From an uncultured SAR86 cluster bacterium (lineage in GTDB: Bacteria > Pseudomonadota > Gammaproteobacteria > Magnimaribacterales > Magnimaribacteraceae): DNA of 39,029 nt. Below are positions 1 through 39,029 of the stretch, one piece after another; the first letter of the stretch is position 1, and the number at the start of each line of letters is the position of its first letter. The notes beneath the pieces are model-generated. The model saw only the letters and a list, made by a program, of their open reading frames with translations. It was not told the origin of the DNA and did not search any database. The DNA lies in contig CACNCK010000014.1 of assembly GCA_902618945.1 (NCBI GenBank), positions 1 through 39,029 of the forward strand, read 5' to 3'. The position numbers were made by a program, and so were the translations under genes.

Positions 1-434
1 GACACAACGGGGCTCGGTACTCCGTTAAAATATCTAACTGGCCTTTGACATACGTAAAGATCTAATTCTTGTCTCAAAGCAACATTCAAGGACCTAATAC
101 CGCCTCCTACTGGAGTAGTTAATGGGCCTTTAATTCCTACAAGATAAATTTCTAAAGCTCTAAGTGTTTCAGGCGGAAGCCAATTATCTTCTCCATAAAC
201 CATTGTAGACTTCTCACCGCAGTATATTTCCATCCATTCAATCTTCTTCTTACCACCGTAAGATTTCTCTACAGCACTATCAACTACACTAATCATGGCA
301 GGTGTAATATCTGAACCTATACCATCTCCTTCAATATAAGGAACTATAGGATTGTCAGGTACTATAAGTTTTCCTGATGAATCCATTGATATTTTAGAAC
401 CACCTTCAGGTTCTATTATGTGCTCAAATTCCAT
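1..434 (-). CDS. icd: NADP-dependent isocitrate dehydrogenase, N-terminal part (cut by window edge)
   Basis: Oxidatively decarboxylates isocitrate to 2-oxoglutarate in the TCA cycle. About 144 codons are visible and the C-terminal two thirds lie beyond position 1. The start is the ATG at 434-432. The visible protein follows the E. coli Icd pattern closely: a PYIEGDGIG stretch near residue 33, MEIYCGEKS, the [11 protein letters not shown] substrate and cofactor loop, and [15 protein letters not shown]. The serine of IRSLN corresponds to E. coli Ser113, the residue phosphorylated by AceK when carbon is sent to the glyoxylate shunt. The shunt enzyme isocitrate lyase is encoded 5 kb away, but aceK is not in this window, so control by phosphorylation is only a possibility. 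It is divergent from mnmA. The family assignment is very secure. Confidence 0.96.
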
Positions 435-465
435 GATTGCTCTGTATAATTAAAATTGGTGGTGC

Positions 466-494
466 ATTATATATTATTTAGGTAAATAGGTTAA
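466..494 (-). promoter_or_regulatory. Probable icd promoter
   Basis: On the reverse strand, TTAACC (489-494) and a perfect TATAAT (466-471) are separated by 17 bp. This would start transcription about 25 nt before the icd ATG. The same AT-rich 70 bp must also hold the mnmA promoter, for which TATATT near 470 on the forward strand is a candidate. Read by eye only. Confidence 0.45.
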
Positions 495-503
495 TTGGAC
501 TAA

Positions 504-1571
504 ATGAGTAAAGGAAAAGTACTAGTTGGACTATCTGGAGGAGTAGATTCATCTGTTACAGCTTTATTGTTAAAAGAACAAGGTTATGAAGTACATGCTC
601 TTTTTATGAAAAATTGGGACGATGATGATGGCTCTCCATATTGCAGCGCAAAAGAAGATTTCATGGATGCAGTGTTTGTGTCTGATCAATTAAAAATTCC
701 TTTAAAACAAATAAGTTTTTCAAAGGAGTACAAAGAATCAGTCTTTTCTTATTTTCTTTCTGAATTAGCAACAGGAAATACACCTAATCCTGATATTTTA
801 TGCAACAAAGAGATTAAATTTAAAGAATTTTATAATTACGCAATGTCTAATGATTATGACTTTATAGCTACCGGGCATTATGCAATAACTGATAATCAAA
901 GCTTATATAAAGGTATAGATAATTCTAAAGATCAATCTTATTTCTTACACGCAATAGATAAAGAAGTTTTGCAAAAAACCATATTCCCATTGGGGGGATT
1001 TAAAAAAGAGAATGTTAGGCAAATAGCAAAAGACTATAGCCTTATAACAAGCAATAAAAAGGATAGTACAGGTATTTGTTTTATCGGTGAAAGGCCTTTT
1101 CCTGAATTTGTAGCGAGCTATCTATCAGCTGAGGAAGGTAACATAATAAATGAAAATGGTGACGTGATAGGAATTCATGAGGGGTTAGTTTTTTATACCC
1201 TTGGGCAAAGACAAGGTTTAGGAATTGGCGGTGTTAAAGGTTCTCCCGATCTTCCCTGGTATGTAGCTAAAAAGAATCTTAAAACTAATGAACTCTTATG
1301 CGTCCAAGGCAATGATCATCCTCTATTATTTTCTAGAGAATTGTCTACAAAGAATCTCTTTAAACTCGAAGATTCACTTCCATCAAGCTTCGAGGGAACT
1401 GCTAAGGTAAGATACAGGCAGGAAGATCAAGGGTGTGAAATAAATGTTAAAGATAATACTTTGAATATAAAATTTCATAAACCACAAAGATCAGTAACTC
1501 CAGGTCAATCGGTAGTAATTTATAAAAATAATAAGTGTTTAGGCGGTGGAGAGATTTGCACCATTAATTAA
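504..1571 (+). CDS. mnmA: tRNA-specific 2-thiouridylase MnmA
   Basis: Transfers sulfur to U34 of Lys, Glu and Gln tRNAs, using ATP to activate the uridine. The 355-residue protein is of normal length. It starts with the PP-loop ATPase motif LSGGVDSS (residues 10-17). The catalytic cysteine is C100 in NPDILCNKEIKF, and the persulfide-carrying second cysteine is C192 in STGICFIGE. The tRNA-contacting GHY and LGQRQGLGIGG segments are present. Its last 33 bp overlap the end of the convergent GIY-YIG gene. In E. coli mnmA also lies between icd and purB, with hflD and others; hflD is absent here. No strong Shine-Dalgarno sequence precedes the ATG. Confidence 0.97.
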   Translation: MSKGKVLVGLSGGVDSSVTALLLKEQGYEVHALFMKNWDDDDGSPYCSAKEDFMDAVFVSDQLKIPLKQISFSKEYKESVFSYFLSELATGNTPNPDILCNKEIKFKEFYNYAMSNDYDFIATGHYAITDNQSLYKGIDNSKDQSYFLHAIDKEVLQKTIFPLGGFKKENVRQIAKDYSLITSNKKDSTGICFIGERPFPEFVASYLSAEEGNIINENGDVIGIHEGLVFYTLGQRQGLGIGGVKGSPDLPWYVAKKNLKTNELLCVQGNDHPLLFSRELSTKNLFKLEDSLPSSFEGTAKVRYRQEDQGCEINVKDNTLNIKFHKPQRSVTPGQSVVIYKNNKCLGGGEICTIN

Positions 1572-1799
1572 CTCTATTTTCTTAATTCTAGTAAGTTTCT
1601 TAATCTCAATCTCTCTCTTTAGAGATCTACTTTTATCATGAGTATGTTCTTTATAAACAAGAGTTACTGGAAGTCGACTTTTAGTATATTTTGCTCCTTT
1701 ACCAGAATTATGAGTATCAATTCTCTCAGAAAGACTGTTACTAATTCCGGTATATAAACTACCGTCAGAACACTTCAAAATATACACATACCATTTCAT
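1539..1799 (-). CDS. GIY-YIG domain protein (UPF0213/YhbQ type)
   Basis: A single-domain GIY-YIG nuclease-like protein of 86 residues. The family signature is seen as YVYILKCSDGSLYTGISN (residues 4-21), with the conserved arginine in the following helix (SERIDTHN) and a final RxxALKREIEIKK-like segment. Stand-alone members of this family are common in bacteria, and in vivo substrates are mostly unknown; nuclease activity is inferred from the fold. It is the last gene of a reverse operon. Its ATG directly follows the TGA of a 29-codon membrane-peptide gene, and its 3' end runs 33 bp into the end of mnmA on the other strand. Confidence 0.85.
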   Translation of the reverse strand: MKWYVYILKCSDGSLYTGISNSLSERIDTHNSGKGAKYTKSRLPVTLVYKEHTHDKSRSLKREIEIKKLTRIKKIELINGANLSTA

Positions 1800-1889
1800 T
1801 CAGACAAAAGCAGAAGCGATCCAGAGGATTAGGACAATAATAACAACCAAAGTACAAAGCCAAGCCCTTATTCTTTCCTCTTTATCCAT
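1800..1889 (-). CDS. 29-residue single-span membrane peptide
   Basis: A very short reading frame that completely fills the gap between the GST-like gene and the GIY-YIG gene. Its ATG (1889-1887) shares one base with the upstream TGA (TGATG), and its own TGA is followed at once by the next ATG. It encodes a charged start (MDKEERIRAW) and then one hydrophobic segment of about 18 residues (CTLVVIIVLILWIASAF). This reads as an N-in membrane anchor with no periplasmic domain. The exact end-to-end coupling with both neighbours argues that it is translated. I do not recognise a family. It could instead be a spacer that happens to be open. Confidence 0.6.
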   Translation of the reverse strand: MDKEERIRAWLCTLVVIIVLILWIASAFV

Positions 1890-2500
1890 CAGGCTGAAGC
1901 TGAATCCAATTCACTTAATCTAGAATAAAGATTAGAAATATTTTTATTTTCTTCACTAATGGCTTGACCAACAGAAGCGCCAAAATTTAAGAAGCAATAA
2001 AGCATAATGTCAGCTAGAGTTAATCTATCACCACATATAAATTCTTTTCCTTCAAGTTGTTTATCAAGCCACTGTAATCGTTCTTGTGCAATCATCTTTA
2101 AATCATCTGCGGCTTGGGGTATGAGATGTAATCTATCTTTAAAGAGTTCATATCCTTCAGCGGATCTAAAACCATTTGTTAAAGGCTCGATAATTTGTAG
2201 GTCAATTCTTCGAACCCACATTTTTGTCTCAGCTCTCTCTTCAGGCGTTTTACCGATAAGATCACTATGGCCATTTATTTCATCTAAAAATTCACAAATT
2301 GCTGTTATTTCTGATAGGAAATCTCCATTATCAAGCTCTAAAGCTGGCATTTGACCAGAAGGATTTCTTTTGAGGTGTTCTTCTTGTCTATTTTCACCAG
2401 CCATTAAATCAACTTCAATTGTTTCAATATCAAGACCAAGTTCAGCTATAAACATTCTGACTACATGTGGGTTTGGACCCATTGAATTAAATAATTTCAT
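1889..2500 (-). CDS. Glutathione S-transferase family protein
   Basis: A 203-residue protein with a GST architecture. Residues 1-80 are a thioredoxin-like domain (MKLFNSMGPNPHVVRMFIAE, the cis-Pro loop in SGQMPALEL, and the SEITAICEFLDE segment that holds the glutathione gamma-glutamyl group). Residues from about 90 onward are an all-helical domain with the family's late LTLADIMLYCFLNF hydrophobic core. These show a cytosolic GST of the bacterial type, but the substrate cannot be told from sequence; detoxification or dehalogenation are only guesses. It starts 6 bp after the stop of the amidohydrolase gene and shares a base with the following membrane-peptide start, so all four genes are likely one transcript. 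Confidence 0.88.
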   Translation of the reverse strand: MKLFNSMGPNPHVVRMFIAELGLDIETIEVDLMAGENRQEEHLKRNPSGQMPALELDNGDFLSEITAICEFLDEINGHSDLIGKTPEERAETKMWVRRIDLQIIEPLTNGFRSAEGYELFKDRLHLIPQAADDLKMIAQERLQWLDKQLEGKEFICGDRLTLADIMLYCFLNFGASVGQAISEENKNISNLYSRLSELDSASA

Positions 2501-2506
2501 ATTTTC

Positions 2507-3787
2507 TTAAGGTTCTTTTACTACCTTTCCTCCTTTCATTACAAAATCTACTGTCTCAAGAATTGATATATCCTCTAAAGGATTTCGTGACACTCCAATT
2601 AAATCGGCATATTTATCTTTTACTATGCTTCCTAAGTTTTCTTTTTCACCAAGTAAATCAGCTGCATAAATAGTAGCGCTCATTATTGTTTCTTTTGCAG
2701 ACATGCCCCCTTTTACCATCAAAGAGAATTCTTTGGCATTTTCTCCATGCGGTGAAACTCCACTGTCTGTTCCAAAGGCTATCTTAACACCTGCTTGATA
2801 AGCCATTGAAAAGGTAGACTGAAGCTTAGGGCCTATCTCTAATGCCTTCTTTTCTACAAAAGGAGGATAATAACCTTCTACTAGAGCTTTGTCCGAAACC
2901 CATTTCCCTGCTAAAAGAGTTGGAACATAATATACTCCATTATCCCTCATTAAAGCTGCTCCTTCATTATCCATTAATGTTCCATGTTCTATCGAATCTA
3001 CTCCAGCTAATACAGCTCTTTTAATTCCTTCAGCACCGTGCGCATGAGCGGCTACCTTAAACCCATAATCTTTTGCAGTAGAAACAATTGCTTTCATCTC
3101 GCTTAATGTCATTTGAGGATTTTGACCATCTTTAGCATTACTCAATACTCCTCCAGTTGCTGTAAATTTAATAAGATCTGCATTTTCTTTATAACGAAAT
3201 CTTACTGACTCCATGGCTTCTTCCTCTCCATTCATGACACCATCTTTAGGTCCTAAGTCAGAGGTTAATTTTTGGTTAAGAGAGTTTGAAGGATCGCCAT
3301 GACCTCCTGTTGTAGATATAGTCTTGCCTGAAGAATAAATTCTGGGTCCGATTACGGTTCCATTATCGATAGCATTTCTGAGGGAAATAGTCACCGTATC
3401 TGAATCTCCCAAATTTCTAACTGTTGTAAAGCCTGCTATTAGAGTGTTTTCAGCGTGTTTTGTTGCCCTGATAGCATAATCTGCAGCATTCAAAGTTACC
3501 CTCTCTAAATAAGCATTTCTTGAACTTTGATTTGTTAGATGAACGTGCATATCAATTAGCCCGGGTAAAATGTAATAACCAGTAAGGTCTAGGTAAATAT
3601 CATCAGGTTCTGGGTTAACGTATCCTTCAAGAACATTGGTTATTCTGTCTTGATCGATGACGATTGACATTTGAGGTTCAATAGTTCCATTTTCAGCATT
3701 AAATAAAGAACCAGCATGAATTATTGTTCTAGCGTGGATTGTAATGCTAATACTGAAAAAAACTAAAGCTAAAAACATTTTTACCAT
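2507..3787 (-). CDS. Exported metal-dependent amidohydrolase (imidazolonepropionase-like, Xaa-Pro dipeptidase type)
   Basis: Amidohydrolase-superfamily protein predicted to act in the periplasm. The metal-binding motifs run in order: HVHL after GLIDM, a carboxylated-lysine segment (LIKFTATGG), AHAHG, SIEHGT and GTDSG. The open frame extends up to an ATG at 3835, but I place the start at the ATG ending at 3787. From there the protein begins MVKMFLALVFFSISITIHA, a clean signal peptide, and the extra 16 residues would overlap a likely promoter region. The Met three codons later (3778) is also possible. Members of this group hydrolyse peptides or lactams; the substrate here is unknown. It is the first gene of the reverse operon with the GST, and divergent from purB. 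Confidence 0.88.
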   Translation of the reverse strand: MVKMFLALVFFSISITIHARTIIHAGSLFNAENGTIEPQMSIVIDQDRITNVLEGYVNPEPDDIYLDLTGYYILPGLIDMHVHLTNQSSRNAYLERVTLNAADYAIRATKHAENTLIAGFTTVRNLGDSDTVTISLRNAIDNGTVIGPRIYSSGKTISTTGGHGDPSNSLNQKLTSDLGPKDGVMNGEEEAMESVRFRYKENADLIKFTATGGVLSNAKDGQNPQMTLSEMKAIVSTAKDYGFKVAAHAHGAEGIKRAVLAGVDSIEHGTLMDNEGAALMRDNGVYYVPTLLAGKWVSDKALVEGYYPPFVEKKALEIGPKLQSTFSMAYQAGVKIAFGTDSGVSPHGENAKEFSLMVKGGMSAKETIMSATIYAADLLGEKENLGSIVKDKYADLIGVSRNPLEDISILETVDFVMKGGKVVKEP

Positions 3788-3852
3788 ATCAATAGTTTGT
3801 ATGTAGTTTATCTTCAAGGCAAGGAATAAAAACATTAAGTTATAATAGAAAT

Positions 3853-5214
3853 ATGAAATCTGAAAATCTTTTATCTATTTCGCCTTTAGATGGCAGATAC
3901 AATCAATCTGTATCAGATTTAAGGGCTATAACTAGCGAATTCGGCCTAATTAAATACAGAGTTATCATTGAAATAAAATGGTTCCTGCACCTCTCAAGTA
4001 ATTCGAGGATAAAAGAACTACCTACATTAAATATTAAAGAAATCACGTATCTCAATGATTTAATTAGTAATTTTGGTATTGCGGATGCTAAACGTGTTAA
4101 AGCTATTGAGAGTAAAACAAATCATGACGTCAAGGCGGTTGAATATTTCCTAAAAGAAAGATTTAAGAAACACAGAAAACTAGAGAAATATTCTGAATTT
4201 ATACATTTCGCTTGTACTTCTGAGGACATAAATAATCTCTCTTATGCTTTAATGATAAAAGACGCTTCAGTAATAGTTAATAAATCAATTTCTGAATTAG
4301 AAAAAAAACTTAAGTATCTATCAAAAAAGTATTCAGGAAAATCAATGCTTTCGAGGACTCATGGTCAAAATGCCTCTCCCACTACTATGGGCAAAGAGTT
4401 CTCAAACTACTTCCACAGAATTCACAAGATTTCTGGTGAAATAAAACGACATGAGATGACAGGAAAAATTAATGGAGCAGTAGGTAACTATAATGCTCAT
4501 CATGTTGCTTATCCAAATATTGATTGGGAGAAGGTTGCTAAGGATTTTGTCAAAAGTTTGAAGCTAAATTTCAATAGTCATACCACTCAAGTAGAACCTA
4601 AAGACTCTATGGCCTTGTTATTAGGTGATTACGTAAAGCTGAATAATATCCTTATAGATTTATGTAGAGATATTTGGGGGTATATATCACTAGGCTACTT
4701 TAAACAAAAATTAAAAGATGGCGAAGTCGGTTCTTCAACAATGCCTCACAAGGTCAATCCTATAGATTTTGAAAATGCAGAGGGTAATTTTGGAATGGCT
4801 AATGCCAACTTAACTCATATTAGTAACACAGTTACCATATCTAGATGGCAAAGAGATCTAACAGACTCTACCGTCATGAGGAATATAGGTATATGTTTCG
4901 GATACATAAACATCGCTCTCAATTCTCTAGTAAAAGGTTTAGATAAACTTGAATTAAATAATGAAAAATTAATTGAGGATTTAAATGATTCCTGGGAAGT
5001 TCTTACTGAAGCTATCCAAACAATTATAAGAAAAAATCATATACCTAACGGTTATGAATTAATGAAAAAACTATCTAGAGGTAAAGATTTAAATAGATCT
5101 GATTTAATAAATTTCATAGAAAATATGGATGTACCGCAGGACGAAAAGCAACGTCTTTTAGAATTAACACCTCTCTCTTATATAGGCTACGCAGAGAAGC
5201 TTTCTAGGACCTAA
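3853..5214 (+). CDS. purB: Adenylosuccinate lyase
   Basis: Catalyses two fumarate-releasing steps of purine synthesis: SAICAR to AICAR and adenylosuccinate to AMP. At 453 residues it matches the E. coli-type enzyme (456). It opens with the typical LLSISPLDGRYNQSV segment. It carries the superfamily signature loop SSTMPHKVNPIDFENAEGN with the catalytic serine, and the catalytic histidine in SRTHGQNASPTTMG. The C-terminal HIPNGYELMKKLSRG also matches this subtype. Start ATG is 3853; the gene is divergent from the amidohydrolase across a short AT-rich gap. It stands alone here, without hflD. Confidence 0.97.
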   Translation: MKSENLLSISPLDGRYNQSVSDLRAITSEFGLIKYRVIIEIKWFLHLSSNSRIKELPTLNIKEITYLNDLISNFGIADAKRVKAIESKTNHDVKAVEYFLKERFKKHRKLEKYSEFIHFACTSEDINNLSYALMIKDASVIVNKSISELEKKLKYLSKKYSGKSMLSRTHGQNASPTTMGKEFSNYFHRIHKISGEIKRHEMTGKINGAVGNYNAHHVAYPNIDWEKVAKDFVKSLKLNFNSHTTQVEPKDSMALLLGDYVKLNNILIDLCRDIWGYISLGYFKQKLKDGEVGSSTMPHKVNPIDFENAEGNFGMANANLTHISNTVTISRWQRDLTDSTVMRNIGICFGYINIALNSLVKGLDKLELNNEKLIEDLNDSWEVLTEAIQTIIRKNHIPNGYELMKKLSRGKDLNRSDLINFIENMDVPQDEKQRLLELTPLSYIGYAEKLSRT

Positions 5215-5268
5215 AAGTTAGTTGATTTATAACAATATCTGGTTAAACTTACGCCTCCTTAAAGCTAG

Positions 5269-5291
5269 ATTTCATTTTGTTTTGGTGAAAT
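5269..5291 (+). other. Weak hairpin in the purB-aceA gap
   Basis: The 119-bp gap between purB and aceA contains ATTTCA (5269-5274) and TGAAAT (5286-5291), a 6-bp stem with an 11-nt loop. It is AT-only apart from one G-C pair and has no clean T-run, so it is at best a poor terminator. The rest of the gap is AT-rich and should hold the aceA promoter. Confidence 0.2.
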
Positions 5292-5319
5292 AGTTTTAGA
5301 GAATAATAGTCAATTCAAA

Positions 5320-5333
5320 AAAAAGGGAGAAAA
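5320..5333 (+). promoter_or_regulatory. Strong ribosome binding site of aceA
   Basis: AAAAAAGGGAGAAAA runs directly into the aceA ATG at 5334. It supplies a GGGAG Shine-Dalgarno core with close spacing, one of the clearest in the window. It fixes the start codon and suggests high expression. Confidence 0.7.
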
Positions 5334-6914
5334 ATGGCGTCTTATAAAGATTTAATACAAGAACTTACCGATCTAAAAAACAAAGGTAATGCTTCCAATG
5401 TAAACATTGAACCTGAAAGTGCAGCAAGAATGAAACTTCAAAATCAGTTTCAATCAGGTCTTGATATAGCCAGGTACACAGCAGCCATAATGAGAAAGGA
5501 TATGGATGAGTATGATGCTAATCCAGAAGCTTATACACAATCTTTAGGCTGTTGGCATGGATTTATTGGACAGCAAAAACTTATTTCAATTAAGAAACAT
5601 TTTGGCAATACAGATAAAAAATATTTATATCTGTCTGGCTGGATGGTTGCTGCCTTGAGATCTGAGTTTGGACCTCTTCCAGACCAGTCCATGCACGAAA
5701 AAACAACAGTCGCATCTTTGATAAACGAACTTTATACCTTTTTAAAACAAGCAGATGCTAGAGAGCTTGGAGACTTATTTAGACAATTAGACGAGGCTGA
5801 AGATGACGCTAAAGCAGACATACAAAATAAAATAGATAACTTCCAAACACATATTGTTCCAATTATTGCAGATATAGATGCGGGTTTTGGAAATGAAGAA
5901 GCCACTTATCTTATGGCTAAACAAATGATTGAAGCTGGAGCCTGTTGTATTCAAATTGAAAATCAAGTTTCTGACGAAAAACAATGCGGACATCAAGACG
6001 GTAAAGTGACAGTTCCTCATGCAGACTTCTTGGCTAAAATAAATGCAGTTCGCTATGCTTTTTTAGAATTGGGAGTCGATGACGGAGTGATAGTTGCAAG
6101 AACTGACTCTTTAGGAGCTGGTTTGACAAAGCAAATAGCAATTACTCATGAAGCAGGAGATCTTGGGGATCAATATAATTCCTTTCTAGATTTAGAAGTT
6201 GTTTCTGAGGATCAAATGAAACACGGTGATGTTCTGATCAACTATCATGGAAGAGTTGTTAGACCTAGAAGGCTTCCAAGCAATCTATATAGATTTATGG
6301 AGGGTACCGGTGAGGCGAGATGTATTTTAGATTCAGTTACCAGCCTTCAAAATGGTGCAGATCTTATTTGGATAGAGACAGAAAAGCCTCATATTGGTCA
6401 AATTGGCGCAATGATGGATGAAATTAAAAAAGTTATTCCAAACGCCAAACTTGTTTATAACAATAGTCCTTCCTTCAATTGGACATTAAATTTTAGACAG
6501 CAAGTTTTTGATGCAATGGAGAAGGCTGGAAAAGATATTTCTAATTATGACAGAGATAATCTAATGGATGAAAAGTATGACACAAGTGAACTTGGTCTAG
6601 AGGCTGATGAAAAAATAAGAACATTTCAAGCGGATGCTGCGAAGCAAGCTGGTATTTTCCATCATCTAATCACCCTCCCCACTTACCATACTGCAGCTTT
6701 ATCCACTGATAATCTTGCAAAAGAATATTTTGGTGATGAGGGTATGCTAGGCTATGTAAAAGGTGTGCAAAGAAAAGAAATACGCGAAGGCATCGCATGC
6801 GTTAAACATCAAAATATGGCTGGATCAGATATGGGGGATGATCATAAAGAATATTTTGCTGGAGACGCAGCTTTAAAGGCCTCAGGTAAAGATAATACTA
6901 TGAATCAGTTCTAA
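5334..6914 (+). CDS. aceA: Isocitrate lyase, long (Pseudomonas-type) subfamily
   Basis: Splits isocitrate into glyoxylate and succinate, the first step of the glyoxylate shunt, allowing growth on acetyl-CoA from fatty acids. At 526 residues it belongs to the long subfamily seen in Pseudomonas and Acinetobacter rather than the E. coli form of about 434. The catalytic loop is KQCGHQDGK with C218 and H220. SGWMVAA near 101 and IADIDAGFGN near 178 are the substrate and Mg2+ segments. A terminator follows 20 bp after the stop. Malate synthase is not in the window. Proximity to icd puts both enzymes of the isocitrate branch point within 7 kb. Confidence 0.97.
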   Translation: MASYKDLIQELTDLKNKGNASNVNIEPESAARMKLQNQFQSGLDIARYTAAIMRKDMDEYDANPEAYTQSLGCWHGFIGQQKLISIKKHFGNTDKKYLYLSGWMVAALRSEFGPLPDQSMHEKTTVASLINELYTFLKQADARELGDLFRQLDEAEDDAKADIQNKIDNFQTHIVPIIADIDAGFGNEEATYLMAKQMIEAGACCIQIENQVSDEKQCGHQDGKVTVPHADFLAKINAVRYAFLELGVDDGVIVARTDSLGAGLTKQIAITHEAGDLGDQYNSFLDLEVVSEDQMKHGDVLINYHGRVVRPRRLPSNLYRFMEGTGEARCILDSVTSLQNGADLIWIETEKPHIGQIGAMMDEIKKVIPNAKLVYNNSPSFNWTLNFRQQVFDAMEKAGKDISNYDRDNLMDEKYDTSELGLEADEKIRTFQADAAKQAGIFHHLITLPTYHTAALSTDNLAKEYFGDEGMLGYVKGVQRKEIREGIACVKHQNMAGSDMGDDHKEYFAGDAALKASGKDNTMNQF

Positions 6915-6925
6915 TTAACTTTCAT

Positions 6926-6956
6926 AAAAAAAGGGAGCTTTGGCTCCCTTTTTTAT
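6926..6956. terminator. Bidirectional rho-independent terminator between aceA and nqrM
   Basis: A perfect inverted repeat: GGGAGC (6933-6938), loop TTTG, GCTCCC (6943-6948). It is flanked by an A-run on the left and a T-run on the right, so it can act for aceA (forward) and the nqr-apbE-nqrM operon (reverse). The nqrM stop codon lies inside the T-run. Confidence 0.9.
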
Positions 6957-7129
6957 TGTTCTATGCATTTTGATGGATTTCCACCACATAGTTCACATTC
7001 GCGACCTGGATCTAAATTAGATAATCCGCCACATGAGCCGGCTATAGGCTTTTTACCGAAAAATAAACCTACAGACATAAGAGTTATTATCAACAGAAGG
7101 ACTATGAAAATTAAGAAAGTTTCAAACAT
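6953..7129 (-). CDS. nqrM: NqrM, Nqr assembly factor (DUF539)
   Basis: A 58-residue membrane protein. NqrM is needed to place the iron between subunits NqrD and NqrE. The protein has one N-terminal membrane helix (FLIFIVLLLIITLMSVGLFF) and then a short tail with four cysteines, C33, C45, C48 and C55, in a GSCGG...ECELCGGNPSKC pattern typical of this family. Its ATG lies 2 bp after the apbE stop and its stop overlaps the shared terminator, making it the last gene of the nqr operon. In many gammaproteobacteria nqrM also follows apbE. Confidence 0.93.
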   Translation of the reverse strand: MFETFLIFIVLLLIITLMSVGLFFGKKPIAGSCGGLSNLDPGRECELCGGNPSKCIEQ

Positions 7130-7131
7130 TT

Positions 7132-8145
7132 TTACATTTTAACCTTTTGTAGCTCTTTAGAAAATAATAAATTGGATTTGCCGTCTTGCTCATGAATAAA
7201 TAAAGCCTTAATTTGATATTCATTGGCATAATCCATTGCAGCTTCTAATTCCATTACGTTTAGAGCAGTAGCTAGAGCATCAGCGATCATAGCATTATCG
7301 GAAACTACCGAAACAGATTTCCTGGACGAATTGTTTGGTGCACCTGCTACAGGATTTATTGTATGACTGTATTCTTCTTCATTAAAAATTCTTATATTTC
7401 TATAATCGCCTGAAGTAGCCATGGCAAAGGAGTCATAATCACTAGAAATAAACGAATAAACAATTTTGTCAGGCTTTGAAGGACTCACGACTCCTATTTT
7501 CCATGGTGTCTTATCAATTTTCTGCTTGGTAGTCCGAATTTCTCCTCCGAGTTCAATAAACAGATTATCAATTTCCAATTCACTAGAGAGAAATTTAAAA
7601 ACCTTATCAATCGCAAAACCTTTAGCTATAGATGAGAAGTCTAATGCAACATCTCTTTTTCTTTTGACAGCTGTTGCTTCTTCATTTATCTCTACGGAGT
7701 CACAACCAACTTGAGTTTTGAGATACTGAATATCTTTCGGAGATGGTTTTTGATTCTTTTCAAGAGGTCCAAAACCCCAAGAATCTACCAATTTACCTAT
7801 TGAAACATCATATAGACCATTGGATTTTATACATGTATCAACTGCATATCTTAGAACTTCTATAAAGTCTTGAGAAACTTCTACCCATTCATTTATTTCA
7901 GAATAATTTACTTTGTTTATAAGTGAATCATTTAGATAAGTTGACATTGATAAATTTACTGAATTAAAAGAATCATAGATTGATTGCTCTAAATTATCCT
8001 TTTCGGAAAATACAATTACATTATAGGTAGTCCCCATAATACTGCCCTCGATTCTTTGAGGTTCATCATCATCAAAAAGTAAACTTAATGCTATAACTGA
8101 TATTAAGATTATTAGAATCAGTATTGGAAAAGTTTTTTGGATCAA
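7132..8145 (-). CDS. apbE: FAD:protein FMN transferase ApbE
   Basis: Attaches FMN by a phosphoester bond to threonine residues, in the Nqr system of NqrB and NqrC. The 337-residue protein begins with a hydrophobic segment (residues 6-24) for export or anchoring. No lipobox cysteine is seen after it, unlike lipoprotein forms of ApbE. Family features are IEGSIMGTTYNV near 32, the GGE of FIELGGEIRT, FAMATSGDYRN, HTINPVAG, and the metal site ADALATALNVM near the C-terminus. It starts 3 bp from the end of nqrF and is followed by nqrM, which makes its partners clear. Confidence 0.95.
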   Translation of the reverse strand: MIQKTFPILILIILISVIALSLLFDDDEPQRIEGSIMGTTYNVIVFSEKDNLEQSIYDSFNSVNLSMSTYLNDSLINKVNYSEINEWVEVSQDFIEVLRYAVDTCIKSNGLYDVSIGKLVDSWGFGPLEKNQKPSPKDIQYLKTQVGCDSVEINEEATAVKRKRDVALDFSSIAKGFAIDKVFKFLSSELEIDNLFIELGGEIRTTKQKIDKTPWKIGVVSPSKPDKIVYSFISSDYDSFAMATSGDYRNIRIFNEEEYSHTINPVAGAPNNSSRKSVSVVSDNAMIADALATALNVMELEAAMDYANEYQIKALFIHEQDGKSNLLFSKELQKVKM

Positions 8146-8148
8146 ACT

Positions 8149-9381
8149 TTAACTGCCAAAATCATCAAATTTTATTGCTTCAGGCTCGACTCCAAGACTA
8201 TCTAGCATATCAAAACATGCTGACATCATTGGAGGTGGGCCACACATATAATATTCACAATCTTCTGGCGCGGGATGGTCTTTTAGATATTGGTCATGAA
8301 TGACTTGATGGATGAATCCTGTATGCCCTTCCCAATTATCTTCTGGCAAAGGATCTGATAAAGCTACATGCCATTCAAAATTATCATGTTCTTCTGCTAA
8401 TTTGTCATATTCATCTGTGTAGAACATTTCTGTTAAGCTTCTGGCTCCATAAAAGAAAGTGATTTTGCGTTTAGAGTTTAATCTCAGTAATTGATCAAAA
8501 ATATGAGATCTCATTGGCGCCATACCTGCACCGCCACCAATGAACACCATCTCTGCATCAGTCTCTTCTGCAAAAAATTCTCCAAAAGGTCCGAAAATAG
8601 TTAGAGTATCGCCTTCTTTTAAATTAAAAATATATGAACTCATTTCACCTGCAGGAAAATCTGTACCAGGAGGGGGTGAAGCAATTCTGATATTGAATTT
8701 CATTATTCCTTTTTCATTTGGATAATTGGCCATAGAGTAAGCTCTAATGACTGGTTCAAGTGTCTTTGAGGAGTTTTCCCAAACACCAAATCTATCCCAA
8801 TCTCCATGATATTCTTCTTCAATATCAAAAGATTTGTAATCTAATTCATATGGAGGTATTTCCATTTGAACATAACCGCCAGCTTTGAAAGCAACTTCTT
8901 CTCCTTCAGGTAATTTGAGAACAAGTTCTTTAATAAAGGTCGCAACATTTTTATTTGAAATAACTTCACATTCCCATTTCCTTGCACCAAAGACTTCGTC
9001 AGGTACTACTATTTCCATATCATCTTTCACAGGAACTTGGCAAGATAGTCTCCAACCTTCCTTTTTCTCTTTATTAGTGAAATGAGATTCTTCAGTTGGA
9101 AGAATAGATCCTCCACCACTTATAACCTTGCATTTACATTGAGCACAAGTTCCACCTCCACCACAGGCAGATGATAAGAATAAATTCTGAGCAGCTAAAG
9201 TTTGCAGCAATTTTCCTCCAGACTCTACCTCAATTGATTTCGCAGCATCGTTCATAGATATATTGATATTACCTGAAGAAACTAAAAGTTTCCTTGCACC
9301 AAGAATTACAAAAACCATCAAATTAACTGCAATTGTAAAAACAAGTACACCAAGCACGATTTCATTTTGAATAAAGTTCAT
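8149..9381 (-). CDS. nqrF: Na+-NADH:quinone reductase subunit F
   Basis: The electron-entry subunit: NADH reduces FAD, and electrons pass to a 2Fe-2S centre. The start is set at the ATG ending at 9381, just after the nqrE stop. The longer frame from 9417 would add 12 residues inside nqrE that do not fit the family. The resulting 410-residue protein has one N-terminal membrane helix (7-28). The ferredoxin cluster cysteines are C73, C79, C82 and C114. The flavin motif is RAYSMANYP, and the NADH-binding segments are [12 protein letters not shown] and MCGPPPMM. Fifth of six nqr subunits in position, sixth in name order. Confidence 0.97.
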
Positions 9382-9382
9382 T

Positions 9383-9982
9383 TTATAAAGATATTCCTCC
9401 GAATGATAAAAAACCAAAACACATTAGTCCTACTGTTATGAAAGTTATACCTAACCCTTGCAGACCCTCAGGTATATCGGCATATTTTAGCCTCTCTGTT
9501 ATTCCAGCTAAAGCAACAATAGCAAGGGCCCAACCAGTTCCTGCTCCCAGTCCATAAACTATGCTTTCAGTAAATTCTAGATTTCTTTCAATAGAAAAAA
9601 GTACTCCGCCTAGGATTGCACAGTTAACTGTAATTAAAGGTAAAAATACACCAAGTGCATTATAAAGAGCTGGTATATAACGATCTAAAAACATTTCTAG
9701 TATTTGTACTAAAGCCGCAATGATTCCTATATAACATATGAGTCCTACGAAATGTAAATCTGAACCAGGAAAGAGTGCATCTGCTTTTAAGAAATAATTG
9801 AAAATTAAGTTATTTATTGGCACTGCAAGCCCTAATACAACAATAACAGCAATCCCTAAACCAATCGCAGGTTGGATTCTTTTAGAAATGGCAAGAAAAG
9901 TACACATGCCAAGAAAAAAGTTGATTGCTATATTCTCAATGAAGACAGCTTTAACAAAAATACTAAGATAAGATTCTAGCAT
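9383..9982 (-). CDS. nqrE: Na+-NADH:quinone reductase subunit E
   Basis: An integral membrane subunit of 199 residues with about six predicted helices. With NqrD it forms a pseudo-symmetric pair that holds an iron centre in the membrane. The cysteine near the N-terminus ([14 protein letters not shown]) and the one in TVNCAILGG are at the positions expected for iron ligands. Its stop is 1 bp from the nqrF ATG, and its ATG overlaps the last base of the nqrD stop region, so translation of D, E and F is probably coupled. Confidence 0.97.
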
Positions 9983-10650
9983 TAAGCTGCTCCCTTCTCA
10001 CTTTCAAGACTATTTTTAGATATCTTAAATTCTGGCTCTTCTATTTGTTCTGTTTTCCATTGTCTGAGTGCCCATATAGTGAATCCTATGATGAAAAAAG
10101 AACTTGCTGGAGTTAAGAAAAAGTTATTTGCAAGATACCATCCACCATTAGTTGTCAGAGGCATTATTTCGATTCCATAAAATGTTCCAGCACCTACGAA
10201 TTCTCTTATGATGGCAATAACAATTAAGATGACGCTGTAACCAAGCCCATTACCAAAACCATCAATTGCGCTCATCAATGGCCCATTCTTCATAGCAAAG
10301 GCTTCTGCTCTACCCATAACTATACAATTAGTAACGATTAAACCGACAAATACTGACAATGTCTTACTACTCTCATAATCGAAAGCTTGAAGGACTTCAT
10401 CTACAAGCATCACGAGTGTGGCTATTATAGATATCTGTACAATGATTCTAATATTCGTTGGGATATGATTTCTTATAAGAGATACAGAAAGATTTGACAA
10501 GGTTACAACGGTAGTTAGAGCAACACACATTATTAATGTTATGTAGAGGTTGCCCGTAACAGCAAGAGCAGAACAAATGCCTAAGATTTGCAATGCAATA
10601 GGATTGTCATTGAAGATAGGATTGAGTAAAACTTCTTTCGCTTTAGACAT
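9982..10650 (-). CDS. nqrD: Na+-NADH:quinone reductase subunit D
   Basis: An integral membrane subunit of 222 residues with about six helices, partner of NqrE. The early [13 protein letters not shown] segment and the [14 protein letters not shown] segment both carry the conserved cysteines that face the iron. It overlaps nqrC by 8 bp at its start and nqrE by 1 bp at its end. Confidence 0.97.
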
Positions 10651-11425
10651 CTTTTACCTCACTTTGCTTAAGTCGATTTATTAGAGGCCCATAACCCATA
10701 TCTCCAAGCCAAAAAGAAAGTAAATTTGTAACTCCATTACTTGTAATGGTTGCACCAGATAAGCCATCTACTTGATATTTTGCAAGAGTACTGCTTTTAT
10801 CAACGGAGCCTTTAATAACAGAAATAAGGATATCTCCAGAATCAGAATATACCTCTTTTCCTTTCCATATAGATTTCCACTTAGGATTATCTATCTCACC
10901 ACCAAGACCAGGTGTTTCTTTATGATCAAAAAACTCTAATCCAATGATTGTTTTAAGATCTGGTTCAAGAGCCAGATAACCTTTCATAGTTCCCCATAGT
11001 CCATAACCTCTTACAGGCAAGATAACTGCATTTAAAGAATCGAAATCATAGTGAAGATAAACTGTTTGGAAGTTCTCACGTCTTTTTAGAAGAGCAATAT
11101 CATTTTCAGAGGTCAGTTCAATAGATGTAGCTGGATTTCTAGAATAGGCACTTTCTTCATAATCAGCTAAGCTAATTTCAGAATCAAACTCACCAGTTTC
11201 TAGATTAACTATTCGTGCTTCTATAGACTGGAAGAGCTCTGTTACGTCAGTATCTTCATCAAGCAAACCGGCAGCAGAAAGTATCTTACTTTGTTTGTCG
11301 AGTGTCTTGTTAGCTTCTTGAAGATCTCTAAGTTCAACGGCCGAAAAAGATATTAAAGCAGAGCAAACGAGGCATAGCGAGACAGCAACAATGAGAGTTT
11401 TTCTGATTGTATCGTTATTGTTCAT
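10643..11425 (-). CDS. nqrC: Na+-NADH:quinone reductase subunit C
   Basis: A 260-residue subunit with one N-terminal membrane helix (residues 9-29) and a periplasmic FMN domain. The covalent flavin is expected on T226, in [13 protein letters not shown], a textbook ApbE acceptor motif (SGAT). The PVRGYGLWG and ETPGLGGEI segments are characteristic. Its start overlaps the nqrB stop by 1 bp and its end overlaps nqrD by 8 bp. The intact SGAT here contrasts with the altered motif in NqrB. Confidence 0.97.
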
Positions 11426-12630
11426 TAGCTTGCCCTCCTCAATCTTTGTTTGATATTTCTCTCTTGAACAAAATGATCAATAAGTGGCGCAAATAAATTT
11501 GCAAATAAAATTGCCAGCATCATACCTTCCGGATAAGCCGGATTAACAACTCTTATCAATACCACCATTACTCCAATTAAAATTCCGTAATACCATCTAC
11601 CTAAATTTGTATGAGAACCAGAAACTGGCTCCACAGCCATAAATGTAAGACCGAAAGCGAAGCCTCCAATTACTAAGTGCCAGTGAAAAGGCAATGAGAA
11701 CATCGGATTGCTATCTGAACCTATTAAATTAAATAATTCTGATGTTAAGAATGTTCCTAGTAAGACTCCGGCAATAATCCGCCATGAAGCAATCCTTGTA
11801 TACAGGAGAACTATCAAACCTATAAGAATAAACAAAGTTGAAGTTTCACCTATTGAACCCGGAATTGAGCCAAAAAATGCGTCACTCCATGAATATTGAG
11901 CCTGTATTCCGTTAAGACCTTCTTGCGCCCCTATTCCTAATATTGTCGGTGAGCTATAACCGTCAACTGCAACCCAAACAGAATCACCAGACCAATCTAC
12001 TGGGTAGGCAAAATAAAGAAATGCTCGTCCAGCTAAAGCGGGATTTAGAAAGTTTTTTCCTGTGCCCCCGAATATCTCTTTGGCAACAACGATACCAAAA
12101 CTTATTCCAACTGCCACTTGCCATAATGGAGCATCAGGGGGACAACATAATGCAAATAAAACAGTTGTTACGAAAGCACCTTCATTGATTTCATGCCCTC
12201 TGAAAATGGCAAATACTACTTCCCAAGCTATTCCTACTATAAAGGTAACTAGGTATATGGGTATGAAATAGCACGCCCCAAACCAAATACAGTCCACTAT
12301 ACTTTTAGGATCATAGTTGCAAAATATGTCTATAAAAAAGAAGTGCCAATCATCTTTGTTTATAGTTCCCAGTTCTTCAAAAGCAGCGAGTGACTGATAT
12401 CCCAAGTTATACATACCATAAAACATGGCAGGAAACGTAGCCATCCAAACCACAACCATAACTTTTTGTAGGTCTACACTATCTCTTACATGAACAGAAC
12501 CAAAAGTTCTTTTGTCAGAAGAATAAAAAAGATTCTCAACAACATCATATATCGGAAAATATTTTTCTAAAGAACCCCCACTAGTGAACCTGGGTTTTAA
12601 ACCATCTAGAAATTTTCTTAATGGTTTCAT
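11425..12630 (-). CDS. nqrB: Na+-NADH:quinone reductase subunit B
   Basis: The core Na+-translocating, quinone-binding membrane subunit, 401 residues with about ten helices. The family is clear from [22 protein letters not shown], the [16 protein letters not shown] segment and [15 protein letters not shown]. The covalent FMN in relatives sits on a threonine in a D-x-x-S-G-A-T motif. Here the equivalent residues 223-229 read D-G-Y-S-S-P-T. The acceptor threonine (T229) is kept, but the Gly-Ala before it is Ser-Pro. I checked this against the bases near 11945-11970. It is not a frameshift. The gene begins directly after the nqrA stop. Confidence 0.97.
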
Positions 12631-13983
12631 CTATCCCTCAACCTCAATTTTAGTAAGTCCAGCTCTTAATAAAGAACCAAAATCATATTTTCCTGGGCAG
12701 ATATAGCTACATAAAGAAAGATCTTCTTCATCTAACTCTAGTCCCCCTAATGCTTGTAATTTTTCTGTGTCTAATAAAACAATGTTCCTGAGGAGCATTA
12801 TTGGCAACATGTTGAATGGTAAAACTTCTTCGTATGAGCCAATTGGCACTATTGGACGGTCCGAACCATTCATCAAAGCTTTAAATTTAAAAACTTTCTT
12901 GGGGAATAAGGAAGAGAGAAATACTGGCATCTTTGAAAATTTTCTTGGACCAGGAGTGAGCCAGTTCATAAACTCTCTATCTTTAGAATTGGGCTCAGCT
13001 ATTACTGAAATTTGATTATGATATCTCCCTAAATAAGCAAAGGAACCGATAGCTTCTCTTCCGGATATGATTGATCCTGAAATAATTCTATTTTCTCTCT
13101 GTGTCAATTCTCCTGCAGTTATTTCATCTGTAGAAGCCCCAAGTCTTGTTCTAATGTAGCTCGGACTGTTTACTTGAGGTCCAGCCAAAGAGACTATTCT
13201 ATTATTATCAATATGACCAGACTTAAATAACTTTCCTATCGCAATAATATCTTGATAACCAATAGACCAATTAACATTGGTTAAAGAAGCGGGAGAAATA
13301 AAGTGCATATGAGTTCCTACGAGCCCAGCAGGATGAGGACCAGAGAATATATGTTTTTTAAGTTGGTCATCTTCTTGTATTTCAAGTGAAGAATTATTAG
13401 AAACAGAGAGATGAATTGGACACTCAACTAATTGTTTTAGAACCAAAAGCCCAAAGTCAAAATCTTCTTTACTCAAGTTAATAATTGTTTCAGGATTAGG
13501 ACTTAAAGGTTGAGTATCAATAGCTGAAATAAATATGTTAGCAGGTAATGATTTTACAGTTGGGATCTTGCTGTAGGGTCTAGTTCTAAAGGATATCCAC
13601 ATTCCAGACTCTATAAGCTGGTCTCTGATAACATCTGAAGAACAGTTTGTTAAAGTATCGGCTGTAAAATTATCAAACTGAATAGAATCTTCTGCTTGAG
13701 AAATTTCTATGACAATTGACTGTAAGACCCTTCTGTCTCCACGGTTTATTGCTTCAACCCTACCACCTGCTGGCGATGTAACAATAACTCCTGGATTTTT
13801 CTTATCTTCAAAGAGAGGTTGCCCTATTTTTACAATATCCCCTTCTTCAACTAACATGGTGGGTTTCATGCCTATATAGTCGCTCCCCAAAATAGCAACA
13901 GATCTGCTTTTTTTGGAGTCAACTATATCTTCGGCAGGTGAGCCGTATATGGGTATATCTAAACCTTTTTTTATTCTAATCAT
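12631..13983 (-). CDS. nqrA: Na+-NADH:quinone reductase subunit A
   Basis: A soluble peripheral subunit of 450 residues, first gene of the six-subunit operon. The N-terminus MIRIKKGLDIPIYG followed by a lipoyl/biotinyl-like fold (VEEGDIVKIGQPLFEDKKNPG, TSPAGGRVEAINRG) is diagnostic, as is the C-terminal LEEDLSLCSYICPGKYDFG-like end. It is thought to contribute to quinone binding. Its stop abuts the nqrB ATG. A reverse-strand TATAAT lies about 45 bp upstream, in the 69-bp gap after gap. Confidence 0.97.
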   Translation of the reverse strand: MIRIKKGLDIPIYGSPAEDIVDSKKSRSVAILGSDYIGMKPTMLVEEGDIVKIGQPLFEDKKNPGVIVTSPAGGRVEAINRGDRRVLQSIVIEISQAEDSIQFDNFTADTLTNCSSDVIRDQLIESGMWISFRTRPYSKIPTVKSLPANIFISAIDTQPLSPNPETIINLSKEDFDFGLLVLKQLVECPIHLSVSNNSSLEIQEDDQLKKHIFSGPHPAGLVGTHMHFISPASLTNVNWSIGYQDIIAIGKLFKSGHIDNNRIVSLAGPQVNSPSYIRTRLGASTDEITAGELTQRENRIISGSIISGREAIGSFAYLGRYHNQISVIAEPNSKDREFMNWLTPGPRKFSKMPVFLSSLFPKKVFKFKALMNGSDRPIVPIGSYEEVLPFNMLPIMLLRNIVLLDTEKLQALGGLELDEEDLSLCSYICPGKYDFGSLLRAGLTKIEVEG

Positions 13984-14026
13984 TCCCTATTTGATGTATG
14001 GGAAAAGTACCCTAGAGCGCGGTGGT

Positions 14027-14032
14027 ATTATA
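14027..14032 (-). promoter_or_regulatory. Candidate -10 box for the nqr operon
   Basis: A perfect TATAAT on the reverse strand in the only sizeable gap (13984-14052) before nqrA. No good -35 box lies at the right distance (TAGTAA at 14050-14055 is poor), so an activator, or read-through from gap, may contribute. Confidence 0.4.
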
Positions 14033-14052
14033 ATGATCTGAGGTCTAATTTA

Positions 14053-15534
14053 CTAGGATGTTTCGCTAAAATTTGGATATCTTTGATAAGTTAATCCGAC
14101 CATCTCTTTTGCCAATCCCAAAAGTTGTGCGGTATATCCAAACTCATTGTCATACCAAACGTAAAGAACGCATTTGTCTCCATTTACGATTGTCGCAGCT
14201 GAATCAATTATGCCAGCATGCCTATCCCCTACAAAATCGGTAGAAACAACTTCTGGAGAATTTGTAAAACCTATCTGTTCTTTTAAATCTGAATGAAACG
14301 CCTGCTGTCTAAGGAAGTTATTGAGCTCTTCTAATGAAATTTCTTTACCTAGTTGAAGATTCATTATTGCGAGAGATACATTTGGAGTAGGAACTCTTAC
14401 AGCATTTGCTGTCAATTTGCCTATAAGCTCTGGGAGCACCTGACCTACTGCTTTTCCAGCTCCTGTTTCTGTTATGACCATGTTAAGTGCTGCACTTCTT
14501 CCTCTTCGAGCTTTTTTGTGGAAATTATCTATTAGATTCTGATCATTTGTGTAGGAATGTACACTCTCGATGTGACCTGAGATAATATTAAACTCATCAT
14601 TTAGAACCTTTAAAGTTGGAACTATAGCATTCGTTGTACATGAAGCAGCTCCTAAGATTTCATCATTCTCCATGATTCCATTGTTGATACCATGAACAAT
14701 ATTTTTTATGCCCTCTTTAGCTGGGGCAGTAAGAAGTACCTTAGAAATTCCATTGCAATTTAAATGAGTACTCAAGCCCTCTTTGGTTCTCCAGACTCCA
14801 GTATTGTCAATCAACAAAGCATTATTGATACCATAGTCAGTATAGTCAATCTCTGAAGGATCATTGGCATAAATTATTTTTACTTCATTACCATTTATGA
14901 TTAATTTATCCTCTTCCTCTATTACGCGTATTGTTCCTTTGAATGGACCATGAACGGAATCTGTTCTCATTAGATTCGCTCTTTTAATGATGTCATCATC
15001 GACAGCTTTTCTAACGACTATTGCTCGCAACCTTAGATTATCTCCTCCACCGGAATCTTGAATTAACATTCTCGTTAATAGTCTTCCAATTCTTCCAAAA
15101 CCATAAAGGACTACATCCTGTGCTTGCTCCAGTATTGACCCTTTAGTTCCAATCAAGTCATTTACCGATTCTTTTACAAAATCTTCGATAGAGAGATCCT
15201 TATCATCAAACAGGTAAGCTGCCGCTATGATTCCAATGTCAACTTCAGCCGGTCCTAATTCTAGATCACTAAGAGCTACAATGACTTGATAGGTTTCAAA
15301 TTCACTCATCTCATTGTTTTCGGTTTCTCTTACAAACCTATGGGCATTCATAATTTCTGAAACTGATAAGTTCACCAATGGCTTTCCATATAATAGAAGA
15401 TGAACATTGTCTCTATAAATTCTTCCAATCATAGGTAGCATCTCTTCTGCTAATGCTTGTCTATATTGAAAGTCGCCAAAAGGATCTTTTGGAAGCTCAG
15501 GACGAGTCCTTTGATCGGGCTGATTTTTTTTCAT
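14053..15534 (-). CDS. gap: Glyceraldehyde-3-phosphate dehydrogenase, long form
   Basis: A 493-residue protein in which a normal GAPDH of about 355 residues follows an N-terminal extension of about 130. The Rossmann motif is GFGRIG at 145-150, the catalytic cysteine is C299 in AASCTTNAIVP, and the catalytic histidine lies in VHSYTNDQN. Long forms are known in gammaproteobacteria: Pseudomonas aeruginosa carries one close to nqr and mfd, the same neighbourhood as here. After the second beta strand the sequence is AIVVRKA rather than one with the aspartate that selects NAD, which suggests use of NADP. That cofactor reading is inference. The ATG directly follows the TAG of the acyl-CoA dehydrogenase gene. 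Confidence 0.93.
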   Translation of the reverse strand: MKKNQPDQRTRPELPKDPFGDFQYRQALAEEMLPMIGRIYRDNVHLLLYGKPLVNLSVSEIMNAHRFVRETENNEMSEFETYQVIVALSDLELGPAEVDIGIIAAAYLFDDKDLSIEDFVKESVNDLIGTKGSILEQAQDVVLYGFGRIGRLLTRMLIQDSGGGDNLRLRAIVVRKAVDDDIIKRANLMRTDSVHGPFKGTIRVIEEEDKLIINGNEVKIIYANDPSEIDYTDYGINNALLIDNTGVWRTKEGLSTHLNCNGISKVLLTAPAKEGIKNIVHGINNGIMENDEILGAASCTTNAIVPTLKVLNDEFNIISGHIESVHSYTNDQNLIDNFHKKARRGRSAALNMVITETGAGKAVGQVLPELIGKLTANAVRVPTPNVSLAIMNLQLGKEISLEELNNFLRQQAFHSDLKEQIGFTNSPEVVSTDFVGDRHAGIIDSAATIVNGDKCVLYVWYDNEFGYTAQLLGLAKEMVGLTYQRYPNFSETS

Positions 15535-16662
15535 CTAAAGAGAGGTATATTTTTTGAGGTGGTAATCTGTATTACCAAAAATCGTCCCTACAGTTGTGAG
15601 CCTTTTAAAGTAATGTCCCACATTTAACTCGTCAGTAACACCCATACCACCATGAAGTTGAACAGCTTGTTGACCTATAAATTTACCAGCTTTACCAACT
15701 TGATATTTTAAGCCTGATATTGCTTTTTTTGCATCAGGAGCTCCTTCTTCATATTTCATAGTTGCCATGTAGAGGAGAGACTTACATTGTTCGTACTCCA
15801 TGAACATATCAACCATTCTGTGTTGCAAAACTTGGAATTTACCTATTGGAGTACCGAATTGTTCTCTGGTTTTTGTATATTCCACTGTTGTTTTATAAAG
15901 AACCTCCATCGCGCCTACGGCCTCTGCTGAAATTGCAAGAATCGCCTTATCAATTGCAGAATCTAAAATCTCAAAACCTGAATCTAAATTACCTATAATG
16001 TTGTCTTTTGAAACAGAGACGTTTTCTATGGTTAGATCTGATGCTCTTCTTCCATCTACAGTTTTATAATTTGTTTTCGACAATCCTTTAGAATCAGAAT
16101 CCACTATAAATAAAGTTATACCATTTTCGTCTAATTGAGAGCTTGAAGTTCTCGCTGAGATAATGATTTTATTAGCAGAAGGACCGTTCATGACTACTGA
16201 CTTGTAGCCATTCAAAATATAATTTTCACCCTCAGCTTTAGCCTCTGTGACAACATCTGATAAATTGAATCTGCTTTGTGGTTCTGCATACGCCAGAGCA
16301 AGATGCATTTCTCCTGAAATTGCAGGCTCTAGAATGGATGATTTTTGTTCATCAGAACCATAATCATCAATAAGGCTTCCGGCCATGATCATAGTTTCTA
16401 AAAATGGCTCTACTACCAGACCTTTTCCAAAAGCCTCCATAATTAGCATGGACTCAATTGCAGACCCACCAAACCCTCCACTATCTTCAGAGACACTTAT
16501 ACCTAGCCAACCTAATTCAGCAAACTTTTGCCAATTTGATTCACCAAATCCAAGATCAGAATTAGATAAAGATTGTCTCGTCTCCCAGTCGTATTCTTTT
16601 TGAACAAACTGATCAACTTGATCTTGAATTAATGTTTGTTCTTCATTAAAAGTAAAATCCAT
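15535..16662 (-). CDS. Acyl-CoA dehydrogenase, small-subunit type (PimD-like)
   Basis: FAD enzyme introducing a 2,3 double bond in acyl-CoA. The 375-residue protein has the full acyl-CoA dehydrogenase fold: an N-terminal helical domain, the LAYAEPQSRFN flavin loop, and a C-terminal TREQFGTPIGKFQVLQHRMVDM segment. The C-terminal motif reads LHGGMGVTDELNVGHYFKR and later GTIFGNTDYHLKKY. The usual late YEG glutamate is missing. It lies 2 bp after a second, larger subunit. This tandem arrangement resembles two-subunit enzymes such as pimeloyl-CoA dehydrogenase, where the smaller member is often catalytically reduced. The substrate cannot be told. Confidence 0.85.
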   Translation of the reverse strand: MDFTFNEEQTLIQDQVDQFVQKEYDWETRQSLSNSDLGFGESNWQKFAELGWLGISVSEDSGGFGGSAIESMLIMEAFGKGLVVEPFLETMIMAGSLIDDYGSDEQKSSILEPAISGEMHLALAYAEPQSRFNLSDVVTEAKAEGENYILNGYKSVVMNGPSANKIIISARTSSSQLDENGITLFIVDSDSKGLSKTNYKTVDGRRASDLTIENVSVSKDNIIGNLDSGFEILDSAIDKAILAISAEAVGAMEVLYKTTVEYTKTREQFGTPIGKFQVLQHRMVDMFMEYEQCKSLLYMATMKYEEGAPDAKKAISGLKYQVGKAGKFIGQQAVQLHGGMGVTDELNVGHYFKRLTTVGTIFGNTDYHLKKYTSL

Positions 16663-16664
16663 TG

Positions 16665-17858
16665 TTATAACCCCAGTATTGCCTTAGAAATGACATTTCG
16701 TTGAATCTCATTACTTCCGCCATATATAGATACTTTTCTGTAGTTTAAATAATGAGGCATTACAGGCGCTGCATAGTCCGGTCCAACTGTTTCATTTGTA
16801 CCAATCTCGTTCTCTAAGTAAAAGGGATGAGCATAGTAAGCTAACATTTCAACGAAAAGCTCTGAAATAGTTTGTTGTAATTCAGTGCCTTTAATTTTTA
16901 ATATGGAAGATTCTGCACCAGGAGAGCCACCTTGAGACATTGCTGCAAGTGTTCGAAGCTCGGTAAACTCAGTTGCTGTAAGTTCAATTTCAGTTTCTTC
17001 AATTTTACTTCTAAACTGAACATCTTCAAGCAGTGTTCCTTCACCTAATGGTATATCTGATGATAAATCTTTAAGTCTAGATAGTTCTCTTTTTAAGGCT
17101 GCAATACCCGCTATTCCACTTCTTTCATGAGCTAATAAAAATTTTGCTATATTCCATCCTTGGCCTTGCTCACCTACTAGATTTTCAGCAGGCACTTCAA
17201 CGTTATCAAAGTACACCATATTAACTTCATGCGAACCATCGATGGTTATTATTGGCTTAACCTCTATTCCAGGTGTTTTCATGTCAATGAGCAGGAAACT
17301 TATTCCTTCTTGCTTGATGTCAGTAGTTTCAGTCCGCACAAGGCAAAAAATCCAATCAGCATGTTGAGCTAATGTTGTCCAAGTTTTGGCTCCGTTAACA
17401 ATATACCTATCTTCTTTTAATTCTGCTTTGGTTTTTAAAGAAGCGAGATCTGATCCTGAACCCGGTTCAGAATAGCCTTGGCACCACCATACTTCGCTAT
17501 TTAATATAGAAGGAAGAAACTTTTCTTTCTGATCATTGGTGCCGAATGTGTAAACAACAGGCGCGCACATACCAACACCAAATGGAATAGTTGTCGGAGT
17601 ATTTGCTTTTGCTAGCTCTTCTTGAAGAATATATTTCTGAGTGACAGAAAGTTCTTCTTGATTTGTATATTCAGATGGCCAGTTGATGGCAAACCAACCT
17701 TTTTTATTTAGAATTTGTTGCCATCTTACAATTTCATCTTTTTCCAGAGGAATCCTTTTATCTTGTTTCTCTTTGATATCATCCGGATATTCAGTCTCTA
17801 AAAAGTTAACAACTTCTTCTCTAAAAGTAACATCTGCTTCTGAAAATTTTAAGTCCAT
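16665..17858 (-). CDS. Acyl-CoA dehydrogenase, large-subunit type (PimC-like)
   Basis: Partner of the following gene, first in its operon. I set the start at the ATG ending at 17858 (MDLKFSEADVTFREEV), 397 residues, because AGGA (17864-17867) precedes it at proper distance. The longer frame to 17900 adds 14 residues outside the fold. The flavin-binding loop GYSEPGSGSDLASLKTKAE and the KTWTTLAQHADW segment are typical. The C-terminus has YGGSNEIQRNVISKAILGL, where medium-chain enzymes have a catalytic glutamate (YEG) in place of YGG, so the base must lie elsewhere as in several subfamilies. Electrons should pass to the EtfAB encoded further along. Divergent from mfd. Confidence 0.88.
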   Translation of the reverse strand: MDLKFSEADVTFREEVVNFLETEYPDDIKEKQDKRIPLEKDEIVRWQQILNKKGWFAINWPSEYTNQEELSVTQKYILQEELAKANTPTTIPFGVGMCAPVVYTFGTNDQKEKFLPSILNSEVWWCQGYSEPGSGSDLASLKTKAELKEDRYIVNGAKTWTTLAQHADWIFCLVRTETTDIKQEGISFLLIDMKTPGIEVKPIITIDGSHEVNMVYFDNVEVPAENLVGEQGQGWNIAKFLLAHERSGIAGIAALKRELSRLKDLSSDIPLGEGTLLEDVQFRSKIEETEIELTATEFTELRTLAAMSQGGSPGAESSILKIKGTELQQTISELFVEMLAYYAHPFYLENEIGTNETVGPDYAAPVMPHYLNYRKVSIYGGSNEIQRNVISKAILGL

Positions 17859-17940
17859 TTTGTTCCTATGTAATAAAAAAAAATAATTATACACTTCCAT
17901 ATATAATTTGCTTTTTTTTTAGGAAAAAACCAGTAAATAA

Positions 17941-20898
17941 GTGGTAGAAAAGATCACATCATCCTCGGATATTTTAAATCTGGGATTAGACCTGTCTAAA
18001 AAAAATTTAATCATAACTAAAGATTCTCAATCGGCAGTTCAATTTGCCAATTTCTTAAATCAACCCAATGCTCTTATTCTAGAAAACTCTGAATTACTTC
18101 CTTACGACTTCTTCTCTATGGCACCAATAACAAGAGCAAGAAGAATATCGACTTTATCTGCTTATTTAAAAGAAAAAGAAATAACATTAATATCCTCAAT
18201 AGCTACTTTATTGTCACCGGTACCCAAACCAATTCATATCTCTCCTTTAAATAATTTGTCAGTCGGAGATCCTTTCGATCCTGAATCAGTAATAAACGAA
18301 ATAATCCTAAACGGATATACAAGAGAAGATTTTGTATCATTGCCCGGACACTATGCTTTAAGAGGATCTGTTATGGATATATTTCTTACTAGCGGGACAG
18401 AGCCTATTAGAATTGAATTCTTTAATAATCAAATTGAAAGCCTAAGAATATTTAATCCTGAATCGCAAATTACCCACGAGAAAATCAATCATATTAATTT
18501 CTTACCCTCATATGAATATCCTTTGAATAGGAATTCTGCTGAAATTTTTAAAAAAGAATGGAGAAAAAGGTTTGAACTCTTTGAAGAAGATTCAGAGTTA
18601 TTTAGAAGAATAATGAACTTAAGGCATCCGGAAGGAGCAGAAATTTACTTTCCTCTATTCTATGGCACAAAATCTGATTTCATTCCATTTCTGCAATATG
18701 CCGATCAAATTTATATACAAGATAATGTAAATGAAAAAGGTCAAGACTTTGAAGAACTTATAAATCAGAGATATGAAGAATACAGATATGATCAAAAGCG
18801 ACCATTACTTGCACCTGAAGAATTATTTTTGAGTATTAATGAATTCAATACAAATATAAAAGATAGCCTCACTTTTGATATAGAGACATATTATTCAGAA
18901 ACAATTGAAAATGATATTCCTCAAAATAAGAGGAAGGAAAAGGCTGATATTTCTTCTTCGAAAATGCCCAATAAAGGTGATCTAGTTGTTCATCTAACAC
19001 ACGGTATTGGTAAATTTCTGGGACTTAAGCAATTGAAAACTTTTGTTGGTGTAAGTGATTGCTTAGAAATCCTTTATAAAGATGAAAGTAAAGTCTTTGT
19101 TCCTATAGAACATATGAATTTGATTTCAAAATACTTTGGTCCGGTTGATAGAGATATTGACTCACTTAATTCAAAAAAATGGAAAAAAAGAAAAGATAAA
19201 GCTCTCAAGCAAACTTTTGATACTGCAGCTGAATTACTTGAAGTCCAGGCCAAAAGATATGCTGCAAATGGGTATTCGTTTGATTTATATGAAGATGAAT
19301 ACCTAAATTTTATAAAAAAGTTTCCTTATGAAGAAACCTATGATCAAAAAAGAACTATCGATGAAGTGTTACAGGATATGCATTCCTCGAGACCGATGGA
19401 TAGATTAATTTGTGGAGAAGTAGGTTTTGGGAAAACTGAAGTTGCAATGAGGGCAGCGTTTATATGTGCATTGAATAACAAACAAACTTGTATCTTGGTT
19501 CCAACAACTTTACTGACATCTCAACATCTAGAAAGCTTTGAGCAGAGATTCAAAGATACGGGTGTTAATATAGCTTCGTTATCTAGGAATATAACTCCAA
19601 AAGAGAAAGATAAGTTAGTTCATAGTCTAGCTTCAGGTGAGATTGATATCGTTATTGGAACTCACGCACTGATCCAGGGAAATATCAGGTTCAAAGAACT
19701 TGGGCTCTTGATAATTGATGAAGAGCATCGATTTGGAGTTCGTCAAAAGGAAAAGATCAAATCGCTTAAGGAAGAATTGGATATTTTGAGCTTATCAGCT
19801 ACTCCTATTCCAAGATCATTGAATTTTGCCCTCACAGAACTTAAAGATCTATCAATTATTGCAACAGCGCCAGATGATCGCTTACCGGTGAAGACTTTTA
19901 CTTATAGTTTCAATGAAAATTTAATCTATGAAGCTATCCAAAGGGAGAATCTTCGTGGTGGTCAAGTCTACTACCTTTGTAATGATCTCTCATTAATAGA
20001 GGACAGAAGATTGAGACTTAAACAAAAGTTTAATGATCTAGTTATCGAAGTTGTTCACGGCCAATTAAAAGCAAATGTCATAGAGGAAATTATGTTGAAA
20101 TTTAATGCAGGTGAAATAGATATACTTGTGTGCTCTACTATTATAGAGAGTGGTATTGATGTCTCAAATGCAAATACATTGATTGTAGAAGATGCTGATA
20201 AATTTGGTCTATCACAACTTCACCAGCTTAGAGGTCGTGTTGGAAGAGCGGAGAGACAAGCTTATGCATACTTTTTAAGATCTAGAAATATCATAAATAA
20301 GAAGAATGCCGATAAAAGATTCGATGCCCTGATGAGCGCAGACTCTTTGTCAGCGGGATTTCTACTAGCCCTAAAAGACCTTGAAATTAGGGGAGCTGGA
20401 GAAATCCTTGGATCAAATCAAAGCGGTGTATTTGAATCCATAGGCCTTGAGTTATATACAAGGATGATAAAGAAAGCGTCAGATTTCATTAAGAATGGAG
20501 ACCTTGATTTTCAATCACTAGATGAATTACCAGAGATTAATCTTAATAAAAATTGTTTCATTCCTGAAAATTATCTACCTGACATAAATGTAAGATTATT
20601 AATGTACAACAAGATTTCTTTAGCTGAGTCTTCTGTTGATTTAAAGAATATACAAATAGAGATGATCAATAGATTTGGATTATTGCCAGAGGAACTAAAA
20701 AACTTTTTCTTTCAAGCTGAATTAAGAATAATTGCCGAAGAGTACTCGATTAAAAAAATAAACTTCCTGGATAGCAAAATAAATATTTATTTCAAAAATA
20801 AAGATCTTGATACTTCTTTTTTTAATGACGATACTTTAGAAGAGAAAATAAAAATGACTTCGGACGTGATTAAGACAATTTGCAAAAATGTACCATAA
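17941..20898 (+). CDS. mfd: Transcription-repair coupling factor, compact form
   Basis: A DNA translocase that removes stalled RNA polymerase and recruits UvrA. It starts with GTG at 17941 and has 985 residues against about 1148 in E. coli. Order: UvrB-like region (1-330), RNA-polymerase-interacting domain starting at GDLVVHLTHGIGKFLGL near 346, helicase motif I GEVGFGKTE (492 on), motif II DEEH (593-596), SATPIPRS, HQLRGRVGRAERQAYAY, and a shorter C-terminal domain. Compared with E. coli about 136 residues are lost before motif I, mainly between the UvrB-like part and the polymerase-binding domain (domain 3 region). All helicase motifs are intact, so it is probably functional. It overlaps the next gene by 11 bp. 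Confidence 0.95.
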   Translation: MVEKITSSSDILNLGLDLSKKNLIITKDSQSAVQFANFLNQPNALILENSELLPYDFFSMAPITRARRISTLSAYLKEKEITLISSIATLLSPVPKPIHISPLNNLSVGDPFDPESVINEIILNGYTREDFVSLPGHYALRGSVMDIFLTSGTEPIRIEFFNNQIESLRIFNPESQITHEKINHINFLPSYEYPLNRNSAEIFKKEWRKRFELFEEDSELFRRIMNLRHPEGAEIYFPLFYGTKSDFIPFLQYADQIYIQDNVNEKGQDFEELINQRYEEYRYDQKRPLLAPEELFLSINEFNTNIKDSLTFDIETYYSETIENDIPQNKRKEKADISSSKMPNKGDLVVHLTHGIGKFLGLKQLKTFVGVSDCLEILYKDESKVFVPIEHMNLISKYFGPVDRDIDSLNSKKWKKRKDKALKQTFDTAAELLEVQAKRYAANGYSFDLYEDEYLNFIKKFPYEETYDQKRTIDEVLQDMHSSRPMDRLICGEVGFGKTEVAMRAAFICALNNKQTCILVPTTLLTSQHLESFEQRFKDTGVNIASLSRNITPKEKDKLVHSLASGEIDIVIGTHALIQGNIRFKELGLLIIDEEHRFGVRQKEKIKSLKEELDILSLSATPIPRSLNFALTELKDLSIIATAPDDRLPVKTFTYSFNENLIYEAIQRENLRGGQVYYLCNDLSLIEDRRLRLKQKFNDLVIEVVHGQLKANVIEEIMLKFNAGEIDILVCSTIIESGIDVSNANTLIVEDADKFGLSQLHQLRGRVGRAERQAYAYFLRSRNIINKKNADKRFDALMSADSLSAGFLLALKDLEIRGAGEILGSNQSGVFESIGLELYTRMIKKASDFIKNGDLDFQSLDELPEINLNKNCFIPENYLPDINVRLLMYNKISLAESSVDLKNIQIEMINRFGLLPEELKNFFFQAELRIIAEEYSIKKINFLDSKINIYFKNKDLDTSFFNDDTLEEKIKMTSDVIKTICKNVP

Positions 20899-21826
20899 GC
20901 TAGCGATTATGGTTCTATTCATTTCAGAGAGCCTATATTCGGTTGATTTCAATGAATATTTAGAAAAGTACCTTGTTGATAAGCAGAAACTTGATCACAT
21001 TAAGGTTGACTTTTTTATCATACAAAATTTGTCTATCGAAGATGAAGATCTTGAAGAAAATTGGAAAGAATTGGACGAACTTGAGCTTTCAAATCATCTC
21101 ATCAAAATCAAAACCGAACCTACGACATTTGTGACCTTTCCTGAAGGAAAATTCTCAGATGAGATAACTTTACTCCCTTTAAAATTTAAAATACAACCTG
21201 AACAACAGAGTCTTAATGATGAAGTTGCAGAAGTTACGAAACCTGATCCATTTTTATATGAAAAAATTCCATTTCAAAAAGAAATGGTAGAAATTGAGAA
21301 TAATTTAAATAGAAGCAGAGACTATAGAGTCATCTACTATAACTCATGGTACCAACCTATTTTTAAAGAGAATGAAACCATACCAATATTTATAGATGCT
21401 CGTAAAAAAGACAAAAAGGTTCATGGTGAAATAAAGATTTATAAAGAAAGATTTATTCACCTTGTATCAAAATTAAGGTTCTCTCAAAAAACTGATGAAA
21501 TTGACAATTCTTCAAGAACTCAAGAGATCAAAACATTTCAAACACTTATTAAAGATAAGAATGAGACAAAAAATAAAGGCTTTTTGAATGATAATTATTG
21601 GGTAGAAACTATCTTTAATTCTGTAAAGGTTAACCTGAAGTATATTGGAGATTTTGTTTATTCAGATAATGAAATTAACTCTGAAGAAATCATAGAGCTC
21701 CCTCAATTTAAATTTGTAGATTTGTATGAAATTGATAAGGATGTAAAGCTTGAAGTTGATGAACTAAACTTCATAGATCATCCTTACTTCTCAATTTTAA
21801 TTAAAGTTACCGAACACACTAAATAA
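20888..21826 (+). CDS. CsiV-like exported protein
   Basis: A 312-residue protein with a probable signal peptide (KLAIMVLFISESLYS) followed by a mature domain beginning with an IKVDFFIIQNL strand. The CsiV family (found after mfd in Pseudomonas and other gammaproteobacteria) has this layout: an early beta strand reading like VEVIVF, a middle GEIKIYKERFIHLVSKLRF segment, and a late IDHPYFSILIKV ending; all three are visible. In Vibrio cholerae CsiV binds peptidoglycan-related partners and affects cell wall synthesis. It is much diverged and rich in Lys, Glu and Asp, so I leave the symbol empty. It starts inside mfd and ends 8 bp into the convergent sbcB. Confidence 0.7.
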   Translation: MYHKLAIMVLFISESLYSVDFNEYLEKYLVDKQKLDHIKVDFFIIQNLSIEDEDLEENWKELDELELSNHLIKIKTEPTTFVTFPEGKFSDEITLLPLKFKIQPEQQSLNDEVAEVTKPDPFLYEKIPFQKEMVEIENNLNRSRDYRVIYYNSWYQPIFKENETIPIFIDARKKDKKVHGEIKIYKERFIHLVSKLRFSQKTDEIDNSSRTQEIKTFQTLIKDKNETKNKGFLNDNYWVETIFNSVKVNLKYIGDFVYSDNEINSEEIIELPQFKFVDLYEIDKDVKLEVDELNFIDHPYFSILIKVTEHTK

Positions 21827-23225
21827 AGTCAGATTTTTCAACTAGATTCTTTTCTAAGCTTTGAAGGATTTCTTTCCTTTCACCAGTTGCATCAACTAGC
21901 ATAGAGCGTGTCTTATCCAATGCTTTTTCAAGAGACAGCCAAGGCCCTTTATCATAAAGCCTTTGGTTTACAAAATTCCTATATCTTTCCATGGTCTCAG
22001 GCATTACAGAGTTAGGCTGATTAACACAAACAAGCCTCTCAGCTAATTCTTTGTAACGTGAATCCTCAAAGCCATCTAAAACTTTAGAGCGCTCTTCCCA
22101 AGGAAGGGTATGGAATCTTTCCATCCATAAATCATCAGCATCAGATGGAAATCCTGAATAAACAGTTTGTTCTAGATGTTTGGGTGGAGGATAGTTGATT
22201 TGATTACTTGCCAAAAGCTCACTCACTCTGGTTTGCAATTTAATATTTTCCTTAATCTTTCTTGCCCTCTCTATAAGTTGATCATGTGATATGTCTAAGT
22301 GATTATCAATATTAGGGATATGATCTGATGGCATAACAGGTAGACTCTTATTGATTCTCACTTTTCTAATGGCTGTTCCGCTATTTCCTATCTGCTCGAG
22401 CAATTCAGTATCAGTTAAATCATTAAGTTGATCGGGATCGAAATATAAATCTGCAACAGCAACTTCATTATTCATTTTTGGGTTCTGACCGCAGAATGTA
22501 ACAGGATAAGTGAATTTCTTTCTACGTATTACTTCCCCTATCATGGCAAATGGTTCTGTTTGTAGGATTTCTAAATTACCTGTCTTTGTCGACCCTTTTA
22601 TTGAAGCTTGCCAAACAGGTTTAGCCTTTTCTAAAATTAATTTAGCGAGTTCATGCATTTGAACGCAATCAGCCAATGCATCATGAGCATTTTCGATTTC
22701 TATAGAGTTGGCATCAGACCAATCTGTTAATTTCATACTCATATCTCCTTCTTCAAAGATTGGGAGAGTGAGGCTATCAGGGAAAAAGTTAGCAACTAGC
22801 TGCAATGTAGAAAGCATATCTAGGCGCGAGGCACCAAGAGTATTTGTTATGTATAAAGGAAGTAAATTCCAAAAAAATTGACGTCGGAAAAGTTCTTCAT
22901 CGAAACGATGACCATTATAGGTAATGTATACAGGATTTCTTCCTTTTGACCAATCTAACCAAGTTGATCTTAGAAGCTTCATCATGTCATAGTGAGACAT
23001 AGATTCATCTTTTAATGATTCAACTTTCTTATGAACTAAATAGGCCTCTGGAGTTGGGACAATCCAGGGTAATACTTTACATCCTATATCTTGAGAATTT
23101 TCTTGATTAAGAGATTCGTCTGTAAGAATTGATCCAATTTGAATAATTTGAGAGAAGTTAATATCAAGGCCTGTCGTCTCAGTATCTGTAAATATATAAC
23201 ATTTATCTGCATTTAATTGAGACAT
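21819..23225 (-). CDS. sbcB: Exodeoxyribonuclease I
   Basis: A 3'-5' single-strand DNA exonuclease used in recombination and mismatch repair. The 468 residues match the E. coli length (475). The DEDD active site starts with D14 and E16 in FTDTETTGLD, then the TYNGHRFDEELFRRQFFWNL segment and the HDALADCVQ helix with the catalytic His and Asp. The C-terminal SH3-like and helical regions are present (SLPVMPSDH, LPWEERSKVLDGFEDSRYKEL). It starts 3 bp after nfuA and overlaps the CsiV-like gene end by 8 bp. Confidence 0.96.
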   Translation of the reverse strand: MSQLNADKCYIFTDTETTGLDINFSQIIQIGSILTDESLNQENSQDIGCKVLPWIVPTPEAYLVHKKVESLKDESMSHYDMMKLLRSTWLDWSKGRNPVYITYNGHRFDEELFRRQFFWNLLPLYITNTLGASRLDMLSTLQLVANFFPDSLTLPIFEEGDMSMKLTDWSDANSIEIENAHDALADCVQMHELAKLILEKAKPVWQASIKGSTKTGNLEILQTEPFAMIGEVIRRKKFTYPVTFCGQNPKMNNEVAVADLYFDPDQLNDLTDTELLEQIGNSGTAIRKVRINKSLPVMPSDHIPNIDNHLDISHDQLIERARKIKENIKLQTRVSELLASNQINYPPPKHLEQTVYSGFPSDADDLWMERFHTLPWEERSKVLDGFEDSRYKELAERLVCVNQPNSVMPETMERYRNFVNQRLYDKGPWLSLEKALDKTRSMLVDATGERKEILQSLEKNLVEKSDFI

Positions 23226-23228
23226 ATA

Positions 23229-23816
23229 TTATTTATAATAGGCATTTTCTCTGTAGCTGTGGTCAGTTACATCTTTCACGCCCTTTAAGCCTTCAACTTG
23301 TTCTAATAAGGTTTTTTCAACACCATCTTTCAAAGTAAGATCTACCATTCCACATCCTTGACAACCTCCTCCAAATTGAAGCACCGCTGTTGCATCATCT
23401 ACAACCTCAATCAAAGAAACTTCTCCTCCATGAGCTGCCAATCCTGGATTTACCTCGGAGTAAAGAACATAGTTAATTTTGTCTTCAATAGAAGCATCTT
23501 TTCCTATCTGAGGTACTTTTGCATTTGGAGCTTTGATGGTAAGTGTTCCACCAAACTTATCAGGTGAATAATCGACCTCAGCATCTTTCAAAAAATCAAT
23601 GGATTTTTCTTCAAGATACAGATCAAACTTGAATTCATTAATAATTCTATAATCTGAAAAGTCCTCGTCTTGCTTTGCATAAGCAATACAAGTCTCCGCT
23701 CTGGGTGTTCCAGGTTCAGAAACGAATATTTTTATTCCACAAGTGGCCTCATCTTGACTAGATAGAAGATCATTCAAATACTCTTGCGCTGAAGGTGTGA
23801 TAGTCATCTCTTTCAT
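23229..23816 (-). CDS. nfuA: Fe/S biogenesis protein NfuA
   Basis: A carrier that delivers 4Fe-4S clusters to client proteins. The 195-residue protein has an N-terminal degenerate A-type domain (KIFVSEPGTPRAETCIAY region) and a C-terminal Nfu domain with the cluster-binding CxxC, C152 and C155, in GGGCQGCGMVDLTL. Length and layout match E. coli NfuA (191). The ATG at 23816 or the in-frame one three codons on are both possible starts. It is first of two genes with sbcB and divergent from trmA. Clients in this window could include ETF-QO, but that is inference. Confidence 0.95.
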   Translation of the reverse strand: MKEMTITPSAQEYLNDLLSSQDEATCGIKIFVSEPGTPRAETCIAYAKQDEDFSDYRIINEFKFDLYLEEKSIDFLKDAEVDYSPDKFGGTLTIKAPNAKVPQIGKDASIEDKINYVLYSEVNPGLAAHGGEVSLIEVVDDATAVLQFGGGCQGCGMVDLTLKDGVEKTLLEQVEGLKGVKDVTDHSYRENAYYK

Positions 23817-23845
23817 AGTGTCATTCTATCAAATATATCGACTGT

Positions 23846-23851
23846 TATAAT
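23846..23851 (+). promoter_or_regulatory. Candidate -10 box of trmA
   Basis: A forward TATAAT in the 78-bp divergent gap between nfuA and trmA, about 45 bp before the trmA start. No clear -35 box is seen. Confidence 0.3.
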
Positions 23852-23894
23852 ATTAATAGGATTAAATATAAACTAAAGATTCCTAGCTTAAATT

Positions 23895-24965
23895 TTGCCA
23901 ATCATACAAAAAGAAGATTACATCGAACTTTTTGAAGAAAAGAAAAGTTCATTTATTCGTGAATTTACTGAAAAAACTCCAATAGAATTCTTTAAATCTC
24001 CTTATAAAGCTTATAGATATAGAGCTGAGTTTGGTCTTTTAAAGGAGAAAGGACAATATTTCTACTCAATGACAAAGAATGGAGAAAAAATAGCTATAAA
24101 CTCTTTTCCTATTAGCAGTCAAAAGATCCAAAATATCATGCCCCTATTGTTAATAAAGATTCAAAGTAATTCGATAATATCCCATAAACTTTTTCAAATA
24201 GAGTTTCAATCCTCAAGAAATAACGAGGCCATGGTTAGTTTAATTTATCACAAAGAATTGGGAGATGAGTGGTCAGAAATGGCATCAAATATATCTGATG
24301 AATTAGACATATCAATTATTGGAAGAAGTAAAAATAGAAAAATAATCATTGGAAATAATTATGTTACTGAGACCTATCAATACCAAGATAAAAGGTTTTC
24401 AATTAAGCTCTACGAACAGTGTTTCAGTCAAACAAATCCTTATATTTGTGACTCCATGCTAAGTTGGGTTTTTGATAATATTCAACCAGTTGAGAATGAT
24501 CTAATGGAACTTCATTGCGGTCTTGGAACTTTTACAATTCCCTTAAGCAGCTACTTTAACAAAGTTTTAGCTACAGAGAATAGCCGACCCAGTATTAAGG
24601 CATTACAAGAAAATATTAGGTCAAATAAAATTAAAAATATCTATACCGGTAGATTATCAGGCAAAGAAACCTTAGAAGCATTTAAGGGTGTAAGGACATT
24701 TAGAAGATTGAAAGATATAGATTTAGAGAAATTTAAAATAGATTCAATTTTTTTAGATCCGCCGAGGGAAGGACTTGATTCATCTACACTCGAAAGCATA
24801 ATAGGAATAAAAAATATTATTTACATTTCGTGTAGCTTGAATTCATTCAAGAGAGATTTACAAGCTCTAAAATCTACGCACAATATATTGAAACTAGCAA
24901 TGTTCGACCAATTTCCATACACAGAGCACATAGAGTCTGGAGCAATTCTTAGTAAAAAATACTAG
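23895..24965 (+). CDS. trmA: tRNA (uracil-5-)-methyltransferase
   Basis: Makes m5U54 in the T-loop of tRNA, and in E. coli also acts on tmRNA. The protein aligns along its full length with E. coli TrmA (366): EFFKSPYKAYRYRAEFGL, FQIEFQSSRNNEAMVSLIYHK, the SAM-binding ELHCGLGTFTIPLS, LDPPREGLD, the catalytic C313 in IYISCSLNSF, and the late DQFPYTEHIESGAIL with the general-base glutamate. There is no in-frame ATG at the N-terminus. The first usable codon after the upstream TAA is ATT (23892) or TTG (23895), and I take TTG, giving 356 residues. This weak start implies low expression. Confidence 0.95.
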   Translation: MPIIQKEDYIELFEEKKSSFIREFTEKTPIEFFKSPYKAYRYRAEFGLLKEKGQYFYSMTKNGEKIAINSFPISSQKIQNIMPLLLIKIQSNSIISHKLFQIEFQSSRNNEAMVSLIYHKELGDEWSEMASNISDELDISIIGRSKNRKIIIGNNYVTETYQYQDKRFSIKLYEQCFSQTNPYICDSMLSWVFDNIQPVENDLMELHCGLGTFTIPLSSYFNKVLATENSRPSIKALQENIRSNKIKNIYTGRLSGKETLEAFKGVRTFRRLKDIDLEKFKIDSIFLDPPREGLDSSTLESIIGIKNIIYISCSLNSFKRDLQALKSTHNILKLAMFDQFPYTEHIESGAILSKKY

Positions 24966-24972
24966 TTTGCTT

Positions 24973-25902
24973 TTATAGTTTTGCTTCTAATTCAGGTAAT
25001 GCTTCGAAGAGGTCCGCAACTAATCCATAATCTGCAACTGAGAAGATTGGTGCTTCCTCATCTTTGTTGATTGCGACTATTACTTTACTATCTTTCATAC
25101 CTGCTAAATGCTGTATTGCACCGGATATACCAACAGCTATGTACAAGTCAGGAGCAACAATCTTCCCTGTTTGTCCTACTTGCATATCATTTGGAACGAA
25201 TCCTGAATCTACAGCAGCTCTTGAAGCTCCAATTGCTGCTCCTAACTTATCCGCTATTCCATTTAATAGACTAAAATTGTCTCCATTTTGCATACCTCTT
25301 CCACCTGATATAACAACTTCGGCTGCAGTTAGTTCGGGTCTATCAGATTCAGCGATCTCTTCTTTGACAAAAGAAGAAACTCCTGCATTTGTATCGTTTT
25401 CGATTGAGTTTATCGCTGCACTTCCTCCGCTGGATTCACAAGCATCAAATCCAGTAGTTCGGACCGTAATAGCTTTAATCGAATCAGTGCTTTGCACAGT
25501 AGCTATGCAATTACCCGCATAAATTGGTCGTTCAAACGTATCATCTGAAATAACAGCACTTATGTCAGATATTTGAGAGACATCTAACTTGGCTGCTACT
25601 CTAGGCATAAAATTCTTACCATTTGTTGTAGCTGGCGCCATAATATGTGAGTAACCGTCAGATAACTCAACAATTAAATTTCCTATGTTCTCAGCAAGAG
25701 AATTTTTATATGTCTCTTTATTTGCTAGAAGTACATTATTTATGCCAGGAATTTGAGAAGCTGAATCGGCAACAGATTCGCAATCCATACCAGCAATGAG
25801 GATATCTATGTCACCTCCAATTTCTTTTGCTGCAGCAACAGTATTAAGTGTTGCTCCCTTTAATTCTGAATTATCGTGTTCTGCTATAACTAATATACTC
25901 AT
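24973..25902 (-). CDS. etfA: Electron transfer flavoprotein alpha subunit
   Basis: Holds the FAD that accepts electrons from acyl-CoA dehydrogenases. The 309-residue protein has an N-terminal alpha/beta domain and the C-terminal FAD-binding domain with [52 protein letters not shown] and [24 protein letters not shown], all diagnostic. It overlaps etfB by 4 bp (ATGA). Together with etfB and the divergent ETF-QO gene it makes a complete path to ubiquinone. Confidence 0.97.
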
Positions 25903-26651
25903 GTAATCACCTTTGCTTCGTTTTTTAATTTATCAACTAGTTGTTCAATATCCTCTACCATTATCCCTGCAGCCCTCTCTGGAGGTGGGGTAACTTTCAA
26001 AGTATTTTGCCTTGGAGATAAATCGAGACCTAAATCTGACGAGGATAATGTTTCTAGTGGTTTCTTTTTCGCTTTCATAATGTTGGGTAAAGAAGCGTAT
26101 CTAGGTTCATTAAGTCTCAGATCAGTTGTAATTATTGCTGGCATGGTTAATGACAGTGTTTGCAAACCACCATCTATTTCTCGAGTAACTTGAACAACTC
26201 CGTCTTGTATTTCAATCTCAGAAGCGAAGGTTCCTTGAGGCAAATCTAACATTGCCGCTAACATCTGTCCCGTTTGGTTCGCATCACCATCTATTGCTTG
26301 TTTTCCAAGGATTATAAGATCAGGACTTTCTTTAGAAACAACTTCTTTAAGTGCTTTAGCTACCCCTAATGGCTCAACAGATTCTTCTGTTTCTACTAAA
26401 ATAGCTCTATCTGCACCCAGCGCCAAACATGTTCTTAATTGCTCTTGAGATGAAGCATCTCCAACAGATACAGCAATAATCTCTTCTGCGTTACCGGCTT
26501 CTTTGATTCTCACTGCTTCTTCAATAGCAATTTCACAGAATGGGTTTATAGCCATTTTCGCATTACTCAAGTCAGGTCCACTCTCATCAGATTTAGCCCT
26601 TACTTTGACGTTATAATCAACAACTCTCTTTACAGGAACAAGAACCTTCAT
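25899..26651 (-). CDS. etfB: Electron transfer flavoprotein beta subunit
   Basis: Partner of EtfA, binding AMP and recognising dehydrogenases. The 250 residues are the usual length. [34 protein letters not shown] and the AMP loop [21 protein letters not shown] are typical. The C-terminal [16 protein letters not shown] contains the recognition-loop leucine used to dock acyl-CoA dehydrogenases. AAGGA sits about 10 nt before the ATG. It is first gene of etfBA, divergent from ETF-QO. Confidence 0.97.
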
Positions 26652-26727
26652 ACTATTTTCCTTATATGGTAAAATTTACAGTGAGTATTCTATAACTGCT
26701 GCCCGCCTCAATACAATAAATAAAAGT

Positions 26728-28377
26728 ATGGAAAATATCGAAAGAGAATCAATGGAGTATGATGTAGTCATAGTTGGCGCTGGACCGGCTGGATTATCTA
26801 CTGCAATTAAACTAAAACAACAAGCAATCGAAGCATCAAAAGAGATGTCAATATGTGTTGTTGAAAAAGGTTCTGAAGTTGGGGCGCATATATTATCCGG
26901 TAATGTTTTTGATCCAAAAGCATTAGATGAACTTATACCTGACTGGAAAGAACTTGGCGCGCCACTAAATACTCCTGTTAAAAAAGATTCAGTACGGTAT
27001 TTACTGAATGAAAAGTTAAACTTTTCAATTCCAACGCTATTTGCAACTACCTTTAAGAATCATGGAAACTATATTATGAGCCTAGGCAACTTTTGTAGAT
27101 GGATGGCGGAGTATGCAGAAGGGCTTGAAATTGATATCTTCCCTGGATTTACAGCCTCTGAATTGATAATCAACAATGGAGTTGTTGTAGGAATTTCTAC
27201 TGGTGATATGGGAGTTGATGTTAATGGAGAAAAGAAAGACTCATATGAGCCTGGCATAAATCTTATGGCTAAATACACCATCCTTTCCGAAGGATGTCGT
27301 GGTCACCTTGGAAAACAAGCTATTAGCTTATTCAACCTCAATGAAAACAGAGATCCGCAGCACTATGGTATAGGTTTTAAAGAAGTCTGGGATCTAGACC
27401 CTTCTGTTCATGAAGAAGGGTTAGTTATACATACGATGGGATGGCCTGCAGCTAAGGGAGTATTGTCTGGATCGTACCTTTATCACGGAGAAAATAATCA
27501 AGCATTTTTGGGTTATATAGTTCCTCTTGACTATGACAATCCTCATATAAGCCCTTTTGATGAGTTTCAACAATGGAAACATCAAGCATCTATACAAAAA
27601 TATTTAGTAGGTGGAACAAGAACTGCATATGGAGCAAGAGCGCTCATAAAAGGTGGTCACCAGTCTATTCCAAAAATGCATTTTCCTGGTGGTATGCTAG
27701 TAGGAGACGACGCAGGCACCATGAATTTCCCGAGAATAAAGGGGACGCACACTGCAATGAAGTCTGGAATGATTGCTGCCGAAAGTCTCTTTGAAGAATT
27801 CTACAAAGAAAATCCTATGACTGACCTAAATACAGTTACAGCTAACTTTAAATCTTCGTGGTTAGAAACTGAACTGCATAAAGCTAGAAACTTTTTACCT
27901 TTTATACATAAATATGGAACCATCTTCGGCGTAGCTCTTGCTGGAATTGACCAGTTAATATTCAGAGGTAAGCTGCCATTTACTTTGCATCATGACCAAC
28001 CTGATCATGAATGTTTAAAAGAGTCATCAGAAATGCCACGCATTGATTATCCTAAACCTGATGGTGTAATAAGTTTCGATAAACTTTCTTCAGTATTTCT
28101 TTCCAATACAAATCATGAAGAAGATCAACCATGTCATCTTGTTCTTAAAGATCCTTCTATACCGTTGAGTGTTAACTTACCTAAGTATGATGAACCTGCA
28201 CAGAGATACTGTCCTGCTGGAGTTTATGAAATAATTGAGAAAGATGGAGAAAAGCAGTTTCAAATTAATGCACAAAATTGTGTTCATTGTAAAACTTGTG
28301 ACATAAAAGATCCTTCTCAAAACATAAATTGGATAACTCCTGAAGGAGCTGGTGGACCGAACTACCCAAATATGTAA
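26728..28377 (+). CDS. Electron transfer flavoprotein-ubiquinone oxidoreductase
   Basis: A peripheral inner-membrane enzyme that passes electrons from reduced ETF to ubiquinone. The 549-residue protein begins with an FAD-binding DVVIVGAGPAGLSTAI motif, continues with the GGxM region (FPGGMLVGDDAGTMNFPRIKGTHTAMKSG), and ends with a 4Fe-4S site ligated by C495, C518, C521 and C524 (YCPAGVYE; NCVHCKTCDIKDP). The first ATG at 26728 is kept because relatives also have an ERExMEFDVV-like start, which is matched here as ERESMEYDVV. Transcription probably ends in the T-rich stretch after the stop, upstream of the small-RNA candidate. Confidence 0.97.
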   Translation: MENIERESMEYDVVIVGAGPAGLSTAIKLKQQAIEASKEMSICVVEKGSEVGAHILSGNVFDPKALDELIPDWKELGAPLNTPVKKDSVRYLLNEKLNFSIPTLFATTFKNHGNYIMSLGNFCRWMAEYAEGLEIDIFPGFTASELIINNGVVVGISTGDMGVDVNGEKKDSYEPGINLMAKYTILSEGCRGHLGKQAISLFNLNENRDPQHYGIGFKEVWDLDPSVHEEGLVIHTMGWPAAKGVLSGSYLYHGENNQAFLGYIVPLDYDNPHISPFDEFQQWKHQASIQKYLVGGTRTAYGARALIKGGHQSIPKMHFPGGMLVGDDAGTMNFPRIKGTHTAMKSGMIAAESLFEEFYKENPMTDLNTVTANFKSSWLETELHKARNFLPFIHKYGTIFGVALAGIDQLIFRGKLPFTLHHDQPDHECLKESSEMPRIDYPKPDGVISFDKLSSVFLSNTNHEEDQPCHLVLKDPSIPLSVNLPKYDEPAQRYCPAGVYEIIEKDGEKQFQINAQNCVHCKTCDIKDPSQNINWITPEGAGGPNYPNM

Positions 28378-28410
28378 TAAAATCAATACTTTATACGTAA
28401 AAAATAATAT

Positions 28411-28470
28411 TTCAATTTTTTTACTTTTTTTTAAAAAAAAGCTTGCAAAATAAAAATTAATCTATAACAT
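28411..28470 (+). promoter_or_regulatory. Promoter with UP-like element for the small RNA
   Basis: A very AT-rich stretch, including T8A8 at 28425-28440, precedes TTGCAA (28443-28448). TATAAC (28463-28468) or the overlapping TAACAT (28465-28470, spacer 16) serves as -10. The A/T tract before the -35 box resembles UP elements of strong stable-RNA promoters. Transcription would start near 28477. Confidence 0.5.
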
Positions 28471-28476
28471 GTATTG

Positions 28477-28692
28477 TTACCTATCAGACCGACTTGGAAA
28501 CAACTCGAGACGAAGAAAAGGGGGAAAGATAGGTTAGAGAACGGAAGGTGAAAGCTCTAGAAAACAGCTAGCAAAGAAAGTTTTTTAGACCACCAAGGTT
28601 GGAAGAGAAACCGGCCAAGGAGCTAAACAGAATCTCGGTTTAGACACTTTCGAACTCGAACTAAAGACAGAGCATTAGCTCTGTTTTTTTTT
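28477..28692 (+). ncRNA. Probable structured small RNA, family not recognised
   Basis: The 317-bp gap between ETF-QO and the DUF1285 gene has no credible protein but does have a promoter, structured purine-rich sequence and a strong terminator, giving an RNA of about 215 nt. Pairings seen by eye: ACCTATC (28479-28485) with GATAGGT (28528-28534); a hairpin at 28490-28507 with a GAAA loop; CTAAAC (28623-28628) with GTTTAG (28638-28643); and an exclusive alternative, AAACCG (28608-28613) with CGGTTT (28636-28641). Five GGA triplets could hint at a CsrA-binding RNA, but in purine-rich sequence that number is near chance. A 22-codon frame from the ATG at 28469-28471 lacks a ribosome site. tRNA, tmRNA, 6S, SRP and RNase P RNA do not fit. 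Confidence 0.65.
28667..28692 (+). terminator. Rho-independent terminator of the small RNA
   Basis: A perfect 7-bp stem ACAGAGC (28667-28673) / GCTCTGT (28678-28684) with loop ATTA, followed by nine T residues. It ends 2 bp before the convergent DUF1285 stop codon and may also slow reverse-strand transcripts, though on that side the T-run is short. Confidence 0.88.
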
Positions 28693-28694
28693 GC

Positions 28695-29237
28695 CTAATT
28701 AAGTCTGAAAAAATTTCCAGAACTGTAAACACCGAAAGACCCATCAACCTCCTCTGCCATGTCTATCAACTTATAGTATACGTTTCTAGATATTAGTCCC
28801 TCTAAATTTTTTCTGACTAGTGCGTATGGTGAAGGTTCATCATTAGCGCCTAAAGTTGCAACTCTAATGGGATGGTTTCTATTTACTTCAAATATTTCAT
28901 CTGTATTAGTTCGAAAAGTTATTACTTGCTCATGACCTTTACCTGAGAATTCAAAATCAACTATGGTGAATGGCTTATCCTCAACTTCAATCTTTATTTT
29001 TTCTACTGGTGTTACTAGGAAATATTCTTCATCATCTAACCTCAATACCCTGCTGAATAATTTCACCATACGTTCCCTATTTATCACTGAATCCATAAAA
29101 TACCATTTTCCATTCCGATCAATCTTCATATGAACATTTTCACATAGTGGAGGATCCCAACTTTCTACTGGAGGGAATGTGTCTTCATCTAACTTTGACA
29201 GCTCTGCAAAAATTGAAGAAATAGTTGTATCAGTCAT
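28695..29237 (-). CDS. DUF1285 family protein
   Basis: A 180-residue cytosolic protein of unknown function. The DUF1285 pattern is visible: FPPVESWDPPLCENVHMKIDRNGKWYFMDSVINR, then LVKLFS-like RVLRLDDEEYFLVTPVEKIKIEVEDKPFTIVDFE, then a basic NRNHPIRV turn. No membrane segment or catalytic motif is seen. It is the last gene of the long reverse run and overlaps the LysE-type gene by 4 bp, so it is probably co-transcribed with envelope genes. That context does not prove an envelope role. Confidence 0.85.
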   Translation of the reverse strand: MTDTTISSIFAELSKLDEDTFPPVESWDPPLCENVHMKIDRNGKWYFMDSVINRERMVKLFSRVLRLDDEEYFLVTPVEKIKIEVEDKPFTIVDFEFSGKGHEQVITFRTNTDEIFEVNRNHPIRVATLGANDEPSPYALVRKNLEGLISRNVYYKLIDMAEEVDGSFGVYSSGNFFRLN

Positions 29238-29851
29238 GTTTCTATAAACTCATTAAGTAATATTTGTAAGGCAATTATAACCAGTGCTAAACCTAAAAAC
29301 TTTTCGAATACTCCAAAAAATTTTAAAAACTTTTCTTTAAAAATATTACTTGTGAAAATATAAGAAACCGAAGCAAACCATACAAAGGTCATAACTGCCA
29401 AATATAACCCATATAACATAAGACTAAAGTTACTGGAACTACTCAAAACTATACCAAATAAAGAAATGAAAAATAATAAAGCTTTTATATTCGTTATGTT
29501 CGTAATGAGGCCTACAGTAAACCCTCCTGCTCTACCCCACTTATTTTCATTAATAATATCATCGTCAAAACTAGAAACATTAATTAACGAGGTAAGGCCA
29601 AGGTATATAAGATAGAAAGAACAAATAAATTTAAGAACAAGAAGGTAATAATCATTAGAAGCTAATATGATTAACATTCCAGTAATTGCCAAGCCAGAAT
29701 GAAATAAAATACCTGTTCCTATTCCTCCCGCTGTCCATAATGCTATCGTCCTACCATAACGGATACTCTGTCTAGAAACTAAAAAAAAATCAGGACCAGG
29801 ACTCATTACAGCAAACATATGTAGTACGACTACCGTAAAAAATTCTGTCAT
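29234..29851 (-). CDS. LysE/RhtB family transporter
   Basis: An inner-membrane exporter of 205 residues with about six helices. The LysE family start is clear: an N-terminal helix followed by MSPGPDFFLVSRQSIRYGRTIAL, which contains the conserved PGP. A GLTSLINV segment and TNITNIKALLFFISLFG (the family's NPKA-like region) follow. Members export amino acids such as homoserine, threonine, lysine or leucine; the substrate here is unknown. It overlaps murB and the DUF1285 gene by 4 bp each. Confidence 0.88.
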   Translation of the reverse strand: MTEFFTVVVLHMFAVMSPGPDFFLVSRQSIRYGRTIALWTAGGIGTGILFHSGLAITGMLIILASNDYYLLVLKFICSFYLIYLGLTSLINVSSFDDDIINENKWGRAGGFTVGLITNITNIKALLFFISLFGIVLSSSSNFSLMLYGLYLAVMTFVWFASVSYIFTSNIFKEKFLKFFGVFEKFLGLALVIIALQILLNEFIET

Positions 29852-30846
29852 ATTAAGGTTGGTTCTATTTCTAATTTAATTCCAGTCATAGAAAAGATTT
29901 GATTAATAATTTTGTTAGCAAATTTAAGAATTTCATCTCCTGGAGTTTCTTCGTAAGTCACCAGAACAAGTGCATGCTGATCTGATATTCCTACATTTCC
30001 CTCTCTGTAACCTTTCCATCCAAACTTTTCAATCAAAAAAGCTGCAGATATTTTTATATCATCTCCTTCGAGATAAACTGGTATTTCTTCTGTTATATCT
30101 AATTTACTGAATTCTTCTTTAGTTAAGACTACGTTCTTAAAAAAACTTCCAACATTTGGGAATTCTTTATAATCAGGTAAGGCTTTTTTTCTAATTTTTG
30201 AGACCAAATCAAATATATCCCCATGAGTTAGATTGTCCTCATTAATGTTATTGTTATAAATTTCATCTTCAAGAGAGCCATAGGAATAATTGATTTTAGG
30301 ATCTGTTTTAAATTGAAATGTTACCGATAAAATTATGTAATCAGAACAATCTTTAAAAATACTGGTTCTATATCCAAATCCGCATTCGTTGGCATATAAA
30401 ACTTTGATTGAACCCGTCTTTAGATCAAAACAAGTTATCTTTTTTATAAAACTAGAAATCTCTGATCCGTAGGCCCCTATATTCTGTATAGGTCCTGCTC
30501 CAACTGTTCCTGGTATCAAAGCAAGATTTTCTAACCCAAACATTTTATGCCTTAAGGTCCACTCCACAAAATCATGCCAGTTCTCCCCAGAGGCAACTTC
30601 AATGGTCATTTTATCAATTTCTTTTATGCCTAATAGCTTGTTGAAAACTACCAATCCCTGAAATGTTTTAGTAGGAACTATATTCGTCCCCTCTCCTATA
30701 ATTAATATTGGTAAGTTCTTTTCGTTAGAAAATGAAATTATTTCATCTATTTGATTAATATCAGAAAGTTCGCAGAAAAATGATGCTGTTTCTGTGGTCC
30801 TTAATGAGGATAGTTCAGAAAATGGATAATCTTCTATGAAATTCAT
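29848..30846 (-). CDS. murB: UDP-N-acetylenolpyruvoylglucosamine reductase
   Basis: Reduces UDP-GlcNAc-enolpyruvate to UDP-MurNAc in peptidoglycan synthesis, using FAD and NADPH. At 332 residues it is the E. coli-type (type I) enzyme. Motifs: LIIGEGTNIV for FAD, ENLALIPGTVGAGPIQNIGAYG, YRTSIFKD, the catalytic serine in PNVGSFFKNVV, and the terminal glutamate in LEIEPTLI. It overlaps kdsB by 4 bp at its start. The kdsB-murB pairing puts lipopolysaccharide and cell wall precursor steps in one transcript. Confidence 0.96.
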   Translation of the reverse strand: MNFIEDYPFSELSSLRTTETASFFCELSDINQIDEIISFSNEKNLPILIIGEGTNIVPTKTFQGLVVFNKLLGIKEIDKMTIEVASGENWHDFVEWTLRHKMFGLENLALIPGTVGAGPIQNIGAYGSEISSFIKKITCFDLKTGSIKVLYANECGFGYRTSIFKDCSDYIILSVTFQFKTDPKINYSYGSLEDEIYNNNINEDNLTHGDIFDLVSKIRKKALPDYKEFPNVGSFFKNVVLTKEEFSKLDITEEIPVYLEGDDIKISAAFLIEKFGWKGYREGNVGISDQHALVLVTYEETPGDEILKFANKIINQIFSMTGIKLEIEPTLI

Positions 30847-31559
30847 TCTAAATCTAGAGCTATCTCTATTGCCTGCTTGAGATCACTTTCAGTATCGACA
30901 CCGATATGATATTTTCCCGATGATTCAATAGCATAAATCTTCTCTCCATTATCCATAACTCGCATTTGCTCAAGATTTCTTTTTATCTCATTTTTGCTTT
31001 GTTTCCATTTGATGAACTCCTGAAGGAAATTTACTTTATATCCGTAGACTCCTATATGTTTCTTGGCGTCTTTTCTTGGTAAATGATCAACATCCCTTGA
31101 GAAATCTTTTACTATATTTGAATCCAGCCAAAGTTTTACTACATCATTGTTTGCTAAGTCATTTGATACAAGGCTTGAATACAAAGTAACCATATTGGCA
31201 TTTTCTTTTTCAGCTAATTGCGCTAAGCTTTCAATATCCTTGGGTTCGATGAAAGGCTCGTCTCCCTGAATGTTTATTATTAGTTCTTCATCCGATAATT
31301 TTAGGATATCGCATGCTTCAAATAATCTATCAGATCCTGTTCTATGATTTGAACTAGTTAAAAGAGCCTCTACGTTAATTTCATTGCAATGATACATAAT
31401 TTCATCAGAATCAGTTGCCACATGTATAGATTTAGCAGTAGTTTTTCTTGCCTGATCAACTACTCTTTCAATTAAGGTTTTACCTGCAATATCCTTAAGG
31501 GGCTTATTGGATAGTCTAGTGGAGCCAATCCTGGCAGGAATGATTATTCTATAGCTCAT
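30843..31559 (-). CDS. kdsB: CMP-Kdo synthetase
   Basis: Activates Kdo as CMP-Kdo for transfer onto lipid A. The start is taken as the ATG ending at 31559 ([16 protein letters not shown]), giving 238 residues. The frame from 31580 would add seven residues lying inside ycaR and without family support. The nucleotide-binding [12 protein letters not shown] segment, INIQGDEPF and the [15 protein letters not shown] region are typical. It overlaps ycaR by 11 bp and murB by 4 bp. The order lpxK, ycaR, kdsB is the same as in E. coli. Confidence 0.96.
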
Positions 31560-31725
31560 CAGAGAGGTCTCTTGCCTCATCAGGTATCATAACGGGTATT
31601 CCATCTTTTATGGGATAAGCTAGCTTACTTTCATTACATATAAGCTCATCACCAATTTGTTCTAAAGAACCTTTTGAGACAGGACACACGAGTATATCTA
31701 AAAGCTTTTTATTGATCTTAGTCAT
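31549..31725 (-). CDS. ycaR: YcaR/Trm112-like small protein
   Basis: A 58-residue protein. The family pattern is a short zinc-ribbon-like fold: [17 protein letters not shown], then [25 protein letters not shown]. Only two cysteines (C14 and C30) remain. YcaR sits between lpxK and kdsB in E. coli too and has no firmly established role; related Trm112 proteins activate methyltransferases. The ATG overlaps the stop of the MsbA-LpxK gene by 1 bp (TAATG), and its TAG lies 11 bp into kdsB. Confidence 0.92.
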
Positions 31726-34529
31726 TAGTTTATTGTAAGTTTGTTCAAAATATTTTCGGCCAAATCGTCGTTTTCAAATTTAGCTTCTACAGATAAGTAC
31801 CAAAGATTATTGGAGTTCATTTCGAGGCATCTTACAGCATCTTTTTCCGTCATTATAATTGGTAATGTATCTCCGAAATCAAGATCCTCCTCTTTGAATT
31901 GATAATGATCAGGAAAACTATGTCTTATAGGATTTAAGCCTAAGCTAATTAATGTATTAAAAAACTTAGCTGGATTCCCTATTCCTGCTACTGCATGTAC
32001 ATTTTTGGACAATGGCCAGGAATTTGCACTGAACCTTTTATTGTCTTTAATTCTTGCCCATTCAATCGGCTGATAATTCATAAGGTAATTTTTATGTTTT
32101 GTCTTCAATCTGGTAAGTTTTGATGAACTAACTATAAAATCAGCCTCATCTGTTCTTTTTAACGGCTCTCGTAATGGACCGGCAGGCAAATAAAGTCCAT
32201 TTCCAATTCCCCTATTACCATCAAAAACTACAATTTCTATATCTCTATCCATCTTATAATGTTGTAAACCATCATCACTAATCACGATATCGGTATCTGT
32301 ATCTGAAAGTAATTTCTTTATTGCAGATATTCTGTTTGTCGATATACAAACTGGTCTTAGAGTGTTTCTATAAATTATCAATGGTTCATCTCCACTGACA
32401 CTTACAGAGGTTTCATCATCAATAAAAATAGGCTTAGTTGATGATCCCCCATAACCTCGGCTAACGATGCCGGGTTTATATCCGTTCTTTTCAAGTAATT
32501 TAGATAACCATATAACTAGAGGTGTTTTTCCGGTTCCACCAACAACAATATTACCAACCACTACAACCGGGACCTCAGGTTTCCAGGATAGTTTAGGTTG
32601 ATCTAAAAATTTATGCCTTCTCCTTTTAGAAACAAATTGCGTTAAGAGTGAAAGAGGCCAAAGAAGCCATAACCATAATTTCTTCTGATACCAGCTTTGC
32701 TCTATAAAACTAGCCGAGGATAGATCATCAATATTTTCTTCAAAGAAATTTATTTGAGGTTCACTTCTTAGACCAACTTCTTCATCATCTTTAAATTGAT
32801 TCCTGTGTAATTCAGCATAATGCCCATCTTGAGAAATTAAACTTTCATGCGAACCTATTTCAACAACATGACCGGATTCAAGTACCACAATTTTATCTGA
32901 ATTCTCGATAGTTGATAATCTGTGCGCAATTACCAATGTTGTTCTGTTTTTTGTCAATTCTACTAAGGCTTCCTGAATATAATTCTCTGATTCAGAATCC
33001 AGAGCAGAAGTAGCTTCATCAAGAATTAGAATAGGAGCATCTTTTAAAAGAGCTCTAGCTATAGCGATTCTCTGTCTCTGGCCACCTGATAGCAGAACAC
33101 CATCATCTCCGGCAATTGTTTCATAACCATCAGGTAGGGCTTCTATGAAATCATGAGCATTTGCCTTTTGTGCAGCTACTTGAATTTCTTCAAGTGATCT
33201 TTCTTCAGAACCATAATTAATATTATTAGCGATTGTGTCATTAAATAAAGTTATGTTTTGACTTACTAGGGCAATATGTGACCTTAGATTCTTTATTTCA
33301 AATTCACTTAACAATACTCCATCAATCTTTATTTCTCCCTCAAAATCATCATAAAATCTTGGAAGAAGACTCATTAGAGTTGTTTTGCCCGCACCTGACT
33401 TTCCAACAAAGGCAACAGACTCTCCTATACCTATTTCAAGATTAATATTATTGAGTATATTTTGAGAAGATTTAGCATAGGCGAAGGAAACATTACTAAA
33501 TTGAATTTCACCTTTTATTTCATCAGATTTGAATTGGCCATCATTTTTTTCGATCTCTTCATCTAATTGACTAAAAATATCTTCAGCTGCTGCTAATCCC
33601 TTCTGTATTTGGCTATTAATTTCGGATAATTGTCTAACTGGTTTGGCTAACATGCCTGCTGCGGTAAAAAAGGCTATAAAGGTTCCTGGTGTCATTACAG
33701 ATACTACCGAAGCATCAAGAGCTAACCAAGTAACAAGTGCTAACGCCGCAGAAACAAACATTTGAACTAAGGGTGAAGCAATTGAATTTGTTGCCTCTAG
33801 TTTTAAGTTTTGTTTTCTATTGTTATCACTCGCCTTATTAAATCTGTCTATTTCATAATCTTCGCCACCAAAAGATTTAACCTCTTCATATCCATTAATA
33901 GTTTCAGAGGCAACATGGGTTACATCTCCCATTGCCGTTTGAATTTTCCCACTTATTTTCCTTAACCTTTTTGCTGCAATACTAACTATAAGAGCAATGA
34001 AAGGTGCTGCAATAAATAGAAACAACGCTAGCTTCCAGTTTAAGTACATCAAATAAGTAATTAATCCAATTACTAGAAGACCTTCTCTAATTAGAATTTT
34101 TAAAGCATTAGTTGCTGCACCGGTCACTTGCATAACATTGAAGGTAATTCTAGAAATTAGATGACCAGAACTATGAACATCATAAAAAGAACTAGGGAGT
34201 ACAGTTAATTTTTCAAATAATTCAGTTCTTAAATTATGAACTAATCTATTAGAAATTGAGGACAATAAATAGTTTCCTACAAAGAAACCTATACCTCTTA
34301 CAAATGCGATAGCTATTAAAGCAAGCGGAAGTACTAACCTTAAATCGCCTTCAGGACTACTCACATAATCTATAACTCTTTTTAACCATTCTGTAGCAGC
34401 TACTTGAGAACCTGAATAAATTGCAAACCCCAAAATACTTACAATAAACAGAGGAAGATAAGGAAGAACATAGGTCAGCAACCTAGCATAAAGCTTTATG
34501 CTGGATAATTCTTGATTGCTTTTATCCAT
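31725..34529 (-). CDS. MsbA-LpxK fusion: lipid A flippase joined to tetraacyldisaccharide 4'-kinase
   Basis: One uninterrupted 934-codon frame encodes two proteins that are normally separate. Residues 1 to about 575 are MsbA: a six-helix ABC exporter domain, Walker [10 protein letters not shown] (379-384 core), LSGGQ (480-484), then [11 protein letters not shown]. MsbA flips lipid A-core across the inner membrane. From about 605 the sequence is LpxK, which phosphorylates the 4' position of the lipid A disaccharide: a membrane-anchoring segment ([14 protein letters not shown]), Walker A GGTGKTP near 665 and the catalytic DDGLQH with D752 and D753. The roughly 30-residue acidic linker has no methionine, so internal initiation of LpxK at ATG is unlikely. 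In E. coli these are adjacent genes, msbA then lpxK. It sits between lolD and ycaR. Confidence 0.93.
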
Positions 34530-34534
34530 CTGCT

Positions 34535-35194
34535 TTATTCTAAACTTAACAATCTATCCAGTCGACCAGAGACCTTTGTGTCATGAGTGGCTATTAATAA
34601 AGTTATGTTTCTTATGGAAACCATGTCCGTTAAAAGAGTCATAAAATTTTCAACATTCTTTGTATCTAAATTTCCGGTCGGTTCATCCATAATCAAGCAT
34701 GATGGGTTATTGGACATAGCTCTTGCTATGGCAACTCTCTGTCTTTCACCTCCCGATAGCTCATTTGGAGTATTGTTTTCTTTACCAAATAGATTCACTT
34801 GTTCCAAAAGTAGAGAAGAATTCTTCATAGCTTCGGTATGGTTAGTTCCTGCAAGTAATGCCGGTAATGCAATATTTTCCAATGCTGTCAAATCTGGCAA
34901 CAAATGATGGAATTGATAAACAAATCCTATTTCCGTATTTCTAAGTTGAGATCTTTCATCATAGTTTAGTTCTGTAATGTCTACGCCTTTTATCTTTACA
35001 GAACCTGAATCTGGTCTATCTAGTCCACAAATAATATGCAGAAGTGTTGACTTGCCTGATCCAGAAGCACCAACTAACCCAATAGTCTCGCCTTGATGAA
35101 GACTAAAAGAAAAATTTTTAAAAACCTGCAGAAGTTTATCACCTTCACCAAAGGATTTATCTATGTTCTCAATATTAATAATCTCTTCATTCAT
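34535..35194 (-). CDS. lolD: Lipoprotein-releasing system ATPase LolD
   Basis: The cytoplasmic ATPase that powers release of outer-membrane lipoproteins to LolA. It has 219 residues with Walker A GASGSGKST, the LolD-type FVYQFHHLLPDLTALENIALP segment, signature LSGGERQRVAIARA and Walker B LIMDEPTGNLD. It overlaps the LolC/E gene by 8 bp and precedes the fusion gene by 5 bp. Confidence 0.96.
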   Translation of the reverse strand: MNEEIINIENIDKSFGEGDKLLQVFKNFSFSLHQGETIGLVGASGSGKSTLLHIICGLDRPDSGSVKIKGVDITELNYDERSQLRNTEIGFVYQFHHLLPDLTALENIALPALLAGTNHTEAMKNSSLLLEQVNLFGKENNTPNELSGGERQRVAIARAMSNNPSCLIMDEPTGNLDTKNVENFMTLLTDMVSIRNITLLIATHDTKVSGRLDRLLSLE

Positions 35195-36431
35195 TATTTA
35201 ATATTTCTACTGGATCGACTTTTGAAGCCAATCTTGCGGGATATATGGTGAACAAAATGCAGGAAATAAGCGAGACAGCGCAGATTGCGGAAATCCATTC
35301 AAATCTAATATCTATTGGGAAATAATCAATAAAATATACTTCTAAAAATTGAGTGTTTAACAAGATTTCCAAAAAATTAATTATTGAACCGAAATTTATT
35401 GAAATAATTATTCCTGCAAAACAACCTAATAAAATTCCGAAAGAGCCAACTAGGCCTCCAAAGAGTAAAAAGACATTTCTAATAGTTTTAGAAGTAGCAC
35501 CCATAGTCATTAAAATAGCGATCTGAGATTTCTTTTGATTAACTGTCATAACCAGCATTGACATCAAATTGTAAGCAGATAGCAAAATAAGCATGAACAA
35601 CATTAAAGAAACTAAAAATCTCTCATTTTGTATAGCTTCAAATAAAGTTCCATAGTTTTGCTGCCAAGTACTAGTCATTATTTCTTTATTAGAAGTTTTT
35701 CTAATATTTGCTGCATCAAATCTTATTTGATTAGTCGAACTAAAAAGATCTTGATATTTTATCCTTATTCCGGTCATTGACTGGTTCATCCTCAATAACT
35801 TTGATGCATTAGCAATACTCATATACGCAAAACTTTGATCTAATTCTGGTGAACCAATACTAAAAATTGCACTAATTTTAAATTTCTTTGTGCGTGGAAA
35901 TATACCCGCTAATCCTAATCCAGTATCGGGAACGAGAACATTGACGTAATCTCCTACTTCAACATTTAGTTGGTAAGCTAAGATATCTCCAATGACCAGA
36001 TTATATTTATCTTCTTCAAGAGTCTGCAAAGAACCATTAACAATGTGGTCACCAATAGAGGATACTGTATTCTCATATTTAGGTATTACACCATAAATAT
36101 AGACACCTTTGAGAAAGGATCCAGAACTCAATAAACCTTGAGTTTCAATATAAGGGGCAACGCCAATAACCTGCGAATTCTCGTAAACTATTTTCTCTAT
36201 GGAATCATATTCCTTTAATTGGATATTTCCAATGATAGAGGCATGAGGGATAGTTTCTAAGATTCTTTCTTTAAGTTCTTTCTGGAAACCATTCATGACT
36301 GAGGTCACTAAAATAAGAACCAGTACACCAATAGTTATCCCAACGATAGCCATTCCAGAATGGAAAGAAACGAATCCATTTTTTCTGGACTTGAAATACT
36401 TTAATGCCAAATATAAAGATATATTTTTCAC
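35187..36431 (-). CDS. LolC/LolE family lipoprotein-releasing permease
   Basis: A membrane subunit of the lipoprotein release complex, 414 residues. The N-terminal LALKYFKSRKNGFVSFHSGMAIVGITIGV, a large periplasmic domain (about 50-260), and three C-terminal helices ending in YPARLASKVDPVEILN are typical. The start is GTG (36431-36429) with AGGA five bases before it. Only one such gene accompanies lolD here, whereas E. coli has lolC and lolE flanking lolD. A single LolC/E hybrid (LolF) working as a homodimer is known in other bacteria and is the simplest reading, but a second gene elsewhere cannot be excluded. Confidence 0.92.
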   Translation of the reverse strand: MKNISLYLALKYFKSRKNGFVSFHSGMAIVGITIGVLVLILVTSVMNGFQKELKERILETIPHASIIGNIQLKEYDSIEKIVYENSQVIGVAPYIETQGLLSSGSFLKGVYIYGVIPKYENTVSSIGDHIVNGSLQTLEEDKYNLVIGDILAYQLNVEVGDYVNVLVPDTGLGLAGIFPRTKKFKISAIFSIGSPELDQSFAYMSIANASKLLRMNQSMTGIRIKYQDLFSSTNQIRFDAANIRKTSNKEIMTSTWQQNYGTLFEAIQNERFLVSLMLFMLILLSAYNLMSMLVMTVNQKKSQIAILMTMGATSKTIRNVFLLFGGLVGSFGILLGCFAGIIISINFGSIINFLEILLNTQFLEVYFIDYFPIDIRFEWISAICAVSLISCILFTIYPARLASKVDPVEILNNE

Positions 36432-36458
36432 AAGAATCCTATATCAGTATTGGAAACT

Positions 36459-37895
36459 TTATGCCGTTTTAGTCTTTTCTTCTTTCTTTTTGTAAGGTGG
36501 TACTAGTCCAGCTAATTTCATCAAATTAAATTTAGTTTGCTTATATACAGCTTTAGCATGACTAAATTCTTTGAAACCATCATATCCATGATAAGACCCC
36601 ATACCGCTCGGACCAACTCCACCGAATGGAAGATCTTCCATTTGAATGTGAGAAATAACATCATTGACTGTAACCCCTCCAGAAGTCGTATTATCTAAGA
36701 CATAATCTTTTTCAGTATTATCGTTTCCGAAATAGTACAAACCTAATGGTCTATCTTTACTATTAATATATTCCACAGGTTCTGATACATCATTATAAGT
36801 TTTGATAGGCAGTACAGGACCAAATATCTCTTCTTGCATAATTTTCATATCCTCAGAGGGGTTCAAAACTAAAGTTGGAGGGATTTTATGATGAGGTTGT
36901 TGAGAAAAATCTTCATTGGAAGGATTTATTTCAACAATATCTGCTCCTTTTTCTTTAGCATCATCTAAATATCCTTGAATCCTGTCGTAGTGACGTTGAT
37001 TTATTATAGATGTAAAGTCATCATTATCTTTCATTTCAGGGAACATCTCAGAAGTAACTTCTACACTAGCTTTGACAAATTCATCAACTTTTCCTTCCGG
37101 TACCAATGCGTAATCTGGAGCTAAGCATATTTGCCCTGCATTCATAGTCTTACCTTGCATGACTCTTTGTGCTGTATCTTTAATTTTTGCATCTTTACCT
37201 ACAACTACTGGTGACTTTCCTCCAAGCTCTAATGTTAGAGGTACTAAATTTTCAGAGGCGGCCTTCATAACATGTTTTGCTATGGACGTTCCTCCGGTAA
37301 AGATCAAATGGTCAAAAGCTAGACCACTAAACGCCGCTCCCACTTCAGCATCTCCTACAAATACTGCCATTTCAGCTTCATCAAAGTACTCTTCAACCAT
37401 CAATTTTAAAAGATCTGAAGTAGCAGGAGTTAATTCTGAAGGTTTATGCATAACTCGATTACCAGCAGCAATAATTCCTGCAAGTGGAGCAAGAGCAAGA
37501 TTAATTGGGAAATTCCAGGGACTGATTGCCCCAACGACACCTTTGGGCTGATATCTAACTTCAGCTTTAGCGCCCAACAAAGAAAGCGCAGATCCCAAAG
37601 GAGCAATTGCAGCTTTTCTTTTTTCTGTACGCATCCATTTCTTTAAGTTCTTTTTGGCATGCTCCATGGGACCAACAACTGAAGCAACTTCTGTAACTGC
37701 TGACATCATAGAATCTCTATTACCAAAATCTTGATTAACAGTTTCTATAATCTGTTTGTCATATTTATTAACCATAGCAATGACTCTATCAAGACGATCT
37801 TTTCTTAAGTTTATTTCTGGTGCACCCTCTTTAATGTTTAAGCTTTTTTGCAACTCCAAAACACGATGCATTTCGTTGATTGTTTCAGTACTCAT
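36459..37895 (-). CDS. Aldehyde dehydrogenase (coniferyl aldehyde dehydrogenase-like)
   Basis: An NAD(P)-dependent aldehyde dehydrogenase. I choose the ATG ending at 37895 (MSTETINEMHRV; 478 residues) because GGGAGA at 37900-37905 is well placed for it and overlaps the earlier ATG at 37907. Motifs: GAISPWNFPINLALAP, the NAD loop FTGGTSIAKHV, catalytic Glu in LELGGKSPVVVG, catalytic Cys in NAGQICLAPDY, and EEIFGPVLPI. The closest described relatives by motif are coniferyl-aldehyde and fatty-aldehyde-type enzymes of class 3 form; the basic tail KKKEEKTKTA is unusual. The substrate is unknown. It follows the SDR gene by about 24 bp. Confidence 0.9.
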   Translation of the reverse strand: MSTETINEMHRVLELQKSLNIKEGAPEINLRKDRLDRVIAMVNKYDKQIIETVNQDFGNRDSMMSAVTEVASVVGPMEHAKKNLKKWMRTEKRKAAIAPLGSALSLLGAKAEVRYQPKGVVGAISPWNFPINLALAPLAGIIAAGNRVMHKPSELTPATSDLLKLMVEEYFDEAEMAVFVGDAEVGAAFSGLAFDHLIFTGGTSIAKHVMKAASENLVPLTLELGGKSPVVVGKDAKIKDTAQRVMQGKTMNAGQICLAPDYALVPEGKVDEFVKASVEVTSEMFPEMKDNDDFTSIINQRHYDRIQGYLDDAKEKGADIVEINPSNEDFSQQPHHKIPPTLVLNPSEDMKIMQEEIFGPVLPIKTYNDVSEPVEYINSKDRPLGLYYFGNDNTEKDYVLDNTTSGGVTVNDVISHIQMEDLPFGGVGPSGMGSYHGYDGFKEFSHAKAVYKQTKFNLMKLAGLVPPYKKKEEKTKTA

Positions 37896-37919
37896 AATTT
37901 CTCCCATCTTTAGTTTTAC

Positions 37920-38813
37920 TTAGACAGACCTTTTAGCCTTATCTTTCTCATTAGTTTTTTTAATACTATCTCTTATTGCTTCCCAATCTTCATCTTTCAT
38001 AGATGCTAAGGCTCTATAAAAGGTTCCTCCGGTCAAATATTCTGCTCCATCTATAGCAATTGTTTGTCCGTTGAGGTAGTTACAACCATCAGACATCAAA
38101 AAGGTAGCAAGGTTCCCTAATTCTTCCATCTCACCGACTCTCCCCATCGGATTTTGACTATAACTTCCGCTTGAATCAGATGAAGCTTCCTCAGGACTCT
38201 GACCTGGAGAAAGTCTTGCCCAAGCTCCTTCAGTTGGAAATGGACCAGGAGCAATAGCATTTATTCTTATTCCTGTCTTTCCCCATTCAGTAGCTAATGA
38301 TTGTGTCATTGCATGGATACCACTTTTTGACATTGCCGATGGAACTGTAAAGGCTGATCCAGTCCAAACCCATGTTGCAAGTATGGAAATGATATTTCCG
38401 CCCATGCCCAGTTCAAGCCACCTTCTTCCTACTGAATGAGTAACATAGAAAGTCCCGTGAAATACAATACTAGCTATAGCATCAAAACCTCTATATGAAA
38501 GATCTTGTGTTCTTGAAATAAAATTACCAGCAGCATTATTTACCAATCCGTGAATTGGTCCTTCTTCAAAAATTTCATTAATAGTGTTATCTACATCCTG
38601 AGCTCCCCTAATATCTAGACCATAACACTTAACACTTCCACCGTTTTCATCCATTAATTCCTTTGCAGTGTCTTCTAATACTCCTACTCTTCTACCGCAT
38701 ATAAGAACCTCGGCACCGTATTTTAAGAAATATCTAGACATTTCCTTACCCAATCCAGAACCACCCCCTGTAACCAATATTCTCTTTCCCTTTAGTAAGT
38801 CTTCTTTAAACAT
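37920..38813 (-). CDS. Short-chain dehydrogenase, 2,4-dienoyl-CoA reductase type
   Basis: A 297-residue SDR. It has the NADP(H) motif VTGGGSGLG, NNAAGNF, and IAPGPFPTEGAWARL after the active site. At the usual YxxxK position it has PSAMSKSG, with methionine where most SDRs have tyrosine. This matches the dienoyl-CoA reductase group (mammalian DECR1 has PSASAKAG at the same place and uses another tyrosine). It would reduce 2,4-dienoyl-CoA from unsaturated fatty acids. AGGAG lies just before the ATG. First gene of the long reverse run. Confidence 0.88.
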   Translation of the reverse strand: MFKEDLLKGKRILVTGGGSGLGKEMSRYFLKYGAEVLICGRRVGVLEDTAKELMDENGGSVKCYGLDIRGAQDVDNTINEIFEEGPIHGLVNNAAGNFISRTQDLSYRGFDAIASIVFHGTFYVTHSVGRRWLELGMGGNIISILATWVWTGSAFTVPSAMSKSGIHAMTQSLATEWGKTGIRINAIAPGPFPTEGAWARLSPGQSPEEASSDSSGSYSQNPMGRVGEMEELGNLATFLMSDGCNYLNGQTIAIDGAEYLTGGTFYRALASMKDEDWEAIRDSIKKTNEKDKAKRSV

Positions 38814-38874
38814 TAACTCTCCTCATTTAATAATTACACTATAACAAATATTACACAATTAGCTCTATCGGGGT

Positions 38875-39024
38875 TTATTGGGAATTTTCAAATACTTCCA
38901 AATTTCTGTCTTCCTTGTAATTTTTATCTCTTATCCATTTGTGGCGTTTATTTAAAAAAATAAAGATACTAGCTAAGAACATCAATGCAGCACCTAAAAG
39001 GTAAGGTAAAGATGGATTGAGCAT
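38875..39024 (-). CDS. Short membrane protein or C-terminus of a larger one (at window edge)
   Basis: At least 49 codons, from an ATG at 39024 to a TAA at 38875. The frame stays open to the window end, so this may be the tail of a longer protein. It shows one hydrophobic helix (LLGAALMFLASIFIFL) and then a strongly basic and polar tail (NKRHKWIRDKNYKEDRN). No family is recognised. The 61-bp gap to the SDR is AT-rich with a reverse-strand TATAGT that may serve the SDR gene. Confidence 0.45.
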   Translation of the reverse strand: MLNPSLPYLLGAALMFLASIFIFLNKRHKWIRDKNYKEDRNLEVFENSQ

Positions 39025-39029
39025 ATAAA

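Follow-up and report, generated by a model that had tools for sequence, protein, structure and literature searches.

Why would a bacterium make the lipid A flippase MsbA and the lipid A 4'-kinase LpxK as one protein, and what, if anything, would the cell gain by it? The question is raised by a locus in a stretch of 39,029 nucleotides from an uncultured SAR86 cluster bacterium (contig CACNCK010000014.1; this whole stretch is called the window below), in which a single open reading frame appears to join the two. In the surface ocean, SAR86 ranks with the most abundant groups of bacteria (PMC11582366). The initial annotation of the locus, made from the letters alone, had described the fusion and proposed two uses for it, namely passing substrate from the kinase to the flippase or fixing the ratio of the two enzymes. 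Here we set out what the locus encodes, how widely the fusion is kept, how often it arose and which of the proposed uses agrees with the rest of the lipid A pathway.

MsbA and LpxK in one reading frame

The fused gene is a single frame that runs without a stop from MsbA through an acidic linker into LpxK, as the initial annotation had read it, and both families were recovered above their cut-offs (Table 1). Pfam profiles placed ABC_membrane at residues 29-294, ABC_tran at residues 359-508 and LpxK (PF02606) at residues 620-931 of the protein, the last with 345.3 bits against a cut-off of 27. Among the NCBI equivalog models, TIGR02203 (MsbA_lipidA) scored 701.7 bits over residues 14-581 (cut-off 602) and TIGR00682 (lpxK) scored 250.9 bits over residues 626-928 (cut-off 91.95); a second MsbA model, PRK11176, gave 617.8 bits, below its cut-off of 867. 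The fusion had been described as starting from the nucleotide-binding domain of MsbA. That this domain is in frame with LpxK stands, but the protein contains the whole of MsbA, including the transmembrane domain, and not the nucleotide-binding domain alone. LpxK, for its part, is complete as had been stated, with GGTGKTP and DDGLQH both present in the window row of the alignment.

Table 1. Features of the fused gene and its neighbours; positions are those of the window.
Feature	Position	Strand	Basis
fused msbA-lpxK gene, 934 aa	31725..34529	-	single open frame, ATG start; kept across SAR86
MsbA part, residues 1-577: six-helix transmembrane region and nucleotide-binding domain	32799..34529	-	profiles, alignment, model
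acidic linker, residues 578-606, predicted disordered	32712..32798	-	model pLDDT
LpxK part, residues 607-934	31728..32711	-	Pfam and equivalog profiles, match to solved LpxK
LpxK N-terminal helix, residues 618-643, presumed membrane-association helix	32601..32678	-	model helix
LpxK Walker A GGTGKTP, residues 664-670	32520..32540	-	alignment
LpxK Walker B motif DDGLQH, residues 752-757	32259..32276	-	sequence, alignment
Trm112p-like (ycaR-like) small ORF	31549..31725	-	PF03966 55.1 bits, cut-off 22
kdsB	30843..31580	-	TIGR00466 184.5 bits, cut-off 155.2
lolD-like gene, directly upstream	34535..35194	-	TIGR02211 268.6 bits, below cut-off 307.75
lolC/E-like permease gene, upstream	35187..36431	-	TIGR02212 371.7 bits, cut-off 362.45

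In E. coli K-12 the gene order is msbA-lpxK-ycaQ-ycaR-kdsB, and the window has the same order without ycaQ in between; murB follows downstream of kdsB, and the ATG of the ycaR-like frame shares one base with the stop of the fused gene. Since the order of neighbours matches that of E. coli K-12, the fusion occupies the site where both genes belong. The difference lies in the product: in E. coli K-12 msbA and lpxK encode two proteins from genes that overlap by 4 bases, whereas SAR86 encodes one chain. The two E. coli genes are described as co-transcribed in passages of PMC4412817 and PMC10328246. Elsewhere in the window, a 493-residue glyceraldehyde-3-phosphate dehydrogenase (14053-15534) has recognised domains only from about residue 140, which leaves a long N-terminal extension, and genes matching subunits of the Nqr-type NADH:quinone reductase (7132-13983) adjoin a gene of the ApbE family.

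Compared with known MsbA (TIGR02203; PDB 9bd6, 3b5w), the window protein shares a full-length match above the cut-off and the ABC motifs, but differs in carrying LpxK as a second enzyme at the C-terminus. With LpxK (TIGR00682, PF02606; PDB 4ehw, 4ehx, 4itl, the last being the Aquifex aeolicus enzyme according to PMC6286764) it shares Walker A, DDGLQH and the N-terminal helix; unlike separate LpxK, it lacks a start codon of its own and is joined to MsbA at its N-terminus. The LpxK half matches solved LpxK with 87 bits, and among the best 60 of 299 rows of solved chains matching the fused protein, none covered the LpxK half.

Conservation across the SAR86 order

A search with the whole protein in 61 genomes gave a full-length match in 49 of them, at 45-100% identity and in all four families sampled. 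Of these matches 48 were free of stops, and the only stop, a TAG in one genome (G059, locus L167), does not separate MsbA from LpxK, because a 923-residue frame there contains both halves. Neither chance nor a missed stop at the junction, the latter raised by the initial annotation, explains the frame. The named records with close matches were MAGs and SAR86 isolates with AG- names, which we take to be single-cell genomes, and it is from these records that we take the order of the genomes to be SAR86.

When 151 genomes of the order were searched for LpxK, 122 gave a match. The 29 genomes that had none are mostly incomplete and include 5 of the 40 genomes that are at least 90% complete; the lack of a match probably reflects gaps in the assemblies. 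LpxK lay inside a frame of 913-966 residues in 116 of the 122, with MsbA directly observed in the same frame in 79 and the other 37 assigned by frame length alone. The exceptions are frames that start at a contig end (G102, G114 and G111), LpxK matches within 100 bases of a contig start (G055 and G132) and one genome, G103, in which both halves are split into many frames. No separate full-length lpxK was seen among the 151 genomes, and close relatives with two genes, which the initial annotation had named as evidence against a fusion, did not appear among the 122 LpxK-matching genomes of the order.

Motifs, selection and predicted structure

For comparison of the fused proteins, 128 fused loci were reduced to 84 proteins (71 from SAR86 and 13 others) by dropping 32 frames shorter than 850 residues, 10 exact duplicates and 2 proteins in which many residues were ambiguous; the 71 SAR86 proteins were made non-redundant by identity alone and do not count as independent. 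The catalytic MsbA residues K382, S482, E506 and H537 (E. coli numbering) are present in each of the 21 SAR86 rows of the set used for the tree below, and all 21 keep the Walker A lysine and both Walker B aspartates of LpxK. In the window, the alignment shows the Walker A, Q-loop, LSGGQ, Walker B and H-loop residues of MsbA, and arginine stands at each of the MsbA positions R78, R148 and K299, which we presume to be the basic residues that bind lipid A phosphates. Of 42 LpxK positions that are invariant in 33 separate rows, 36 are kept in the window, the misses being five gaps and one K-to-R exchange. Family f4 of SAR86 (loci L130, L169, L171, L173 and L179), whose genomes are among the smallest of the order, has LSGGE in the MsbA half and not the ABC signature LSGGQ, and its Walker B motif reads LIFDEAT in four rows.

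The ratio dN/dS was estimated for 11 pairs of our choosing, some of them saturated, and ranged over 0.021-0.054 for MsbA (9 measurable pairs), 0.042-0.159 for LpxK (8 pairs) and 0.064-0.553 for the linker (9 pairs). Mean identity over 2485 SAR86 pairs was 0.584 for MsbA, 0.491 for LpxK and 0.187 for the linker. Purifying selection acts on both halves. The linker measures 23-34 residues across the SAR86 proteins and is net negative in 64 of the 71.

An AlphaFold2 model of the monomer (32-row alignment; mean pLDDT 76.4) has folded MsbA and LpxK domains, a linker with pLDDT below 50 at residues 581-605, and a helix at residues 618-643, where LpxK has its membrane helix. We presume this to be the membrane-association helix of LpxK, the N-terminal amphipathic helix of the enzyme being required for its activity (PMC6286764). 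The model shows no defined interface between the halves, and with a pTM of 0.53 the placement of LpxK relative to MsbA is not predicted.

Distribution and number of origins

We then asked how the fusion is distributed outside SAR86, in surveys of the class and the phylum. In the class survey (369 genomes, 4 of them SAR86), a fused stop-free frame was present in at least 7 of the 365 non-SAR86 genomes, those among the matches listed being G235, G195, G508, G413, G328, G343 and, provisionally, G214, where ambiguous bases affect the linker as well as the Walker A of LpxK (locus L115). At least 32 of the 365 had both genes in one frame parted by stops, at least 28 of them by a single stop. In the phylum survey (398 genomes), G000 and G235 were the only full-length stop-free cases among the matches listed. 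The fusion thus occurs in other gammaproteobacterial lineages too, and the view that two genes are the usual state holds good, as the relatives outside SAR86 in the class survey mostly have separate genes.

Within some of these lineages the fusion was followed further. In genus g240 (family f157, to which G508 belongs), at least 25 of the 31 genomes had a full-length fused frame; of the other 6, 5 gave partial rows that run across the junction in a single frame, and G913 had no match among those listed. In the sister genera g175 and g485 none of 10 genomes was fused among the matches listed, G927 and G930 not being assessable. Family f166 has the fusion in all 6 of its genomes, and family f89 has it in 3 of 4, the fourth having separate genes; further fused lineages are family f63 and family f49, which consists of one genome. 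Outside SAR86, therefore, the fusion is near-universal among the sampled members of some clades. Long LpxK frames in G407, G357, G234, G233, G272, G285, G184 and G269 were rejected as candidates on one criterion, the absence of an SGGQ motif from them; among the loci concerned, L118, L119, L121 and L123 fell into the separate class, L117 was sorted as 'other', and for L120, L122 and L124 no MsbA-LpxK pair was listed.

A tree was built from 65 concatenated MsbA and LpxK rows, chosen by hand (21 of the 71 SAR86 proteins, 11 of the 13 other fused proteins and 33 of 34 separate pairs; L121 was removed by hand, and L066 holds part of MsbA only). All 21 SAR86 rows formed one clade, with an SH-aLRT support of 100. 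To account for the other fused rows five changes were needed, of which well-supported branches force at least three; the search was a quick one without bootstrap, and the positions of G195 and G343 are unsure because of their long branches. Constraining all fused rows to be monophyletic was rejected (p-AU 2.2e-6), which rules out one origin for all fusions, and so was placing SAR86 together with genus g240 alone (p-AU 1.8e-40). The fusion thus seems to have more than one origin among related bacteria.

One locus, L045 (JAQWPL010000008.1, 4935-7726), had been a candidate for a SAR86 member with two genes. It belongs to a gammaproteobacterial MAG, is about 50% identical to the window protein and carries msbA and lpxK as two genes that overlap in ATGA; the tree places it outside the SAR86 clade, and it may show the ancestral two-gene state. 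The best-scoring unfused pair among the matches listed in the class and phylum surveys is that of family f173 (L136 and L202, in G420 and G850), where MsbA and LpxK lie in the same frame with one stop (TGA or TAA) between them and are thus one substitution away from fusion.

Place in the pathway and proposed working

In E. coli, Kdo transfer and late acylation intervene between the steps of LpxK and MsbA (PMC8151780, PMC4412817). In 15 SAR86 genomes of our choosing, the KdtA family was present as a separate gene in 14, and so was the LpxL/LpxM family. The fused enzymes are therefore not on neighbouring steps, and the simple channelling of substrate from kinase to flippase that the initial annotation had offered as one possibility is unlikely; direct channelling through loss of the intermediate steps is not supported, on the same counts. 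G000 has matches to both families. G057, from SAR86 family f3 and 92% complete, has the fused gene and neither the Kdo-transferase nor the LpxL/LpxM family, absences that likely reflect one missing stretch of sequence, since the two genes lie near each other in relatives.

The second possibility, a 1:1 ratio that puts LpxK at the stoichiometry of the MsbA dimer, fared better, as one chain forces two LpxK per dimer unless it is cut. A model estimate for E. coli gives about 432 LpxK and 206 MsbA per cell (PMC4412817), whereas the SAR86 fusion would force 1:1.

We propose that the protein would work as follows. A complete MsbA half-transporter would dimerise to flip lipid A and would carry at its C-terminus a complete LpxK on a flexible acidic tether of about 25-30 residues, and each flippase would thereby hold two lipid A 4'-kinases at the cytoplasmic face of the membrane. 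The tether would let the N-terminal amphipathic helix of LpxK return to the membrane; by residue count, we estimate it to be long enough to span the distance between the membrane and the point where the nucleotide-binding domain ends. Two adjacent and tightly coupled genes would have been fused in a common ancestor of the SAR86 families sampled. The main effect would be fixed 1:1 production, together with the co-localisation of lipid IVA completion and export, both of which follow from the single-chain anatomy, while separate enzymes would perform Kdo transfer and late acylation in between.

A two-enzyme chain of this kind, with 1:1 output and co-localisation of lipid IVA completion and export and not a direct hand-over, is in our judgement the probable reading. 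We infer that the protein remains in one piece and forms dimers, that both enzymes are active and that co-localisation matters to the cell; a benefit from the fixed ratio or from co-localisation would be favoured by the recurrence and persistence of the fusion. A stronger claim, which we advance tentatively and would not expect to hold as readily, is that the coupling of LpxK to MsbA was itself selected, the fusion, which arose several times independently, exposing a general association of kinase and flippase that is otherwise held by the operon and by transient contact. Were this true, the completion, decoration and flipping of lipid IVA would share one site, and the kinase would produce as much as can be exported.

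Alternative explanations

The explanation that survives best against a beneficial fusion is a neutral one, in which drift or streamlining removed the stop between two neighbouring, co-translated genes and both halves work on without any benefit from being joined. A neutral fusion would likewise give 1:1 output and co-localisation, and neutral loss of a stop codon in a tight operon looks much the same at first as a selected fusion. The step is a small one: in relatives with separate genes, the first start-like codons of LpxK mostly lie within about 50 bases of the MsbA stop or in an ATGA overlap, and where a single stop parts genes in one frame, as in the 28 or more non-SAR86 genomes above, one mutation could fuse MsbA and LpxK. 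Small genomes (0.7-1.8 Mb in SAR86) and the low linker identity (0.187) fit such an origin, and since the linker is poorly conserved and no interface is modelled, nothing structural demands cooperation of the halves. The adjacent genes of relatives are moreover already translated close together, so that fusion may add little. However, the fusion recurs in lineages with larger genomes (4.1 Mb in G508, 2.3 Mb in G235), where most or all sampled genomes of the genus or family are fused, and no re-split copy was seen across four SAR86 families. We regard a neutral fusion as possible, though rather unlikely.

A polyprotein, in which the whole chain would be cut within the linker to release ordinary MsbA and LpxK, would agree with a linker that is disordered in the model and variable in both sequence and length. 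The same variability speaks against it, however, in that no conserved cleavage motif is evident at a linker identity of 0.187, and linker rows compared by eye share no motif ahead of the LpxK start. Such cutting seems to us distinctly improbable.

LpxK might also, or mainly, be made by internal initiation inside the fused gene. An ATG does occur in the linker of 14 of the 71 SAR86 proteins and of 8 of the 13 other fused proteins. The window, however, has no in-frame ATG, GTG or TTG at residues 578-652, which excludes separate LpxK from these codons there, and with the window and 27 others of the 71 SAR86 proteins having none between the end of MsbA and the LpxK core, internal initiation cannot be general; 45 of the 71 have none before the LpxK N-terminal helix. 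Start-like codons in the junction region of the 71 proteins numbered 89 against 164.5 expected at the gene-wide rate, a shortage that amino-acid composition could cause. A Shine-Dalgarno-like motif was found at none of the 89, which is a weak argument because just 6 of 22 gene starts in the window carry one. Taken together, we consider internal initiation very improbable.

A sequencing or assembly artefact, for which no support was found, G103 alone being frame-broken throughout as in noisy assemblies, is refuted by the recurrence of this frame across many independent SAR86 genomes, single-contig genomes included, at identities as low as 45%, and deserves practically no credence.

Relation to known systems and significance

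The initial annotation knew of no description of this fusion, and our search agrees: no account of an MsbA-LpxK fusion was found among the open-licence PMC papers listed, and one may exist elsewhere. The words msbA, lpxK, fusion and fused are absent from the main text of the SAR86 isolate paper PMC11582366, which names the cultured isolate HIMB1674, and LpxK, MsbA and lipid A go unmentioned in the main text of PMC4921024, a compilation of gene fusions. Automatic annotations may already bear both domain names. A related known case is a fusion of lpxC and fabZ in some Bacteroidetes, Chlorobi and Verrucomicrobia (PMC3087551), which likewise includes an enzyme of the lipid A pathway but joins other enzymes and no transporter; a waaA-lpxK cluster is mentioned in the same source. 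The fusion presented here is real, conserved and recurrent; it joins two known proteins and has apparently not been described before.

To conclude, wherever the gene was seen intact in the SAR86 order, a single protein appears to account for two steps of outer-membrane synthesis. According to a proposal given in PMC6286764, the pathway has a second point of control in LpxK, by way of its substrate and of LpxC turnover, and a fixed ratio of kinase to flippase thus has a bearing on the balance between lipid A synthesis and export. The finding is no new kind of system, and offers a clear and testable hint at how lipid A synthesis is organised. The repeated fusion of a pathway enzyme to the exporter of that pathway's end product makes a prediction of the Rosetta-Stone type, namely that LpxK and MsbA would associate in other Gram-negative bacteria as well.
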